A DNA stretch of 64,000 nucleotides from Terriglobus sp. RCC_193. Its GTDB lineage: Bacteria > Acidobacteriota > Terriglobia > Terriglobales > Acidobacteriaceae. The stretch is taken from assembly GCF_041355105.1 (NCBI RefSeq), contig NZ_JBFUPK010000003.1:152245-216244 (forward strand), in the 5' to 3' direction. The position numbers were made by a program, and so were the translations under genes. Below are positions 1 to 64,000 of the stretch, in pieces (position 1 is the stretch's first letter; each line of letters begins with the position of its first letter). Under the pieces are notes generated by a model. It saw only the letters and a list, made by a program, of their open reading frames with translations. It searched no databases and had not been told where the DNA came from.

Positions 1-1350
<1,350 letters not shown>

Positions 1351-1405
1351 TGCTTCGCACCGTTCTCGACATCGCTCTAGCAACGTGAAGGTGAGCAGAA
1401 CAACA

Positions 1406-1438
1406 CAGGGATGCGCTACAAGGCGCATCCCTGCTTTG
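1406..1438 (+). terminator. Rho-independent terminator of gyrB
   Basis: An 11-bp perfect stem (1406-1416 with 1423-1433) closes a TACAAG loop and is followed by CTTTG. It lies 56 bases after the gyrB stop. The T tract is short. Confidence 0.7.
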
Positions 1439-1469
1439 TATGCGCCGCGATTCTTTCTATTCTTTCTCT

Positions 1470-1710
1470 GGCGTCAGCCTGAGCAAAACTTCTACGGCGT
1501 CATCCTGAGGCAAAACTTCTCTGGCGTCATCCTGAGCAAAACGAAGTGAAGCCGAAGCATGCCCTCGAGCGAAGCGAAGGGGACCTGCATTTCTCTCAAT
1601 CCTCTACAACGCATCAGCAACCCACGAACTGGGTGCCCCAGGTTCGCGAAGCTAACCTGGGTATCGTGCGAAAGCACGACCAGCGAAGCTCCTACGAACG
1701 AAGTTCGTCC
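1470..1710. repeat. Modular intergenic hairpin repeat, copy A
   Basis: It opens with two and a half tandem 26-27 base units that begin GGCGTCATCCTGAG (1470, 1496, 1523). The module GAGC(G)AAACGAAGTGAAGCCGAAG, a linker, and three hairpins follow. These are CCCAGGTT/AACCTGGG (1637-1644 with 1654-1661), TCGTGC-GAAA-GCACGA (1664-1679) and ACGAAC-GAA-GTTCGT (1694-1708). The same order of modules recurs at about 6.3, 6.5, 11.8 and 12.9 kb. The open frames across it are short and repeat-derived, so it is not coding. Confidence 0.85.
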
Positions 1711-1840
1711 TCTCCCGCCGCCTACCAACCCTGATCTCCCCAGACTTCCCCGATGGCGCGCAATACGGTATCATTAGTCGTTGACCGTGCCTGCTGTTGA
1801 GCGGTGCATGTGGCTCCATCAGGGCGATAGCCCTGAATGC

Positions 1841-1916
1841 AGGGGAGTAAGCTCAACGGTTAAACTGTCGGTCTCCAAAACCGAACTTCTCGGTTCGAAT
1901 CCGAGCTCCCCTGCCA
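1841..1916 (+). tRNA. trnW: tRNA-Trp (anticodon CCA)
   Basis: A 7-bp acceptor stem AGGGGAG/CTCCCCT encloses an anticodon arm GGTCTCCAAAACC (anticodon CCA) and a T arm containing GGTTCGAATCC. G73 and an encoded CCA end follow. The D arm pairs weakly. It sits directly upstream of secE, the usual tRNA-Trp-secE-nusG arrangement. Confidence 0.95.
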
Positions 1917-2019
1917 GTTTTCCCGCAGCACATTCTGTACACTGCCGAAGGTTTGTTGCGGCGTGTTCGGAAGCAGCAAAGGTAAGTGCAGTAAGCAGTT
2001 ACGAGAGTTGAGGCAACAA

Positions 2020-2274
2020 ATGGCCAAGGCAGCAGTGGTGGAAGAGAACGCAGCACTCCAGAAGATCAAGGAACCCGGCATGAAGCTGGGAGCATTCCTC
2101 GGCGACGTGCGCAGCGAAATGCGCAAGGTGTCCACACCGTCGACTGCGGAAACGCGCACCACGACCGCCGTCGTGATTGTGACCGTTTTCGCCTTTGCCG
2201 CATACTTCTGGGCCGTCGACTTCGGCATCAATCACTCGTTGAACGCGCTGATCACCAAACTGACGCAGCGCTAA
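2020..2274 (+). CDS. secE: Preprotein translocase subunit SecE
   Basis: This is the small essential subunit that clamps SecY in the inner-membrane SecYEG channel. The 84-residue protein has a soluble N-terminal part with the family sequence GAFLGDVRSEMRKVSTPS, then one membrane span near residues 50-70 (TTAVVIVTVFAFAAYFWAV). This is the single-span form usual outside the enterobacteria. The ATG at 2020 is chosen because MAKAAVV is a typical start and GAGAGTTGAGG lies just upstream; an in-frame start at 1963 would run back towards the tRNA. nusG follows after 48 bases, as in most bacteria. Confidence 0.95.
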   Translation: MAKAAVVEENAALQKIKEPGMKLGAFLGDVRSEMRKVSTPSTAETRTTTAVVIVTVFAFAAYFWAVDFGINHSLNALITKLTQR

Positions 2275-2322
2275 GTTTGATCGCGCTTCTGGCGCGCACC
2301 TGAAGTTTTAAAGAAGGACACG

Positions 2323-2949
2323 ATGGCTGAAGAGTTCGCACCCGTGGAAGAGACAATCGAAGCTACCCCCGCTCCGGAAGCAACGGAACAGGCAGAGGCT
2401 CCCGCGCAGGAAAGCAACCTGAAGTGGTACATCATCCACGCCTACTCGGGCTTTGAGCGCAAGGTCAAAGAGTCGCTGGAGAGCCGGATGCACGCCTTCG
2501 GCCTGGGCCACAAGATCGGCCGCATCGAAATCCCCACCGAGCCGGTCACCGAGATTCGCAACAACAAGAAGTACACCATTGACCGCGTCTTCCTTCCCGG
2601 CTACGTCTTCGTCGAAATGGACCTCGACAACGACCTCTGGCACCTGGTGAAGAACACGCCACGCGTCACGGGATTCCTCCAGACCGGCGACACCCCCACC
2701 CCGCTCAGTGAAGCCGAGGTCAACTCGATGCTGAACCGCGCGGACGTGGTGAAGGACAAGCCCAAGCTGAAGGTCAAGTTCGAGAAGGGCGAGCAGGTCC
2801 GCATCACCGAGGGACCATTCGCCAACTTCAACGGCGCTGTGGACGACGTCAACGAAGACAAGCAGACCCTGAAGGTTATGGTCAGCATCTTCGGACGCCC
2901 CACTCCGACCGAAGTCGAGTTTTCGCAGGTGGAGAAGACCATCGAGTAG
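2323..2949 (+). CDS. nusG: Transcription termination/antitermination protein NusG
   Basis: NusG binds the clamp helices of RNA polymerase and links it to Rho or to the ribosome. The 208-residue protein carries an acidic, Ala/Pro-rich N-terminal extension of about 30 residues. The NGN domain follows (KWYIIHAYSGFERKVKESL; FLPGYVFVEMDL), then a C-terminal KOW domain (GEQVRITEGPFANFNGAVDDV). AAAGAAGGACACG gives a good ribosome site before the ATG at 2323. It sits between secE and rplK and is probably cotranscribed with both. Confidence 0.97.
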   Translation: MAEEFAPVEETIEATPAPEATEQAEAPAQESNLKWYIIHAYSGFERKVKESLESRMHAFGLGHKIGRIEIPTEPVTEIRNNKKYTIDRVFLPGYVFVEMDLDNDLWHLVKNTPRVTGFLQTGDTPTPLSEAEVNSMLNRADVVKDKPKLKVKFEKGEQVRITEGPFANFNGAVDDVNEDKQTLKVMVSIFGRPTPTEVEFSQVEKTIE

Positions 2950-3072
2950 CGGAAACTACCCGTTGCTTCTCCTGCACATTTGTAACCCGTCGCGTACCGG
3001 TGGCTTCTACCCTGCTCGCGACCAAGCCGTAAACGCGTAGTCGTTCACGATTGAATCGAAAAGGACAAGAAC

Positions 3073-3507
3073 ATGGCACCGAAGAAAATTACTGGATACG
3101 TCAAACTCCAGGTGATGGCCGGCAAGGCCACTCCCGCTCCGCCGATCGGCCCCGCGCTCGGTCAGGCGCAGGTCAACATCATGGAGTTCTGCAAGCAGTT
3201 CAACGACCGCACCAAGGACCCGTCGATGGCGGGCCTCACCATCCCGGTCGTCATCAGCGTGTATGCAGACCGTACCTTCTCCTTCATCACCAAGACGCCT
3301 CCGGCTCCGGTGCTCCTGAAGAAGGCTGCCAAGATCGAAAAGGGTTCCGGCACGCCGAACAAGGCGAAGGTCGGCACCGTGACCGAAGCTCAGGTGCGCG
3401 AGATCGCCACCCAGAAGATGCCCGACCTGAACGCAGCGACCGTTGAAGCCGCAATTAAGATGATCAAGGGCACCGCCCGCTCCATGGGCCTCGACGTAGT
3501 CGCCTAA
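3073..3507 (+). CDS. rplK: 50S ribosomal protein L11
   Basis: L11 is part of the GTPase-associated centre of the large subunit and binds 23S rRNA with L10. The 144-residue protein shows the N-terminal signature [20 protein letters not shown] and the rRNA-binding C-terminal domain ending [35 protein letters not shown] precedes the ATG. In most genomes rplA, rplJ and rplL follow directly. Here a strong terminator follows the stop by 21 bases and the next gene is unrelated, so the L11 operon is broken after rplK. Confidence 0.98.
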
Positions 3508-3527
3508 GCAACCCGCAAGACAAGCTA

Positions 3528-3563
3528 AAGGGCGCGGAGATATCCTCCGCGCCCTTCGCTTTT
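3528..3563 (+). terminator. Rho-independent terminator after rplK
   Basis: A 12-bp perfect GC-rich stem (3528-3539 with 3545-3556) closes an ATATC loop and is followed by CGCTTTT. It ends the secE-nusG-rplK unit. Confidence 0.9.
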
Positions 3564-3670
3564 GTGTACTCCCAAAAGACCGCGATGCATTTCGCTCTGT
3601 CGATACTGACAGGCGACGTATCGTCCAGCGCCAAATATCTTGCTCTCTATTGCAATTGCAGAGGTATAGC

Positions 3671-4588
3671 GTGCACAAAAGCATTCTGCATCTTCCATTC
3701 GTTGCTCTCGTATCGGCCTGCCTCCTGCCTGGACTGGCGGCGGCGCAACAGACCCAGACGGAAGAAGCGCATTCCACCGAAAACCTGCAAAAAGCTACAC
3801 AGAATCCTGTAGCCAGCATGATCAGCGTCCCCTTTCAGAACAACAGCAACTTCGGAATCGGCCCCTACGGGCGCATTCAGAATGTGTTGAATATCCAGCC
3901 TGTGATTCCGGTGAAAGTAACGCCGGATCTGAACCTTATCGTCCGTTGGATCGCCCCCATCGTTTACCAGCCTGCACCGGGAACGGCAAACCTTCAGGTC
4001 TATGGCATCAACGAGGACACACCAGCCTATTTCGCGGCCGTCGATGTGCAACAACACGCAGCCATTGGTGGCCTCGGCGACATGGCACCGACTTTTTTCC
4101 TCACTTCGGCCAAAGCACACAAAATGATCTTCGCCACAGGTCCCATGTTTGTCCTGCCCACCGGCACCAGCAGGGTGCTCGGCCAGGGAAAATTCAGCAT
4201 GGGGCCTTCCATTCTCACCCTGGTCCAGCCCGGGCATTGGACTGTCGGTGCGTTGATCAGCAATGTCTGGTCCGTTGCAGGCGATTCCAGCCGCAGCGAT
4301 GTCAACCAGATGAGCTTCCAGTACTTCGTCAACTACAACCTGAAGAAGGGTTGGGCTCTTTCCACTGGCCCCATCATTTCCGCCAACTGGAAGGGTTCCA
4401 GCGGGAACGTCTGGACAGTCCCCATCGGCGGCGGAGTCGGCCGTGTGATGCGTCTTGGATACCAGCCCGCCAACATTGGCGTGCAGTTCTACAGGAACGC
4501 GGTGTATCCAACCGGCGGCTCTCCCTGGAGCATGCGTCTATCAGTCTCGCTGCTGTTTCCAAAGATGCCAAAGCCAGCCGCTAAATAA
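3671..4588 (+). CDS. Secreted/outer-membrane protein of unknown function
   Basis: The product is about 305 residues with a signal peptide (SILHLPFVALVSACLLPG, then Ala-rich cleavage at LAAAQQ). The mature part is rich in Gly, aromatic and alternating hydrophobic residues and lacks membrane helices, as expected of an outer-membrane beta barrel. The segment GPYGRIQNVLNIQPVIPV resembles proteins often mislabelled neuromedin U in Gram-negative genomes; no enzymatic motif is visible. GTG at 3671 is preferred because GAGG lies six bases upstream; an in-frame TTG at 3650 has no such site. Expression probably starts after the rplK terminator. The function is not established. Confidence 0.7.
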   Translation: MHKSILHLPFVALVSACLLPGLAAAQQTQTEEAHSTENLQKATQNPVASMISVPFQNNSNFGIGPYGRIQNVLNIQPVIPVKVTPDLNLIVRWIAPIVYQPAPGTANLQVYGINEDTPAYFAAVDVQQHAAIGGLGDMAPTFFLTSAKAHKMIFATGPMFVLPTGTSRVLGQGKFSMGPSILTLVQPGHWTVGALISNVWSVAGDSSRSDVNQMSFQYFVNYNLKKGWALSTGPIISANWKGSSGNVWTVPIGGGVGRVMRLGYQPANIGVQFYRNAVYPTGGSPWSMRLSVSLLFPKMPKPAAK

Positions 4589-4618
4589 TCCGGTGATGAG
4601 TCGGCACACGCAGCGACA

Positions 4619-5950
4619 CTACTGCAACAGCGAAACCGCCACCGCCGTCATCGTCACCACACCCGTCTCAATCGCCGGTTTGTAATCCGGCGCATACAGC
4701 GCCGAGTGGATATCCGGCAGCGCCAAGCCCTTCTTCTGCGCCTCCGCCACCTTCGCCGGATCACCCGCACCCAGCCGGAAGAACGTCATCGGAATCTTGT
4801 AGCCGTCGGTCAGATAGCCCACGTCCTCGCTGCCCATCACGGCCTGTTGCGGCAACACCTTATCCGCACCCAGCGTGGCAACCGCCGCCTTACGCACACG
4901 TTCCGTCAACGCATCATTATTCACCGTCGGCGTGGTTGTCTCAACCGTCGTAAGGGTCGGCATCTTGTCCGCAGGCAGCCCATAGGCAACCGCAATCGCA
5001 TTGGCAGTATTCGTAATCCCCTGCAGCAGCTTCTGTCGCGTCACCTCGTCATAGCTGCGAACCGTCAGTCCCAGCGTTGCTTCTGCAGGAATGATGTTGT
5101 TCTTCGTCCCCGCATGAAACGTGCCCACCGTGATCACACCCGGCGACTGCGGCGAGATCTGCCGACTCACCACACCCTGCAGCAGGCTGACAAACTCCGC
5201 ACCCATGAAGATGGGATCTTTCGAGTTCTGCGGCTGCGACCCATGCGCGCCCACACCATGAAACACCACCGTGATCGAATCCGCACTGGCCAACATTGGC
5301 CCTGCGCTGATGCCGACCGTTCCTGCGGCGATGTTGCCGAAGTCATGCATCCCCAGCACATAATCCGGTCGCGGAAAACGCGTGTACAAGCCATCGGCCA
5401 TCATCGCCTTTGCGCCCTGAATCACCTCTTCCGCGGGCTGGCCCAGCATCAACACCGTGCCATGCCACGCATCCTTGTGCTTCGCCAGTTCCGTTGCAAT
5501 GCCAATGAAGGCAGACATATGAATGTCATGACCGCATGCCTGCATCACGCCCACATCCTCGCCCTGCGCATTCTTCGCGCGCACCTTGCTGGCATAGGCC
5601 ACGCCGGTCTCTTCCGTCACCGGCAACGCGTCCATATCCGTGCGGATCAGCACGGTCGGCCCACTGCCATTCTTCAGCACACCCACAACGCCAAACGCAG
5701 GCTTGCCGTCTTCATATTTCCCAATGTGATCGGTAACCTGATAGCCCAATGAGCGAAGCTGCGACGCCACAAACGCAGACGTCTTCTCCTCCTGCCGCGA
5801 CAGCTCAGGAGCCTGATGCAGCATGAGGTATGTCTTCTCCAGCGTGGGCATCTGCGCAGCCGCATCGCTCTGCAGCGTGGCTGTGGGAATCTGCGCAACA
5901 CAGGAAGCCGCCAACAGTACGGCGGGAAGGGCGAAGGCAAATCTCTTCAT
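4619..5950 (-). CDS. M20 family metallopeptidase / amidohydrolase, secreted
   Basis: This is a zinc-dependent amidohydrolase of the M20 family (IAA-amino acid hydrolase/carboxypeptidase branch) that cleaves N-acyl amino acids or small peptides. The signs are RTDMDALPVTEETG, ACGHDIHMSAFIG, GQPAEEVIQGAKAM, MHDFGN and a late GSEDVGYL. These supply the expected Cys, His, Glu and Asp metal ligands. The dimerisation domain contains GVGAHGSQPQNSKDP. A signal peptide (MKRFAFALPAVLLAASCVAQ) supports the start at 5950 rather than the upstream in-frame codon at 5995; export to the periplasm is likely. The 64-residue gene at 5996-6190 lies just upstream on the same strand. The exact substrate cannot be read from sequence. 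Confidence 0.9.
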   Translation of the reverse strand: MKRFAFALPAVLLAASCVAQIPTATLQSDAAAQMPTLEKTYLMLHQAPELSRQEEKTSAFVASQLRSLGYQVTDHIGKYEDGKPAFGVVGVLKNGSGPTVLIRTDMDALPVTEETGVAYASKVRAKNAQGEDVGVMQACGHDIHMSAFIGIATELAKHKDAWHGTVLMLGQPAEEVIQGAKAMMADGLYTRFPRPDYVLGMHDFGNIAAGTVGISAGPMLASADSITVVFHGVGAHGSQPQNSKDPIFMGAEFVSLLQGVVSRQISPQSPGVITVGTFHAGTKNNIIPAEATLGLTVRSYDEVTRQKLLQGITNTANAIAVAYGLPADKMPTLTTVETTTPTVNNDALTERVRKAAVATLGADKVLPQQAVMGSEDVGYLTDGYKIPMTFFRLGAGDPAKVAEAQKKGLALPDIHSALYAPDYKPAIETGVVTMTAVAVSLLQ

Positions 5951-5995
5951 GGCGCGAGTATATGCGTCATCGCCACTCGCCCCAAAAGAAAGCAC

Positions 5996-6190
5996 CTAAG
6001 TAGCGGAAGGCAGCGAACGCTGCGATGCCGGCAGCAACGCCAGCCGAAGCTCCTCTGCCAGTGCGCCCAGCGGATTGCTCACCGTCTTCTTGATGATGCT
6101 CAGCAGCGATTCACCGCGCTTCTGCATGAGATATGCGGCGGTCACACCCGCTGCCAATGTCGCAAGAAAAATAAAACGCTTCATGTTCAT
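5996..6190 (-). CDS. Small single-span membrane protein, unknown
   Basis: The product is 64 residues: a short Lys/Arg head, one hydrophobic span (FIFLATLAAGVTAAYLM), then an amphipathic, Leu/Ala-rich tail. AGAAGGATAGTT precedes the ATG at 6190, which makes it a credible gene. It ends 45 bases before the M20 peptidase start on the same strand, so the two may be cotranscribed. No family is recognised. Confidence 0.6.
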   Translation of the reverse strand: MNMKRFIFLATLAAGVTAAYLMQKRGESLLSIIKKTVSNPLGALAEELRLALLPASQRSLPSAT

Positions 6191-6302
6191 AACTATCCTT
6201 CTCCCTGCTTCTCTTGTGTGGACGCGGCAGCATCCATCCGGGTTGGTTCAGACGAAAAGCATCTGCTACTCCTCTACAAGTACACACCGAAAAAATGCGT
6301 CC

Positions 6303-6420
6303 CTAGGTTCGCAAAGCAAAATTGGGTGCCCCAGGTTCGCGAAGCTAACCTGGGTATCGCGCTTCATGCGCGATCATACGGCCCAGGGCCGTCATTCTGA
6401 GCGCAGCGAAGAACCCCGAC
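6303..6420. repeat. Modular intergenic hairpin repeat, copy B (variant arms)
   Basis: A degenerate first copy of the CCTAGGTTCGCAAAGC module is followed by CCCAGGTT/AACCTGGG (6330-6337 with 6347-6354). TCGCGC-TTCAT-GCGCGA (6357-6373) and ACGGCC-CAG-GGCCGT (6378-6392) come next, then GTCATTCTGAGCGCAGCGAAGAA. The second and third hairpins occupy the places of TCGTGC/GCACGA and ACGAAC/GTTCGT in copy A, but both arms have changed together. Confidence 0.85.
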
Positions 6421-6493
6421 ACACTTCACCGCACCAAAGCTGCTCATCCCTTCCAGCCACAATACCCAACCAGCTTCGCGAAGCGAACCTCCA

Positions 6494-6735
6494 AAGAATC
6501 GTCATCCTGAGCGAAACGAAGTGAAGCCGAAGCATGCCCTCGAGCGAAGCGAAGGGGACCTGCATTCCTACCTCCTCTACAACGCACCGGAAACCCAAAA
6601 CAAACCAGCAACCACAAAACCGGGTGCCCCAGGTTCGCGAAGCTAACCTGGGCCGAGCAGCAGAGCTGCTCCATTCGTGCGAAAGCACGACCAGCGAAGC
6701 TCAAACGCCAAAGGCGCCGAGCGAAACGAGAGAGA
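6494..6735. repeat. Modular intergenic hairpin repeat, copy C
   Basis: It begins AAAGAATCGTCATCCTGAGC, continues through the GAAACGAAGTGAAGCCGAAG module and the CTCTACAACGCACCGGAAAC linker, then four hairpins. These are CCCAGGTT/AACCTGGG, GAGCAGC-AGA-GCTGCTC (6655-6671), TCGTGC-GAAA-GCACGA (6675-6690) and CGCC-AAA-GGCG (6706-6716). It lies in the 5' region of the membrane-protein gene that starts at 6815. Confidence 0.85.
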
Positions 6736-6814
6736 GCTGCACTCCCATCCCTCACGACGATGCTCTAACAAACACCACACAAAGCATGAGCCAACATCCG
6801 CATCCAATACCGCC

Positions 6815-7942
6815 ATGGAAGCCACGCAGCGCCCCTCCCTCCTGCCCTGGACACCGCTCATCGTGGCTGCATTCGCCAGCTACGGCCCAGTCGGCTGGAA
6901 CTACGGCTTCGCGCTGTACTTCCTCAACTACAACCACGGCTTCGTAAAGCGCGGATTTGTCGGCGAACTCTTTTCGCCTTTCGCATTCCTCACACGCAGC
7001 CAGCTTCTGCTGACGGAATACCTCTTCCTCGCCGCAGCCTTCCTGCTCTGCTACGCCGTCTTCCGTCCCATACTCTTTCGCAATCGCGAAACCGCCATGA
7101 TCGCCGTGCTGCTGTTAAGCGCACCCGCAGCTCTGCCACACATCGGCTATCTCTTCGCACAACCCGACGTGACACTCTTCCTTCTCCTGCTGCTCTGCCT
7201 GTGGATGCTGTTCACCATGCCTCCCATCGCAGCCACATGTACCACCATCCCGCTCTGCATCCTCGCTCTCTGCACGCATGAAGCCTACTCGCTCATGTTT
7301 TATCCACTCGTGGTCGCCATCCTGTTGGAGCAATGCAGAACACGCCGCCTGCCCTGGATCGCAGCCATCGCGCATGTCGCCATCATCGGTGCAGCCTTTG
7401 TCGCCATCCTTCACTTCGGCAAATTGAAAATCTCACCTGACATCATCCTTCAGGAAGCCCTCGCAAGAACCAACGTCGCCATACAACGCCAGGTCTACGA
7501 CGTGATGGCCTCCAGCTTCGCCGAACAGCGCGCTCTCGTCCTCCGCCTGTACACGCCCGGAATATGGAGGCTGCTGGCACTCACACTCTGCATCGCAGCG
7601 CCATACTTTTTTCTTCTCGGCAAACTGCTTCGCCGCTCCATGCGCGCAGCCATCATGCCTTCGTGGCAACAGGCCATCACATCCCTGCTCTTTTTTTCAC
7701 CGCTTCTGCTCTGCTACCTGGGCCACGACTTCACGCGATGGATCGGCGCCGCCTGCATTGATGCCAGCCTCTTCATCCTCTTCCTCGCACAAACCAACGC
7801 GGTCGTCTGCAACGCATTAACGCAATGGGCAGCCAGTGAAAACACCACAGCATGGCTTGCCTACCTGATCGCAGCAGGTCCGATGGGCGCCACCGGCATA
7901 CGCTCCGCTGAAATCTTCTTCACCGCATGGTCCGGACGTTAA
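6815..7942 (+). CDS. Multi-pass membrane protein, unknown
   Basis: The 375-residue protein is almost wholly hydrophobic, with about nine to ten predicted spans. Short polar loops lie between them (for example ILFRNRETA, EQCRTRRLP, LLRRSMRAA). The N-terminal GWNYGFALYFLNYNHGFVKR and the CTHEAY segment are striking but I cannot tie them to a family. The general look is that of polytopic enzymes of lipid-linked sugar metabolism, which is only a guess. The ATG at 6815 (MEATQRPS) is chosen because the upstream in-frame extension from 6677 is repeat-derived and polar. It stands alone between a repeat and a terminator. Confidence 0.7.
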   Translation: MEATQRPSLLPWTPLIVAAFASYGPVGWNYGFALYFLNYNHGFVKRGFVGELFSPFAFLTRSQLLLTEYLFLAAAFLLCYAVFRPILFRNRETAMIAVLLLSAPAALPHIGYLFAQPDVTLFLLLLLCLWMLFTMPPIAATCTTIPLCILALCTHEAYSLMFYPLVVAILLEQCRTRRLPWIAAIAHVAIIGAAFVAILHFGKLKISPDIILQEALARTNVAIQRQVYDVMASSFAEQRALVLRLYTPGIWRLLALTLCIAAPYFFLLGKLLRRSMRAAIMPSWQQAITSLLFFSPLLLCYLGHDFTRWIGAACIDASLFILFLAQTNAVVCNALTQWAASENTTAWLAYLIAAGPMGATGIRSAEIFFTAWSGR

Positions 7943-7943
7943 T

Positions 7944-7978
7944 CAGCAAAACGAAAGAGCCCCGCCGAAGCGAGGCTC
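7944..7978 (-). terminator. Terminator of the DUF2383 gene (minus strand)
   Basis: A 9-bp stem with one mismatch (7957-7965 with 7970-7978) closes a CGAA loop. On the minus strand it is followed by TTTCGTTTT. It lies between two convergent genes and may also help stop the plus-strand gene. Confidence 0.75.
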
Positions 7979-7998
7979 CCCACCCAACAGCAACCGTG

Positions 7999-8451
7999 TT
8001 ACTTCCGCGAATCCCGGGCGGCCTTCACATAATCATGGCTCGCCTGAACATGCGCAGCCTGCGTGCTCAACAACTGGTGAACCGGCAGCGGCAGGTCATG
8101 CTTCAACGCATCGGCATACACCTTCTTCGCCTTATCCTCACCCGCTTCGGCCGTCTCCAGCAGCGAGTGGTCGCCGCCACCCAGCTTCGCCTTCAGATCG
8201 CCCCACGTACGATGAATCGCTCCAGCCACGCTGCCAGTTTCCTTGTATGCATCGCCGACGCCTTCCTTAATCAACACATCTTCCAGGTCGCCCTTGAACG
8301 AAGCACGCTTCAGGCTCTCTGCCAGGAAATAGCGCTTCAGCGTCTCGTCGTGCAGCTTCTCACCAATCTCACGAAAACCTTCCTGGCTATCAATCAGCGA
8401 TTCAATGACGTCTTTCAGTACCGATTCCGTTTGCTTCAGCAGCTCTGCCAT
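7999..8451 (-). CDS. PA2169/DUF2383 four-helix-bundle protein
   Basis: This 150-residue soluble protein is predicted to be entirely helical. It matches the DUF2383/PA2169 pattern: an N-terminal pair of helices (LKDVIESLIDSQEGFREIGEKL), a middle LKRYFLAESLKRASFKGDLEDVL, then EKGVGDAYKETGSVAGAIHRTW-like and ALKHDLPLPVHQLL segments. Family members resemble ferritin-like or stress-induced bundles; the biochemical role is unknown. The gene is monocistronic with its own terminator. An ATG at 8451 gives a normal family length. Confidence 0.85.
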   Translation of the reverse strand: MAELLKQTESVLKDVIESLIDSQEGFREIGEKLHDETLKRYFLAESLKRASFKGDLEDVLIKEGVGDAYKETGSVAGAIHRTWGDLKAKLGGGDHSLLETAEAGEDKAKKVYADALKHDLPLPVHQLLSTQAAHVQASHDYVKAARDSRK

Positions 8452-8864
8452 TGCGTCCGTTTCCTTACGGGCTGGTTGCCCTGTGTCGTTTTAGATGGAT
8501 CTCCGCATGTTGCGGCAGAAACAAAATCCTTGCCATGGCCGTGGGCGGTGTCCCCCGGTTGCATTGCGATTCTCCTTGGCCGGAGGCTAGGGGAGGAAAT
8601 CGCGAAAACCCCGCCACCGCCCTGCCATGGTCTTTGTGTCAAGGACCCGCGGCTCATGCAGCGGGTTCAGTGTGTGCCGCCGGAAAATCCACCCGGTGTG
8701 TTTCTAAACGTTAGGAGCCATCTGCCGCCGTGCGGGTTGCCCACGCGGGTTCCTCCCCCAGATTGCGCCCCCTTTCCGCTGCCATGCGGTAGAGAATCGG
8801 GCATGATACCCTCCGTGTCCGCACTTCCGCGTACAAGGAAAGGTTCGCAGGAGAATCGCTGCCT
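8452..8864. other. Intergenic region upstream of ftsK
   Basis: About 410 bases lie between the divergent DUF2383 and ftsK genes. I see no RNA gene, repeat or credible small gene. Promoters for both genes should lie here, but no convincing sigma-70 hexamer pair stands out in this GC-rich stretch. Confidence 0.5.
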
Positions 8865-11576
8865 ATGAAGCCGCTCCGCCTGGAGATGACCCCCACCCGC
8901 AGCCGCCGGCTGAACGAAGTGCTCGGCCTGCTGCTGCTGGCCACTGCCGTACTGCTGCTGCTTTCGCTGGTCAGCTACACCCCCGACGACCCCTCCCTGA
9001 ACACCGTCGGCGGATTCAGCAGTGCCACCGCGCTGCGCCCCGTGCATAACTGGGCTGGACGCATCGGTGCGCTCCTCAGCGACCTCCTTCTGCAAATCCT
9101 CGGCATCGCTGCCTTCGTCTTCCCGCTCATGCTGGGCCGTCTGGGCATCTGCTGGATGCGCTCGCAGGCGCAGGGCTCACCCGCCGCCAAAACCATTGGC
9201 ATCGTCCTCTGGATTCTCGCCGCACCCACCGCACTGGCGCTCATGCCCATGCACCTCCTGTGGCGCAGCGCTCTGCCCATTGAAGGCGCCCTCGGTCGTG
9301 TCCTCTCCGGTTTCATCGTCGGCCTGCTCAACTACCCCGGCGCCTGCGTCGTCGTCGGCCTGCTCGTCGTCCTCAGCCTCTACCTCTCCACCACCTTCAC
9401 CTTCAACACCGCGCAGGACTGGGCCGGTCAACGCCTCGGCATCTTCGGCCGCCTGCAGGAGCGCTATCTCGCATGGCGCGGTGACCGTGGCGACCTGAAA
9501 GCCTCACGCGCCGCAGACAAGCTGGAAACCCGCCGCGAACGCGAAATCGCCCGGCAGGACGCCGCCGACGCCAAGGCCACCGCAGCCGCCCAACGTGCCG
9601 CCAGCGGCGGCTCGCTCATCACCAGCCTCTTCGCCAAGTGGAGCCTCTGGCGCAAGGGCATCCGTCCCGACAGCGAAATCATTGACGACATGCCCTCCTC
9701 CCGCACCATGTGGTCCAAAATGCCGCGCACCAACGTTGACGCAGGCCCCGACCCTGAATTCGCGCCGCTGCCCGGCCATCTCCAGGCCGAAGCCGACGCT
9801 GCACTCCAGGCCGAAGTCACCGGCATCGACGCCCCGCTCAACGGCAGCCTGCTCGAAGCCGCGCCCACACAGGAAAACTTCGCAGACTGGCACCAGCCCG
9901 GCCACGCACCGCAGGACGATCAGGCCTTCGCCTGGCTGAACAGTCGCCGAGCAGAACAGCAACAGCGCCCGCGCACCGCCGAGGTCGTGCCCTTCCCCGC
10001 AGCAACACGCATGGAGCCTCCCGCACCGCCCGCTCCCCCGGAAGAGAAAATCTCTTTCGGCAAGCGCGCCGACGAGTCCATCAAGACCGTCACGCTCACC
10101 GCAAAATCCGTCCACGGTTACAAGCTGCCGCCGTCGTCCCTGCTGCACCACGACAACAAACACGCCGCCGTCCGCGAAGAAGCCCTGCGCGAAGAAGCCC
10201 GCATCCTCGTCGAAAAATGCGGCGAATTCGGCGTCGACGGCCAGGTCACCCAGATCAACCCGGGCCCCGTCGTCACCACCTTTGAGTTCCGCCCCGACGC
10301 CGGCGTGAAATACAGCCGCGTCACCGGCCTCGCCGACGACCTCTGCCTCGCCATGGCCGCCGAGTCCGTCCTCATCGAGCGCATGCCCGGCAAGTCCACC
10401 GTCGGCATCCAGGTCCCCAACAGCGACCGCGAAACCATCTGGCTCCGCGATGTCGTCGAGTCCGAAGGCTTCGCCAACTCCCGCTCCAAAGTCGAAATCG
10501 CGATGGGCAAGGACATTAACGGACGTATCGTCACCGCCAACCTCGCGGCCATGCCCCACGTCCTCATCGCAGGCTCAACCGGATCGGGTAAATCCGTCGC
10601 CATCAACGCCATGATCATGAGCGTCCTCTTCAAGGCCACACCCGAAGAAGTCCGCATGATCCTTGTCGATCCCAAGCGCGTCGAGCTCGGCATGTACGAG
10701 GGCATCCCGCACCTCTTCACGCCCATCATCACCGAGCCCAAACTCGCCGCCAACGCACTCCGCAACGCCGTCCGCGAAATGGAGCGCCGCCTCAAACTCC
10801 TCGCCAGCCGCCACGTCCGCAACCTCGATCAATACAACAAGCTCTTCGACAGCGGCCAGCTCTTCAACGAAGACGGCGAAGAGCAGCAGCCCCTGCCCTA
10901 CATCATGATCATCATCGACGAGCTCGCCGACCTCATGATGCTCGACAAGGCCAACGTCGAAGAGTCCATCACCCGCCTCGCGCAGATGGCCCGCGCCGTC
11001 GGCATCCATCTCGTACTCGCAACGCAAAGACCGAGTGTGGACGTCATCACCGGCCTCATCAAGGCCAACGTCCCCACCCGCATGTCCTTCCGCCTCGCCA
11101 CCAAGGTCGACAGCCGCACCATCATCGACAGCAACGGCGCGGAATCGCTTCTGGGCCGCGGCGACATGCTCTTCCTGCCACCGGGCACCAGTCGCCTCCA
11201 ACGCGTCCACGCGCCCTTCGTCACAGAAAAGGAAATCAGCGACGTAGTCGATTTCTGGAAGCAGCAGGGCGAAGCTGAATACGTTGAAGGCTTCCTCGAA
11301 GGCCCCAAGGACGACAAGGGCAACAACCTCTTCGACGACGAAGGCAACAACGCCCAGGACGAACTCTTCGACGACGCCGTCCGCCTCGTCTTCGAATTCG
11401 GCAAGGCCAGCACCTCACTCCTGCAACGCCGCCTTCGCATCGGCTACGGCCGCGCCGCCGCCCTCATCGACATGATGGAGCGCGATGGCCTCGTAGGCCC
11501 CGCAGACGGCAGCAAACCCCGCGAAATCCTGAAGTCCCCCGACTTCTACCGAGAGGTAGACGAAGCCCTCCGCTAA
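8865..11576 (+). CDS. ftsK: DNA translocase FtsK/SpoIIIE family
   Basis: FtsK is an inner-membrane-anchored, hexameric ATPase that pumps chromosome termini across the closing septum and activates XerCD. The 903-residue protein has an N-terminal domain with four to five membrane spans (residues about 20-190), a charged Ala/Pro-rich linker and an alpha domain. The RecA-like motor carries Walker A GSTGSGKS near residue 570 and Walker B IIIDELADLMM. A C-terminal gamma winged helix follows (FGKASTSLLQRRLRIGYGRA), which reads the orienting DNA sequences. CAGGAGAATC precedes the ATG at 8865; M8 at 8886 is a possible alternative. A strong terminator follows. Confidence 0.97.
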   Translation: MKPLRLEMTPTRSRRLNEVLGLLLLATAVLLLLSLVSYTPDDPSLNTVGGFSSATALRPVHNWAGRIGALLSDLLLQILGIAAFVFPLMLGRLGICWMRSQAQGSPAAKTIGIVLWILAAPTALALMPMHLLWRSALPIEGALGRVLSGFIVGLLNYPGACVVVGLLVVLSLYLSTTFTFNTAQDWAGQRLGIFGRLQERYLAWRGDRGDLKASRAADKLETRREREIARQDAADAKATAAAQRAASGGSLITSLFAKWSLWRKGIRPDSEIIDDMPSSRTMWSKMPRTNVDAGPDPEFAPLPGHLQAEADAALQAEVTGIDAPLNGSLLEAAPTQENFADWHQPGHAPQDDQAFAWLNSRRAEQQQRPRTAEVVPFPAATRMEPPAPPAPPEEKISFGKRADESIKTVTLTAKSVHGYKLPPSSLLHHDNKHAAVREEALREEARILVEKCGEFGVDGQVTQINPGPVVTTFEFRPDAGVKYSRVTGLADDLCLAMAAESVLIERMPGKSTVGIQVPNSDRETIWLRDVVESEGFANSRSKVEIAMGKDINGRIVTANLAAMPHVLIAGSTGSGKSVAINAMIMSVLFKATPEEVRMILVDPKRVELGMYEGIPHLFTPIITEPKLAANALRNAVREMERRLKLLASRHVRNLDQYNKLFDSGQLFNEDGEEQQPLPYIMIIIDELADLMMLDKANVEESITRLAQMARAVGIHLVLATQRPSVDVITGLIKANVPTRMSFRLATKVDSRTIIDSNGAESLLGRGDMLFLPPGTSRLQRVHAPFVTEKEISDVVDFWKQQGEAEYVEGFLEGPKDDKGNNLFDDEGNNAQDELFDDAVRLVFEFGKASTSLLQRRLRIGYGRAAALIDMMERDGLVGPADGSKPREILKSPDFYREVDEALR

Positions 11577-11600
11577 CCCCATATGCCCTACAACAGCAAA

Positions 11601-11638
11601 ATGCCCTGCGCAGTTAAGCGCAGGGCATTGCTTCTTTT
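11601..11638 (+). terminator. Rho-independent terminator of ftsK
   Basis: An 11-bp perfect stem (11601-11611 with 11618-11628) closes an AGTTAA loop and is followed by TGCTTCTTTT. It begins 24 bases after the ftsK stop. Confidence 0.9.
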
Positions 11639-11674
11639 GAAATGGTTATTTCCCATAAATAGACTAAGTGCGTC

Positions 11675-12085
11675 CAGCGAAGCTCATACGATCAAAGACC
11701 GCCCGCTGAATGTAGCGAAGCTCCTACGGTCAAAGACAGTTATCCAACGAAGCTCAACCAGTCGAAGACCGTCATCCAGCGAAGCTCCCACGGTCAAAGA
11801 CCATCACCCTGAACGTAGCGAAGCTCTAACGGTCAAAGACCGTCATCCTGAGCGAAACGAAGTGAAGCCGAAGGACCTGCATTCCTACACACCCTCTACA
11901 GCGCACAAGGAAACCCAAACAAACCAGCAACCACAAAACCGGGTGCCCCAGGTTCGCGAAGCTAACCTGGGCCGAGCAGCAAAGCTGCTCCATTCACGCG
12001 AAAGCGTGAACCAGCGAAGCTCCCACCGGGCAAGGACCGTCATCCGAAACGAAACGAAACGAAGTCGAAGGGAAATTCTATTTGG
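11675..12085. repeat. Modular intergenic hairpin repeat, copy D, with a tandem hairpin cluster
   Basis: Five to six near-tandem units of about 32-40 bases of the form CGAAGCTCnnACGGTCAAAGACCGTCATCC run from 11675 to 11845. Only the last keeps a perfect ACGGTC-AAA-GACCGT hairpin (11829-11843). The standard modules then follow: GAAACGAAGTGAAGCCGAAG, the linker, CCCAGGTT/AACCTGGG, GAGCAGC-AAA-GCTGCTC (11974-11990) and TCACGC-GAAA-GCGTGA (11994-12009). A slipped GAAAC run is near 12050. It is non-coding. Confidence 0.85.
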
Positions 12086-12172
12086 GAAGGCTGAAAACCC
12101 CGTTCCCGGAACTAAAAGTGGGGCTCCAATCCGTCGCACGTTTCCCCGCCCCATGCCTTAGCGCCAAACATG

Positions 12173-12202
12173 ACACAGGTGTGGCATGTGCCACACCTGT
12201 GT
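12173..12202. repeat. 30-base near-perfect palindrome
   Basis: Two perfectly complementary 14-base arms (ACACAGGTGTGGCA and its complement) are separated by only TG at 12187-12188. It lies just downstream of the ribbon-helix-helix gene. It could be a large operator or a terminator for the minus-strand gene, although no T tract follows on either strand. Confidence 0.8.
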
Positions 12203-12223
12203 GCGAGGGGAAGATTTTTTGCG

Positions 12224-12436
12224 TTATGCCGCAAAAGTGCCGGAATTATGTGGTGGATGTCGAGAACTTTGGGAAGCATCCATTCCCATCCAGGCTTGGT
12301 GCTCCATTCGGCTTAGTTTTTCCGCAAGAGCCAGACAGATGAAGTGATTCAGGGAGACCTGATCTTTCTTGGCGAGACGCTCCACCTGCTCCCGCATGGA
12401 CGGGCTAAGGCGGAGTGGATACGTTCTGTGATTCAT
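12224..12436 (-). CDS. Ribbon-helix-helix (HicB/Arc-type) DNA-binding protein, orphan antitoxin-like
   Basis: This 70-residue protein starts MNHRTYPLRLSPSMREQVER and continues LAKKDQVSLNHFICLALAEK. That is the beta-strand plus two-helix pattern of ribbon-helix-helix antitoxins of the HicB C-terminal type. Such proteins dimerise and bind operator DNA, often repressing their own toxin-antitoxin operon. No toxin gene is adjacent, so it is an orphan regulator or a remnant. GGAGG lies nine bases before the ATG at 12436. A 30-base palindrome lies 21 bases beyond the stop. Confidence 0.75.
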   Translation of the reverse strand: MNHRTYPLRLSPSMREQVERLAKKDQVSLNHFICLALAEKLSRMEHQAWMGMDASQSSRHPPHNSGTFAA

Positions 12437-12739
12437 TTTTGAGGGCCTCCGACGAGGGAAAGGGATTCATAACTACAGACAGGAAAGCTCCTTTCTTCAG
12501 ACTCTCCGGCCTGATCGAGAAACTATCCAGAAACTATATAGAGGGTTGCAATGCTTTTCCTCTATATCCTCCATCCTCGGGCCAATTGGTTCCGTTTTGG
12601 GAATTTCCGGTCTTTTTATTCATCCCACGCAGTTTTCGGGGGTGACTTTTGAGAGCAGCTTCTGCCTTAGATTCGGAACATTGGCGGTCGAACATGACGG
12701 CATGGCAGAAGTCCAGATCGCAGAAGTCCAGAATGCATG
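12437..12739. other. Intergenic stretch without recognisable features
   Basis: About 300 bases between the ribbon-helix-helix gene and repeat copy E, locally less GC-rich than its surroundings (for example CAGAAACTATATAGAGGG). I see no gene, hairpin or RNA here beyond the likely promoter of the minus-strand gene. Confidence 0.5.
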
Positions 12740-13140
12740 GTCGGGAGAACGCTCATACGATCAAAGACCATCACCCTGAACATAGCGAAGCTCAAACGGT
12801 CGAAGACAGCGAAGCTCATACGGTCAAAGACCGTCATCCTGAGCGAAACGAACCTCAAACGATCAAAGACCGTCATCCAGCGAAGCTCATACGATTCGAA
12901 GAATCGTCATCCTGAGCGAAACGAAGTGAAGCCGAAGGACCTGCATTCCTACATACCCTCTACAACGCACCGGAAAACCCAAAACAAACCAGCAACCCAA
13001 AAACCGGGTGCCCCAGGTTCGCGAAGCTAACCTGGGCCGAGCAGCAAAGCTGCTCCATTCGTGCGAAAGCACGACCAGCAAAGCTCAAACGCCAAAGGCG
13101 CCGAGCGAAACGAAGTGAAATCGAACCAGGAGCCGAAGGA
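12740..13140. repeat. Modular intergenic hairpin repeat, copy E (most complete)
   Basis: Several CGAAGCTC-type hairpin units run from 12740. They include ACGGTC-AAA-GACCGT (12820-12834) and ACGATTC-GAA-GAATCGT (12891-12907). Next come GTCATCCTGAGCGAAACG, the GAAGTGAAGCCGAAGGACC module, the linker, CCCAGGTT/AACCTGGG, GAGCAGC-AAA-GCTGCTC (13039-13055), TCGTGC-GAAA-GCACGA (13059-13074) and CGCC-AAA-GGCG (13090-13100). Around 13185-13235 there are degenerate GGCTTCAGCC/GGCTGAACC pieces of the other hairpin family seen at 28.4 and 54 kb. Confidence 0.85.
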
Positions 13141-13223
13141 ACTCATCCTCGCGCCGGAAAGCGATGCTCCAACGCGTCCGGGGAGAGGCTTCAGCCGCTG
13201 AGAGAGTGTTTCAGCCCGACGGA

Positions 13224-13757
13224 CTACGGCTGAACCGCTCCCGTTGGGGCGGCACCCGCCGCCGGAGCAGCAGCCACAGGAAAGTTCTTCCCATGTTCCG
13301 GGTCATACTCGTGCTTCACCATCCACTGCTTAAATGCCGCCGTTGGTTCGGACGCCAACTGCCCATTGCGCATGTAGTACGCAAAGTCCTTCATCTCAAC
13401 CTTGAATCTGCAGGTGTCATAACTGCCTGGCTTACCAAACTGCGGCAGCAACACCACCAGTTCCTGATTCGGCTTCTTCCACTTAGCCGGAAACGTCTCA
13501 AACCCTGACGATGCCTGCAACCGCGTGTCGCACTCAAACTGGAAATCCATCCCACGCGGCTCGCCGCTTTCATACAGATTGGCGCGGCCTTCACCCTTTG
13601 CCTCATCCGCCTGCCGGTTGTGATAAAAGGTCGTCTGATTACGCCCGTAGATGTGTAACCGCAACGGATAATCGGCAGGGTTATGGCTCTCGGCACACGC
13701 GAGAACAGGAACAGCGACAAGGCTGGCAGCAAGCAAGGCACGCAAAACAAAGGTCAT
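13224..13757 (-). CDS. Secreted protein of unknown function
   Basis: The 177-residue product has a clear signal peptide (MTFVLRALLAASLVAVPVLACAES), so it is periplasmic or secreted. The mature part has two widely spaced cysteines (FECDTRL and YDTCRFKVEM), many aromatic residues and an Ala/Pro-rich C-terminal tail. The sequence PLRLHIYGRNQTTFYHN looks like a beta-strand core. I recognise no family. ATG at 13757 is chosen because the signal peptide starts there; an in-frame start at 13826 would add a cysteine-rich, implausible leader. Confidence 0.65.
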   Translation of the reverse strand: MTFVLRALLAASLVAVPVLACAESHNPADYPLRLHIYGRNQTTFYHNRQADEAKGEGRANLYESGEPRGMDFQFECDTRLQASSGFETFPAKWKKPNQELVVLLPQFGKPGSYDTCRFKVEMKDFAYYMRNGQLASEPTAAFKQWMVKHEYDPEHGKNFPVAAAPAAGAAPTGAVQP

Positions 13758-13882
13758 GGTTAGAATCCGGGAGCGGCAGAAGTAGACGCAGTATAGCCAC
13801 TCCCCATCGTTCCGCCACGACGCCATATGACGACATCAGCCGTTACTCCCCCAAGCCAACGGATCGTGACGGATTGAGAAAC

Positions 13883-15031
13883 TTAAGCTGTCGGCCTCGG
13901 TGTCCGAACCCGCTTATAGAACGGCGTCGGAATCACCTTCGCCTTCACCAGGTTCCCGCGAATCTCCACCGCAACCTCGTTGCCCAGCTCAGCTTCCGCA
14001 GGCGGCACAAACGCCAGTGCAATGTTCTTCTTCAGCGTCGGCGAAGGCGATCCGCTGGTCACCACGCCAAGCGGTTCTCCCGTGAGCGAGCGCACCGGAT
14101 AACCGTCACGCGCAATGCCACGATCCACCATCTCCAAACCAACCAGCTTCTTCGCCGGAGGATTCGCGCTCAACGCCAGCAGCGTCTCCTTGCCCACGAA
14201 GTCCGCGTCCTTCTCCAGCTTGCAGTAGCGGTTCAGCCCAGCCTCAAACACGTTGATCTCGTCAGATATCTCGTGTCCGTACAGCGCCATCGCACTCTCC
14301 AGGCGCAGCGTATTGCGGGCGCCCAGACCAGCGGGAACAATGCCGAACTCCGCACCCGCCTCAAACACGGCCTTCCACGCAGCCTCACTGGTAGCCACAT
14401 CGCTGGGCACATAGATCTCGAAGCCGTCCTCGCCGGTATAACCGGTACGGGCGATCAGCACGTTATAGAACCCCGCAACCTTGCCCCAGGTGAACCAATA
14501 GTTCTTGATCACCGACAGATCGGTATCGGTCAGCTTCTGCAGCGTCTCCTGCGCCTTCGGTCCCTGGATGGCAATCTGCGTATACAGATCGCTGTAGTCG
14601 CTGATGTGGACGCTCGGCATCGCGCCAACGATCTTGCGCACCCAGTTGATGTCCTTCTCACGTGTGCCGGCGTTGATGACGATCAGGTAGTCGTTGTCAC
14701 TCAGCTTGTGCAGGACGACGTCATCCACAAAGGTGCCTTCCGGCGTCAACATGGCCGAGTAGTGTGCCTGTCCCACCTGCAGCCTGGAGGCATCGTTCAT
14801 CAGCAGCTTCTGCAGGGCATCCAGCGAACCGGGTCCACGCAACTGGATGCAGCCCATGTGCGATACGTCAAACACGCCCACCGCGGTGCGGACGGCATTG
14901 TGCTCAGCCACCAGGCCGCTGTACTCCACCGGCATATCCCATCCGCCAAAGTCCACCATCTTCGCTCCAAGGGACCTGTGCGTGGCATTGAGTGCAGTAC
15001 GGCGGAGTGGAGCGGAAGTTGTGTCGGCCAT
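13883..15031 (-). CDS. gcvT: Glycine cleavage system T protein (aminomethyltransferase)
   Basis: GcvT transfers the methylene group from the aminomethyl-lipoyl arm of GcvH to tetrahydrofolate and releases ammonia. The 382-residue protein has the family start LRRTALNATHRSLGAKMVDFGGWDMPVEY. It also has DVSHMGCIQLRG, ARTGYTGEDGFEIYVP and GLGARNTLRLE, and ends with the barrel domain (PVRSLTGEPLGVVTSGSPSPTL). ATG at 15031 (MADTTSAP) is preferred to the upstream codon at 15154. The partner genes gcvH, gcvPA and gcvPB lie 11.5 kb away, so gcvT is separated from its pathway operon. It is divergent from the gene at 15203. Confidence 0.95.
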   Translation of the reverse strand: MADTTSAPLRRTALNATHRSLGAKMVDFGGWDMPVEYSGLVAEHNAVRTAVGVFDVSHMGCIQLRGPGSLDALQKLLMNDASRLQVGQAHYSAMLTPEGTFVDDVVLHKLSDNDYLIVINAGTREKDINWVRKIVGAMPSVHISDYSDLYTQIAIQGPKAQETLQKLTDTDLSVIKNYWFTWGKVAGFYNVLIARTGYTGEDGFEIYVPSDVATSEAAWKAVFEAGAEFGIVPAGLGARNTLRLESAMALYGHEISDEINVFEAGLNRYCKLEKDADFVGKETLLALSANPPAKKLVGLEMVDRGIARDGYPVRSLTGEPLGVVTSGSPSPTLKKNIALAFVPPAEAELGNEVAVEIRGNLVKAKVIPTPFYKRVRTPRPTA

Positions 15032-15202
15032 GAATCCTCTGGGATGTAAATGTGGTCTAAGGTGGCAGCGCTTATGCCTGCCACACTCATCTCCGAGGAT
15101 ACCGCGATCCGCCCTGCCAACCGTCCGAAGCACGCCATGATTCGGTGCGACCACCGCTTGTATCCCGCACTCACGCGTGCGCGGCAGGGTATGCTGTCAG
15201 CG

Positions 15203-15904
15203 ATGCGCCTCTCCCTCACCATCCTGTTGCCGGTGCTTGCTGGCTCCGCCATGGCGCAGACGGCCGATCGTTCCGCAGCGCCATCCAATCCAGCCACCAC
15301 AGCGCCCGCCGCACGCGCAGGCGTCTATAGCGTCCAGAACGGTGAGTTGGTCGTAGCTCCGGGCCTGCGCATCCCCAACGGCAACGTGCCCTGGGTGCTG
15401 GACACAGTCAACGGCAAGCAGGTGTTGGTGCCCATCCATCACACACCACTCACCGGCACGGCAGCCAGCGGCACGCTGGAAGGGCCGACGTCACACACGC
15501 CGTTGCACTCCACGACACCCGCCTTCTTCATCCACACCAGTGACCGTACGGAGAACACCGGCGATAGCGGCCGCGGGACGCCCACCGGATGGGCCCTGCT
15601 CTCCGCCCCGGTCACGGACAGTCACCGCACCGTTGCCCGTCCCACATTCACCGACGTCAACAGCGCCACCGTATGCACCGCCCCCGTGATCTGCACCACG
15701 GCAGAGTCTCTGCCGGACGGCTGGCTCCGCGTCACCCCGCGGGTGCCCTTGACACCGGGAGAGTATGCGCTGCTCCCCGTCCAGAAGGCCCCCACCCCCG
15801 GCAATACCCTGGCCTACGACTTCACTGTAGACGGGGGCCAGCCCGCAGCCCGCGACACGGTTGCGCCAGGCCAGAATCTCGACACACGAAAAAAGAAGCG
15901 CTGA
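15203..15904 (+). CDS. Secreted protein of unknown function
   Basis: The product is about 233 residues with a signal peptide (MRLSLTILLPVLAGSAMAQ) and a Thr/Pro-rich mature part. A single cysteine pair (ATVCTAPVICTTAE) is followed by VPLTPGEYALLPVQKAP, a phrase common in small bacterial surface domains where a compact beta fold is expected. No enzymatic motif is visible. ATG at 15191 is an equally possible start; neither has a good ribosome site. The 3' end meets the PPK2 gene tail to tail. A shared promoter region with gcvT is likely. Confidence 0.65.
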   Translation: MRLSLTILLPVLAGSAMAQTADRSAAPSNPATTAPAARAGVYSVQNGELVVAPGLRIPNGNVPWVLDTVNGKQVLVPIHHTPLTGTAASGTLEGPTSHTPLHSTTPAFFIHTSDRTENTGDSGRGTPTGWALLSAPVTDSHRTVARPTFTDVNSATVCTAPVICTTAESLPDGWLRVTPRVPLTPGEYALLPVQKAPTPGNTLAYDFTVDGGQPAARDTVAPGQNLDTRKKKR

Positions 15905-15910
15905 TCGCAG

Positions 15911-16729
15911 CTACAGCTTCAACGTCGACACATCGACCGTCGCTTTGGGATAGCGCAGCTTCATGCTCTTCATGGTCTCCACCAGGATCTCGGAGATCGC
16001 CACGTTGCGATACCACTTGTTATCCGACGGAATTACGAACCACGGAGCATGTTTCTTACTGGTCCGCTCCAGAATGTCCTCATAGCAATCCTGATACTGT
16101 GGCCAGAACTTGCGCTCGGCGAAGTCCGCGGCAGATAACTTCCAGTGCTTGCTGTTGTCGTCAATGCGCGACTGCAAACGCCGCTTCTGTTCCGCCTCAG
16201 AGATGTGCAGGAAGAACTTCAGGATGGCGATGCCGTTCTCTGTCAGCATCCCCTCAAAGTCATTGATCTGGTCCATGTGCACATACGCCGTCTTCTTGTC
16301 CATCAGCCCATGCACACGCGGCGACAACACATCCTCATAATGCGACCGGTTGAAGATGCCGATCATGCCGCGCGGCGGCACCGCATTATGGCAACGCCAC
16401 AGGAAGTCATGCTTCGCCTCCAACGGAGTAGGCACCTTGAACGCCGTCACATCACATCCCTGTGGATTCACTCCAGAGAAGATATGCCGGATCGTCCCAT
16501 CCTTACCCGCAGTGTCCATACCCTGCAGCACCACCAGCACACCGTGCTCCCCACCGGCATACAGCACCTCCTGCAACCGATCCAGTTCCTTGCGATGCCG
16601 ATGCAGGTAGGGTTGTGCAGCGTCTTCCGACTTCAGCTTGCCAGTCTGTGCTGCGTCGATCTTCTGCAGGCTGATTTTCTTACCGGGGGTAATCAGATAG
16701 GGCGACTTAATCTTCAAGAGCGGATTCAC
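15911..16729 (-). CDS. Polyphosphate kinase 2 family protein
   Basis: PPK2 enzymes move phosphate between polyphosphate and nucleotides, commonly phosphorylating AMP or ADP/GDP. The family marks are the Walker A-like GMDTAGKDGTIRHIFSGVNP, the lid segment and the Walker B-like NRSHYEDVL, with WFVIPSDNKWYRNVAI near the C terminus. The single catalytic domain and N-terminal PYLITPGKKISLQKID fit class I/III-type single-domain PPK2. I prefer GTG at 16729: an in-frame ATG at 16813 lies inside the tatA terminator hairpin and cannot be a natural start. About 272 residues results. Substrate preference cannot be read here. Confidence 0.92.
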   Translation of the reverse strand: MNPLLKIKSPYLITPGKKISLQKIDAAQTGKLKSEDAAQPYLHRHRKELDRLQEVLYAGGEHGVLVVLQGMDTAGKDGTIRHIFSGVNPQGCDVTAFKVPTPLEAKHDFLWRCHNAVPPRGMIGIFNRSHYEDVLSPRVHGLMDKKTAYVHMDQINDFEGMLTENGIAILKFFLHISEAEQKRRLQSRIDDNSKHWKLSAADFAERKFWPQYQDCYEDILERTSKKHAPWFVIPSDNKWYRNVAISEILVETMKSMKLRYPKATVDVSTLKL

Positions 16730-16787
16730 CTTTCGTAAGCAGTACGATGCACGATACAGCCTTTCATGGAGACGACAAATGTTTCCG

Positions 16788-16823
16788 CAAAAGGAAAGAG
16801 GCACAGGATACATCCTGTGCCTC
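16788..16823 (-). terminator. Rho-independent terminator of tatA (minus strand)
   Basis: A 12-bp perfect stem (16798-16809 with 16812-16823) with a two-base centre is followed on the minus strand by TTTCCTTTT. It separates tatA from the PPK2 gene. Confidence 0.9.
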
Positions 16824-16845
16824 TTCGCAAAACATGGGAAACAGA

Positions 16846-17058
16846 CTACGACTTGGTCGCAGGCTCCTTCGGCTCCGGCGTTACGATGTGAGCATCGGTC
16901 TTCACGTCGTCTGTCACGCCCTTCAAGCCTTCCTTGAAGCCTTTCAGGCCCTCACCAAGTCCCTTACCCAGTTCCGGCAGCTTCTTCCCGCCGAAAAACA
17001 CCACAACAATAAGGCCGATGATCAGCAGGTGCATGGGCTGGAACAGGTCATTGAGCAT
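16846..17058 (-). CDS. tatA: Sec-independent (Tat) translocase protein TatA
   Basis: TatA oligomerises to form the membrane passage through which folded proteins carrying twin-arginine signals are exported. The 70-residue protein shows the standard layout: a short N-terminal segment, one membrane helix (LLIIGLIVVVFFGG), the hinge FGGKKLPELG and an amphipathic helix (KGLGEGLKGFKEGLKG), then a charged tail. GGAGG lies eight bases before the ATG at 17058. It is monocistronic here with no tatB or tatC neighbour. Candidate substrates in this window are the products at 58102 and 60479. Confidence 0.93.
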   Translation of the reverse strand: MLNDLFQPMHLLIIGLIVVVFFGGKKLPELGKGLGEGLKGFKEGLKGVTDDVKTDAHIVTPEPKEPATKS

Positions 17059-17249
17059 GGCAGAAACCTCCGAAAGCAGGCCGCGCAATGGCGTTACCTG
17101 ATCCAGCCCATTGTCGCACAAATCCGGTGTGTCTGGCATGATGCGAAGGCAGGAACGGCAGTAGACGGTATATCCTGAATGGGTGCAGTCCCACACCGCC
17201 GCCGCACGACCGCGCGGAACCGCCTTGGGGCTGCCTGCAGTGGAGGAAC

Positions 17250-17960
17250 ATGCTTATTTCCCGTCCCCGGCGGCGTCCTGCCGGGCCGTCCCTGGTGTCT
17301 GCCCGTAACGTTGTCATTGCTGGACTTGCTGCCCTCTGCGGATTTGCCGCAGCCGCCACGGCGCGGGCCCAGGATACCTTCCGTCCACCACCTCCGGTCA
17401 CCTACACCGAAAAGTATGAAGTCTTTGGTGGTTTCAATTTCCTGAACGGCCAGGCCGGTCAGAACATCCCCAAGCGCTACAACATGGCGGGCGGCGAAGT
17501 GATGGGCACCTACTGGCTTACGCCAAAATGGGGCGCTGCAGCCGATCTTCGCTGGGATGGCGGCACCACGCCTGTCCTGCCCGCAGCGCAATCCACCAAC
17601 CCGAAGATTCAGACGCGGCCTTTCGTCTCGCAGATGATCTACATGGGTGGTGCGCAGTATCACTGGGTCGGAAACCAGCGTGTTGGTGTTAACTTTCATG
17701 CTTTGGCCGGTGCCAGCAGCGGCAATTTTGATCACAGCAACCCGGCGGGGCTTTCTTCGGGAACCTTCTTCAACACCACGGGCCTGTACACCAACCGCAC
17801 CGCGTTCAACGGCGTCGTGGGTACCAGCATTGACTTCAATCGCTCGGCGCGTTGGGCCATCCGCCTTTCGCCAGACCTTGTGTTTGAACACTTCGGCACG
17901 GAGCTGCGTGAGTTCTTCTCCGTCTCCGGTGGTGTGGTCTATCGCTTCGGTAATCGCTAA
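17250..17960 (+). CDS. Outer-membrane beta-barrel protein (porin-like)
   Basis: The 236-residue protein has a long positively charged signal region (VVIAGLAALCGFAAAATARAQD). A mature part follows with alternating polar and aromatic strands: YTEKYEVFGGFNFLNG, KWGAAADLRWDGG, GVNFHALAGASSGNF. It closes with a C-terminal strand FSVSGGVVYRFGNR that ends near an aromatic residue, as small eight-stranded barrels do. That supports insertion in the outer membrane by BAM. GTGGAGGAAC gives a ribosome site for the ATG at 17250. Cargo or role is unknown. A strong bidirectional terminator follows. Confidence 0.75.
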   Translation: MLISRPRRRPAGPSLVSARNVVIAGLAALCGFAAAATARAQDTFRPPPPVTYTEKYEVFGGFNFLNGQAGQNIPKRYNMAGGEVMGTYWLTPKWGAAADLRWDGGTTPVLPAAQSTNPKIQTRPFVSQMIYMGGAQYHWVGNQRVGVNFHALAGASSGNFDHSNPAGLSSGTFFNTTGLYTNRTAFNGVVGTSIDFNRSARWAIRLSPDLVFEHFGTELREFFSVSGGVVYRFGNR

Positions 17961-17984
17961 AACCACTTCACGAGTATGCAAAGA

Positions 17985-18013
17985 AATGCCCGGAGAGTCT
18001 CCGGGCATTTTCT
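17985..18013. terminator. Bidirectional terminator between barrel gene and glgC
   Basis: An 11-bp perfect stem AATGCCCGGAG/CTCCGGGCATT with an AGT loop has T-rich flanks on both strands. It lies between two convergent genes. Confidence 0.92.
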
Positions 18014-18035
18014 TGTTTGCTTAAGACAACAACAC

Positions 18036-19289
18036 TTACCGCGTCTGCATGAACTCCGGGCTTACCGGGTTTTCATACGGCGTGATGTCGCGCGTCACCA
18101 CGGTAATGCCACTCGGCGTAACGTGATACTTCTTGCGATCTTCGTTGCTGTCATAGCCAATGACCGTGCCATCCGGAATATGTGCGTCACGATCAATAAT
18201 GGCGCGGCGAATACGACAGTGGCGGCCGATATTCACGTGGTTGAAGATCACGGACGAATCGATATCTGAGAACGAGTTCACACGCACATCCTGCGAAAGC
18301 ACGCTTCCGCGCACCGCAGACCCGGAGATCACGCAGCCAGGCGAAATCACGGAGTTGATCGCCATGCCCGTGCGTCCCATCTCGCCGAAGACAAACTTCG
18401 CCGGAGGATACTGTGTGGGCCGCGTCCGCATGGGCCAGTCACGATCATAGAGGTTGAAGATAGGACTTACCGACGCGATATCCAGATTCGCCTCGTAGAA
18501 CGAGTCCAGCGTACCCACGTCACGCCAGTAGAGAGCCTCTTTACGGTTCTCGTCGACGAAGTTATACGCAGAAACTTTGTAGCGCCCCAGCAGACTCGGC
18601 AGGATGTTGTGACCGAAATCGTGCTTGGAATCGGTCTTCTCCGCGTCCACCATTAGTTCCGGCAGCAACACGTCCGTATTGAAGATGTAAATGCCCATGG
18701 AAGCATCCACCTTCTCTGGGTTGAAGGGTGACCGGATGTTGGTGCTCTTCGGCTTCTCCTGGAAGCCGATCACCTCACCGCTGCTGGACACTTCCACCAC
18801 ACCGAAGCCCGCTACTTCGCCGGGATCGACCGGCAGCGTGGCAATGGTGCATGCCGCACCGCTCTGCACATGCTGATCCATCATCAGGCCATAGTTCATC
18901 TTGTAGATATGGTCGCCGGAGAGGATGATCACGTGCTTTGGCTCTTCCGAGCCAATGGAATAAATGTTCTGATACACCGCATCTGCCGTGCCCTGATACC
19001 AGCTCTTGTTTACACGCTGCATGGGCGGCAGAATTTCAATGAACTCACCCAGTTCATTCGCCACGACCGTGCCCCAGCCTTCGCGGATGTGGCGATTCAG
19101 GCTCAGCGCCTTGTACTGCGTCATGATGTAGACCTTGCGCAGGCCACTGTTGATGCAGTTTGAGAGCGTGATGTCGATGATGCGATATTGCCCGCCGAAT
19201 GGGACCGCGGGCTTTGCGCGTTCCTTGGTCAGCGGAAACAGACGTTCGCCAGCGCCCCCCGCCAGCAATACTCCAAGCGTATCTTTCAT
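18036..19289 (-). CDS. glgC: Glucose-1-phosphate adenylyltransferase
   Basis: GlgC makes ADP-glucose, the donor for glycogen synthesis. The 417-residue protein opens with the pyrophosphorylase motif VLLAGGAGERLFPLTKERAK and PAVPFGGQYRIIDITLSN. It contains GTADAVYQN and LSGDHIYKMNYG, the glucose-1-phosphate region GFQEKP and YWRDVGTLDSFYEAN. A left-handed beta-helix C terminus follows (SVISPGCVISGSAVRGSVLS). GGGGATGAGTG precedes the ATG at 19289. No other glycogen gene is adjacent, so it is transcribed alone or with the small genes upstream. Confidence 0.97.
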   Translation of the reverse strand: MKDTLGVLLAGGAGERLFPLTKERAKPAVPFGGQYRIIDITLSNCINSGLRKVYIMTQYKALSLNRHIREGWGTVVANELGEFIEILPPMQRVNKSWYQGTADAVYQNIYSIGSEEPKHVIILSGDHIYKMNYGLMMDQHVQSGAACTIATLPVDPGEVAGFGVVEVSSSGEVIGFQEKPKSTNIRSPFNPEKVDASMGIYIFNTDVLLPELMVDAEKTDSKHDFGHNILPSLLGRYKVSAYNFVDENRKEALYWRDVGTLDSFYEANLDIASVSPIFNLYDRDWPMRTRPTQYPPAKFVFGEMGRTGMAINSVISPGCVISGSAVRGSVLSQDVRVNSFSDIDSSVIFNHVNIGRHCRIRRAIIDRDAHIPDGTVIGYDSNEDRKKYHVTPSGITVVTRDITPYENPVSPEFMQTR

Positions 19290-19430
19290 TCACTCATCCC
19301 CAGGCGGACCTCAAAGGCTTCAGCGAAACATTAGACAGACACTACCAGTCTGCGCAAGTCGGAAGCTTTCACCCACTGATCCCTTCGATGCAGAATCCGA
19401 CAACCGCGGCAGGAGTATAGCGCGATGAGA

Positions 19431-19721
19431 TTACGATTCGCTTTCTTCTGGATCAGCAGGTTCGTCAGGCAATGAGATGCGCAGCGACTTCAGAAACGAA
19501 ACATCATTCCGCGTGAAAGTTTCCCCCGGCTGCGTAACCTCTTCCGCATCGTCATCCTCGCTGACTTCATTCAGGCCAATGGTGGCCTCCAACATCAGCA
19601 GGACATCAAAACCCTCTTCACGGATTTCCCGCACCACGCCGGATATCTGTTCTGACTCCGAGACGGATTCGTGAATGGCCTCGCCCAGTTGCTGAATCAG
19701 TTCCTTGATGCGTCCGTTCAT
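19431..19721 (-). CDS. Small acidic protein, unknown
   Basis: The 96-residue acidic protein has an N-terminal amphipathic helix (RIKELIQQLGEAIHESVSES) and an acidic middle (EVSEDDDAEEVTQPGETFTRND). It ends with a segment rich in Asp, Glu and Ser (LPDEPADPEESES). AGGAGG lies six bases before the ATG at 19721, an excellent ribosome site, so this is a credible gene. No family is recognised. It is one of a run of minus-strand genes reaching from 20566 to glgC. Confidence 0.7.
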   Translation of the reverse strand: MNGRIKELIQQLGEAIHESVSESEQISGVVREIREEGFDVLLMLEATIGLNEVSEDDDAEEVTQPGETFTRNDVSFLKSLRISLPDEPADPEESES

Positions 19722-19857
19722 CTCGCCTCCTCCTGCGTTACCGTCAAGTGCGGTCCGAACTGTCCGGAAGCGCATCGTGCAAGTGCAGTGTTCTCTACCT
19801 TACGCGGGCAACTCTCCCATCGCAATCGGGCATCGCGTGAGGAAATGTCGTCCGTTT

Positions 19858-20019
19858 TTATGCCTGCGTATGATGATCGGACCAGGCCGTTTCCAGTTGC
19901 CGTGCCAATTCCTGCACGACCTCTGTGCGCTTCGGGCCCCACACAATCCATCCCGCCGCCGCAGCACAGACACCACCAATCACAAACAACGATTTCTTCA
20001 GCGCCATACTCTTATCCAT
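19858..20019 (-). CDS. Small membrane protein of 53 residues, unknown
   Basis: Reading the minus strand from ATG at 20019 gives MDKSMALKKSLFVIGGVCAA, a continuous hydrophobic span to AGWIVWGPKR, then a charged tail TEVVQELARQLETAWSDHH ending at a TAA at 19858. The layout (positive head, one helix, acidic-basic tail) is that of a genuine small inner-membrane protein. An internal ATG at 20007 is an alternative start. It lies between two other small minus-strand genes. Confidence 0.6.
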   Translation of the reverse strand: MDKSMALKKSLFVIGGVCAAAAGWIVWGPKRTEVVQELARQLETAWSDHHTQA

Positions 20020-20098
20020 TCCTCATTGTTGGACGCGCAAGATCACTTTCCGCATTTCATTCCATGAGATGCAGAGAAGCCAAAGGTGATGTCCACCA

Positions 20099-20566
20099 TC
20101 AGGCGCGGCGGGCCCGCACAAAGCTGCTCACGCTGAAATAGCCGAACAACAAAGCCAGCACACAGAAGGCATAAAAGCGGTGACGATCATCCGCAATGGC
20201 ACTCATCGCGTTGTGTCGCGTCTTCCACGTGGCTGCTGAGAATGACAGCGCAAACAACGCGAAGAAGCTCCCCGTAAGTTCATGCCACAGCGCCTTCGAC
20301 GCACGTTTCAGCGGAGCCGCCACACCTTGCCTGGCTGCCGCAGCCGCCTGCGAAAAGTCTGGCCGAACCGTGGCAACGGAGCGCGAGACAGGCCGTTGCA
20401 CCACACGCTCTGCACGAGGCGGAATCACTTGTGGTTGAGGTGGAGAAGTTGGCCGTGATGGCGCTTCTGGCGACGGAGAAGTAGCCGCATCGACTGCCTC
20501 CAGGGCAGTGCGTGCCGCCATGCGGGCTCCGCGTCCAAGCACACGTCCAAAACGTTCCCGATCCAT
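20099..20566 (-). CDS. Small membrane protein with Pro-rich linker, unknown
   Basis: The product is 155 residues. The N-terminal basic segment MDRERFGRVLGRGARMAART precedes a Pro/Ser-rich linker (residues about 30-60). An amphipathic stretch (LKRASKALWHELTGSFFALF) leads into two hydrophobic segments, the second FYAFCVLALLFGYFSV. The C terminus is basic. It looks like a peripheral or double-span membrane protein. I do not recognise it. ATG at 20566 has no strong ribosome site. Confidence 0.6.
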   Translation of the reverse strand: MDRERFGRVLGRGARMAARTALEAVDAATSPSPEAPSRPTSPPQPQVIPPRAERVVQRPVSRSVATVRPDFSQAAAAARQGVAAPLKRASKALWHELTGSFFALFALSFSAATWKTRHNAMSAIADDRHRFYAFCVLALLFGYFSVSSFVRARRA

Positions 20567-20643
20567 GCAGACATTGTACGGAGATCACACCGGATGTTGC
20601 GACATTCGTAAGGAAACGCGCTGGAAAGCAACCAATCCGATAT

Positions 20644-21123
20644 TCAGGACCGTGCTACGGTCTTCGCCTTGGCCGCAAGACCGATCTTCTTCAAGGCCTC
20701 GCGCACCGGCCCGCGCATGGTCGCGCAGACACCCGCCATGACCTCTTCCAGATCCAGTTCATGCTGCGCGAAGATGCGGCGGATCACCCTGCGGCCCTCT
20801 TTGGTCAGGTCCACAGTACGGACACGCTTGTCCGTTGTGCCGCTACATCGCGAAACATACCCCAGCTTCTCCAGCCGGTCGACCGCAGCAGTCATGGAGG
20901 GATTCGCCAGCAGCACCTTCTCACCGATCTGCGACATGCTCATGGGTCCCTTGTGCATCAGGGCCTCCATGATCATGAAGTCGCTCAGACCGATGTCCTG
21001 CGCCGCCACGGTGCTTTCGATATACGCCTCCATGGAACGGTACGCCTTCATCATCACGAGCCATAGGCTGGCTGCCGATGTAAAGTGCGTTTCGCTCGTT
21101 TCGGATTCGTGCATCGTCTGCAT
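20644..21123 (-). CDS. MarR-family transcriptional regulator (MhqR-like)
   Basis: The 159-residue winged-helix repressor has the MarR layout: an N-terminal dimerisation helix and the helix-turn-helix SMSQIGEKVLLANPSMTAAVDRLEKLGYV. The wing SRCSGTTDKRVRTVDLTKEG and long C-terminal helices follow. In Bacillus, MhqR represses mhqO, mhqD and partners and is released by quinones and azo compounds. Here the gene is last in a minus-strand run behind an mhqD-like and an mhqO-like gene, 19 bases after the former, so autoregulation is likely. GGAG precedes the ATG at 21123. Identity of the inducer is inferred from context. Confidence 0.85.
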   Translation of the reverse strand: MQTMHESETSETHFTSAASLWLVMMKAYRSMEAYIESTVAAQDIGLSDFMIMEALMHKGPMSMSQIGEKVLLANPSMTAAVDRLEKLGYVSRCSGTTDKRVRTVDLTKEGRRVIRRIFAQHELDLEEVMAGVCATMRGPVREALKKIGLAAKAKTVARS

Positions 21124-21142
21124 GCGCTTTCTCCATCTTCTG

Positions 21143-21796
21143 CTAGTTCGTTGAATTCTGCGAAAAAACCTTCTGGAGAAGGATACGCGCCTGCTCCAGT
21201 TCTTCCGCGCTTACGTTGTGCGGTTTTCCAGGATAACGATGTAATGAAACTTCCGCGCCCATCCGCTTCAGCTCTTCTACAGACTCCTCCACACGCACAA
21301 AAGGTATGTGCGGATCAGGGTCGCCGCATAAAAATAATGCGGGCGTGCCTGCCAGATCGCCGTCGTGATGCAGATCGCTTCCTAGCGGCCCAATCAAGCC
21401 GCCAGTAAAAGCGATCAAACCCGCATACCGCGCAGGATTGGACGCCACGAACTCCGACGCCAGGCATGCACCCTGTGAAAAACCTGCAATGACAATGCGC
21501 GCTGTGGGAATACCACTGCCCACAAGCCCATCGACGACACGCTTCACCTTTGTCAAAGCCGAAGAAAGATCCGGCTCATTCATTTCGCGTGGCGCAATGA
21601 ATCGCTGCGGATACCAGACATTGCCCGCAGCCTGCGGCGCAACGAACGCCAACTTCATATCCATAAAAGCGCGCGACAGCCCCAGAATGTCTCCCGCGCT
21701 GCTGCCGCGGCCATGCAGCAGCACAACGGCTCCTGCGGCCTCCTTCAGAGGCTCGCCTGCCGTGTAAACCGGGCTCAAATCATGCGGTCCCTGCAT
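21143..21796 (-). CDS. Carboxylesterase/phospholipase-type alpha/beta hydrolase (MhqD-like)
   Basis: The 217-residue alpha/beta hydrolase belongs to the carboxylesterase/YtpP-MhqD branch. It has oxyanion residues near LHGRGSSAGDILGL, nucleophile elbow GFSQGACLA, acid residue in CGDPDPHIPF and catalytic His in GKPHNVS. ATG at 21796 has AGGGAG eight bases upstream; an in-frame TTG at 21802 is less likely. It sits between the dioxygenase and the MarR regulator in one probable operon. Its physiological substrate is unknown; esters or thioesters formed during quinone or electrophile stress are a plausible inference. Confidence 0.85.
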   Translation of the reverse strand: MQGPHDLSPVYTAGEPLKEAAGAVVLLHGRGSSAGDILGLSRAFMDMKLAFVAPQAAGNVWYPQRFIAPREMNEPDLSSALTKVKRVVDGLVGSGIPTARIVIAGFSQGACLASEFVASNPARYAGLIAFTGGLIGPLGSDLHHDGDLAGTPALFLCGDPDPHIPFVRVEESVEELKRMGAEVSLHRYPGKPHNVSAEELEQARILLQKVFSQNSTN

Positions 21797-21829
21797 TCTC
21801 AATCTCCCTTCTTCGCGGAGAGGACGGCC

Positions 21830-22813
21830 TTACGCCGTCACCGCCGTCTTCGACGACTGCTTCAATTCCACCGGCATCAACCGGCGTTCAATCTGATCAA
21901 GCAGCCCCTGGTGCATCTTCGGTACACGCAGCGCCTCCCCAAGTGTCTCCACCGGCTCATCAATCGCAAAGCCCGGAAGATCCGTCGCCATCTCAAACAA
22001 CACACCACCCGGCTCGCGGAAGTAGATGGAGTGGAAGTAATCGCGATCCTGCACCGTGGTCACCGGCAGATGCTTCAGAATCTCCTCTCTCCATGCAAGC
22101 TGCGAGGCATCATCCGGCGTGCGGAACGCGATGTGATGCACCGACCCCGCACCGCTACGTCCATAACCAGCATTTGGGTTCACCACCACATCCATGTGGT
22201 TGCCCAATGCCGCACCTTCTGGCGCTGCATAACGAATGCGGTCACCATCGCGGCCAGTTTCAGCGAAGCCCATCCATGCCAGCGTATCTGCCGTCGCCTT
22301 TTCACTGCGGTGCAGCATGGTCACGCCAAAGAAGCCGCGAATGCTGTGTTCCGCAGGCACGTCCGCATACCGCGGTACTTTCGTCGCCGCAGGAGCATCT
22401 GCATGACCCACAATCTCCAGCTTCATGCCATCCGGATCAGCAAACGTCAGCACATCTTCCGCGCCGTTAAAGCGCAGACCGGTGTGTTCCACCAGAACGC
22501 CCTCCTCCGTAAGCCGCTTCTCCCAGTAAGGGATGGAAGCCGTCGGCACAGAGAATGCCGTGTGCGTCACTTCACCCGCGCCTGCAAGTCCACGACGTGC
22601 ACCCGGCCAGGGGAAGAACGTAAGGATCGTCCCCGGCGTGCCGGCATCGTCACCAAAATAAAAGTGATACGTCCCCGGATCATCAAAATTCACGGTCTTC
22701 TTCACCAGCCGCAGACCCAACACCTGCGTATAGAAATCCAAGTTGCGCTGCGGATCAGAAGCAATCGCCGTCACATGATGCAGCCCTTGGATCTTCGCCC
22801 GTTCGGTAGCCAT
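21830..22813 (-). CDS. Ring-cleaving dioxygenase, VOC family (MhqO-like)
   Basis: This 327-residue protein has two tandem vicinal-oxygen-chelate modules. Its start IQGLHHVTAIASDPQRNLDFY and later RGFFGVTMLHRSEK and GSVHHIAFRTPDD place it with the MhqO/MhqA hydroquinone-specific extradiol dioxygenases. Metal ligands are two histidines, as in LHHVT and VHHIAF, and a glutamate in GGVLFEMATD. It probably opens hydroquinone or catechol rings using Fe(II). ATG at 22813 follows GGAGGG by eight bases. It is first in the minus-strand unit with the hydrolase and the MarR regulator. Confidence 0.9.
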   Translation of the reverse strand: MATERAKIQGLHHVTAIASDPQRNLDFYTQVLGLRLVKKTVNFDDPGTYHFYFGDDAGTPGTILTFFPWPGARRGLAGAGEVTHTAFSVPTASIPYWEKRLTEEGVLVEHTGLRFNGAEDVLTFADPDGMKLEIVGHADAPAATKVPRYADVPAEHSIRGFFGVTMLHRSEKATADTLAWMGFAETGRDGDRIRYAAPEGAALGNHMDVVVNPNAGYGRSGAGSVHHIAFRTPDDASQLAWREEILKHLPVTTVQDRDYFHSIYFREPGGVLFEMATDLPGFAIDEPVETLGEALRVPKMHQGLLDQIERRLMPVELKQSSKTAVTA

Positions 22814-22838
22814 TGTCTTAACCCTCCGCAATAATTGA

Positions 22839-22850
22839 TTCGACATCGAA
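22839..22850. promoter_or_regulatory. Candidate MarR operator upstream of the mhqO-like gene
   Basis: The imperfect palindrome TTCGA-CA-TCGAA lies 26 bases upstream of the mhqO-like start. It resembles the TCGA-rich boxes bound by MhqR-type repressors. Only five base pairs per arm are present, so this is tentative. Confidence 0.4.
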
Positions 22851-22880
22851 AGAAAAGATTCATCCACCGCCCCCCACAGG

Positions 22881-23066
22881 TCCGTCATCCTGAGCGGAGC
22901 GTAGCGCAGCCGAAGGACCTGCTTTCTTCTGTGCCCACTACGATTCTTACGGAGACAAGAACACGCCAGGTTGAGGAAGAGGGATGCTTTCACCTAAGCA
23001 CTCCAGTATGGGAGAAGAAAGCAGGTCCTTCGACTGCGCACTTCGTGCTTCGCTCAGGATGACGGA
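22881..23066. repeat. Inverted pair of intergenic GTCATCC-type modules
   Basis: The module beginning TCCGTCATCCTGAGCGGAGC (22881-22929) is repeated in opposite orientation (23014-23066), with an 84-base spacer. The arms share most of about 50 positions. Together they would form a large imperfect hairpin between the divergent mhqO-like and GH92 genes. The spacer holds no gene. Confidence 0.85.
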
Positions 23067-23120
23067 AGTGCATGGTGGAACGAGTTGCTGAGAGTACACC
23101 GAACACGATAGCGTTCCGCC

Positions 23121-25355
23121 ATGGTCCGGTTTTGCAAACGATTCGTCTTCTGCCTGTCGCTGTTCTGCGCTCTCTCCGCAGTCGCTCAAAAAGATGTTGT
23201 CAATGAAGTGAATCCACTCATCGGTACGGGCAGCGGCCCCATCGGTTACGGCGGCACCATGCCCTTTGTGACCGCGCCCTTCGGCATGACGAATTGGACC
23301 CCGCAGACGCGACAGAACCGCCTCAGCGTTACCAGCTACGAGTACAGTGACAAGACCATCCAGGGCTTCATGGGCACGCACCAGGCCGCCATCTGGATGG
23401 GCGACTTCGGCTACGTCACCCTGATGCCTGAGATCGGCGCATTGAAAACCACACCCGAAGCCCGCGCGCTCGCCTACGACCATGCACATGAAACCACGCA
23501 TCCAGACTTCTACAGCGTGGACATGAAGACGCAGGACGGCAAAACCATACACGCCGAGATGACCGCGACTGAGCGTTGCGCCTACCTGCGCTTCACCTTC
23601 CCTGCTGGCGTGGAACCGCGCATTCTGCTGGAAGCGTCACGCCCAAAGATTGACGGCAAAGTCAGCATCACCAATGGCGAAATCACCGGCCAGAACCCGC
23701 ACCGTATCGACAACAACCTTGGACCATTCGCTCTGCCAAACTTCAGCGGCTACTTCGTTGCGCAGTTCCACCAGCACACCACCGGCGGCGACACCTATGG
23801 CCTGAACACAGCCGCTGCCCACGGAGCCTCTGTCACCTTTGCTAAGACAACCGCGCCTACCGTGATTGAAATGCGCATCGGTACCTCGTTCCTCAGCATC
23901 GATCAGGCGCGCGAGAACATCGCCAAAGAAATTCCCACATGGAATTTCGCCACCACACGCCAGAAGCTCCACGCTACATGGCAACAGAAGTTAGGCAACT
24001 TAACCATTGCAGGCGCCACGCAGGACGAGCGCACCACAGCCTACACCGCGCTGTATCATGCGCTGCTGTATCCACGCGTGTTCTCGGAATATGGCCGCTA
24101 TTACAGCGCCTTTGACGACACCGTTCACAACGGCTCGTCGTACACGGACTACTCCACGTGGGATACCTTCCGCGCAGAACACAGCCTGCTGACACTCGTC
24201 GCACCGGAACGTATTGACGGCATGATTACCGCGCTGCTGCAGGATTACAAAGAGGGCGGATGGATGCCCAAGTGGCCCAATCCCAGCTACACCAACATCA
24301 TGATCGGCACGCACGCCGACAGCATGGTGGCGGAAGCCATCCGCAAAGGCTTCCACGGCTTTGATCGTGAACTGGCATGGAAGGCCGTCTACAAAGACGC
24401 CATGTCACCGCCCGATGGCGACACCACACGCCGCTGGCTGGACCGTGAAGAGCACACTCCCTATGAGGCGCGCGCTGGCCTGACCTACTACAAGCAGCTT
24501 GGCTTTATCCCCACCGATAAGACCGACGAAGCCACCAGCCGCACATTGGAAGACAGCTATGACGACTGGTGCGTGGCGCAAGTGGCGAAAGCGGTTGGCC
24601 GCATGGACGACTACCGCTTCTTCCTGAAGCGCTCATTGAACGACCGCAACCTTTTCGACAAGACCAACAACCTGATGCGCGGCAAAACCTCTGACGGCAA
24701 GTGGGCACCGCTTGGCGGCAGTAAAGACACCAACGGCAACCGCAGCGTCTCCGGATGGACTGAAGGCGACGCATGGGTCTACACGTGGTCGCCCTTCCAT
24801 GACATCGCCGGAGTGGAAAGGCTGATGGGCGGCGCAGAGATCGCCAGCAAGCAGATTGATCAGCACTTCGCAGGTAACCACAACGTCCATAAGAACGAAC
24901 CCAGCCACCACTACGGCTACCTGTATGACTTCACCGGCCAGCCCTGGAAGACGCAGGCCAGGGTCCGTGAAATTGCATACAAGGAATACGCCAACCAACC
25001 CGCGGGTCTGGACGGTGACGATGACTGCGGCCAGATGTCCGCGTGGTACCTGTTCACCGCACTCGGCATGTATCCGGTAAATCCCGCCAGCGGCGACTAC
25101 ATGATCGGCAGCCCCATGTACGGCCGCATGAGCCTCAAACTGGCCAATGGCAAGACCTTCACCGTCATCGCAGATAACAACAGCCGCAGCAACGTCTACA
25201 TCCAGTCCGCCACACTGAACGTCAAGCCGCTGGACAAGCCCGTCATCACATGGAAACAGATCCAGTCCGGCACCACGCTTCACGTCATCATGGGGGCAAA
25301 GCCCTCCAGGTGGGCGTCTGCATGGCGTCCATCGTTTCCGGAAGATGCCTTGTGA
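23121..25355 (+). CDS. GH92 family alpha-mannosidase (probable alpha-1,2-mannosidase)
   Basis: GH92 enzymes are calcium-dependent exo-alpha-mannosidases acting on mannans and N-glycans. This 744-residue protein begins with a signal peptide (FCLSLFCALSAVAQ). Its N-terminal beta-sandwich starts VNEVNPLIGTGSGPIGYGGT. The (alpha/alpha)6 domain has WDTFRAEHSLLTLVAPER, NPSYTNIMIGTHADSMVAEA, the NEPSHHYGYLYDF segment and the diagnostic GLDGDDDCGQMSAWYLFTAL. The end (WRPSFPEDAL) runs on for some residues beyond the usual beta-strand finish. The GH76 enzyme at 35.9 kb is a natural functional partner. No good ribosome site is visible at 23121. Confidence 0.93.
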   Translation: MVRFCKRFVFCLSLFCALSAVAQKDVVNEVNPLIGTGSGPIGYGGTMPFVTAPFGMTNWTPQTRQNRLSVTSYEYSDKTIQGFMGTHQAAIWMGDFGYVTLMPEIGALKTTPEARALAYDHAHETTHPDFYSVDMKTQDGKTIHAEMTATERCAYLRFTFPAGVEPRILLEASRPKIDGKVSITNGEITGQNPHRIDNNLGPFALPNFSGYFVAQFHQHTTGGDTYGLNTAAAHGASVTFAKTTAPTVIEMRIGTSFLSIDQARENIAKEIPTWNFATTRQKLHATWQQKLGNLTIAGATQDERTTAYTALYHALLYPRVFSEYGRYYSAFDDTVHNGSSYTDYSTWDTFRAEHSLLTLVAPERIDGMITALLQDYKEGGWMPKWPNPSYTNIMIGTHADSMVAEAIRKGFHGFDRELAWKAVYKDAMSPPDGDTTRRWLDREEHTPYEARAGLTYYKQLGFIPTDKTDEATSRTLEDSYDDWCVAQVAKAVGRMDDYRFFLKRSLNDRNLFDKTNNLMRGKTSDGKWAPLGGSKDTNGNRSVSGWTEGDAWVYTWSPFHDIAGVERLMGGAEIASKQIDQHFAGNHNVHKNEPSHHYGYLYDFTGQPWKTQARVREIAYKEYANQPAGLDGDDDCGQMSAWYLFTALGMYPVNPASGDYMIGSPMYGRMSLKLANGKTFTVIADNNSRSNVYIQSATLNVKPLDKPVITWKQIQSGTTLHVIMGAKPSRWASAWRPSFPEDAL

Positions 25356-25423
25356 TGACGTCAAACGCGCGGCAGCAACAGACAGCTTTCACGCATACGA
25401 ACGGATATGCTCGTACTATCGCG

Positions 25424-26413
25424 ATGATGCAACGACTGTTTGCTGCCGCCACTCTTCTATGTGCCTTTGCGTGCGCAATGCCATCCCGCGCAGATGTGGC
25501 ATTGCTCATGGAACAGCCCTATGGCGAGTTCGGCAAATACAATCCAACAGGCCATGCTGCAGTCTTTCTCAGCGACATCTGCGCCGAGACGCCGACACAA
25601 CTACGCCGCTGCCGTCCCGGCGAATACGGCTCGGTCATCAGCCGCTATCACAAGATCCATCACCAGGATTGGATCGCCATGCCGCTGGTTCCCTATCTCT
25701 ACGGCGTGGAACGCCCCTCGCAGATTCCCGCCTCCGTCACGAAGGATCAGGTGAAGCAACTGCGCGAAGCCTATTGGCACGACCATCTGCAGCAGATTGC
25801 CCCGCCGAATAAAAATGGCGACGCCCCCAAAGGCGAATGGCCGCAGCTTGTAGGTTCATTATTTGACCGCACCATCTTCGGGTTCTCCGTGCATTCCACA
25901 CAGGAGCAGGATGATCGCTTCATCGCCATCTTTAACGACCGCCGCAACGTGGGTCACTTCAACCTGTTCTTCCACAACTGCGCAGACTTCTCCCGCACAG
26001 TGCTGAACATGTATTACCCCGGCGCGATTCATCGCAACATCTTTGCCGACCTTGGCTTGACCACGCCCAAGGCTGCTGCAAATTCCCTGGTGAAATATGG
26101 GGAAAAACACCCGGAACTGCACCCGACCACCTTTGAAATGCACCAGGTTCCGGGTGAAATGCCGCGCAGTGGCAACATTGATGGCGTGTCAGAATCGCTG
26201 GTGAAGAGCAAGAAATACCTGATTCCGCTGGCCATTCTGCAACCCATTGCAACGGGCGCCGTTGCAGTGGATTTCCTCACCCGCGGTCGTGCCAAACTTC
26301 CACGCACCGCCACGGCCTTTGCCGTCCGCGACTGGAAGGTGAAAGCTCCCCCGCCGCAGCCGCAAACGACCGCTCATCCTGACGAGGCAGGCTCCCCTAC
26401 GCTGGGAAGCTGA
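25424..26413 (+). CDS. Secreted protein, probable NlpC/P60-like or DUF4105-like cysteine enzyme
   Basis: The 329-residue protein has a signal peptide (MMQRLFAAATLLCAFACAMP) and a conserved-looking core. The His in YNPTGHAAVFLSDICAETP lies upstream of FFHNCADFSRTVLNMYYP. The order His then Asn-Cys is typical of circularly permuted papain-like or DUF4105-like enzymes, which would make Cys in HNC the nucleophile. A C-terminal hydrophobic stretch (YLIPLAILQPIATGAVAVDF) is a possible membrane anchor. The function is unknown; a hydrolase or acyltransferase acting outside the cytoplasm is the inference. It follows the GH92 gene by 68 bases. Confidence 0.6.
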   Translation: MMQRLFAAATLLCAFACAMPSRADVALLMEQPYGEFGKYNPTGHAAVFLSDICAETPTQLRRCRPGEYGSVISRYHKIHHQDWIAMPLVPYLYGVERPSQIPASVTKDQVKQLREAYWHDHLQQIAPPNKNGDAPKGEWPQLVGSLFDRTIFGFSVHSTQEQDDRFIAIFNDRRNVGHFNLFFHNCADFSRTVLNMYYPGAIHRNIFADLGLTTPKAAANSLVKYGEKHPELHPTTFEMHQVPGEMPRSGNIDGVSESLVKSKKYLIPLAILQPIATGAVAVDFLTRGRAKLPRTATAFAVRDWKVKAPPPQPQTTAHPDEAGSPTLGS

Positions 26414-26486
26414 TTCTTTCCCCGCGCAGAGGATTTCCCGGCGATATTCGGCCTCAGAGCCGGATCACGGCTTTAAAATCAAAGCT

Positions 26487-26873
26487 ATGAGCTATCCGGC
26501 AAACTACCGCTACACCAAGGAACACGAGTGGATTGAGGTCAACGGCAACGAAGCCACCGTGGGCATCACCGAACACGCGCAAAGCCTGCTTGGCGACATT
26601 GTTTTCGTCGATCTGCCAAAGACAGGCACGCAGCTGGCCCATAAGGCATCTTTCGGTTCGGTAGAAAGCGTGAAGGCGGTCAGCGACGTGTATGCCCCCG
26701 TCTCAGGCACCGTGACCGCGGCGAACGAAGAGCTTGCCAACGCACCGGAAAAGATCAACGAAGACGCGAACAATACCTGGCTCATCAAGCTCACGCTGAA
26801 GGACGCATCCGAGTTGGATGGTCTGCTGGACGCCGCCGCATACGAAGCTTTCGTAGCGGAAGAAACGCACTAA
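26487..26873 (+). CDS. gcvH: Glycine cleavage system H protein
   Basis: GcvH is the lipoyl carrier that shuttles the aminomethyl group between the P, T and L proteins. The 128-residue protein shows YRYTKEHEWIEVNGNEATVG, the hybrid-motif region LLGDIVFVDLPKTG and the lipoylation motif FGSVESVKAV with Lys63, which matches the usual position 64. It ends with the expected helix. It opens the gcvH-gcvPA-gcvPB cluster. No glycine riboswitch can be drawn in the 73-base leader. Confidence 0.96.
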   Translation: MSYPANYRYTKEHEWIEVNGNEATVGITEHAQSLLGDIVFVDLPKTGTQLAHKASFGSVESVKAVSDVYAPVSGTVTAANEELANAPEKINEDANNTWLIKLTLKDASELDGLLDAAAYEAFVAEETH

Positions 26874-26972
26874 ACGAGTTTCTGTTCGAAAGGGGCCGCC
26901 GCTCCGCAGCAGCGGCCCGCGAACCTTCTGCTCATCGCCCTCCGCACCCACACCAGACGAGGCAACATTCCC

Positions 26973-28304
<1,332 letters not shown>

Positions 28305-28367
28305 CGTCTCGCTGCATACCAAACGTCAACCACGAGCAGGGTGCTTGCGTGAAAGACGTTTTGAAGG

Positions 28368-28421
28368 GGACGGGCTTCAGCCCGTCCATCAAATGGCTAG
28401 AATCGACGCGGCTTTAGCCGC
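28368..28421. repeat. Double hairpin repeat upstream of gene at 28438
   Basis: GGACGGGCT-TC-AGCCCGTCC (28368-28387) is followed by GCGGCT-TT-AGCCGC (28408-28421). The first element, with its TTTTGAAGG lead-in, recurs exactly at 53994-54013. Degenerate versions are near 13185-13235. Confidence 0.8.
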
Positions 28422-28437
28422 TGAGGGACAGAGTTCA

Positions 28438-28785
28438 ATGGATCTGAACAGCCTGCAAGGCGAAGAGCTGTACGCAGTGGAATTCGTAGAAAAGCACCTG
28501 CAACTTCGCTTTGCGGACGACGCATTGCTGACCCTCTACATCTGGCCTGAAGTCGCGGACGCTGACGGCATCTCCGTGGGCCACGGGCAGGCAGGTTATC
28601 GCGATGCGCTCTGTTCCCTCATCGGAGAGACCGTGAGTGAAGCGCAGTTTCACGACGACACTGCGCTCACTGTCGAGTTTGAAAATGGCACCCTGCTCGC
28701 GCTGAGCCTGCGGGATGAGGATCGGGACGACGCCACAGATGCAGGCTCTTTCCGCAATATTCATGGCGAGGTTTTCGACTTCTAG
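28438..28785 (+). CDS. Protein of unknown function within the gcv cluster
   Basis: The 115-residue acidic protein is made of alternating strands (LYAVEFVEKHLQLRF, LLTLYIWPEVADADG, ALTVEFENGTLLALSL) with short helices between. It has no signal peptide or membrane span, so it is cytoplasmic. No family motif is recognised. ATG at 28438 is chosen because the preceding sequence back to 28345 is repeat hairpins. It ends eight bases before the OsmC-like gene. Its conservation in this position in other genomes would test for a link to glycine metabolism. Confidence 0.6.
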   Translation: MDLNSLQGEELYAVEFVEKHLQLRFADDALLTLYIWPEVADADGISVGHGQAGYRDALCSLIGETVSEAQFHDDTALTVEFENGTLLALSLRDEDRDDATDAGSFRNIHGEVFDF

Positions 28786-28793
28786 GGCGCTCT

Positions 28794-29285
28794 ATGAAGA
28801 ACGAACATCACTACAACACGAGCATCGTCTGGACGGGCAATCGCGGCACCGGCACTTCGTCGTATCGCGACTATGCGCGCTCCTATGACCTGAGCGCGCC
28901 GGGCAAGCCTCTCATCGCAGGTTCATCCGATGCGACCTTCCGTGGGGAAGCCAGTAAGTGGAATCCCGAGGATATGTTGCTCGCCTCGTTGTCCTCATGC
29001 CACATGCTCAGCTATCTGCATCTGTGTGCAGACGCCGGCATCTCTGTCATCGCCTACAGCGACAACGCCGAAGGCACCATGCAGTTGACCCCGGACGGCT
29101 CAGGCCATTTCACCTCTGTCACGCTGCATCCGCAGGTAACCATCGCCGCAGGACACGACCTTATCAAGGCAGATGCGCTGCATCATCGCGCGCATGAACT
29201 TTGCTTCATCGCCAATTCCGTTAACTTTCCCGTTGCGTGTGAAGCAACAACCACACACGCCGCAAACGATTCGAGGGACATCTGA
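28794..29285 (+). CDS. OsmC-family peroxiredoxin-like protein
   Basis: OsmC/Ohr proteins reduce organic hydroperoxides using two cysteines. The 163-residue protein has the family layout. SIVWTGNRGTGTSSYRDY opens it, followed by GSSDATFRGEASKWNPEDMLLASLSSCHMLSYLHLCAD, which supplies the first cysteine and a second nearby Cys. The late HELCFIANSVNFPV holds the C-terminal Cys region. Spacing suggests the YhfA/OsmC-like rather than strict Ohr branch. The stop TGA overlaps the gcvPB ATG (TGATG), so translation of the two is coupled. Why an antioxidant gene sits between the two P-protein genes is not known. Confidence 0.88.
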   Translation: MKNEHHYNTSIVWTGNRGTGTSSYRDYARSYDLSAPGKPLIAGSSDATFRGEASKWNPEDMLLASLSSCHMLSYLHLCADAGISVIAYSDNAEGTMQLTPDGSGHFTSVTLHPQVTIAAGHDLIKADALHHRAHELCFIANSVNFPVACEATTTHAANDSRDI

Positions 29286-30829
29286 TGGCAGACACACCTT
29301 TTGTTGGAACGCCGCGCAAGGCCACCACGCACGTCAACCAGAACGAAGGCCTCGTCTTCGAGAAGAGCTCACCCGGCAAGAAGGCCTACCGGCTGGACCA
29401 GCTTGATGTACCGGCGATCGACGCAGCTTCCCTGCTCGGCGACGCCGTGCGCACAGACAACCTGGGCCTGATGCCGGAGCTGAGCGAAATCGAAATCGTT
29501 CGCCACTTCACGCGCCTGTCCACATGGAACTACGCCATTGACCTTGGCATGTTCCCGCTTGGCTCCTGCACCATGAAGTACAACGGCCGCGTGAACGAAG
29601 CCGTCGCACGCCTGGAAGGCATCGCGGAAGCGCACCCCTACCAGCCGGAATCGCTCTCGCAAGGCACGCTGGGCATCATGAAGCAGTTGCAGGACTGCCT
29701 CCTTGAAATCACCGGCATGGATGCCATCACGCTGCAGCCCGCAGCCGGCGCGCACGGTGAATTCACCGGCATCCTGATGATCCGCGCCTATCACGAGAGC
29801 AAGGGCAACGCCCGTAAGAAAGTGCTGATCCCCGACTCCGCGCACGGCACCAACCCTGCCACTGCTGCCGTCGTTGGTTACCAGATTCAGAACCTAAAGT
29901 CGAACGCCGATGGCGGCGTTGACCTCGAAGAACTCCGCCGCGCCGTCGATGAAGACACCGCCGCGCTCATGCTCACCAACCCCTCCACCATCGGCGTCTT
30001 CGAATCGCAGATCAAGGAAATCGCGGACATCCTGCACGCCAAGGGCGCGCTGCTGTACATGGATGGCGCGAACATGAACGCGCTCGTCGGCAAGACACGC
30101 CCCGGCGACTTCGATGTGGACGTGATGCACCTGAACCTGCACAAGACCTTCTCCACCCCGCACGGTGGTGGTGGCCCAGGCAGCGGCCCCGTTGCATGCA
30201 AGGCCATCCTTGAGCCCTTCCTGCCCGCGCCCATCGTCGTCGAGAAGGCAGATGGCACGCTCACATTCGAATACAACCGCCCGCATACCGTGGGCCGCGT
30301 CCGCATGTTCTACGGCAACTTCGGCATGTTCGTCCGCGCACTCGCTTACACACTGGCCAACGGCCCGGACGGCCTGCGCCTCACCACCGAAGACGCTGTG
30401 CTCAACGCGAACTATATCCGCGCCAAGCTCGAAGGTGTCTTCGACCTGCCCTACAAGACGAAGTCAATGCACGAGGTCGTCTTCAGCGACAAGCTACAGG
30501 CAAAGAACGGCGTCAAGACCGGCGACATGGGCAAGCGCCTCATCGACTATGGCTTCCACGCCTACACTGTCAGCTTCCCGCTGATCGTAAGCGGCGCCAT
30601 GATGATCGAGCCCACAGAGAGCGAATCGCGCGAGGAACTCGACCTGCTCATCGACGCCCTGCAGCAGATCGCCCGCGAAGCCGCGGAAAACCCGGAGCTG
30701 GTAAAGACCGCACCGCACACCACGCGCATCCGCCGCCTCGACGAAACCGCCGCCGCCCGCAAACCCATCCTGCGCTGGCAGGGCCCACCCGAAGAAGTGG
30801 AGGCAGACACCGCCGCCAAGGAGTGGTAA
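29285..30829 (+). CDS. gcvPB: Glycine dehydrogenase (decarboxylating) subunit 2
   Basis: This is the PLP-bearing half of the split P protein. The 514-residue protein contains ITLQPAAGAHGEFTGILMI and LIPDSAHGTNPATAAVVGYQ. The cofactor site HLNLHKTFSTPHGGGGPGSG has Lys287, which binds PLP. Further marks are NRPHTVGRVRMFYGNFGMFV and SFPLIVSGAMMIEPTESES. It forms an alpha2beta2 enzyme with GcvPA. The start overlaps the preceding stop by one base. Its length is typical of this subunit. Confidence 0.97.
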   Translation: MADTPFVGTPRKATTHVNQNEGLVFEKSSPGKKAYRLDQLDVPAIDAASLLGDAVRTDNLGLMPELSEIEIVRHFTRLSTWNYAIDLGMFPLGSCTMKYNGRVNEAVARLEGIAEAHPYQPESLSQGTLGIMKQLQDCLLEITGMDAITLQPAAGAHGEFTGILMIRAYHESKGNARKKVLIPDSAHGTNPATAAVVGYQIQNLKSNADGGVDLEELRRAVDEDTAALMLTNPSTIGVFESQIKEIADILHAKGALLYMDGANMNALVGKTRPGDFDVDVMHLNLHKTFSTPHGGGGPGSGPVACKAILEPFLPAPIVVEKADGTLTFEYNRPHTVGRVRMFYGNFGMFVRALAYTLANGPDGLRLTTEDAVLNANYIRAKLEGVFDLPYKTKSMHEVVFSDKLQAKNGVKTGDMGKRLIDYGFHAYTVSFPLIVSGAMMIEPTESESREELDLLIDALQQIAREAAENPELVKTAPHTTRIRRLDETAAARKPILRWQGPPEEVEADTAAKEW

Positions 30830-30840
30830 CCCAAACCACA

Positions 30841-31230
30841 ATGGATGTGGCCGCGCTCAACACACTGTCAAAACGAGTTCTGGATGCGGCCTTTGCCGTG
30901 CATACAGAACTTGGCCCCGGCTTACTTGAGAGTGCTTATGAGGCATGCCTGGCCAGCGAGTTTACGCATCGTGGCCTTCCATTTCAGCAACAACTCCCGA
31001 TGCCTCTTGTCTACAACGGCCAGAAGCTCGCGGATGTAGGCTATCGGCTGGACTTTCTTGTATCCGGCCATCTGATATTGGAAATAAAGGCTGTGGAAGC
31101 AATTGCCGCTGTGCACCATGCCCAACTGCTGAGCTACTTGAGACTTTCAGATAAGCATCTCGGTCTGCTTGTTAACTTCAATGTTGCCAGTCTTCGCGAT
31201 GGCATCCATCGAAAGGTCAATAAGCTTTAA
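30841..31230 (+). CDS. GxxExxY family protein
   Basis: The 129-residue protein begins with a helix and then the family signature VHTELGPGLLESAYEACL, the GxxExxY motif. It continues with VGYRLDFLVSGHLILEIKAV, whose Asp and Glu-x-Lys match a PD-(D/E)XK-like nuclease core, and LGLLVNFNVASLRDGIHRKV. The family is widespread in scattered, often repeat-rich contexts. Its function is not established; a nuclease fold is the usual reading. ATG at 30841 is chosen. GTG at 30823 overlaps the gcvPB stop and is possible. A large hairpin follows. Confidence 0.88.
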   Translation: MDVAALNTLSKRVLDAAFAVHTELGPGLLESAYEACLASEFTHRGLPFQQQLPMPLVYNGQKLADVGYRLDFLVSGHLILEIKAVEAIAAVHHAQLLSYLRLSDKHLGLLVNFNVASLRDGIHRKVNKL

Positions 31231-31313
31231 GAGCGTCCGCAAAGTTCGCAATGGTCACACGAAGTACGCAAAAGAAACTTTGCGGTAACTTAGCGAACTT
31301 TGCGGACGCTCTT
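31229..31313. repeat. Long inverted repeat after the GxxExxY gene
   Basis: Perfect 21-base arms (31229-31249 with 31293-31313) containing AGCGTCCGCAAAGTTCGC flank a 43-base loop. The loop itself repeats ACTTTGCGG. A short CTTTCAT follows the second arm. It may end transcription of the gcv cluster, but the loop is much longer than in normal terminators. Confidence 0.8.
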
Positions 31314-31335
31314 TCATACCTGAAGGGAGCCACCC

Positions 31336-31617
31336 ATGTCCGCCTTCTGGGACCACAAAGACGAACTCGAAAAATACGAATTCATGATGGGCGTCGAGCG
31401 TGGCCGCCTGGCAGTTGCCATGGACGTGCTGACAGACGCGCTCGCCCTCGTAGGCCAGCACGGCGTCTACTGCACCTCCAACCGCAACCCGACTGTTCCC
31501 GCGCTCGACATTCAGGCCGTCATGCGCGGTATCAACGACGCCAAGGAACTCATCGGCTCTTCCATGGAAGAGATCCGCAAAAAGAAAGAAGCAGCGGGTA
31601 CGACACCATCGCAGTAG
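31336..31617 (+). CDS. Small soluble protein, unknown
   Basis: The 93-residue mostly helical protein starts MSAFWDHKDELEKYEFMMGV. It has a hydrophobic helix (LAVAMDVLTDALALVGQHG) and a charged C-terminal helix (DAKELIGSSMEEIRKKKEAA). GGGAGCC upstream of the ATG gives a ribosome site. No domain or catalytic motif is recognised. It precedes tRNA-Arg by 15 bases and follows the long inverted repeat. Confidence 0.6.
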   Translation: MSAFWDHKDELEKYEFMMGVERGRLAVAMDVLTDALALVGQHGVYCTSNRNPTVPALDIQAVMRGINDAKELIGSSMEEIRKKKEAAGTTPSQ

Positions 31618-31632
31618 TACACTAACACTCGA

Positions 31633-31709
31633 GCACCCGTAGCTCAGCTGGATAGAGCGGCAGCCTCCGAAGCTGTAGGTCAGAAGTTCGAATCTTCTCG
31701 GGTGCACCA
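31633..31709 (+). tRNA. trnR: tRNA-Arg (anticodon CCG)
   Basis: The acceptor stem GCACCCG/CGGGTGC, D arm GCTCAGCTGGATAGAGC and anticodon loop CTCCGAA (anticodon CCG) are present. The T arm is AGAAGTTCGAATCTTCT and the CCA end is encoded. It decodes CGG. Confidence 0.96.
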
Positions 31710-31726
31710 TATTCGCAACGACGAAG

Positions 31727-31755
31727 AACCCCGGCAACCGCCGGGGTTTTCTCTT
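31727..31755 (+). terminator. Rho-independent terminator after tRNA-Arg
   Basis: A 9-bp stem AACCCCGGC/GCCGGGGTT with an AACC loop is followed by TTCTCTT. Confidence 0.92.
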
Positions 31756-31780
31756 GCGTAGAAATCGACAAAGACATCAA

Positions 31781-31813
31781 CAAAAGAAAAGCCCCGAACG
31801 AATCCGGGGCTTT
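31781..31813 (-). terminator. Terminator of the TonB-receptor gene (minus strand)
   Basis: A 9-bp stem (31788-31796 with 31805-31813) is followed on the minus strand by TCTTTTG. It lies 20 bases beyond the receptor stop. Confidence 0.88.
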
Positions 31814-31833
31814 CTGTTGTTGATGCAGTTCGC

Positions 31834-34800
31834 TTAGAAGTACAGGCGCCCCAGCAGTTGCAGCTGACGCGGACCATAGATCGTGCTGGAGGTCGACGTC
31901 GGTGTGTAGAACTGCGAGTACGGTGTGAAGCAGCCGCCCGTGTACAGGCTGGTCGGGCAGGTTGCGCTGCCATTCACAGGAGCCGCATAGGAGTACGCGC
32001 TGGTGTTCACAGCGAGGACGTTGCGATGGTTTGCAATGTTGAATGCTTCCGCCGCAAGCTCCAGACGCATACCCTCACGCCAGATCGGGAACACGCGAGA
32101 CAGACGCATATCGGTGTTGTGCACTCCCGGACCGGAGAAACCGTTACGGCGTGCAATCACATCAGGCACGCGATAGCCCGTACCGGAGGTGACCATCGCG
32201 CCGCTGATACCACCATCGCCTGCAAGCTGCGAGGTGATGGAGCCGTTGATGAAGCCGGTCACCGGGAAGCCGCTCTGCGCCGTCACGCTTCCGGAGATCT
32301 GCCATCCATTTGCCGCATATGCCGCAAACTTGTTGGCAATGGGGAAGCTGGTCTGGTACAGCAGAGTGCCTACAAAGCGACCGCGCTGGTCGATGTCAGA
32401 GCGCGAGTACTCTGCGCCACGCCCCTGACGGTGGCCCTGTGCAAACGGAATGATGGGAGCATTCGTACCGTTGAACGTACCGTTCGGTGCGCCCGCCTGG
32501 CCCGCATCCATCGTGCGCGCCCAGGTGTAGTTCGCCAATACCTCAAGTCCGTGCGAGAAGGGCTTGCGCACCGAGAACACACCGGAGTGGTACCAGCTGT
32601 TTACATCGGAGAAGCCAGTCAGCACCGAGGTCGTGCTCGAGTACAGACGACGCGTGTAGTACGGGAAGCTGAACGTGCTGGTCTGACCGTTAGACCGCGT
32701 CAGCGAGTAGGTACGGTTCACAGCCGATGTCGGATCGACGTTCGTATCCACATACACCGGCAGACGCATACCACGGGTTCCCACGTAACCAATGGTCAGC
32801 GTGGCACGCCCCGGCAATTGCTGCTCCACGGTCAGATCAAAGGAGTGGGTATAGGGGTTCAGGAAGCTGGCACTCGCACCGCGAACACCGATTGCCGACG
32901 ACGGCAGTCCCGGGTTCACAGGCGTGATCGAAGTACCTGTCACCTGATTCACGGGTGCCGGTCCGGGCGGCAGGAACGCGGGGATACCACCCTGCGGAGC
33001 ATAGGAGGCATAAGCCCCTGCTGCGGGCTGCTGCAGGGCCATGTTTGGCTGTCCAGTCGGTGTACCGGGAGCCGGGCCACCGTAAGCTGCCACCGTAACC
33101 GTTGGCGTGGAGAACTGCTGCTGATAAACACCGTTCTCACGACGCAGCGTGTACCACAGCGAGTTCGAGGTCAGGCCGTAGAAGATGCCGTATCCACCGC
33201 GAACCACGGTCCCAGCCTGCGGGTTCCAGGAGAAGCCAAAACGCGGAGCAACCATGTGGGTGTCGGTGTTGATGGTCTGTGTTGCGGCCAATGCTACCGG
33301 ATTCGCCGTGTTGGGGCGATCAGGCTGCGGCACCAGCTGCAGATCGTAACGCACACCCAGCGACAGAAGCAGCTTCGACGTAATCTTCCAGTCATCCTGC
33401 GCAAAGAAGTCGATGTTCTTGTTCCAGAAGTCGTCTGCACCGATACCGGTGATGGGATCAGCGGTCTGCGAGAACGAGTTGTAGTGGCGACCGCCGTTCA
33501 CCTGGTAAACGTCCTGGATCCAGCTCGCGAAGTTGTACTCGGCGGTCGCATTGGCGTAGTTGAACTGGCCATTACCGCCAAACAGGTTTGCAATCTGTTC
33601 GTGGATCAGGTTCACATCCGCGCCGACCTTGGCAGTATGTTTGCCCATGGTCTTGGAGAAGATGTCCGTAATCTGCCAGCGGTGCTCATCCGGGAACGCA
33701 CCACGCGGCAGCGCCGAAGTTTCGCCATAAGAGTACAGGTTGGTCAGGTTGTTGGCCGGGCCACCCGTGTTTGTCCCTGCTGTTTCCAGATCGCGCGACC
33801 ACTGGAAGTGCACCACGTTTGCCGTATTGGCATTGATGGCGGTTTCAGCATTCGCAAACAGGAAGCGCTCGTGGAAATTGATCGCGCCATTCTGTGTGAC
33901 GGAACCGTTCGTAACCGTCGGAGACGAGTTATAACCATTCGGCTGCTTCAGGTTCTCAAACAGGAACGATGCCGAAAGATGCGTCTTCGACGAAAGCTGG
34001 TAGTCCAGGCGCGGCAGGTAGATATCCTGCGTCGTGTTACGCCCGAATGTACCCAACAGCTTCGTATTGGCGAACGTCACTGACTGCTGGCACTGCGACA
34101 GGGTGATACCCGGAATCGTCGACGGATAGATGCTGTTTCCGCGCGTCAGATAGTTCGAGGTACGTCCATCGCAAAGGGCCGTCAGGTCACCGATACTCTG
34201 CGTCGCCGTGTTGTACGTCGACAGATAGGTGATGGGATTGACACGGCGATAGCCGTCATACACGGCATGGAAGAACAGCTTGTCCTTGATGATCGGACCA
34301 CCGACGGAAACGCCAAACTGATGCTGCACCTTTACCGGCTGGGTATAGAGCTTGCTGAATTTGCTTACTGCATCCAGCGCGTTATAACCCGGTGTGCGGT
34401 AGTACTCGTACACATCACCGTGGAAGCTGTTGGTACCGCTCTTGGTGATGGCGTTGATGACGCCGCCGGCAGCTTGGCCGAATTCCGCCGAATAACCGGA
34501 AGAGGCAGCCTGAAATTCCTTGATCGCGTCGATCGGGAAGACATAGGGAGCGCCAATCGCACGGCCACGTGCTTCCGAGAAGAATGCCTGGTTATTGTTG
34601 GCGCCATCCACCAGGTTGCTGTTGTACAGACCGGAGATACCGCGGAAGCTCAGGAGGCCAGTATTACCGTCAGGAGCAACGTTCGGCGTCAGCAACACGA
34701 AGTTATCAAAGCGACGCCCGTTCACCGGAAGATTGGCAACCATCTGCTCTGAAACCGTCTGCGAAATGTCTACCTTGTCCGCGTCCAGCAACGTCTGCTC

Positions 34801-35181
34801 TGTGGTCACGGTCACGTCCGTGGAGACCGAAGCAGCGGGCAACGTCGCGTCAATGGTGTTGGTATTACCCACCACTACGGCGACATTCTTCTGATCCAGC
34901 TTGCCAAAACCAGAAGCGGTAATGATCACCTCGTACTGGCCGGGCTGCAGGAAGGTAGCAAGGTAGCGTCCTTCGCTGTCAGTGGCAAGATCGCGCTTCG
35001 CACCGGTACCGGTATTAATCACCGTTACGGTTGCACCCGGCACAACAGCTCCGGCACCATCGCGCACAATTCCTGAGATGTTACCCAGCGCGGCGGTCTG
35101 CGCAAATGCGGTTGCAGCGCTGAGGCTACAGGCGAGTACCGCCGTAGCCCAAAGCTTCGTTGTTCCCATGTTGTTCTTCAA
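31834..35181 (-). CDS. TonB-dependent receptor, Oar-like, with N-terminal carboxypeptidase-regulatory-like domain
   Basis: This is a large (1115 residues) outer-membrane receptor of the acidobacterial Oar type. After a signal peptide (LWATAVLACSLSAATAFAQ) there is a carboxypeptidase-regulatory-like beta sandwich (GNISGIVRDGAGAVVPGATV to about residue 110). A plug domain follows (VNGRRFDNFVLLTPNVAPDG, KEFQAASSGYSAEFGQAAGG), then a 22-strand barrel to a terminal strand LLGRLYF. Such proteins import large substrates, often polysaccharide fragments, with TonB energy; the ligand is unknown. TTG at 35181 is the likely start because AGGAG lies seven bases upstream. ATG at 35169 is an alternative. 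Confidence 0.92.
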   Translation of the reverse strand: MKNNMGTTKLWATAVLACSLSAATAFAQTAALGNISGIVRDGAGAVVPGATVTVINTGTGAKRDLATDSEGRYLATFLQPGQYEVIITASGFGKLDQKNVAVVVGNTNTIDATLPAASVSTDVTVTTEQTLLDADKVDISQTVSEQMVANLPVNGRRFDNFVLLTPNVAPDGNTGLLSFRGISGLYNSNLVDGANNNQAFFSEARGRAIGAPYVFPIDAIKEFQAASSGYSAEFGQAAGGVINAITKSGTNSFHGDVYEYYRTPGYNALDAVSKFSKLYTQPVKVQHQFGVSVGGPIIKDKLFFHAVYDGYRRVNPITYLSTYNTATQSIGDLTALCDGRTSNYLTRGNSIYPSTIPGITLSQCQQSVTFANTKLLGTFGRNTTQDIYLPRLDYQLSSKTHLSASFLFENLKQPNGYNSSPTVTNGSVTQNGAINFHERFLFANAETAINANTANVVHFQWSRDLETAGTNTGGPANNLTNLYSYGETSALPRGAFPDEHRWQITDIFSKTMGKHTAKVGADVNLIHEQIANLFGGNGQFNYANATAEYNFASWIQDVYQVNGGRHYNSFSQTADPITGIGADDFWNKNIDFFAQDDWKITSKLLLSLGVRYDLQLVPQPDRPNTANPVALAATQTINTDTHMVAPRFGFSWNPQAGTVVRGGYGIFYGLTSNSLWYTLRRENGVYQQQFSTPTVTVAAYGGPAPGTPTGQPNMALQQPAAGAYASYAPQGGIPAFLPPGPAPVNQVTGTSITPVNPGLPSSAIGVRGASASFLNPYTHSFDLTVEQQLPGRATLTIGYVGTRGMRLPVYVDTNVDPTSAVNRTYSLTRSNGQTSTFSFPYYTRRLYSSTTSVLTGFSDVNSWYHSGVFSVRKPFSHGLEVLANYTWARTMDAGQAGAPNGTFNGTNAPIIPFAQGHRQGRGAEYSRSDIDQRGRFVGTLLYQTSFPIANKFAAYAANGWQISGSVTAQSGFPVTGFINGSITSQLAGDGGISGAMVTSGTGYRVPDVIARRNGFSGPGVHNTDMRLSRVFPIWREGMRLELAAEAFNIANHRNVLAVNTSAYSYAAPVNGSATCPTSLYTGGCFTPYSQFYTPTSTSSTIYGPRQLQLLGRLYF

Positions 35182-35489
35182 CTGGTGGCTCCTGAAAACT
35201 TCATGCAGATTTCCGCGGCATTAGAGGGTGGCCGCGGGTTCAAAAAACTTCGCCGTAACATCGGCGTTTTTCGCGCTTCGATCGAAGTATCTGTTTCCGT
35301 TCAATTAAGTCGAAAACGCAAATTAGAGTGATATTTCTACGGTCGGGCAGGTCTGCACCCTATGTCAAGCAAGAAAAATGAAAAGAAAGTAAACGGACGC
35401 AGGTTGTCGCAGGAAAACCCGTACATCTATGGCAGAATGTACGAATTTCCTGAAAATCATAGACTTGCGGGCAGTTTCAATCGCGTCGA
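35182..35489. other. AT-richer regulatory region upstream of the TonB receptor
   Basis: About 300 bases, clearly richer in A and T than the surroundings, lie between the receptor and the DUF2237 gene. A 12-base perfect palindrome CTTCGATCGAAG is at 35276-35287. A stretch TTCAATTAAGTCGAAAACGC lies nearby. Promoter and operator elements for the receptor probably lie here; no gene or RNA is visible. Confidence 0.5.
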
Positions 35490-35891
35490 TTAGTGCAGCT
35501 TGTCCGGGATCACGGCGTGTTGCAAAAGCAGTTCAAAGGGGACAATGCGCAGTGTGTTTTCGTGCGTAGCTTCCAGCACCACGGGGCACGCTGCACCCGC
35601 CTCAAACACCTGTAGCCAACGCGCCGCGCACACACACCAGCGATCACCCGGCTTCAGCCCCGGAAAGCCGTACTGCGGCATCGGCGTCATCAGGTCGTTG
35701 CCCAGGTGTTTCGATACAGCCAGGAACTCCTCCGTGACCACGCAGCACACCGTGTGCACACCCACGTCATCCGGCCCGGTGTCGCAACATCCATCGCGGT
35801 AGAAGCCGGTCATGGGATCACAGCCACATGTCTGCATTGGCTGACCCAATACGTTCTTCGATTCCGCTTTGACGGGTTCTACAAATGACAT
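35490..35891 (-). CDS. DUF2237 family protein
   Basis: The 133-residue cysteine-rich protein matches the DUF2237 layout end to end: KNVLGQPMQTCGCDPMTGFY, RDGCCDTGPDDVGVHTVCC, PMPQYGFPGLKPGDRWCVCA and a C-terminal VVLEATHENTLRIVPFELL. The eight or nine invariant cysteines and a His suggest a metal or redox site, but the function is unknown. AAGGAG lies seven bases before the ATG at 35891. It is divergent from the GH76 gene, with only 65 bases between the two starts. Confidence 0.93.
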   Translation of the reverse strand: MSFVEPVKAESKNVLGQPMQTCGCDPMTGFYRDGCCDTGPDDVGVHTVCCVVTEEFLAVSKHLGNDLMTPMPQYGFPGLKPGDRWCVCAARWLQVFEAGAACPVVLEATHENTLRIVPFELLLQHAVIPDKLH

Positions 35892-35956
35892 GCGACACTC
35901 CTTCTTCCAGTATAGGAGCGAGACAGAGCCGCCGCACACCCGGTACAACTGTGAGC

Positions 35957-37081
35957 ATGTTTCTGCGACGCTTCTTTCTCGCCGTTCTCGTTCTTACTGC
36001 AGTCTCGCTTCCGGCACAGCAACCGGCCGTCTCGCACAAAGAAGCGATGCGCCGCGTGGAAGCAGGCATCACCGCGCTGCAGCGCTGGTATGTGCAACGC
36101 ACGGGCTTGTATCGGACCACCGGATGGTGGAACTCCGCCAACGCCATCACCGTGCTGGTGGACGCCATGCACGCGGGCCTGCCTCACACCAACGAAGCCC
36201 TCGTAAGCAACACCTTCACGCAGGCGCAGATCGTTGTCCCCAGGTCCGAACAAACCGGTGAACTTACAAAGATGAGCGGCAATCCCGGTTTCCTGAACGA
36301 GTTCTACGACGACGAGGGCTGGTGGGCCCTGGCATGGATCGACGCCTACGACCTCACATCGAAGCCGCAGTACCTTTCCATGGCGCAGTCCATCTTTCGC
36401 GACATGCAGACCGGATGGGATGACACCTGCGGCGGCGGCATCTGGTGGAGCAAGAAGCGCCATTACAAGAACGCCATCGCCAACGAACTTTTCTTTGACG
36501 TTAGCGCATCGCTTGCACGCCGCGGCACACACACGGACCGTGCCGAAGCACTGGCATGGGCAAAGAAGGAATGGGCATGGTTCCAATCCTCCGGCATGAT
36601 CAACGCCGACCATCTCGTAAACGACGGCCTTGACATCAACAAGTCCGAAGGCACCTGCCGCAACAACAAACGCAACGTATGGACCTATAACCAGGGCGTC
36701 GTGCTCGGCGCATTAGCCGAATACTCGCGCGCCACGCATGACGCAAAAGCATTGGACGATGCACGCGTTCTCGCCGATGCCGGACTCACCCATCTCACCG
36801 ACAGCAACGGCATCCTGCATGACACCTGCGAACCGAAATGCGGTTCCGATGCGAACCAGTTCAAAGGTATCTTCGTGCGCAATCTGCGCATTCTCGATCA
36901 CGACCTGCATGAACCCCGCTATCGCGCCTTCTTCGCCACAAATGCTGCCAGCATCTGGGAACACGCGCGCACAGGCAAGGATCAGCTAGGCGTGGTGTGG
37001 AGCGGGCTTCCCGCAGAGATCAATGCAGGCACACAGGTCTCCGCACTGGACGCGCTCGTAGCAGCCGCAAGCGACCATTAA
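35957..37081 (+). CDS. GH76 family protein, probable secreted endo-alpha-1,6-mannanase
   Basis: The 374-residue protein has a signal peptide (FLAVLVLTAVSLPAQQ) and the (alpha/alpha)6 barrel of GH76, which cleaves alpha-1,6-mannan backbones. The catalytic pair of aspartates is in NEFYDDEGWWALAWIDAYDL. TGWDDTCGGGIWWSKKRHYK, NELFFDVSASLARR and NVWTYNQGVVLGALAEY are also typical. ATG at 35957 starts the signal peptide. Together with the GH92 exo-mannosidase it suggests use of fungal or plant mannans. Confidence 0.9.
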   Translation: MFLRRFFLAVLVLTAVSLPAQQPAVSHKEAMRRVEAGITALQRWYVQRTGLYRTTGWWNSANAITVLVDAMHAGLPHTNEALVSNTFTQAQIVVPRSEQTGELTKMSGNPGFLNEFYDDEGWWALAWIDAYDLTSKPQYLSMAQSIFRDMQTGWDDTCGGGIWWSKKRHYKNAIANELFFDVSASLARRGTHTDRAEALAWAKKEWAWFQSSGMINADHLVNDGLDINKSEGTCRNNKRNVWTYNQGVVLGALAEYSRATHDAKALDDARVLADAGLTHLTDSNGILHDTCEPKCGSDANQFKGIFVRNLRILDHDLHEPRYRAFFATNAASIWEHARTGKDQLGVVWSGLPAEINAGTQVSALDALVAAASDH

Positions 37082-37089
37082 AGCATCCG

Positions 37090-37276
37090 TCAGAACACCC
37101 AGTAACAACGCGCATCAGAACGCCCAGTAACAACGCCCGTCATTCTGAGGAGCAAAGCGACGAAGAATCCCAACGACGTATCCCAACCGATACATCCACA
37201 AGCTTTCTCGCAAAAAAGCCGGATGCTGCATTGCCAGTGTGAAATCCTTTGAGATTCTTCGCGTCGCTCAGAATGA
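37090..37276. repeat. Tandem and inverted intergenic repeat
   Basis: A tandem duplication of CGTCAGAACACCCAGTAACA-type sequence (about 24 bases, twice) precedes an inverted pair of the GTCATTCTGAG...GAAGAATC module (37139-37169 and 37251-37276). The pair can form a long imperfect hairpin between the convergent GH76 and ABC-F genes. Confidence 0.75.
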
Positions 37277-37279
37277 CAA

Positions 37280-37311
37280 ACAAAAGAAAGCGGCCACCAA
37301 AGTGACCGCTT
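37280..37311 (-). terminator. Terminator of the ABC-F gene (minus strand)
   Basis: Stem AAGCGG-C-CAC/GTG-A-CCGCTT (37288-37297 with 37302-37311) has one mismatch and a CAAA loop. On the minus strand it is followed by TCTTTTGTTTG. Confidence 0.85.
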
Positions 37312-37330
37312 CATTCTTACTGCGAGAGAG

Positions 37331-38962
37331 CTATTTCGCGTTCATCGCAAGCTGCTGCTGATACTCCTCGTACGGCCCCTTGTGATCGGTAACCTGTCCA
37401 TGCTCGAAGTGCCAGATACGTGTGCCCACTTCCTCAATCAGGTCCTGATCGTGCGTCACCAGCAGCACGGTGCCTTCATACTTCTGCAGCGACTGGTTCA
37501 GCGCATTGATGCTTTCCAGATCAAGATGGTTCGTCGGTTCGTCCAGGATAAGGATGTTCGGCTTCTGCATCATCAACTTGCAGAACAGTAGACGTGCAGC
37601 CTCTCCACCGGAGAGCGCCTCGGTCTTCTTAAGACCTTCTTCACCGCGGAACAACATCTGACCCAGGATGCCGCGAATCTCTTCCGTCGACTTCTTCGGA
37701 TCAAAGCCGTGCAGCCACTCTGAAACCGTGGTTCCGTGCTGAATCGCAGCCTTGTGGTCCTGCGCAAAATAACCAATCTGCGCCTCATGGCCCCACTTCA
37801 CTTCACCCGCGGAGCGCGGAAAGTCATTGTCCTGCAGGTCCGGCATGCCCGAGAGCAACGACTTCAGCAGCGTCGTCTTGCCCGTACCGTTACGACCCAT
37901 CAGAATGACCTTCTCGCCACGCATCAACTGCGACGTGAAAGGCTTGAACACAGGCCCATGCGTTCCATCGGGAGCAGGCGTGTCATAGGTGTGCGTAACG
38001 TTCTCCACTTCGAGGACGTGCTTGCCGCTGGGACGCAAAAGATCAAAGCGGATGAACGGGCGCTGAATGTTGGAACGCGCCAGCTCTGTCGTGGCCAGAC
38101 GCTCCACTTCCTTCTTACGGCTGTTCACCTGCGACGAACGCGTACCGGCACTGAATCGCGCAATGAAGTCATTCAACTGCTCAATCTTCTTTTCGCGCTC
38201 TTCATTCTGCGATTCGATGCGTGTGCGGACGCTGACCTTCTGCATCACCATGTCGTCATAGCCACCGTTGTAGGTGATGATCGTCTGGTAATCGATGTCG
38301 GCGATGTGCGTGCAGACCGCATTCAGAAAATGGCGATCATGCGAGATCGTAATCAGCGTGCCGCGATACGCCAGCAGGAAGTCCTGCAGCCAGTGCACCG
38401 ACTCAAGATCGAGATAGTTCGTCGGTTCGTCCAGCAGCAGCGCATCCGGCTCACCGAACAGCGCCTGCGCCAGCAGCACACGCACCTTCTGGCCGCCCTG
38501 CAACTCGCTCATCTTGCGCTCGTGAATCTCGTCGGGGATGTCGAGGCCCTGCAGAAGGATGGCCGCATCGGCCTCGGCTTCATAGCCATTCTCATCGCCC
38601 ACAACGCCTTCCAGCTCGCCAAGACGAATGCCGTCATCGTCGGTCAGCTCGGCTTTGTTGTACAGCGTCTCGCGCTCTTCCAGAGCGGCCCACAGCGGCG
38701 CATTGCCCATGATGACGGTATCGATCACGCGATAGGCGTCAAAGGCATACTGGTCCTGCTTCAGGACGCCCAACTTGCGCGGCCGCACGATGGTGCCCTT
38801 CTGTGCTTCCAGCTCGCCGGTAAGGACCTTCATGAAGGTCGACTTACCCGCGCCATTCGGACCGGTCAGACCGTAACGACGGCCCGCAATAAATTGTGTC
38901 GATACGTCCTCAAACAGAATCTTCGAGCCGTACCGCATCGTGACATTCGAGACAGAGATCAT
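37331..38962 (-). CDS. ybiT: ABC-F family ATPase, YbiT type
   Basis: ABC-F proteins are soluble twin ATPases that act on the ribosome E site during translation. The 543-residue protein begins ISVSNVTMRYGSKILFEDVS and carries Walker A GPNGAGKS and GRNGTGKT. Signature motifs LQGGQ and LSGGE are each followed by LLLDEPTNYLDLES or ILDEPTNHLDLES. A basic inter-domain linker with ARFSAGTRSSQVNSRKKEVE lies between the two halves. The overall match is closest to YbiT. ATG at 38962 is the start, with a GTG directly before it as alternative. No membrane domain is present. Confidence 0.93.
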   Translation of the reverse strand: MISVSNVTMRYGSKILFEDVSTQFIAGRRYGLTGPNGAGKSTFMKVLTGELEAQKGTIVRPRKLGVLKQDQYAFDAYRVIDTVIMGNAPLWAALEERETLYNKAELTDDDGIRLGELEGVVGDENGYEAEADAAILLQGLDIPDEIHERKMSELQGGQKVRVLLAQALFGEPDALLLDEPTNYLDLESVHWLQDFLLAYRGTLITISHDRHFLNAVCTHIADIDYQTIITYNGGYDDMVMQKVSVRTRIESQNEEREKKIEQLNDFIARFSAGTRSSQVNSRKKEVERLATTELARSNIQRPFIRFDLLRPSGKHVLEVENVTHTYDTPAPDGTHGPVFKPFTSQLMRGEKVILMGRNGTGKTTLLKSLLSGMPDLQDNDFPRSAGEVKWGHEAQIGYFAQDHKAAIQHGTTVSEWLHGFDPKKSTEEIRGILGQMLFRGEEGLKKTEALSGGEAARLLFCKLMMQKPNILILDEPTNHLDLESINALNQSLQKYEGTVLLVTHDQDLIEEVGTRIWHFEHGQVTDHKGPYEEYQQQLAMNAK

Positions 38963-39138
38963 CACTTCAATTCTCTCATGCAGCGAATATCAAGCGAAAC
39001 AGCTTATCGCGTTGCACTAAAGACGGTGCTACTACCCAGAAAGAATTGCCGACATTCCACATTCGGACGTCGGCAACCAAAAGATCCGGTCCAGCCAGCC
39101 ACAACACGTGCAAAGCACGTCGAGGACAGTACGAAGTA

Positions 39139-39918
39139 CTACCAGGCGCTCTTCACCACACCGCCATCCACACGCACTGGCGAACCATTTGTTCCGCTTG
39201 CCTGCTCGCTGCAAAGGTAGACAGCCATCGCGGCCACTTCTTCCACCTTGGCCAGTCGCTTGTTCAGGCTCGATGGGCGTTCCGTGGCAATAAACTGCTT
39301 CTCCACTTCCTCAACAGTGATGCCTTTTTCCTTCGCGATCTTTTCCATCATCGCGGTAACGCCTTCGCTCTCAGTCGGCCCCGGCAACAGGCTGTTTACC
39401 GTAACGCCGCTCGCTGGAATCGTCTCCGCAATGCCACGCGCCAGTGCAATCTGCGCGGCCTTTGTCACGCCGTAGTGCACCATCTCCGGCGGAATCTGGA
39501 CACCACTTTCGCTGGAGACAAACAACACGCGTCCCCACTTACGCTCCAGCATCCCGGGCAGATACTGACGCGTAATGCGCACACCACTCAACACGTTCGT
39601 GTCCAGAAAACGCATCCACTCTGCATCATCAATCTCAAGGAACGGCTTCAGCTCAAAGATGCCCAGGTTATTTACCAGCACATCCACCTGAGGCAGCGCT
39701 TTGAACAATGCCGGCGCGCCTTCCGCCGTGCTCAGGTCCGCAGCAATGCCATGGACATCGCCAGAAACCTGCTTCAGCGCAGCGTCTACGCGTTCCTGCG
39801 TGCGTCCGTTAATCCAGACAGTCGCACCTTCCGCCGCAAGCCCTTTCGCAATCGCCAGCCCAATGCCCGCAGTCGATCCCGTTACAAGTGCACGCTTTCC
39901 CTTGAGTCCCAGATCCAT
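39139..39918 (-). CDS. Short-chain dehydrogenase/reductase
   Basis: The 259-residue Rossmann-fold oxidoreductase has the NAD(P)-binding motif TGSTAGIGLAIAKGLAAEG, the NNLG stabiliser and the catalytic Ser region FVSSESGVQIPPEMVHYGVT with Tyr-x-x-x-Lys (YGVTK). The C terminus is NGSPVRVDGGVVKSAW. An Arg in the segment following the first beta strand (INGRTQERVD) suggests NADP preference. ATG at 39918 begins MDLGLKGKRALVTG. The substrate is unknown. It lies 59 bases downstream of trpD on the same strand. Confidence 0.92.
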   Translation of the reverse strand: MDLGLKGKRALVTGSTAGIGLAIAKGLAAEGATVWINGRTQERVDAALKQVSGDVHGIAADLSTAEGAPALFKALPQVDVLVNNLGIFELKPFLEIDDAEWMRFLDTNVLSGVRITRQYLPGMLERKWGRVLFVSSESGVQIPPEMVHYGVTKAAQIALARGIAETIPASGVTVNSLLPGPTESEGVTAMMEKIAKEKGITVEEVEKQFIATERPSSLNKRLAKVEEVAAMAVYLCSEQASGTNGSPVRVDGGVVKSAW

Positions 39919-39977
39919 GTCCTGTCCCCTCTTCGAGTCGTTAGATGGAGCCGACAAGCCCAAGGGTGCGTGGAAGA

Positions 39978-41000
39978 CTACCGCACACGCTCGCTCAAGC
40001 GGTCCACAAGCGTTGTCACTGCACCGTTATCAATCACGACAGCAGCACGTTGCACGCCCTCAGCCAGATTCTGTACGACATCCGCCACCTGCAGCACAGC
40101 CGCCGCATTCAGCAACACAATATCCCGTCGCGGCCCTGTCTCTCCTGCAAAGATGCTGCGCAGAATCGCGGCATTCTCTGCCGCATCGCCACCGGCCAAA
40201 GGATCGTCTGTAGCCTGCAATCCCGCACTCTCCGGTGTCACTGTGTAACGGCGTATGCTGCTCCCCTTCACCTCTGTGACGATGCTCTCTCCGGAGAGCG
40301 ACAACTCATCCAGACCACCCGCGCCATGCACCACCAGCGCATGATGCATGTGGCCGCTATGGGCCAGCGCATGGGCCACGTGATCCACCGCCTCGGCAGA
40401 GTACACACCCAGCACCTGACGCTTTGCTCCCGCCGGATTGGTCATCGGTCCCAGCAGGTTGAATACCGTTCGGAACGGTAACGCCCGTCGCACCGGTGCG
40501 ACGATTTTCATAGCCGGATGCATCCTCGGCGCCAGTAGAAAAGCGAAACCATGCGCGTGCAACGCAGCCGTTGCCGACTCCGCCGTATGCTCTGTTTCAA
40601 TGCCCAGCGCATGCAACACATCCGCGGACCCGCTGCGCGACGTAATGGCACGATTGCCATGTTTTGCAACGGTCACTCCCGCCGCCGCAGCCACCAGTGC
40701 CACCGCCGTGGAGATATTGAACGTTCCCGATCCATCACCGCCTGTACCGCACGTATCGACAGTGTTTTCGCGCTCTTCGTCACTCAGGGGCAACGTCGTT
40801 GCAGCACGTCGCATCGCCGCGTTGAAACCCGCCAACTCCTCTGCCGACTCGCCACGACGATGCAACGCCGTCAACAGAGCAGCCATCTCGCTCTCGTCAA
40901 ACGCGCCGTTCAAAAGAGCGGTCAATAACTGTTCTGCGCCGTCAAAACGCAGCGTCTCGCCGTGGTGGACTACAGACTGAAAGAGATCGGTGGAAGCCAT
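39978..41000 (-). CDS. trpD: Anthranilate phosphoribosyltransferase
   Basis: TrpD joins anthranilate and phosphoribosyl pyrophosphate, the second step of tryptophan synthesis. The 340-residue protein has the glycine-rich PRPP loop DTCGTGGDGSGTFNISTAVA, KHGNRAITSRSGSADVLHAL, the metal/anthranilate region MHPAMKIVAPVRRALPFRTV and NLLGPMTNPAGAKRQVLGVY. ATG at 41000 is preceded by GGAGATGC. No other trp gene is adjacent, so it stands alone here; the rest of the pathway must be elsewhere. Confidence 0.96.
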   Translation of the reverse strand: MASTDLFQSVVHHGETLRFDGAEQLLTALLNGAFDESEMAALLTALHRRGESAEELAGFNAAMRRAATTLPLSDEERENTVDTCGTGGDGSGTFNISTAVALVAAAAGVTVAKHGNRAITSRSGSADVLHALGIETEHTAESATAALHAHGFAFLLAPRMHPAMKIVAPVRRALPFRTVFNLLGPMTNPAGAKRQVLGVYSAEAVDHVAHALAHSGHMHHALVVHGAGGLDELSLSGESIVTEVKGSSIRRYTVTPESAGLQATDDPLAGGDAAENAAILRSIFAGETGPRRDIVLLNAAAVLQVADVVQNLAEGVQRAAVVIDNGAVTTLVDRLSERVR

Positions 41001-41114
41001 GCATCTCCATGGTCGCAGATGCGCGATGTAATCCGATAACCGAACACACGTGCGATATCCATTTACGTGTTTCATCGCGCTCCGCTACCATGAGCCGTGT
41101 TGAACCAAGAGCGC

Positions 41115-41130
41115 TTTGTCCCCGGACAAA
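41115..41130. promoter_or_regulatory. Palindrome in the sucC leader
   Basis: TTTGTCC-CC-GGACAAA, a perfect 7-base-arm palindrome, lies 26 bases upstream of the sucC start. It could be an operator or an mRNA hairpin near the ribosome site. There is no independent support. Confidence 0.35.
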
Positions 41131-41156
41131 ACGCCGCTCCGGAGTTGTTCTGAACG

Positions 41157-42356
41157 ATGAAGATTCACGAGTACCAGGCGAAAGAGATCCTGCGGAAATA
41201 CGGCGTCCCCGTCCCCGAAGGCGAAATGGTCACCACGCTGGAAGAGGCCGACCGCGCAGCCAAGGGCCTGTTTGACGCGGGCAACCCCGTCGTTGTGGTC
41301 AAGGCGCAGATTCACGCAGGCGGTCGCGGCAAGGGCGGCGGCGTGAAGGTCACCAAGAACATCGACGCAGCCAACGAGGCGTCCAAGGCCATCCTCGGTA
41401 TGCAGCTCATCACGCACCAGACCGGCCCCCAGGGCCAGAAGGTGCAGCGCCTGCTCATCGAACAGGGTTCCGCTATCGACCGCGAACTCTATCTCGGCGT
41501 CACGCTGGATCGCGGCAACGGCAAGCTCACCTTCATGGCATCGCGTGAAGGCGGCATGGAGATTGAAGAAGTCGCGCACGAGAATCCGGACGCCATCTAC
41601 AAGGAAGCCATCGAGCCCGCGCTCGGCCTCCAACCCTGGCAGGCACGCAATCTCGCATTCAAGCTCGGCCTCGAAGGCTCGCAGATCAACCAGGCCGTCA
41701 GCTTCATGATGGGTCTGTACAAGGCCTACGTGGAAACGGATTGCTCGCTGCTTGAGATCAACCCGTTCGTCACCACCAAGGACGGCAAGCTGCTCGCGCT
41801 CGATTGCAAGATCAACTTCGACGACAATGCGATGTTCCGTCACAAGGACCTGAAGGAACTCCGCGACATCAGCGAAGAAGACCCGCTTGAAGTGGAAGCC
41901 AGCAAGGACTCGCTGAACTACATCCGCCTCGACGGCTCCATTGCCTGCATGGTGAACGGCGCTGGTCTCGCGATGGCGACGATGGACATCATCCAGTACA
42001 GCGGCGGCTCGCCTGCCAACTTCCTCGACGTAGGTGGCGGCGCAAACCAGCAGCAGATTGAAGCAGCCTTCGCCATCCTGCTCGCCGACCCGAACGTGAA
42101 GGCGATCTTCATCAACATCTTCGGCGGCATCCTGCGCGTGGACGTACTGGCAACCGCAGTCGTCGCAGCAGCGCGCAATCTGAATGTCACGCTTCCTCTC
42201 ATCCTTCGTCTCGAAGGCACCAACGTCGAAGAAGGCCGCAAAATCCTTGCGGAGTCCGGCCTGAAGTATGCGGTAGGAGCGACGATGGCAGAAGCTGCAA
42301 AGCTGGCCGTGGAGGCAGCTCAGGGAACAGGGAACAGGGAACAGGGAACAGTGTGA
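41157..42356 (+). CDS. sucC: Succinyl-CoA synthetase (ADP/GDP-forming) beta subunit, C-terminal tail rewritten
   Basis: The beta subunit binds the nucleotide and, with SucD, converts succinyl-CoA to succinate with phosphorylation of ADP or GDP. The 399-residue protein begins [20 protein letters not shown]. It has the ATP-grasp region [40 protein letters not shown], the [11 protein letters not shown] phosphate site and the C-terminal [11 protein letters not shown]. Its last eleven or so residues, [11 protein letters not shown], are coded by four copies of the heptamer GGGAACA (42323-42350). The natural C terminus has therefore been replaced by the edge of the inserted cassette. The core fold is intact, so activity is probably kept. 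Confidence 0.95.
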
Positions 42357-42744
42357 TTGGCGAATCCTATCGGGATCTCATCGTTTGGCAGAGAGCAGTC
42401 CAACTGAGCGTTGCTCTCTACAAGCTGACGGCGACATTTCCGAGGGAAGAGCTTTACGGCTTAACGAGCCAACTCCGGCGTGCCGGGGTGTCAGTAGCAA
42501 GCAATATCGCAGAAGGTTACGGTCGCAGGTCAACGGGAGAGTACAAGCAATTTCTCGGCATGGCTCGCGGGTCCAATATGGAAGTTCAAACGCAGTTGGT
42601 GATTGCAGGAGAGTTAGGTTTCGGAGACCCAGTGAAGTTCAAGGAATCAGAGTCACTCTCGCACGAAGTCGGAAAAATGCTCGTAGCGATGATGAACAAG
42701 ATTTAGCCTCGAACCCTGTTCCCTGTTCCCTGTTCCCTGTTCCC
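42323..42744. mobile_element. Heptamer-flanked four-helix-bundle cassette between sucC and sucD
   Basis: Four exact tandem copies of GGGAACA (42323-42350) are mirrored by four exact copies of TGTTCCC (42717-42744). The enclosed 366 bases hold one gene of the four-helix-bundle (S23/IVS) family and nothing else. The unit splits sucC from sucD, which are adjacent in most bacteria; the normal sucD ribosome site starts straight after the right array. The structure has the form of a small mobile element with tandem-heptamer inverted ends. No transposase is present and no target duplication can be defined. Confidence 0.7.
42353..42706 (+). CDS. Four-helix-bundle protein (S23/23S rRNA intervening-sequence family, Avd-like)
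   Basis: The 117-residue basic helical protein has the family start [20 protein letters not shown] and then [40 protein letters not shown] and [20 protein letters not shown] follow. Relatives form pentamers; some are encoded in 23S rRNA intervening sequences, and Avd accompanies diversity-generating retroelements and binds nucleic acid. The GTG start at 42353 overlaps the sucC stop (GTGA), and AGGG from the heptamer array lies upstream, so translation is coupled to sucC. The family call is firm; what the protein does here is unknown. Confidence 0.92.
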
Positions 42745-42763
42745 TCTGCTGAGGAGAACGAAG

Positions 42764-43636
<873 letters not shown>

Positions 43637-43658
43637 ACCTTCCTAACCATCAGCCTCT

Positions 43659-43694
43659 CAGGGGACGCCACACGGCGTCCCCTGTTGTCTTTCC
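43659..43694 (+). terminator. Rho-independent terminator of sucCD
   Basis: An 11-bp perfect stem (43659-43669 with 43674-43684) with an ACAC loop is followed by TTGTCTTT. Confidence 0.92.
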
Positions 43695-43836
43695 CGGTCC
43701 CTCTTTCACCGCCTCAAAGAACCGTGTTACCCGGAGAAACCCTTTAAATCCCTGAAAAGACGCCACAGCCATCTTTTGCATCCATCTTGAGTAGCAGGGT
43801 TGCTTGACGGAGCTTCGTTGCCTTGGAGAAGCAGCA

Positions 43837-45174
43837 ATGGAAAGGCCGGGACGACGAAGGGACGTGGAGAAAACACCGCAAAACATTGCGGATGACCTTT
43901 TGTCGCATGTAACCGTTGCGGTCTTTGCAATAGATGCGCAAGGCATCTGCACCCACGTGAATCCGGCCGCCGCCAGGATGTTCGGCTATGAAGTTTCCGA
44001 ACTCCTGGGTGCAGACATCCACGCCCTTCTGCACGCCCGTCACGCAGACGGAAGCGTCTACGACCGCAACTCCTGCCCCTTCCTTCAATCCGCCACCACA
44101 GGCGAAAAGATTCGCAACGTGAACGAGGTCTTGTGGTCCCGCTCAGGCAAGCCCATCCATGTGTTTGGGTCTTCCGTCCCGCTGCCCAACGGCAAAGGAA
44201 CAGTGGTCACGATTCAGGACGGCACCTCGCTACACCACCTGCAGGAACGTCTGGAGCACGCCCAGTACGAGCAGACGGAAGCGCTGCGCCAACGCGACGC
44301 CGCGGCCCGCATCGAACGCGACCTTGCCAGGGAAAAGGAACTGCATCAGCGAGAAATCGCCGTAGCAACCGAACGCGCCGCCACACAGCAGCTCCGGGCG
44401 CAGCAACGCGCCGCCGAGGATCGTCTTCTGGAATCGGAGAAACTGGCCGCGGTAGGACGTCTCGCAGCCTCCATCTCCCACGAGATCAACAACCCTCTCG
44501 AAGCCGTCACCAACCTGCTTTATATCGTGCGGCATGACACATCCCTCTCCAGCGAATCGGACGAATACCTGCGCCAGGCGGAAGAAGAACTGGCGCGTGT
44601 TACGCAGATCGTGTCGCAGACACTGCGTTTCCAGCGCGCCGGTACCATACCAACGGAAGTCGTCCCGGAAGCATTAATTGACTCCGTACTGTCGCTGCAT
44701 CAGGGGCGGCTCCATCATCGCCGCATCCAGATTCATCGCAGGCACCGTCCATCCACGGCGTTCCGTTGCGCGGAAGGCGACGTGCGCCAGATCCTTAACA
44801 ATCTGGTGGGCAACGCCATCGATGCCATGAGTCAGGAAGGCGGCACACTGACGCTGCGGACCGCCCCCGCCCGCGATCGGCACACCGGCCAATCCGGCAT
44901 CCGCATCCTCGTCTCAGATACCGGACACGGCATGCCGCGCCATACCTCCGCTCACATCTTCGAGCCCTTCTACACCACCAAGGGTGCCAGGGGCTCGGGT
45001 CTGGGTCTATGGATTTCCAGCACGCTGGCCATCCGCATGGGCGGTCGTATCTCCATGCGTTCCCGGACAGGCGGCGGAAGCCACGGCGGCACCACATTTT
45101 CCGTCTTCATCCCGGATGCTGTCGTCATAGAACAGCAATCCTCTGAAGACGAACGGATAGCGCGAGCCGCCTGA
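43837..45174 (+). CDS. PAS-domain sensor histidine kinase
   Basis: The 445-residue soluble two-component kinase has a PAS domain (about residues 20-120, with ARMFGYEVSELLGADIHALL) and a coiled-coil linker rich in Glu, Arg and Gln. HisKA follows with phospho-acceptor His215 in SISHEINNPLEAVTN. The HATPase domain shows N box NNLVGNAIDAM, G1 DTGHGMP and G2 KGARGSGLGLWIS. No membrane span is found, so it senses a cytoplasmic signal. GGAG lies eight bases before the ATG at 43837. No response regulator is adjacent, so its partner is elsewhere. Confidence 0.92.
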   Translation: MERPGRRRDVEKTPQNIADDLLSHVTVAVFAIDAQGICTHVNPAAARMFGYEVSELLGADIHALLHARHADGSVYDRNSCPFLQSATTGEKIRNVNEVLWSRSGKPIHVFGSSVPLPNGKGTVVTIQDGTSLHHLQERLEHAQYEQTEALRQRDAAARIERDLAREKELHQREIAVATERAATQQLRAQQRAAEDRLLESEKLAAVGRLAASISHEINNPLEAVTNLLYIVRHDTSLSSESDEYLRQAEEELARVTQIVSQTLRFQRAGTIPTEVVPEALIDSVLSLHQGRLHHRRIQIHRRHRPSTAFRCAEGDVRQILNNLVGNAIDAMSQEGGTLTLRTAPARDRHTGQSGIRILVSDTGHGMPRHTSAHIFEPFYTTKGARGSGLGLWISSTLAIRMGGRISMRSRTGGGSHGGTTFSVFIPDAVVIEQQSSEDERIARAA

Positions 45175-45231
45175 ATCCACAAAAAACGGTACAATTGTAG
45201 GGTTGAGATCACAACTCACCTAGGGAGCACC

Positions 45232-45648
45232 ATGTCGCAGCGCACGTTTTCCATCGTCAAGCCGGACGCCGTCCGCAAGGGTCACACCGGAGCCATTCTC
45301 GCCAAGATTGAAGAGGCTGGTTTCAAGATCGTCTCCATCAAGAAGATGTCGCTGACCGACGAGCAGGCGCAGGGCTTCTATCACGTTCACAGCGAGCGCC
45401 CCTTCTTCAAGGACCTGACAAAGTTCATGTCCTCCGGTCCCATCTTCCCCATGGTTCTGGAGAAGGACAACGCGATTGCTGACCTGCGCAAGCTGATGGG
45501 CGCCACCAACCCGGCCAACGCTGAAGAAGGCACCATCCGCAAGCAGTTCGCCGCATCCATCGAAGAGAACGCGATCCACGGCTCCGATGCCGAGGACACC
45601 GCAGCTTTTGAGATCGGCTACTTCTTCGCCGGTTACGAAGTGAAGTAG
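45232..45648 (+). CDS. ndk: Nucleoside diphosphate kinase
   Basis: Ndk exchanges gamma phosphates between nucleoside di- and triphosphates via a phosphohistidine. The 138-residue protein has [52 protein letters not shown] and the active-site [20 protein letters not shown] with His116. CTAGGGAGCACC provides the ribosome site. A large composite hairpin follows. It is monocistronic between the kinase gene and a convergent membrane-protein gene. Confidence 0.98.
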
Positions 45649-45669
45649 TTCCGCTTTTGCAGTACAGAA

Positions 45670-45723
45670 CAGTACAAACACTGAGGCCGCTCCCACCTGG
45701 AAGCGGCCTCGGTATTTGTACTG
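45670..45723. terminator. Composite terminator hairpin after ndk
   Basis: Inner stem GAGGCCGCT/AGCGGCCTC (45683-45691 with 45702-45710) and outer arms CAGTACAAA/TTTGTACTG (45670-45678 with 45715-45723) are separated by short mismatched bulges. It sits between convergent genes and can serve both. Confidence 0.85.
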
Positions 45724-45732
45724 GCAACAGGC

Positions 45733-47724
45733 TTACGGTGCCTGCTTTCGAGCCTCGCGTGCCATTTGATCGGCCTGCTCTTTCGCTCTTCGAGCAGCAT
45801 CGCGCGACAACTGTTCCGCCTGCCTCTGCTTCTCACGCGCTTCCTTCATTTTTTCGCGCGCCTGCTCCATCTCCCGGCGCGCATGGTCCTTCTGTTCCCG
45901 GGTCAGGTCCTTTGCATCCTCCAGCGACTTCTGGCTGGCCGCAAGCGCATCTTCCGCCTGCTTCAACGCGTTCGCCGTAATCGCGTTCACATCCGGCATC
46001 TGAATAGTGAGGGTATCCGGTGGTGTGGGTGGCATGGGAGGAACCGGCACACCCGACAGCTTCTGCGGCGCAGCCGGCGGCTTCAAACCACCACCCGCCG
46101 TATTGCGGCTTACGTTAATGTCACCGTGCGAGGTGTTGATCCGCACCTGAGGCCCACCACCGTTCACCGTACCGGTCAGGATGCCTTTGCCCGGCGAATT
46201 CGTGGAATCGAACTCGCTGTTCACATCGCCATCGCTGGTCTCTGCCTGCAGATTGAACTTGCCCTTGTCCGGCAGCGTCAGCGTCACGGAGCCATTCTGG
46301 TTGTCGATGGTAATTAAGCCAACCGGCAGCGCCGCATCCACCTTCACGTCACCGTGATTGTTCACTACCTTCAGTTCGCCGGAGACCTTATCCAGCGTCA
46401 CGTTGCGACTGCGGGTCTGCACCAGCGCAGGTCCCACCACCTGGTCCGCCTCAATGTCATCGCGATCGATGGAGAAACTGCCGTACAGCCGCGAGAAACT
46501 CAGATCGGTGCGGCTGCTGTTGTAGGCCACCCGTCCGCTCACACGCTGCACATTCGCTCCGCCAAAGAAGTCGCCATGAATCGTCGCGCTTCCCGTAATG
46601 TCGGTCAACGTCACTTCGTTGCCGGTGCCGTCCACCGTCGTATCACCCGCAACGCTGCGGATATTCACGTCGTGATGGCGATTGTTGCCGTGCACCTGCA
46701 CCGGGCCGGTGATGGCTGCCACTTCCACATCGCCGTTGTCCGCTGTCACCACCAGCGGCGCCTTCATATTCGTCACATGAACGTCACCGCGTGTGCTGTT
46801 CAGCAGCAGACGGGTTGTGGGAGGCACTAGCAGCGTCACATCGGCTGTACCGCCCTGCACCGTGGGAACACGCAGCGTCAGGTTGTCATCCGCACCTTCA
46901 AACACCGGCGAAAGATCACGCATACGGTCCGTCGCCGCATTATCTGAATTTGTGTATACCGACTTGTGCACCGACAGGTGAATCTGCCCATCATCGCTCG
47001 TTCCCGCCACGGAGAGATCGCCGCGCGGATTCACGATGGATAACGACCCACCCGACCGGATCGTCCGCAGGATTGGAGCGGCATCTTCCTCGTGCTTCTG
47101 GCCGAAGAAATGTTCCATCCCTTCGCCCTTGAAGCCAAAGAACTGCATACCGTTGTTGTCCGCGCGCCATTGCAGCGTATGCGTTGCCAGGCCAATGCAG
47201 GCCAGCACCACCAGCACGAAGATCACGCCGCCGCCAATGCTGTAACGCATCGGCGGTGCATCCGCGGGAGCCATGGCACGATCAATGCCCCACTCCACCA
47301 GCCGCAACACGCCCACCGCAATGAACAGCAGCGGCCACCAGTGCGCGTACCAGTTGAAGAAACCAATCGTGGAAAGTTTGCCCGAGTGGATCAGGAAGAA
47401 GATCACACCAATCGTGATCAGCAGAATCGGTCCAATCAGCGAAGTCCGCCGATGGCCGCGCCAGTACATCTTTATCTGGTCGCGCTGCACGCGGGTCTGC
47501 ATCTTCCATGCCGCCGCGGCAGCTTTCTGCTGTGCCCGGCCCTGGCGATCGGCCATCCGCTGCTGATCGCGATAGAACCGCTGTTGCGCCTTCTGCCAGC
47601 GCGGATCATAACGCGGGTCGCGGCTGGGGTCATAGCGCGGATCGTTGACGTTGGTGGGGTCGAACGGTGCGTTCGGATCTCCACTCGGAGGATAGGGAGG
47701 CTGGTTTGGAGGTGTCGTGCTCAT
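45733..47724 (-). CDS. Membrane protein with LiaF/DUF5668-like spans and DUF4097-like beta-helix domain
   Basis: The product is 663 residues. A Pro/Gln/Arg-rich N-terminal cytoplasmic segment comes first, then three membrane spans of the LiaI/LiaF-like type (LIGPILLITIGVIFFLIHSG, WWPLLFIAVGVLRLVEWG, IGGGVIFVLVVLACIGLA). A long repetitive beta domain follows (LLLNSTRGDVHVTNMKAPLV, DNGDVEVAAITGPVQV) of the DUF4097 type. A long Ala/Gln/Lys/Glu helical C terminus is predicted to be a coiled coil. The gene ends the sigma-factor operon; its start is six bases after the preceding stop. An envelope-stress sensing or protective role is inferred from Lia-type systems. Confidence 0.8.
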   Translation of the reverse strand: MSTTPPNQPPYPPSGDPNAPFDPTNVNDPRYDPSRDPRYDPRWQKAQQRFYRDQQRMADRQGRAQQKAAAAAWKMQTRVQRDQIKMYWRGHRRTSLIGPILLITIGVIFFLIHSGKLSTIGFFNWYAHWWPLLFIAVGVLRLVEWGIDRAMAPADAPPMRYSIGGGVIFVLVVLACIGLATHTLQWRADNNGMQFFGFKGEGMEHFFGQKHEEDAAPILRTIRSGGSLSIVNPRGDLSVAGTSDDGQIHLSVHKSVYTNSDNAATDRMRDLSPVFEGADDNLTLRVPTVQGGTADVTLLVPPTTRLLLNSTRGDVHVTNMKAPLVVTADNGDVEVAAITGPVQVHGNNRHHDVNIRSVAGDTTVDGTGNEVTLTDITGSATIHGDFFGGANVQRVSGRVAYNSSRTDLSFSRLYGSFSIDRDDIEADQVVGPALVQTRSRNVTLDKVSGELKVVNNHGDVKVDAALPVGLITIDNQNGSVTLTLPDKGKFNLQAETSDGDVNSEFDSTNSPGKGILTGTVNGGGPQVRINTSHGDINVSRNTAGGGLKPPAAPQKLSGVPVPPMPPTPPDTLTIQMPDVNAITANALKQAEDALAASQKSLEDAKDLTREQKDHARREMEQAREKMKEAREKQRQAEQLSRDAARRAKEQADQMAREARKQAP

Positions 47725-47730
47725 GGCTCT

Positions 47731-49056
47731 TTACCGTCCTTCCTCGCCGTTGTCGGCGTTCAGATCGTTCTCTGGCCGCGTGTACTTCGGCACAAATGAA
47801 ACAGGCTCATCCTTGGATGCAACCGGCTCCTCGGGCACAACCGGGCCCGGCTGTCCGGGATAACCCGGATATCCCGGATACATCGGCTGGCTCGCGGCCA
47901 TCTTGCTCTGTGCCACACGTTCCGCCAGCATCAGCGCGCCGATGGCAATCAGCAGGATCGGCCAGGAATTACCCCACGAGATCGCGTGGACTCCCTGCAG
48001 CAGCGTCAACAGACCCACCACAAAGAGGATCGTTGCGCCGCGGTACGCTCCCGCACTGCCCCAATCCAGCATGGGGCTGCCTTCGGGATAAACCGCCCGT
48101 AATGCCATGCGGCGGCGAATGTACAGGAATACACCGAGCGCCATCACAAACAGTCCGCCCATGGCCTCGCCCTCAAGGAAGGCAAAGGGATGCAGCGTGG
48201 ATATCAGCGCCAGGACACCCAGACCAATGAGCCAGAACGCACCGGCAGGAATCTGCTTCGCCGGAGGTACAGGAGGCATCGGCGGCACAGGAGGCATGCC
48301 ATAAGCCGGCGGCGGCACAGGAGGCACACCATACGCGGCTGGATCATACGGCGGCGCATAGCCCGCAGGCGGAGGTGCATAACCCGCTGGCGGAGGTGCG
48401 TAGCCTGCTGGCGGCACCGGCGTGGTGTTTTGCGAATACACGTTCCCCGCGGGATCCACCTGATAGCTGCTCGTGTTTCCGGCAGCATCGGTACGCGAGT
48501 AATAGCTGGCTCCCGTCGCCGCGTCATAGCGCGCCTCTTCCATCGCCGGTGCAGCGCCGGGCATGCGGCCCACCGTCTGCGACCACGTGCGATTCAAGTC
48601 CGGATGCGATTGTGGCTGGAAGCCAAAGCGCTCGCCAATGTTGTTCAGGCCAAACGGATCGGGCAGTGGGCTTCCATCGCGGCGCGCAAGCGCCGTCTGG
48701 TAGGCCTCAAAAGCCATGTAGATCACCCAGCCCGCCACAAAAATCCCGAAGATGTCGGCGACATGGCTGCTCAGAGAAACAAAAACAGCGAAGATTGCCA
48801 GGTGCGCCAATCCCTTGGCAAACTGGCCGTTGTACATCGCGCCTACGCCGGGGATAAAGCCCAGCAGACCCGCCAGCAGAGGGTTGGGAATATGCGTTCC
48901 CGGCGGTGGAGGATAAGCATAGGGTGGTGGCGGAGGCGGAGGAACTGCCCCTGCCGGGTCATAGTTCGTGCCGTGCGTACCCATCTGCGGATCGTAACCC
49001 GCGGAAGCACCCGGCGCAGTGTAACCCTGCTGATCGCTGTTGTCCTGGATGCTCAT
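47731..49056 (-). CDS. Multi-span membrane protein with Pro-rich repeats, Lia-like
   Basis: The product is 441 residues. An N-terminal Tyr/Pro/Gly-rich tail (GAVPPPPPPPYAYPPPPG) precedes a TM2-like pair of spans (LLAGLLGFIPGVGAMYNGQF, LAIFAVFVSLSSHVADIFGI). A soluble middle part follows, then three tandem PPAGYAP units and PPVPP repeats. At the end come four more hydrophobic spans with LLLIAIGALML-type LiaF-like segments. The ATG at 49056 has AAGGAG seven bases upstream and overlaps the anti-sigma stop (ATGA), so translation is coupled. No known function; the context points to envelope stress. Confidence 0.75.
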   Translation of the reverse strand: MSIQDNSDQQGYTAPGASAGYDPQMGTHGTNYDPAGAVPPPPPPPYAYPPPPGTHIPNPLLAGLLGFIPGVGAMYNGQFAKGLAHLAIFAVFVSLSSHVADIFGIFVAGWVIYMAFEAYQTALARRDGSPLPDPFGLNNIGERFGFQPQSHPDLNRTWSQTVGRMPGAAPAMEEARYDAATGASYYSRTDAAGNTSSYQVDPAGNVYSQNTTPVPPAGYAPPPAGYAPPPAGYAPPYDPAAYGVPPVPPPAYGMPPVPPMPPVPPAKQIPAGAFWLIGLGVLALISTLHPFAFLEGEAMGGLFVMALGVFLYIRRRMALRAVYPEGSPMLDWGSAGAYRGATILFVVGLLTLLQGVHAISWGNSWPILLIAIGALMLAERVAQSKMAASQPMYPGYPGYPGQPGPVVPEEPVASKDEPVSFVPKYTRPENDLNADNGEEGR

Positions 49057-49859
49057 GCTTGCTCTCCTTTTCCGCGATGATCCACTGCGGAAGTCTCTCT
49101 GCTGCTCTGCACTTCCTGGAAGTGCGGTTGGCGCCAATCGCCGTGCAGTTCGTGCCTGGGAAAGGGCGAACTGCTGCGAGGCTGTCCAGAGGGTACGGGA
49201 CGTTGTTCCGAATCGTCCTTCTTCTCCGGCTGGTTGTTGGTAATGCCGCGTTGCGTCCCGCTGTCGGTATCGCGCTGCATCTCCCGCACACGCGATTCCA
49301 GTTCGTACACCACGCGAAGGTTGTCGTAATACCGCACCACCTGGCTGTTCATGCTCCAGAAGCTGCGGCGAAGACTTGAGGGCTTCAGATCGCTGGCACG
49401 CAGTGCGCCAACGTGAACACCAAACAGATTCAACGTCAGCGCAATGGAGAAGAACGCCATCGCCGCCGTCATGGCAAAGCGCGGCTGCATCACCGTATGC
49501 ACCATGCGCGCCCATGCCGTCTTCGGCTCTGGTGCGCGGAAGGGCAGAACCTTTGCGCCCTGGCTATGCCCGAACAAGGAACCGGAATGCGCCACCTGCG
49601 CCGCCATGGCGCTGGCCAGGCCTTCATTACCGCTGGTCCGCATCAGGATGCGCGCCACCATGTTCGCTGGCGGAACCGGGTCCTCCTCCTTCAGCATGTC
49701 CATCCATGCGTTGCCCTTGCGAATCTCTTCGTAGAGCTTTTCACAGGACGGGCATTCGGCCAGGTGCAGGCGGAAATGCGTATCGTCTTCGGCCAGCAGA
49801 ACGCCGTCCGCGGCGTCCAGCAGCATGGTCTCGCACTGCGTGCAGGTGAGCCGGCTCAT
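49053..49859 (-). CDS. Anti-sigma factor with zinc-finger (zf-HC2) domain
   Basis: The product is about 268 residues. The N terminus is MSRLTCTQCETMLLDAADGV and continues to THFRLHLAECPSCEKLYEEI. This is the zf-HC2 pattern, in which His and two Cys bind zinc and the helices clamp an ECF sigma factor. One membrane span follows (FAMTAAMAFFSIALTLNLFG), then a periplasmic Ser/Arg/Gln-rich C-terminal part that would sense stress. Start choice: ATG at 49859 has GGGAGG ten bases upstream; a GTG at 49904, directly after the sigma stop, is equally in frame. It overlaps the next gene by four bases. Confidence 0.88.
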   Translation of the reverse strand: MSRLTCTQCETMLLDAADGVLLAEDDTHFRLHLAECPSCEKLYEEIRKGNAWMDMLKEEDPVPPANMVARILMRTSGNEGLASAMAAQVAHSGSLFGHSQGAKVLPFRAPEPKTAWARMVHTVMQPRFAMTAAMAFFSIALTLNLFGVHVGALRASDLKPSSLRRSFWSMNSQVVRYYDNLRVVYELESRVREMQRDTDSGTQRGITNNQPEKKDDSEQRPVPSGQPRSSSPFPRHELHGDWRQPHFQEVQSSRETSAVDHRGKGEQA

Positions 49860-49904
49860 GCGCTTCTTTCCTCCCTCTGTCGAATTTGTCTTCTCATCGC
49901 TCAC

Positions 49905-50897
49905 CTACATCACCTTCCTCTCTGTGCGTCCCAGCATCCGCGCCAACTCGGCGCGACCCCGGCTTATTCGGCTCTTTACGGTGCCCTCCGGCACACGCAG
50001 AACCGCGGCAATCTCTCGGTAATCCATGTCCTGCAGATCACGCAGGATCACAGCCTCGCGCAACTCCGGCGAAAGCTGTTTCAGCGCATGCTGGATGCGA
50101 ACCCGCATCTCCTGTCGCGCCACCTGCTCCATCTGGTTCGGCCGTGTGTCGGCCAGGCGTTCCGCCATGGTGGGGCCGTCTTCGTCGTGCAGGTTTTCAT
50201 CCAGCGAATCCGTCGCGCGGTCCAGCCGCGTGCGGCGAAAGTGGTCCACCAGCATGTTGCGTGTCAACGTGGTCAGCCACGTCGTGAACGCGCCCTTTTC
50301 CGGATCAAACCCAGGCAGATTCTTGTAGACCTTCAGGAACACATCCTGCGTCAGGTCTTCCGCATCCGTGGGCGATCCCGTAAAGCGATAGCAAATGCCG
50401 TACACCCGGCGATGCTGCGCGACGACCAGTTGCTGCCACGCGGACGAATCGCCGCGCAGGCACGCATACACCAGCCGGTGCAGCGCTTGCAGCTCCTGCG
50501 CCTTTGCCGCGTCCATTACGGGCGCAGAAGGCGCAGCCGCATTCCACGGTTCCAGATTCCGACTTTCCTCTGGTGAACGCTGCAAATTCTGTCCCTCTGC
50601 CAGTTGCGACAGTGTACCGTGCGCATCGCCCGTTGCCGATGCCTCAAGCGGCACATCCGTCAACGCGCCGCGACGGTCGCGGATCACCGGCAGGTCCTGC
50701 CCGCGCAAACTCAAAATGTTCGCCTCCGCAACCTTCTTCCCGCGGCGCGGCGTCTTCTGCTCCTCAACCGCGGCTGCCGGAGCCTCAACCACCGCAGGCC
50801 GCGGCGGCAGAACCTTTGCAGAACGGGGTGCGGCTGGCATCTTCCAGCCCGTCATCCCGGGGAACATCGGCGTCATCGCAATGGACAGCGTACCCAT
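49905..50897 (-). CDS. ECF-type RNA polymerase sigma factor with long N-terminal extension
   Basis: Region 2 (YACLRGDSSAWQQLVVAQHRRVYGICYRF, TDAEDLTQDVFLKVYKNLPG) and region 4 (LRDLQDMDYREIAAVLRVPEGTVKSRISRGRAEL) mark an RpoE-like ECF sigma factor. The sigma domains begin only near residue 135. They are preceded by a Pro/Ala-rich low-complexity extension with no recognised fold, which lengthens the protein to 330 residues against about 190 usual. A start nearer the core is possible, but none with a better ribosome site is obvious. It heads the operon with its anti-sigma factor and two membrane proteins, and probably transcribes it. Confidence 0.9.
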   Translation of the reverse strand: MGTLSIAMTPMFPGMTGWKMPAAPRSAKVLPPRPAVVEAPAAAVEEQKTPRRGKKVAEANILSLRGQDLPVIRDRRGALTDVPLEASATGDAHGTLSQLAEGQNLQRSPEESRNLEPWNAAAPSAPVMDAAKAQELQALHRLVYACLRGDSSAWQQLVVAQHRRVYGICYRFTGSPTDAEDLTQDVFLKVYKNLPGFDPEKGAFTTWLTTLTRNMLVDHFRRTRLDRATDSLDENLHDEDGPTMAERLADTRPNQMEQVARQEMRVRIQHALKQLSPELREAVILRDLQDMDYREIAAVLRVPEGTVKSRISRGRAELARMLGRTERKVM

Positions 50898-51049
50898 GAA
50901 ATGCAGTACGCAAGAGATTGCGATTCAGTTCCACACGGAAGCATTCTTTTTCACAGGCAAATGTGCCTCTGGCACAAAAGTGGGACGAACGCCGAAGCAT
51001 CCGTCCCATCCCTTGCTAAATCCCCTGTTTCTTTGGATTTCGGACTGAT

Positions 51050-52333
51050 TTAGTTCTGCTTCTCAGCCTTCGTCACACGCCAGACTGTATTCGCCCCATC
51101 TTCGACAACGATGATGGAGTTATCCTTCGCAATCGTGATGCCCACCGGCCGCCCCCAGACCTTGCCATCCGGCGTGGTAAAGCCAGTCAGAAAGTCCTCG
51201 TATTCGCCCAGTGCCTTGCCGTTTTTCACCGGGATACGGGCCACTTCATACCCTGTGCGTTCCTTGCGATTCCAGGAACCATGTTCCGCGGCGAAGATGT
51301 CGCCCTTCGTCACACCCGGCAGCCCTTTCCCCTCATAAAACGTCATCTGCAGCGAGCCGTTATGCGGCTGCATCAACACGTCCGGCGTAATCACCTTTGC
51401 CTGCAATTCCGGATGTTTCCCGGCATGGCGAGGATCCTGCTTGCCACCCATGTACCACCACGGCCAGCCGTAGAATCCGCCCTCCTGCACATGCGTGATG
51501 TAGTCCGGCACCAGGTGGTTCCCCAGCAGATCGCGCTCATTCACGCTGCACCACAGTTCACCCGTCTCCGGCTGAATCGCCTCGCCTACGCAGTTGCGAA
51601 TGCCATAGGCAAACACCTTCACAAACGTGCCATCTGGCTTGTACTCCAGCACATCCGCGCGATTTTTCTCCGTCGCATGCGTATCCGGGTCATCCACATT
51701 CGACCCCGACCCGACGGACACAAACATCCGCTGGCCATCCTTGGAAAACACCACATCGCGCGTCCAGTGCCCACCACCCGCCGGAATGCCGCTGACCACC
51801 GTCTCCGCCGCGCCCGTGGCCTTCATGTCGCCGCTCTTATACGGGAAACGCACCACGGAATCCGTATTCCCCACATAGACATACTGCGGGTTATCCGCGG
51901 GCCAGAAGTTGATGCCAAACGGCTTGTTCAATCCCGTCGCAAACACCTCGCGCTGCGCCGCCCGGCCATTCGCACCAACACCACGCAGCACAATCACCGA
52001 CCCCGTGCCCGAATCCGCCAGGAACAGATCGCCATTCGGAGCCGTCCGGATCAGTCTCGGTATCTTGAATCCGCCCTCGGCATACAGCTCCACGCGATAC
52101 CCCGGTTTCGCAACCGGAACCGCTCCATTACGCGGCACCAGTTGCGGCCCATTCGCCACCGTCTCATCGGGATGCGGCGCGGGCAAATCGGCCAGCGTAA
52201 TGTGAATGCGATTGCCGGGCTTTTCATCCACGGCATTTTCAAAGGCATCCTGCCCCGTCTTCACCTGCGCGGCAAGTGTCGAGGCGAACAGAATTGCAGA
52301 ACAAAAAACGGCGGCGCGACGGAAGTTGTCCAT
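51050..52333 (-). CDS. PQQ-dependent sugar (sorbosone/glucose-type) dehydrogenase, secreted
   Basis: The 427-residue protein has a signal peptide (AAVFCSAILFASTLAAQ) and a six-bladed propeller of the soluble glucose/sorbosone dehydrogenase type. Marks are YAEGGFKIPRLIRTAPNGDL, LADSGTGSVIVLRG, GGGHWTRDVVFSKDGQRMFV, GIRNCVGEAIQPETGELWCS and a calcium/PQQ-site segment GGFYGWPWWYMGG. The end is GRPVGITIAKDNSIIVVEDG. It should oxidise sugars in the periplasm if PQQ is available. The sequence resembles family members annotated as L-sorbosone dehydrogenase. ATG at 52333 is favoured by the signal peptide. Confidence 0.85.
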   Translation of the reverse strand: MDNFRRAAVFCSAILFASTLAAQVKTGQDAFENAVDEKPGNRIHITLADLPAPHPDETVANGPQLVPRNGAVPVAKPGYRVELYAEGGFKIPRLIRTAPNGDLFLADSGTGSVIVLRGVGANGRAAQREVFATGLNKPFGINFWPADNPQYVYVGNTDSVVRFPYKSGDMKATGAAETVVSGIPAGGGHWTRDVVFSKDGQRMFVSVGSGSNVDDPDTHATEKNRADVLEYKPDGTFVKVFAYGIRNCVGEAIQPETGELWCSVNERDLLGNHLVPDYITHVQEGGFYGWPWWYMGGKQDPRHAGKHPELQAKVITPDVLMQPHNGSLQMTFYEGKGLPGVTKGDIFAAEHGSWNRKERTGYEVARIPVKNGKALGEYEDFLTGFTTPDGKVWGRPVGITIAKDNSIIVVEDGANTVWRVTKAEKQN

Positions 52334-52397
52334 GCCCCATGAAATGCCCTGCGCACGCATTTTGCAACTGCAATCGAACGCCATGAATCAGCCGCTC

Positions 52398-52967
52398 TCA
52401 CGTTGCCACATCGACACGCTGAGCCAGCTTCACCATGTGCACAATCGGAAGGCGGCTTCCGTTCGGCAGAGGCACCTCAACGCGTTCCCGTTCCTGGTAT
52501 CCCTTCAGCGCATACAGCGCCACACCGGTCAGGGTCGATCCCATCTCAAACCGCTGAAACCCGGCCTCATGCGCCGCATTTTCACAGTGCTCCAGGATCA
52601 GGGAACCCAAACCCTGCCGCGCCCATTCCGGATGAATAAAAATCGCGCGAATCTTCGCTGCATCCACTGCCGGATCAAGCACCTCTGGAACTCTTCCCGG
52701 CCCGTGATCGCTTCCAAACAGCGTCCTGCGAAAACTCCACCCACCACACCCGGCAATCACCTCCGGCTGCTCTGCCGGACACGCTACAAAGTACGTTTCA
52801 TCCTGAATCAGTTGCGTATCCACGCCGAACACATGGCCCAGCGCACCATCCCTCTGCTCTGCCGTGTACTCGTTCGTTTGCAACTGCCGCACCGAAGCCT
52901 CAATCAGCCGATGCAGCGCAGGAATATCCTCCAGCGTCGCAGTACGAATATGAAATCGGGAACTCAA
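52398..52967 (-). CDS. GNAT family N-acetyltransferase
   Basis: The 189-residue acetyltransferase begins HIRTATLEDIPALHRLIEAS. The acetyl-CoA site of the GNAT fold is IRAIFIHPEWARQGLGSLIL. A C-terminal part follows with YALKGYQERERVEVPLPNGS. The start is TTG at 52967 with an AAGG just before it; no ATG is nearby. The gene lies three bases after the stop of the upstream membrane protein, so the two are cotranscribed. Substrate unknown. Confidence 0.88.
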   Translation of the reverse strand: MSSRFHIRTATLEDIPALHRLIEASVRQLQTNEYTAEQRDGALGHVFGVDTQLIQDETYFVACPAEQPEVIAGCGGWSFRRTLFGSDHGPGRVPEVLDPAVDAAKIRAIFIHPEWARQGLGSLILEHCENAAHEAGFQRFEMGSTLTGVALYALKGYQERERVEVPLPNGSRLPIVHMVKLAQRVDVAT

Positions 52968-52970
52968 GCC

Positions 52971-53972
52971 TTACTTCCCGCCCACCGCTTCACTCAGCAG
53001 CGAACGCGAAACATCACCCGTAATCACCACGCGAGTCTTTTTCTGCTCCACGCTCAGCGAAGCAAACGCCTGGTGCAACACAGCATCCTGCGGCGTTGCC
53101 GTCCCCTGCGAAAAGCCGCGCACCAGCGTCAGGATGGTGGCAAGATTCGCCGCTGTCTGCACCGCATCCGCTTCGGTAGGCGCAAGCTCCTCCACCCGCA
53201 ATTGCAGGCTTCCGCGGAACGCAAGCGACACGATGAAATCCGTATCCTCGCTCATCGGCAGCGTCACACCAAACACCTGGATATTGCCGCGATCACTGAA
53301 CGGCAACCCCACATGCCCAATGCCCCACGCCAGCGCAAAGTAAGGCACCTCGCGATACCGCAGCGACAGCAGCGAAGACCCCGACAACGGCGAAGCCCCC
53401 GCCGCATACCGATCAATCACAGAATGAATCTGTTCCGGTGTGGGCATGTTGCTCGCTGCAACCATGTCGTATCCCAGCGCGCTCACACGCATCACTCGGC
53501 CTTCATTGCCGGGAACGGTGTACACCGTATGCCCCGCGTAATTCTCCGTCGCAACGCTGTTGTGTTCCAGATACTCCGTCAGCTTGCGCGAATCGAATCG
53601 GCCCTCCATCACACCCGTGTACGCCACCACGCCATTCGGCCCATTCGGGTTAGGCATGCGATGCACGGAGACGGCGATGCGGTCCAGATCCCGTTCCCAG
53701 TGGAATCCCGTACCATCCAGAAACTTCGCATACTCCGGCGAAGGCGCAACCGACTTCTCATCGAAGTGTGTCGCCGTACGCACCGGCTTCAGATTCATGT
53801 AGAGGATGGCATCGGATTCCGGCAGCAGACGCGCCACTTCAGGCGGCGCATGAAAGCGCAGCACCAGCGCCACAATCAGCACCACAATCAGCGCAAGGGG
53901 AATGCCCAGGGAATACAGCCGGCGTTTTCGTCGCGGTTCCACTCCACAGCAGAATAGCGCGACCGTAATCAT
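52971..53972 (-). CDS. Membrane-anchored protein of unknown function
   Basis: The product is 333 residues: one N-terminal span (LGIPLALIVVLIVALVLRF), then a large soluble domain outside the membrane rich in strands and short helices. I see no catalytic motif. Sequence segments such as LLPESDAILYMNLKPVRTAT and VSVHRMPNPNGPNGVVAYTG suggest a repeated alpha-beta domain of the kind found in conserved hypothetical proteins. It is cotranscribed with the GNAT gene. Its leader on the other side holds the hairpin repeats at 53994-54076. Confidence 0.65.
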   Translation of the reverse strand: MITVALFCCGVEPRRKRRLYSLGIPLALIVVLIVALVLRFHAPPEVARLLPESDAILYMNLKPVRTATHFDEKSVAPSPEYAKFLDGTGFHWERDLDRIAVSVHRMPNPNGPNGVVAYTGVMEGRFDSRKLTEYLEHNSVATENYAGHTVYTVPGNEGRVMRVSALGYDMVAASNMPTPEQIHSVIDRYAAGASPLSGSSLLSLRYREVPYFALAWGIGHVGLPFSDRGNIQVFGVTLPMSEDTDFIVSLAFRGSLQLRVEELAPTEADAVQTAANLATILTLVRGFSQGTATPQDAVLHQAFASLSVEQKKTRVVITGDVSRSLLSEAVGGK

Positions 53973-53993
53973 TCCGGGAAAAGGTTTTGAAGG

Positions 53994-54076
53994 GGACGGG
54001 CTTCAGCCCGTCCGTTATCGCTTCTTTTAACTCTTCTCGTTGTTATCTCGTCGAAGGCGAGATAACAACGAGAAGA
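53994..54076. repeat. Hairpin repeat pair upstream of the membrane-anchored protein
   Basis: GGACGGGCT-TC-AGCCCGTCC (53994-54013) is an exact match to 28368-28387. An unrelated long hairpin follows, with perfect 19-base arms (54032-54050 and 54058-54076) around TCGAAGG. The second lies eight bases beyond the stop of the MFS gene. Confidence 0.85.
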
Positions 54077-54083
54077 AGACCGC

Positions 54084-55487
54084 CTATACCGTCGCAGCCT
54101 GATGCGACGCACGCAACGGCAGGCGCAACGTGGCCATCACCACCGCCACATTCATCACGCAAAGAAATCCAAACACCCAGGCGAACGCCACAGGCTGCGT
54201 TCCCTGCTCCATCCCCCACGCCAGCAGCGTCGCACACAACGTCGTCAACGTCGGCCCGCCCAATCGCTGCACGATGTTCATGGAAGTCGTCGCCATCGGC
54301 AACTCTCTGCGCGGCACCGAAAGATACGCCGCCGTAATCGAAGGCAATCCAATCGCGCCCTGTCCCATGCCTCGCAGAAACAACGCAATCACCAGCACAG
54401 GAAGAGTCAAACCACGTATCGACATCAGCACAAACGGGACCGTCGTCAATGCAACAACCGCTGCCCCAGCCACAGCCAGCCTGCGAATCCCGAATCGCTC
54501 CTGCAACCATCCGTTCGACGGATATACCAGCAGCATCCCCACGCCCAGCGGTATCAACAACCATCCCACCTTCGCAGGCGACATCCCCATCTGTCGCACC
54601 AGCAGATACGGCAGCAACAACTGAAACGAATACACCGCGCCGTTCGACAGAAACTGCGTCACCGCAGCCACACGAAACGTTCCGTGAAACAACTTCAGAT
54701 CCACCAGCGCATCGTCTCCACGAGACCGCGCATGACGCACAAACAACACGAAACACAACGCCGCCACCAGCAGCAGCGCCAGCCCCATGCGTTCCCGCAC
54801 ATGGTCCGCGCCATAGAGGAACAGCACCATACCCGGCGAAAGAATCGCCAGTCCCTTCAAATCCAGCGAACGCGGATTACGTTCCGCCTCATCATTCGGC
54901 AGCAGAAACATCGCGCACAACACCGCCACAACACCCACCGGCACATTCACCAGGAACAACCAGTGCCACGAAGCATGTTGCAGAATCGCGCCTGCAATCA
55001 CCGGCCCCACCAGTGGCCCCAACAAGATCGGCAGCGTCGCATACCCCATTACACGCGCCATATCCTTGCCCGCCACGCGCGCCATCATCAACTGCGCCAT
55101 CGGCGCCAGCAGCCCACCGCTCAATCCCTGCAGCACGCGAAACGCCACCAGCATCTCCGCGGAAGACGCAGCGGCACACAGCGCCGACGACACCGTAAAC
55201 GTCGTCAGGCACACCATGTACAACCGCCGTGCGCCCATGCGGTCCACCAGCCATCCATTCAGCGGCAGCATGAATGCCAGCGCCAACAAATAGCCGCTGG
55301 TCACCCACTGCATCACGGAAAGATTGCTGTGCAGGTCCCGCACCAGCGTAGGCAGCGATACATTCACCACCGTCGCATCCATCTGCGACAGGAACGATCC
55401 CATAACGGCGACCGCTCCCACCTTCCAGATCAACGCCGTGTGCGCACGTTCTGTCTCCACGCTAGGCAAGTGCTGCAACCACCTCAT
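54084..55487 (-). CDS. MFS transporter, DHA2 (EmrB/QacA-like) family
   Basis: The 467-residue integral membrane protein has about 14 spans of the DHA2 type. Diagnostic motifs are SQMDATVVNVSLPTLVRDLH in the first helix, GWLVDRMGARRLYM in the loop after helix 2, FRVLQGLSGGLLAPM and GPLVGPVIAGAIL in helix 5. It should export drugs or other amphipathic compounds using the proton gradient. The gene start overlaps the isochorismatase stop by 26 bases, so both are translated from one message controlled by the divergent TetR regulator. The true substrate is unknown. Confidence 0.93.
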   Translation of the reverse strand: MRWLQHLPSVETERAHTALIWKVGAVAVMGSFLSQMDATVVNVSLPTLVRDLHSNLSVMQWVTSGYLLALAFMLPLNGWLVDRMGARRLYMVCLTTFTVSSALCAAASSAEMLVAFRVLQGLSGGLLAPMAQLMMARVAGKDMARVMGYATLPILLGPLVGPVIAGAILQHASWHWLFLVNVPVGVVAVLCAMFLLPNDEAERNPRSLDLKGLAILSPGMVLFLYGADHVRERMGLALLLVAALCFVLFVRHARSRGDDALVDLKLFHGTFRVAAVTQFLSNGAVYSFQLLLPYLLVRQMGMSPAKVGWLLIPLGVGMLLVYPSNGWLQERFGIRRLAVAGAAVVALTTVPFVLMSIRGLTLPVLVIALFLRGMGQGAIGLPSITAAYLSVPRRELPMATTSMNIVQRLGGPTLTTLCATLLAWGMEQGTQPVAFAWVFGFLCVMNVAVVMATLRLPLRASHQAATV

Positions 55488-56034
55488 CCGTCAAACGCAC
55501 CAGCCCCGCACGCGGGAAGATGTTCTTAAACGCAAAGTCCTGCATCTCCTGGCTGAACGTGGCGCACGCATCCTCCACCACCACAAACGCAAACCCCAGG
55601 CCGGTTCCCTGCCGGAACGTCGACTCCACGCCGATGTTCGTTGCAATGCCCGCCAGCACAATCGTCTCCACGCCACGCGCGCGCAACTCCGCCTCAAGAT
55701 TCGTCTGTGCAAATGCGCCCCAGTGCCGCTTCGCAATCACCAGGTCACCCTCCTGCTTCCCGGCCTCCGGCACAATCTCGCTGGCCATCGCTGGGATCTC
55801 CTTCGGAAGCTGCGTCGGTTCATCCGCCGGCGGCCGCATAAAATCCTGCAGCTTCACATGCACATACACCACCGTCCCGCCCTTCGTCCGCAGCGCCTCC
55901 GCCATACGCCGCGAACGCGCAATCACATCCTTCGCCGCATAGGGCTGCACATCCCGCCCCACAATCGCGTGCTGCAAATCAATGAGAACCAGCGCCGTCT
56001 TCTTCGCTTCCAGTGAAAGTGCCTTATCCGCCAT
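55462..56034 (-). CDS. Isochorismatase-family hydrolase (Cys-less type)
   Basis: The 190-residue Rossmann-like hydrolase has the family start KKTALVLIDLQHAIV (catalytic Asp) and KRHWGAFAQTNLEAELRARG (catalytic Lys). TIVLAGIATNIGVESTFRQ follows. In amidohydrolase members the site before V in this last motif is Cys; here it is Gly, as in true isochorismatases, so a vinyl-ether hydrolase mode is more likely than a thioester mechanism. ATG at 56034 (MADKAL) follows AGGAG by nine bases. It is the first gene of the unit with the MFS exporter. Substrate unknown. Confidence 0.88.
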   Translation of the reverse strand: MADKALSLEAKKTALVLIDLQHAIVGRDVQPYAAKDVIARSRRMAEALRTKGGTVVYVHVKLQDFMRPPADEPTQLPKEIPAMASEIVPEAGKQEGDLVIAKRHWGAFAQTNLEAELRARGVETIVLAGIATNIGVESTFRQGTGLGFAFVVVEDACATFSQEMQDFAFKNIFPRAGLVRLTDEVVAALA

Positions 56035-56055
56035 GCGTGTCATCTCCTGTTCACA

Positions 56056-56109
56056 AAATATGAGGATGCCCTCACATTTCACTATTGCTAGAATATGAGG
56101 GTGTCCTCA
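56056..56109. promoter_or_regulatory. Paired TetR operator in the divergent isochorismatase/tetR promoter
   Basis: Two copies of TGAGG-N4-CCTCA lie 35 bases apart (56061-56074 and 56096-56109). The first is extended to a 10-base-arm imperfect palindrome (56056-56079). The second overlaps the ATG of the tetR gene. A TAGAAT before it fits a sigma-70 minus-10. Together they should let TetR repress both divergent units. Confidence 0.8.
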
Positions 56110-56721
56110 ACTTCGTCAATCCCGGTACGCCGCGCACCCCGCCAGGATCGCGCCACAAAGCGCGTAGAGGCGTTTCTTGGCGCTGCCGAGGCCCTCTTCG
56201 TAGAACAGGGATACGAAGGCACAACCATGACCGCGATAGCAGAACGCGCCGGTTCTTCTATCGGTGCGCTCTACAGCTACTTCCCCGATAAAGTCGCGCT
56301 GGCACGCGCGTTGGCCTCGCAATACGTGGACGCACTGGCCGCTTACTGGACACCAGCGTTTGAACAACTCGACGGCGCTTCCGCAAAGAAATTCGCAGAA
56401 CGTTTCCTCGACAGTTTTCTTGAATTCATCGCGGCCCAGCCGGCCTACCTGCAACTGCAGGCAGCACCCGTGCGCTTTCGCCGCGACCCCGCCACCCGCC
56501 ACGCCTTTCGCGTCGTACTGCAAAAAGCGTTGCAGCGGTGCGCTCCGCAACTCGAAGACACACGCGCCTATCTCTGCGCCAACACCGTGCTGCAGATCAC
56601 CAAGGGCATGGTCACGCTCTACGCCGACAGCAACGCCGCAGACAAGCCACGCGTCGTTACGGAATTCAAGAACGTCCTCTCGCTCTACCTGAAAAGCGTC
56701 TTCGCCGAAAAGCGCAGTTAA
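56095..56721 (+). CDS. TetR/AcrR family transcriptional regulator
   Basis: The 208-residue repressor has a TetR helix-turn-helix: RVEAFLGAAEALFVEQGYEG and TTMTAIAERAGSSIGALYSY, then FPDKVALARAL. A C-terminal ligand domain with IAAQPAYLQLQAAPVRFRRD follows. The start codon ATG at 56095 lies within an operator half-site and no ribosome site precedes it. If the minus-10 at TAGAAT is real, the transcript would begin at or near the AUG, giving a leaderless message. It is divergent from the isochorismatase-MFS unit, which it most probably represses. The effector is unknown. Its stop overlaps the convergent gene by four bases. Confidence 0.92.
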   Translation: MRVSSTSSIPVRRAPRQDRATKRVEAFLGAAEALFVEQGYEGTTMTAIAERAGSSIGALYSYFPDKVALARALASQYVDALAAYWTPAFEQLDGASAKKFAERFLDSFLEFIAAQPAYLQLQAAPVRFRRDPATRHAFRVVLQKALQRCAPQLEDTRAYLCANTVLQITKGMVTLYADSNAADKPRVVTEFKNVLSLYLKSVFAEKRS

Positions 56722-57839
56722 AGCGCCGGATCAACCCGCATTGCATTCTCCGTCAGCGTGCTGTCGCGCAGTTTCATAAAGCTTCGTTCCACCGCAACAT
56801 GCAGAACAATCGCAACACCAAAGCATGACACCGTATAAAGCAGCCATGACGCAGGCCCATGCGGCTTCGCAATCTCCGGAAAGCGCTCCATTACATAATG
56901 CGCAACTGGCTTATGCGTCAGGTAGAGACTGAAAGCAAGTGCAGCCACAGTCTCCGCGCCCGGAACACGCACGCAAGCAAGCCATCCATTCACGCTCATG
57001 GCCGATACGGTAATCATTCCCAAACCAAAAGCAAGCAACGGAAAACCAACGATCATGCCCCACTTCGCCGGACCTTCACTGTTGCCCATGTCCTGATTGC
57101 GGAAGAGCCAGATAACGCTAGCCACACACAACAGTCCTGCAAAGAACAGCGCGTGACCACGTTCCGTAAGTCGCTTCCACCACAGCGGACGGAAGATTTC
57201 GACCAGCGCAAGCATAACGCCCACCAGCAAACCATCAAGCCGCGTATAGGTTGGGTAATACACCCGCTGATAAATTTCTTCCGGATAACGCAGCACTAGC
57301 CACCAGCGCAGCACAATGCCACCAAGTACCACCGCTGCGATAAGCGCTACGGTGCGGCGCAGCGAAGGCTTCTTCATCATCACCAGCACAAGCAATGGCA
57401 GCACAAGGTAAAAGTGCTCTTCCACGCAGAGTGACCATGCATGTGAAAAGGCACGCGTCGCGAACGTAAAGCCAAAGTTCTGGGTAAAGGTAAGAAACTT
57501 CCAAAGCGGCGGCAGCGCAGGAAAGTCTCGCCATGCAGGCACCAGAAAATACAGCGCAACAACCGTAAGATACGCAGGCAGGATGCGAAAGGCCCGGCGC
57601 AGATAGAACTCTTTGAGCGATGGCTTGTGCTCGCGCAGATACGGCTTTAGTAACTGCCTGCCAATGAGGTAACCGCTCAGCACAAAGAAGAGATCGACGC
57701 CCATCCAGCCGTGCCAGGTAACTGTGATGAGTTGCATGGGTAACTCACCAAAGATCGTCAGGTGGTAGAAGACCACCGCCAGAACGGCGAAGGCACGCAA
57801 GGTATCGAGGCCATGCAAACGGCTGATGTGCTTCGTCAT
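56718..57839 (-). CDS. Acyltransferase 3 family membrane protein (OafA/YrhL-like)
   Basis: The 373-residue protein has about ten membrane spans. The family start is HISRLHGLDTLRAFAVLAVV, followed by FYHLTIFGELP, GWMGVDLFFVLSGYLIG and RRAFRILPAYLTVV. Later come HAWSLCVEEHFYLVLPLL with the conserved Glu and His and YPTYTRLDGLLVGVMLAL. Such proteins transfer acetyl or other acyl groups onto cell-surface sugars or lipids. No partner transferase is adjacent. It ends tail to tail with the TetR gene. Confidence 0.92.
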   Translation of the reverse strand: MTKHISRLHGLDTLRAFAVLAVVFYHLTIFGELPMQLITVTWHGWMGVDLFFVLSGYLIGRQLLKPYLREHKPSLKEFYLRRAFRILPAYLTVVALYFLVPAWRDFPALPPLWKFLTFTQNFGFTFATRAFSHAWSLCVEEHFYLVLPLLVLVMMKKPSLRRTVALIAAVVLGGIVLRWWLVLRYPEEIYQRVYYPTYTRLDGLLVGVMLALVEIFRPLWWKRLTERGHALFFAGLLCVASVIWLFRNQDMGNSEGPAKWGMIVGFPLLAFGLGMITVSAMSVNGWLACVRVPGAETVAALAFSLYLTHKPVAHYVMERFPEIAKPHGPASWLLYTVSCFGVAIVLHVAVERSFMKLRDSTLTENAMRVDPAL

Positions 57840-58101
57840 GGTGTGAGTGGGTCGCGGAGCGAGAGCGAATTCAGACTATCGCATCTTCGTGTGAATCAGC
57901 CGGTAACATTCTGGGTTTCGCGATGTAGTGCCAGTGGTATGCACAGATATAGATACTGTGCGGCATGTAAGCCGCAGACAATACTCGCCGTCCCATAAAG
58001 TGCAGGAGACGCATTGGCACTGGCCGACTTGGTTTATCCGGAGACCTAAGTTATCGCCTTCGCTCATATCGCCCCGAGCGCAACTTCGACGGAGAGATTA
58101 C

Positions 58102-59475
58102 ATGAAACCAAACTCATTGCTGATGAGACTGGTGGTCGATAAAAACCACGAACCGGATGAAAAAGATTGGTGTCCCCCTCTTGATCGGCGTGCAGCGCTG
58201 AAGATTCTCAGCATGGGTGCAGTCGGAAGCGCCGTTACAGGTTGCGGAAACAGCGCCACCACCACCTCTTCCGCAACCAGCACCACGCTCTCACTGGCCG
58301 CATCTGCCACCTCGGCCACGGTCGGTACTTCCATCACACTTACCGCAATGGTTGCACCCTCTGCCGCCACTGGAACCGTCACGTTCTACAGTGGGACCAC
58401 AGTCCTCGGAAGCGCGACGCTAAGCTCTGGTACGGCAACACTCACCACTACCTTTTCAAGCGCACAAACAGCATCCGTCACTGCCGTTTATTCCGGCGAC
58501 GGCACTTACTCCGGCAGCACTTCCAGCGCACTTACTATTACCATTACAACGCAGCAAGGCACCACCGCAACCAGCACAGCACTTAGTGTCTCTACCACGG
58601 CAACCACTGTAGGTAGCTCCATCATCCTCACCGCGCAGGTAACACCATCAGCCGCCACTGGGACCGTTACGTTCTACAACGGCACCACCTCGCTCGGCAC
58701 AGGCACGCTGTCTAGCGGCATTGCAACATTAACCGTCACCTTCAGCACCGCCCAGACGGCTTCGCTCAAAGCAACCTATGCAGGAGACAGCACCTATGCT
58801 TCCAGCACGTCAGGGGTTGTGTCAGTGTCCGTAACGGCCAGCAGCACGTCCTGCGGAACAACAATCCCCGCGGTGACAGAAGGCCCTTACTGGACGGACG
58901 ATAGTGCCTCTGGCTATAACCGCTCGACTATCACGTCCGACATTGGCGGGACAAACACACAAACAGGTGTGCCTTTTACCCTGACGCTTTATATCTACGA
59001 CCGCAAGAATAGCTGCGCAGCCATGCAGAATGTCCAGGTGGATATATGGCACTGTAATGCTGCGGGCGTTTACTCGGGTATCAAGAGTTCCACAAACGGC
59101 AACGGCGTCGATTACACCAGCCAGAGCTGGCTGCGCGGCTATCAACTCTCAGACAGCACCGGCATGGTAAAGTTCGTCACCATCGTTCCCGGCTGGTACA
59201 CCGGCCGAACCACACACATTCACATGCGTCTGCGGTCCACATACGACACATCGTCTGACGGCAGCACAAACACCGCGCAACTATTCTTCGACCAGACATT
59301 TATTGACAGTCTGGACACCACTGCCTCCCCTTACAGCAGTGAAGGCAAGAATTCTGTAACCAACGCGGGCGATTCTATCTACAACTCCGAAGGCGGCACC
59401 ACGTTACTAAGTCTCAGCGGTTCCGCCAGCGCAGGCTACGCAGCCGCATTCAGCATCTACCTTCCACTTAGCTAA
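58102..59475 (+). CDS. Tat lipoprotein with two Ig-like repeats fused to an intradiol ring-cleavage dioxygenase domain
   Basis: The product is 457 residues. The N-terminal LDRRAALKILSMGAVGSAVT followed by GCGNS combines a twin-arginine motif with a lipobox, so it should be exported folded and lipid-anchored. Residues about 55-255 are two near-identical Ig-like repeats (TLSLAASATSATVGTSITLT and a second copy) rich in Ser/Thr. The C-terminal part matches intradiol dioxygenases: TEGPYWTDD, NVQVDIWHCNAAGVYSG, VPGWYTGRTTHIHMRLRS with the Tyr and two His iron ligands. It would act on catecholic compounds outside the cell. GGAGAG precedes the ATG. Confidence 0.85.
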   Translation: MKPNSLLMRLVVDKNHEPDEKDWCPPLDRRAALKILSMGAVGSAVTGCGNSATTTSSATSTTLSLAASATSATVGTSITLTAMVAPSAATGTVTFYSGTTVLGSATLSSGTATLTTTFSSAQTASVTAVYSGDGTYSGSTSSALTITITTQQGTTATSTALSVSTTATTVGSSIILTAQVTPSAATGTVTFYNGTTSLGTGTLSSGIATLTVTFSTAQTASLKATYAGDSTYASSTSGVVSVSVTASSTSCGTTIPAVTEGPYWTDDSASGYNRSTITSDIGGTNTQTGVPFTLTLYIYDRKNSCAAMQNVQVDIWHCNAAGVYSGIKSSTNGNGVDYTSQSWLRGYQLSDSTGMVKFVTIVPGWYTGRTTHIHMRLRSTYDTSSDGSTNTAQLFFDQTFIDSLDTTASPYSSEGKNSVTNAGDSIYNSEGGTTLLSLSGSASAGYAAAFSIYLPLS

Positions 59476-59489
59476 GTGGAAGGTAGATG
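59454..59489. terminator. 36-base perfect palindrome overlapping the stop codon
   Basis: The two 18-base halves (59454-59471 and 59472-59489) are exact complements with no loop. The left half covers the last codons and the TAA at 59473-59475 lies at the start of the right half. It lies between convergent genes and may end transcription of both, although no T tract follows. Confidence 0.65.
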
Positions 59490-59500
59490 AGGCAAAGCAC

Positions 59501-60343
59501 TTACTCCGAAATAGAGAAGGTATAAATCTTTCCGGCATGCGCAATCCCCGGAGCGCCCGCAGAACCGGGAGCAAGCACGCCATACTCACCCTTCTGCAGA
59601 TCACGCGGTACAGTGAATCCAAACAGCCGCGAACTTATCTTGTGAATGGGAATATCCAGCGCATCGCGGTCCGCGCCTGTTTCTGAATGGAAGACATTTC
59701 CTGTCTTCACGCGAAACTCACGGCGATCACTCTTCTCATGAAAGCGCAGGATCACATACTCCACCGCATCCACCTGCGTACCCGGTGCAAGAATCATCAT
59801 CTCCGTGCCGGGTGAAATCTTCAGGTGCGACTTCGGCCCGCTCACCACGCCGTTTTCATCTTTCTTGATGATGTTGTTCGTCGCCAGACTTTTCAGCGCG
59901 CCACCATCGCGATACTTCACCAGTTCCGGCCCAACCGCTTCCCACTGCCCCTGCACGTTCTTGAAATACAAACCCGGATCATCGGAATTCACTGACAGCG
60001 GAGTCACCTCCACCGGCACAACAGGATGCATCTCCAGCCCGCTGTTCTTCGCCAGCATCGCCGTAATCACTGCCTGCGACACACCCGCTTCCTTCAGAGC
60101 AATCAGGTCATCCGGCCCCGTCCTGTACTCGCCCGGCTGTGAACGCACCGTTTGCAACAGGATGCTGTCGTCCAGCCCCGCCTTGCTCATCTTCACAATG
60201 GCATCGTTGTTCAACACGGAGCCATGCTGCTTCGCCGCAGTTTTTCCGCTATCGGACAACTGCGGCAACGGCCCCTCAACACCACCCTGCGCATGCAGAA
60301 GAGGAGTAACGACAAACAAAGCGGAAACAAGGAAACGACGCAT
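59501..60343 (-). CDS. Secreted protein of unknown function
   Basis: The 280-residue protein has a signal peptide (FLVSALFVVTPLLHAQ). A helical segment follows (NNDAIVKMSKAGLDDSILLQ, TVRSQPGEYRTGPDDLIALK, EAGVSQAVITAMLAKNS), a pattern of paired short helices common in acidobacterial secreted proteins. A beta-rich C-terminal domain comes next (VDAVEYVILRFHEKSDRREF, FGFTVPRDLQKGEYGVLAPG). No enzymatic site is visible. ATG at 60343 starts the signal peptide. It is transcribed alone towards the palindrome at 59.47 kb. Confidence 0.65.
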   Translation of the reverse strand: MRRFLVSALFVVTPLLHAQGGVEGPLPQLSDSGKTAAKQHGSVLNNDAIVKMSKAGLDDSILLQTVRSQPGEYRTGPDDLIALKEAGVSQAVITAMLAKNSGLEMHPVVPVEVTPLSVNSDDPGLYFKNVQGQWEAVGPELVKYRDGGALKSLATNNIIKKDENGVVSGPKSHLKISPGTEMMILAPGTQVDAVEYVILRFHEKSDRREFRVKTGNVFHSETGADRDALDIPIHKISSRLFGFTVPRDLQKGEYGVLAPGSAGAPGIAHAGKIYTFSISE

Positions 60344-60478
60344 CGGAATGAAAGGGCTCCGCAAAGCAGAATGACACAGATATAGACGATTCGCCCCACC
60401 ATTCGCGTACTACTGCCATTTCAATTCGACGGAAGCCGAAGAACGCGTGTATACAGTTTTCGCGAAGGAGCATTGAGT

Positions 60479-61834
60479 ATGAATCGACGCGAACTGCTGC
60501 AGACCGGAGCCCTGGCGCTTGCCACAACTGGCACCACACGGTGGATGATGGGACAGGGGAGTTCCATGAACGATCACGCTGCCGTACCGCGCACCAACTG
60601 GGCCAGGAACCTGCATTACAGCACCAACCACGTCTATGCGCCCACCGACGCCGCGCAGGTGCCGGAGATCGTCAAGGCCAACGCAAAGCTCAAAGGCCTC
60701 GGCTCGCGCCACTGTTTCAACAACATCGCCGACTCCACCGCCGCGCAGATTTCCATGCGCGAAGTGAAAGGCATCTTCATCGACGCGGCAGCAAAGACCG
60801 TCACCGTCGGCGCGGGCATTGCGTATGGCGAACTCGCACCGACGCTGGACAAAGCCGGATTTGCACTCGCCAACCTCGCCTCGCTGCCGCACATCTCCGT
60901 CGGCGGCACCATCGCCACGGCAACCCACGGCTCCGGCGTGAATAACAAGAACCTCTCCGCCGCCGTCCGCGCACTCGAAATCGTCAAGGCCGACGGCACT
61001 GTCCTGCACCTCTCCCGCGACCACGATGGCGACCGCTTCCGCAACGCCGTCGTCCACCTCGGAGCCATCGGCGTCGTCACAAAGGTCACGCTCGATATCC
61101 TGCCGCGCTACGACATGTCGCAGGTCGTCTACCAGAACCTGTCGTTCGATCAACTCGAGCACAACCTGGAAACCATCATGGCCTCCGGCTACTCTGTCTC
61201 ACTCTTCACCGACTGGCAGAAGAACCGCGTGAACCAGGTCTGGATCAAGGACAAGGCGACGGCACAAAAACAGATGCCGCCCATGTTCTACGGGGCCACG
61301 CTGCAAAAACGCAAAATGCACCCTATCGACGACCATCCCGCCGACGCCTGCACCGAACAGATGGGCACCATCGGCCCGTGGTACCTCCGCCTGCCACACT
61401 TCAAGATGGAGTTCACGCCCTCCAGCGGCGAAGAAATTCAAACTGAATTCTTCGTCGCCCGCAGTGACGGCTACCAAGCCATCCGCGCCGTAGAAAAGCT
61501 GCGCGACCGCATTACGCCGCACCTCTTCATCACGGAACTCCGCTCCATCGCGGCAGACGACCTGCCCATGAGCATGGCCTACCAGCGCGACTCGCTCGCC
61601 ATCCACTTCACATGGAAGCCGGAACCGGAAGCTGTCCTGAACGTGCTGCCCGACATCCAGAAAGCGCTGGAACCCTTCGGCGCGCGACCGCACTGGGGCA
61701 AGGTCTTCACCATCGACCCCGCCTACCTCCACAGGCAATACGCGGAACTCGACCACTTCCGCGCCTTCGCCAGGGAGATGGACCCCACCGGAAAATTCCG
61801 CAACGCCTATCTGGAGAGGAATATCTTCGGCTAG
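60479..61834 (+). CDS. FAD-dependent alditol oxidase-like protein, Tat-exported
   Basis: The 451-residue flavoprotein is of the vanillyl-alcohol-oxidase class, closest to alditol oxidase (AldO) and D-arabinono-lactone oxidase. The N-terminal MNRRELLQTGALALATTG is a twin-arginine-type signal. The FAD domain has KGLGSRHCFNNIADSTAA with His78, the likely covalent FAD site. GGTIATATHGSGVNNKNLS and EIVKADGTVLHLSRDHDGDR follow. The C-terminal part has RPHWGKVFTI. AAGGAG lies eight bases before the ATG at 60479. It should oxidise sugar alcohols to aldoses with release of hydrogen peroxide. Confidence 0.9.
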   Translation: MNRRELLQTGALALATTGTTRWMMGQGSSMNDHAAVPRTNWARNLHYSTNHVYAPTDAAQVPEIVKANAKLKGLGSRHCFNNIADSTAAQISMREVKGIFIDAAAKTVTVGAGIAYGELAPTLDKAGFALANLASLPHISVGGTIATATHGSGVNNKNLSAAVRALEIVKADGTVLHLSRDHDGDRFRNAVVHLGAIGVVTKVTLDILPRYDMSQVVYQNLSFDQLEHNLETIMASGYSVSLFTDWQKNRVNQVWIKDKATAQKQMPPMFYGATLQKRKMHPIDDHPADACTEQMGTIGPWYLRLPHFKMEFTPSSGEEIQTEFFVARSDGYQAIRAVEKLRDRITPHLFITELRSIAADDLPMSMAYQRDSLAIHFTWKPEPEAVLNVLPDIQKALEPFGARPHWGKVFTIDPAYLHRQYAELDHFRAFAREMDPTGKFRNAYLERNIFG

Positions 61835-61900
61835 CTCATTCACACACACACCAGTAGCGAAAAGTGATTATGGTAACGTAGGCCACAGACACACAATCAC

Positions 61901-63073
61901 TTGCGCCCACTTACTCTGAATTCGCTTCGTCGAGTCACGTCGAGTCGTCTCTATATTCCGGAGATTGACGGCCTGCGTTTTATTGCGATCGCATATGTGG
62001 TGATCTTCCACATCTCCGAGCTCACACGTTTTACAGGAGCTCCCATCACCCAGGGCGTTTTGTTCACACCGCTCTTCACCGCGATTCATCACGGAGCTCG
62101 CGGCGTTCCATTCTTTTTCGCAATCAGCGGCATGGTTCTGGGACTGCCGTTCGCCCGCCACCATCTCGCCGGACACGACCGCGTTGCATTAAAGCCATAT
62201 CTGATGCGGCGTGTGACGCGACTGGAGCCGCCCTATCTCGCCAACCTGTTTCTGCGTATGCCATTAGCGATGGCAGCCAAACACATCCCATTGATGAGCG
62301 GCATCAGCCATCTTGCCGTCTCCATCTTCTACGCGGACTGGATCATCTATGGCGCTACTCCTGCCATCCACCCTCCATCCTGGTCGCTCGCGGTGGAAGT
62401 CCAGTTCTATCTGCTCGCGCCGGCAATTGCATGGGTCCTGTATCGCGGAACGGACAGCGTGCGCTGGCTTGTCAGTCTTGCGCTCCTTGTAGGAGGCTGC
62501 TTCGCTTCGTGGTACTTCGCGGGAGAAGAACTTCACGGTGCGGCGCGTCTGTCGATCCTCTACTTCTCCCAATACTTCATCGCCGGCATGTTGATGGCCG
62601 ATATTTATGTCACCAGCATGGAACGCATCCCGGAGACGTTCGTCTGGGATCTGCTCGCGTTTCCGAGTCTCATTGCATTCTTTCTTGTGCCGGACCAGTT
62701 TGCGCGATTCCTGCTTGCCCCTATCATCGTGATCGTATTTCTGGCGGCGTTCCGTGGCCGCCTGCTCCGCCCGTTCCTTCGGCTGCCGGTAGTCTCCATT
62801 ACGGGTGGCATGTGTTACAGCATCTATCTCACCCATTCCCTGACATTGCAGGGTGGGATGGCGGCACTCGTCTGGGGCCGTGACCGTCTCGGCCTTCACC
62901 CCGATTTCTGGGTTCTCTATGCGGTCGCGCTGCTCACCATCATCCCGTTGATCCTGTTCATCGCAGTCATCTTCTTTGTTTTGATCGAACGTCCGTGCAT
63001 GGACCCGCACTGGCCTCACAAGCTGATGAAATGGCTTCGGGAACGCCCCCAGCCGCAGCCGCTTCAGGCCTGA
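61901..63073 (+). CDS. Acyltransferase 3 family membrane protein
   Basis: The 390-residue protein has about ten membrane spans. The family features are RLYIPEIDGLRFIAIAYVVI (the usual IDGLR start), FHISELTRFTG, GARGVPFFFAISGMVLGLPF and RRVTRLEPPYLANL. Later come PPSWSLAVEVQFYLLAPAIA with the conserved Glu, and GGMCYSIYLTHSLTLQGG. The start is TTG at 61901, since no ATG or GTG lies suitably near. It is the second acyltransferase in the window and not a copy of the first. Surface polysaccharide or lipid modification is likely. Confidence 0.9.
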   Translation: MRPLTLNSLRRVTSSRLYIPEIDGLRFIAIAYVVIFHISELTRFTGAPITQGVLFTPLFTAIHHGARGVPFFFAISGMVLGLPFARHHLAGHDRVALKPYLMRRVTRLEPPYLANLFLRMPLAMAAKHIPLMSGISHLAVSIFYADWIIYGATPAIHPPSWSLAVEVQFYLLAPAIAWVLYRGTDSVRWLVSLALLVGGCFASWYFAGEELHGAARLSILYFSQYFIAGMLMADIYVTSMERIPETFVWDLLAFPSLIAFFLVPDQFARFLLAPIIVIVFLAAFRGRLLRPFLRLPVVSITGGMCYSIYLTHSLTLQGGMAALVWGRDRLGLHPDFWVLYAVALLTIIPLILFIAVIFFVLIERPCMDPHWPHKLMKWLRERPQPQPLQA

Positions 63074-63206
63074 ATTCCACCGGCACACGCCCCCGGAATT
63101 TGTGCTAAAGTCAAAGACAGCGCTGCGCACGTCATGGCAGCGTTGTTTGTTGTGCGTGCGTTTGTTTTGGGCCGGTGCACTTCGAGTGGGCTGGCGGCAG
63201 AGATGG

Positions 63207-63282
63207 GCTGGCGTAGCTCAGCCGGTAGAGCATCTGATTTGTAATCAGAGGGTCGGGGGTTCAAATCCCTTCGTCAGCTCCA
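63207..63282 (+). tRNA. trnT: tRNA-Thr (anticodon TGT)
   Basis: The acceptor stem GCTGGCG/CGTCAGC, D arm GCTCAGCCGGTAGAGC, anticodon loop TTTGTAA (anticodon TGT) and T arm GGGGGTTCAAATCCC are present, with an encoded CCA end. It is the first of four tRNA genes in this cluster. Confidence 0.96.
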
Positions 63283-63318
63283 GCATCCCGATTCCCAGGC
63301 AACACAACAGGCTGAAGT

Positions 63319-63405
63319 GCACAGGTGGCCGAGTGGTTAATGGCAGCAGACTGTAAATCTGCCACGCAACGCGTTACGAAGGTTCGAATCCTTCCCTGTG
63401 CACCA
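63319..63405 (+). tRNA. trnY: tRNA-Tyr (anticodon GTA)
   Basis: The acceptor stem GCACAGG/CCTGTGC, anticodon loop CTGTAAA with anticodon GTA, and a long variable arm of the type II form (CGCAACGCGTTACG) are present. The T arm is GAAGGTTCGAATCCTTC and CCA is encoded. Confidence 0.95.
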
Positions 63406-63452
63406 TAAGATTTAAGGGGTTCTCGGAGGTATGAGAACCTCGGAAGATGAAG

Positions 63453-63662
63453 ATGGACGGACCTGGATCACAGCAGCGAATGTACGTCGCGCTTGGGGTG
63501 ATCGCAATCGCCGCCATTGGAATCGGGCTCACCATGGAACCCGGAAAATACCGGAGCCTTGCGTGGGTGTTATTAGGGTTTTTCGCGTTTCGTGTGCTCT
63601 TGGGCAGGCAAAGCGCAGTTCGAAGAGGGCGCAACCAACGGCCTTCAACGAAGCAGGGCTGA
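63453..63662 (+). CDS. Small two-span membrane protein, unknown
   Basis: The product is 69 residues with two hydrophobic spans (VALGVIAIAAIGIGLTM and WVLLGFFAFRVLLGR) joined by a charged EPGKYRS turn and a basic tail. GGAAG lies just upstream of ATG at 63453; ATG at 63447 is the alternative. It sits between tRNA-Tyr and tRNA-Thr(GGT), and its stop TGA lies inside the first bases of the latter. The layout is that of a real small membrane protein, but no family is recognised and it may be an artefact of a tRNA spacer. Confidence 0.5.
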   Translation: MDGPGSQQRMYVALGVIAIAAIGIGLTMEPGKYRSLAWVLLGFFAFRVLLGRQSAVRRGRNQRPSTKQG

Positions 63663-63732
63663 TGTAGCTCAGTGGCAGAGCACTCCCTTGGTAAGGGAGA
63701 GGTCGAGGGTTCAATCCCCTCCATCAGCTCCA
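63658..63732 (+). tRNA. trnT: tRNA-Thr (anticodon GGT)
   Basis: The acceptor stem GCTGATG/CATCAGC, D arm GCTCAGTGGCAGAGC, anticodon loop TTGGTAA (anticodon GGT) and T arm AGGGTTCAATCCCCT are present, with CCA encoded. It overlaps the 3' end of the upstream small open frame by five bases. Confidence 0.96.
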
Positions 63733-63740
63733 TAGTTTCA

Positions 63741-63818
63741 AGCTATTAGCTATTGGCTATTAGCTTTTAGCTGGCAACAAGTTAGCTAGAAGCTAACGGC
63801 TAAGAGCTAACAGCTTTA
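63741..63818. repeat. Inverted heptamer array without a gene
   Basis: Left side: tandem units AGCTATT, AGCTATT, GGCTATT, AGCTTTT and AGCTGG (63741-63774). Right side, read on the opposite strand: AGCTGTT, AGCTCTT, AGCCGTT, AGCTTCT and AGCTAAC (63781-63818). Only six bases (CAACAA) separate the two. The design matches the GGGAACA arrays around the sucC-sucD cassette but holds no gene. It lies between tRNA-Thr and tRNA-Gly. Confidence 0.8.
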
Positions 63819-63822
63819 AGGC

Positions 63823-63897
63823 GCGGGAGTAACTCAGTGGTAGAGTCACAGCCTTCCAAGCTGTTGGTCGCGGGTTCGATCCCCGTCTCCCGCTCCA
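63823..63897 (+). tRNA. trnG: tRNA-Gly (anticodon TCC)
   Basis: The acceptor stem GCGGGAG/CTCCCGC, a D arm containing ACTCAGTGGTAGAGT, anticodon loop CTTCCAA (anticodon TCC) and T arm CGGGTTCGATCCCCG are present, with CCA encoded. It starts five bases after the inverted heptamer array. Confidence 0.96.
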
Positions 63898-63929
63898 GAG
63901 TTTCAAGGTAGGAGTCTCCAGGACACGGC

Positions 63930-64000
63930 ATGTACGAGCAAGCAACCATCGCAGTCGAGAACCAGCAGGCATTCGACGCCGTCAAATCGGCCATCGACAA
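63930..64000 (+). CDS. Start of an unidentified protein, 3' truncated by window end
   Basis: An open frame starts at ATG 63930 with MYEQATIAVENQQAFDAVKS and runs off the window. AGGAG lies 15 bases upstream, which is far for a ribosome site. Only 23 residues are visible and they do not match the start of EF-Tu, the gene that often follows this kind of tRNA cluster. The product cannot be named. Confidence 0.5.
   Translation, partial: MYEQATIAVENQQAFDAVKSAID

Follow-up and report, generated by a model that had tools for sequence, protein, structure and literature searches.

A compact arm-gene-arm unit of about 430 bp, made up of one S23-family gene between two inverted terminal arrays of tandem heptamers, separates sucC from sucD in Terriglobus sp. 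RCC_193. Judged from sequence comparison, it is in our view an even call whether this unit is a selfish element similar to the intervening sequences (IVSs) of 23S rRNA genes but located outside rRNA, with arms that dock the S23 pentamer. Across the genomes compared, the unit is present or absent at individual sites and is found again at other positions in the genomes of related lineages, and the constant part common to both of its arms is an AG every 7 nt, commonly repeated five times. The window, by which we mean the whole 64,000-nt stretch of DNA that was analysed, belongs to a genome of 4.2 Mb in nine contigs (G000), and its relevant features are collected in Table 1.

Table 1 Coordinates of the S23 element, its neighbouring genes and a gene-less array pair in the window
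Feature	Position (nt)	Strand	Evidence
sucC (succinyl-CoA ligase, ADP-forming, beta subunit)	41157..42356	+	ORF; ATP-grasp_2 and Ligase_CoA
Left arm, tandem heptamer AGGGAAC	42321..42351	+	five AGs at 7-nt spacing, 42322-42351
S23 / 23S_rRNA_IVP / TIGR02436 four-helix-bundle gene	42353..42706	+	ORF; Pfam, NCBIfam
Right arm, inverted array copy	42714..42745	-	five AGs at 7-nt spacing, minus strand, 42716-42745
sucD (succinyl-CoA ligase alpha subunit)	42764..43636	+	ORF; CoA_binding and Ligase_CoA
Gene-less inverted AGCTATT/AGCTAAC-type heptamer runs	63741..63815		TRF 63741-63772 and 63791-63815; pairing by eye

An earlier note, made from the letters of this DNA, had described eight heptamer units around an S23/IVS-family gene. 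All eight are exact, with four GGGAACA units on the plus strand (42323–42350) and four on the minus strand (TGTTCCC, 42717–42744), and the enclosed protein matches PF05635 at 1e-36 and TIGR02436 at 2.5e-35 (Pfam and NCBIfam profiles). Both arrays were called by TRF with 100% match and, having at least four tandem 7-nt units, count as heptanucleotide simple-sequence repeats; single GGGAACA matches in the window number 18, compared with a mean of 7.04 and a maximum of 13 in 100 shuffles. The complementary arms extend over 39 nt each (42316–42354 and 42713–42751), with 92% complementarity and 358 nt between them, and the S23-family ORF thus sits between complementary ends as in an IVS. The site itself is between sucC and sucD and not inside a 23S rRNA gene, the proteins on either side being recognisable as SucC and SucD by their Pfam domains. 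The inner ORF (117 aa) begins with a GTG that overlaps the sucC stop TGA (42354–42356), so that the last residues of sucC are encoded by the left array, while the right array is followed by AGGAGAACGAAG and then the ATG of sucD. These ORF coordinates agree with what the same note had said of both edges, namely the overlap of the GTG with the stop, the use of the left array as the last codons of sucC, and a right array that stops short of the sucD start region. Judged by position, the left array may also provide the ribosome site of the S23 gene, as that note had stated.

Comparison of the sucC–sucD junction among relatives, suggested in the earlier note as a check, revealed that the gene is far from constant at this site. 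Among the 30 nearest sucC junctions (100 genomes searched), 7 contained an S23 gene, 2 held other DNA and 21 were empty, their gaps measuring about 80 nt at most. A clean empty site (GCTGCAAAGGGAGGCAAG-TAATGGCA) was found in congener G031, which has a SucC segment of 99% identity and no S23 match in its genome; read by eye, the same junction in congener G148 carries a different S23 gene (64% identity) flanked by AGCTTTT repeats (arm score 24). On a 46-row tree, sucCD occupancy amounts to three changes, one gain and two losses being permitted.

A second line of evidence comes from G128, where two S23 copies (87% protein and 77% DNA identity) match over the whole stretch between the outer edges of their two arms, and the flanks beyond the arms are unrelated and give no other match; 48 nt between the left arm and the gene are present in one copy only. 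As the match ends at the outer arm edges, inverted terminal repeats bound the moving unit in the manner of an insertion sequence. Inspection by eye of the G128 pair and of the sucCD empty site showed no target-site duplication. In one genus, two loci (L052 and L054) share their neighbours, an M48 peptidase and an AAA ATPase, between which the S23 gene has opposite orientations; this pair alone was counted as an in-place inversion. Differences in orientation at the YchF-type junction (L046, L050 and L066 versus L064 and L070) were left out of this count, the S23 genes there falling into two clades with one flank rearranged. The nearest relatives of the window S23 in the set, L103 (67%) and L104 (64%), are both located elsewhere, L103 after an M50 peptidase, and their units, AGTGAAC and AGAGAAC, are each one letter away from the AGGGAAC of the window. 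Between different junctions, the mean unit difference (of 7) fell with rising S23 identity from 3.76 (803 pairs, <40%) through 3.60 and 3.29 to 2.23 (43 pairs, at least 60%), and since similar S23 genes at different junctions have closer units, the unit tends to follow the gene and not the site. Several S23 junctions are common to more than one genus, implying that movement is slow or the insertions are old. Two related S23 elements with different units lie 2.3 kb apart on a single contig of another genome (L188 and L044; G120:C64, 23572 and 25935), perhaps as a local copy. Taken together, these comparisons support mobility of the arm-gene-arm unit, and the proposal that the window contains a compact mobile element with tandem-heptamer inverted ends probably stands, in view of the empty site in G031 and the G128 match that stops at the arms.

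Inverted tandem flanks turned out to be usual for S23-family genes elsewhere; neither of the two outcomes that the earlier note had named as refuting its proposal was thus observed. The window's genome has three S23 genes, and the remaining two are likewise enclosed by inverted short tandem repeats of other sequences, one after pheS with octamers of the AGCGAGTC type, and one after a phosphorylase-family gene with 8-9-mers of the AACGAGAGC type; the gene following the L002 element has no Pfam match on its 132 residues and was assigned as pheT by eye. S23 genes were present in 112 of 150 family genomes. Arms, defined as a flank reverse-complement match above the 95th percentile of mispaired flanks, were detected at 31/32 family loci (the three from the window's genome plus the best-scoring among a longer set of matches), at 57/75 cross-phylum loci with enough flank (from the best 80 of at least 594 stretches in an 84,980-species collection, 5 of the 80 being dropped for short flanks), and at 21/27 distinct viral-contig loci (34 before the removal of 7 near-copies). 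According to record titles, the arm-bearing cross-phylum loci belong to Proteobacteria or their genera, Bacteroidota, cyanobacteria, Clostridia, Planctomycetes and candidate phyla, with a single archaeal locus from Methanophagales. With 34 viral loci, and 30 of 72,556 plasmid records, most S23 elements appear to be on neither, and carriage by phages or plasmids was rejected as the main mode.

At a fixed score, 96/138 S23 loci passed compared with 1/255 control stretches of equal geometry taken from elsewhere in those loci, which rules out a chance origin of the arms, with the reservation that many S23 loci have a junction in common and the counts are not independent. The score is sensitive to where the end of the gene is placed (L065 scored 52 in one scoring and 24 in another); a score of 30 was reached by 6/8 rescored loci, and L304 scored 24 despite AGCTTTT repeats evident by eye. 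Similarly, an S23 gene located after carA in Xanthomonas codiaei (L145) has visible inverted GGGGACC repeats, yet was scored as a miss. The same locus (771-855, 2960-3420) has a 12-unit GACTCCC/GAATCCC array some 2 kb off, resembling published GGGAATC arrays. Another 18 loci with weak arms gave no rRNA matches, and a location within 23S rRNA was rejected for those 18.

Dissection of the arms by periodicity identified AG at 7-nt spacing as the commonest periodic dinucleotide over 107 loci. Runs of at least four AGs at this spacing occurred in 59/107 5' arms and, on the other strand, in 52/107 3' arms, against 2/208 control windows, and were absent from about half of the arms (48 and 55 of 107, respectively). 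The run counts in 5' arms concentrated at five (n = 32), followed by four (n = 13), six (n = 6), seven (n = 4) and longer (n = 4). In a larger set, exactly five AGs were present in 66/140 qualifying arms, the remaining five positions of the unit being free. The two arms of a locus agree in unit, with a mean difference of 0.96 of 7 (55 loci) versus 3.63 for mispaired arms, while the S23 elements examined in G025, G109 and G120 mostly differ in unit within each genome. Some clades or elements have a spacing of 8 or 15 nt, and in some CGG replaces AG. Stop codons in all frames were considered as a cause of the period of seven, and this candidate proved weak, with a T before the AG in 60/140 arm consensuses.

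The elements fit closely between host genes. Both neighbours were found for 85 of them, 55 lying between co-directional genes, 21 before an opposite-strand gene and 9 otherwise. The median distance between the end of the upstream gene and the start of the left arm is 2 nt (quartiles -8 to 3), and that between the end of the right arm and the following gene is 5 nt (-2 to 16). Among the neighbours that Pfam confirmed are two tRNA synthetases, the carbamoyl-phosphate synthase small chain, DprA, a topoisomerase, ornithine/aspartate carbamoyltransferase and an acyltransferase. Such a flush fit would be expected if the insertions that survive are harmless ones in short gaps.

The related crystal entries 2gsc and 2rld have five chains each, and the available text of PMC4990558 describes a Xanthomonas protein as a toroidal homopentamer. 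S23 dN/dS was about 0.05–0.10 in 5/11 pairs (dS below 2), dS being saturated in the other pairs; judged from its codons, the protein is subject to purifying selection. The window element contains no transposase or recombinase, and the Pfam/NCBIfam matches of its gene are solely S23-family and bAvd-like. A reverse transcriptase (RT) acting in trans was rejected as a partner, the two genes showing no association across the family genomes (S23+RT+ 54, S23+RT- 58, S23-RT+ 14, S23-RT- 24; Fisher p = 0.26). No RT lies beside the window S23 gene, the neighbours of which are only sucC and sucD, and the one RT of the genome is on another contig. This sole RVT_1 match (C2:1211863-1212501) is about 430 nt from a GGGAACA array (L038, C2:1211396-1211430), which is located in a repeat of ~250 nt with many copies in both G000 and G031.

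Arrays also occur without a gene. The inverted pair at 63741–63815 of the window, which has a short loop and five-AG runs on the minus strand, lies between tRNA-Thr (63658-63732) and tRNA-Gly (63823-63897) and apparently represents the same kind of ends minus the gene. Its unit resembles those of sucCD S23 elements in other genera (AGCTATT in L101). G000 has eight additional GGGAACA arrays, one of them containing a mismatch, and eight additional places with AGTCAGCR arrays. Among the eight extra GGGAACA arrays, an inverted partner was clear in one case (L036, score 43), weak in another (L039, score 24) and lacking in six. L039 (G000:C3:28245) is also the longest GGGAACA array, with 12 units, beside a stretch of N and with a single inverted unit beyond it. 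By eye, L261 looks like another gene-less inverted pair, and the downstream flank of a Chloroploca S23 element (L129) has a two-direction cluster of AGGTGTC-type arrays, the unit type of that element. Outside S23 genes, 53 AG/CT runs of five were seen, and a Markov null over 560 kb gave 0.

Three tandem GGGAACA units were found in 6/150 family genomes, with 33 matches in G000 and 8 in G148. Three tandem AGTGGTT units occurred in both genomes with an S23 gene of that unit (11 and 7 matches, one of the two having only its own arms); the other ten genomes gave 1 match in one and none in nine. Six array sites of G000 were sought in G031, where the array was absent at two, degenerate at one, related at one, unclear at one and part of a many-copy repeat at one. 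In the related case (L041, G000:C2:1173015), a GGGAACA-type array occupies the start of a coding region and its counterpart in G031 is a related but different array, indicating that arrays can change in place. Counts of AGTCAGCR and S23 matches, respectively, were 17/3 (G000), 30/2 (G148), 11/1 (G152), 1/1 (G151), 0/1 (G095) and 0/3 (G128) in S23-bearing genomes of the genus, and 16/0 (G150), 19/0 (G153), 6/0 (G154, 70% complete), 4/0 (G031) and 0/0 (G155) in S23-free ones. Because AGTCAGCR arrays abound in S23-free congeners, orphan arrays do not depend on an S23 gene in the same genome; either they are relics or they can spread by a second route. This is the strongest point against a simple picture of an element plus its dependents.

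Other accounts of the same data deserve weighing. The element could be an mRNA version of the 23S IVS, in which a stem formed by the two arms within the polycistronic transcript is cut by RNase III, S23 binds the leader of its own message and selection maintains the complementarity of the RNA. Long complementary ends around an S23 ORF are indeed found in the Coxiella IVS (available text of PMC4990558), and the 55/85 elements between co-directional genes would suit such a role, whereas 24/85 have an other-strand neighbour to the right or left, a non-operon arrangement. Arm mismatches in the sense RNA showed no excess of G-U over A-C (84 vs 98, p = 0.34, 97 loci), which counts against RNA pairing being what is conserved, although exchange between the arms could mask such a bias, and AG was kept no better in the 5' arm (59 vs 48, p = 0.33). 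We regard this account as unlikely. A quite unlikely account, in our estimate, is that the arrays are host simple-sequence repeats spreading on their own by slippage and recombination, with S23 as a passenger that prefers arrays or recombines between them. The many unpaired arrays, abundant also in S23-free congeners, are what this would predict, as are the degenerate or related arrays that the congener has in place at the L040 and L041 sites. Against it, S23 genes that are 50–60% identical at the same junction have units as different as random ones (3.48 of 7, 25 pairs), whereas units are shared between different junctions when the S23 genes are similar (the 43 pairs above), the arms around the gene are inverted and not direct, and the G128 copies bring their own arms along.

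It is also conceivable, and to us very improbable, that S23 is a domesticated regulator that binds arrays in many transcripts, the scattered arrays marking its regulon and the arms serving as sites of autoregulation. Purifying selection on S23 and the occurrence of AGTGGTT arrays in 2/12 genomes, those whose S23 has an AGTGGTT unit, with none in 9, would be expected of a regulator; the wealth of AGTCAGCR arrays in congeners without an S23 match, the alternation of occupied and empty sucCD sites among relatives, and the lack of any function common to array-bearing genes that is visible by eye would not.

For the favoured reading of a selfish IVS-like element, we envisage the following course of events. 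Each arm would serve as a docking track for one S23 homopentamer, with one AG per subunit and a step of about 7 nt; the docked rings may mark or join both ends, and host or foreign factors might then cut, join or copy the element. Insertions would persist where they are flush between the stop and the start of neighbouring genes. A docking track would explain why AG and its spacing are kept while the other letters drift, as well as the same polarity of both arms toward the gene, and docking of a pentamer would explain five as the commonest AG count. More tentatively, as something possible rather than probable, S23 elements may form a class of mobile DNA of their own, very widely spread and characterised by one ring protein together with a pair of inverted (AGN5)5 docking arrays in which the other letters can drift. 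The S23 IVS of 23S rRNA would then be its rRNA branch, many unexplained heptanucleotide arrays would be its orphan or gene-less ends, and the number seven would be the step of the S23 ring.

S23 genes, IVSs and heptamer arrays are linked by a single rule, namely about five AGs at 7-nt intervals, in inverted orientation on the two sides of an S23 gene, and to our knowledge heptamer arrays have no accepted origin. If the rule is right, many annotations as 'four helix bundle protein' or 'S23 ribosomal protein' would refer to genes of mobile elements, and the recurrence of the unit in many bacterial groups points to a widespread, overlooked class of very small mobile element. We recognised no description of such elements in the open-access literature of PubMed Central, subscription papers and preprints being outside this scope, and their novelty in print is accordingly provisional.

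Among known systems, insertion sequences and MITEs have inverted ends, empty sites, copies at multiple sites and gene-less pairs; S23 elements differ from them in having no transposase and in ends that are sequence-variable tandem heptamers. Avd of diversity-generating retroelements belongs to the same fold superfamily as S23 and is pentameric, but the window S23 has no adjacent RT and its bAvd Pfam score (22.4) is below the cut-off of 40. The RNA-binding ring TRAP reads one spaced AG-bearing triplet per subunit with 11 subunits; it is an analogy of mechanism only, given its unrelated fold, different subunit number and shorter spacing. Published heptanucleotide arrays, GGGAATC in Xanthomonas with 70 and 75 inverted pairs (PMC4692102) and TAACTGA (PMC4679880), are 7-nt tandem, intergenic and partly in inverted pairs like the arms of the window element, while the available texts of both papers link no gene to them and do not contain the terms S23, four helix or intervening. 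The closest counterpart is the S23 IVS of 23S rRNA, for example in Coxiella burnetii. There, in the available text of PMC4990558, RNase III excises the IVS, tandem GACAGAT heptamers in strain-dependent number precede the S23 ORF, and it is described as unclear what S23 genes and intervening sequences do and where they come from. The window element and the Coxiella IVS, as described in the same text, have in common the S23 ORF, a length of ~430 nt, complementary ends and AG-bearing tandem heptamers before the ORF, the IVS being called selfish; the IVS lies within rRNA and is removed by RNase III, whereas the window element lies between protein genes and has arrays on both sides.
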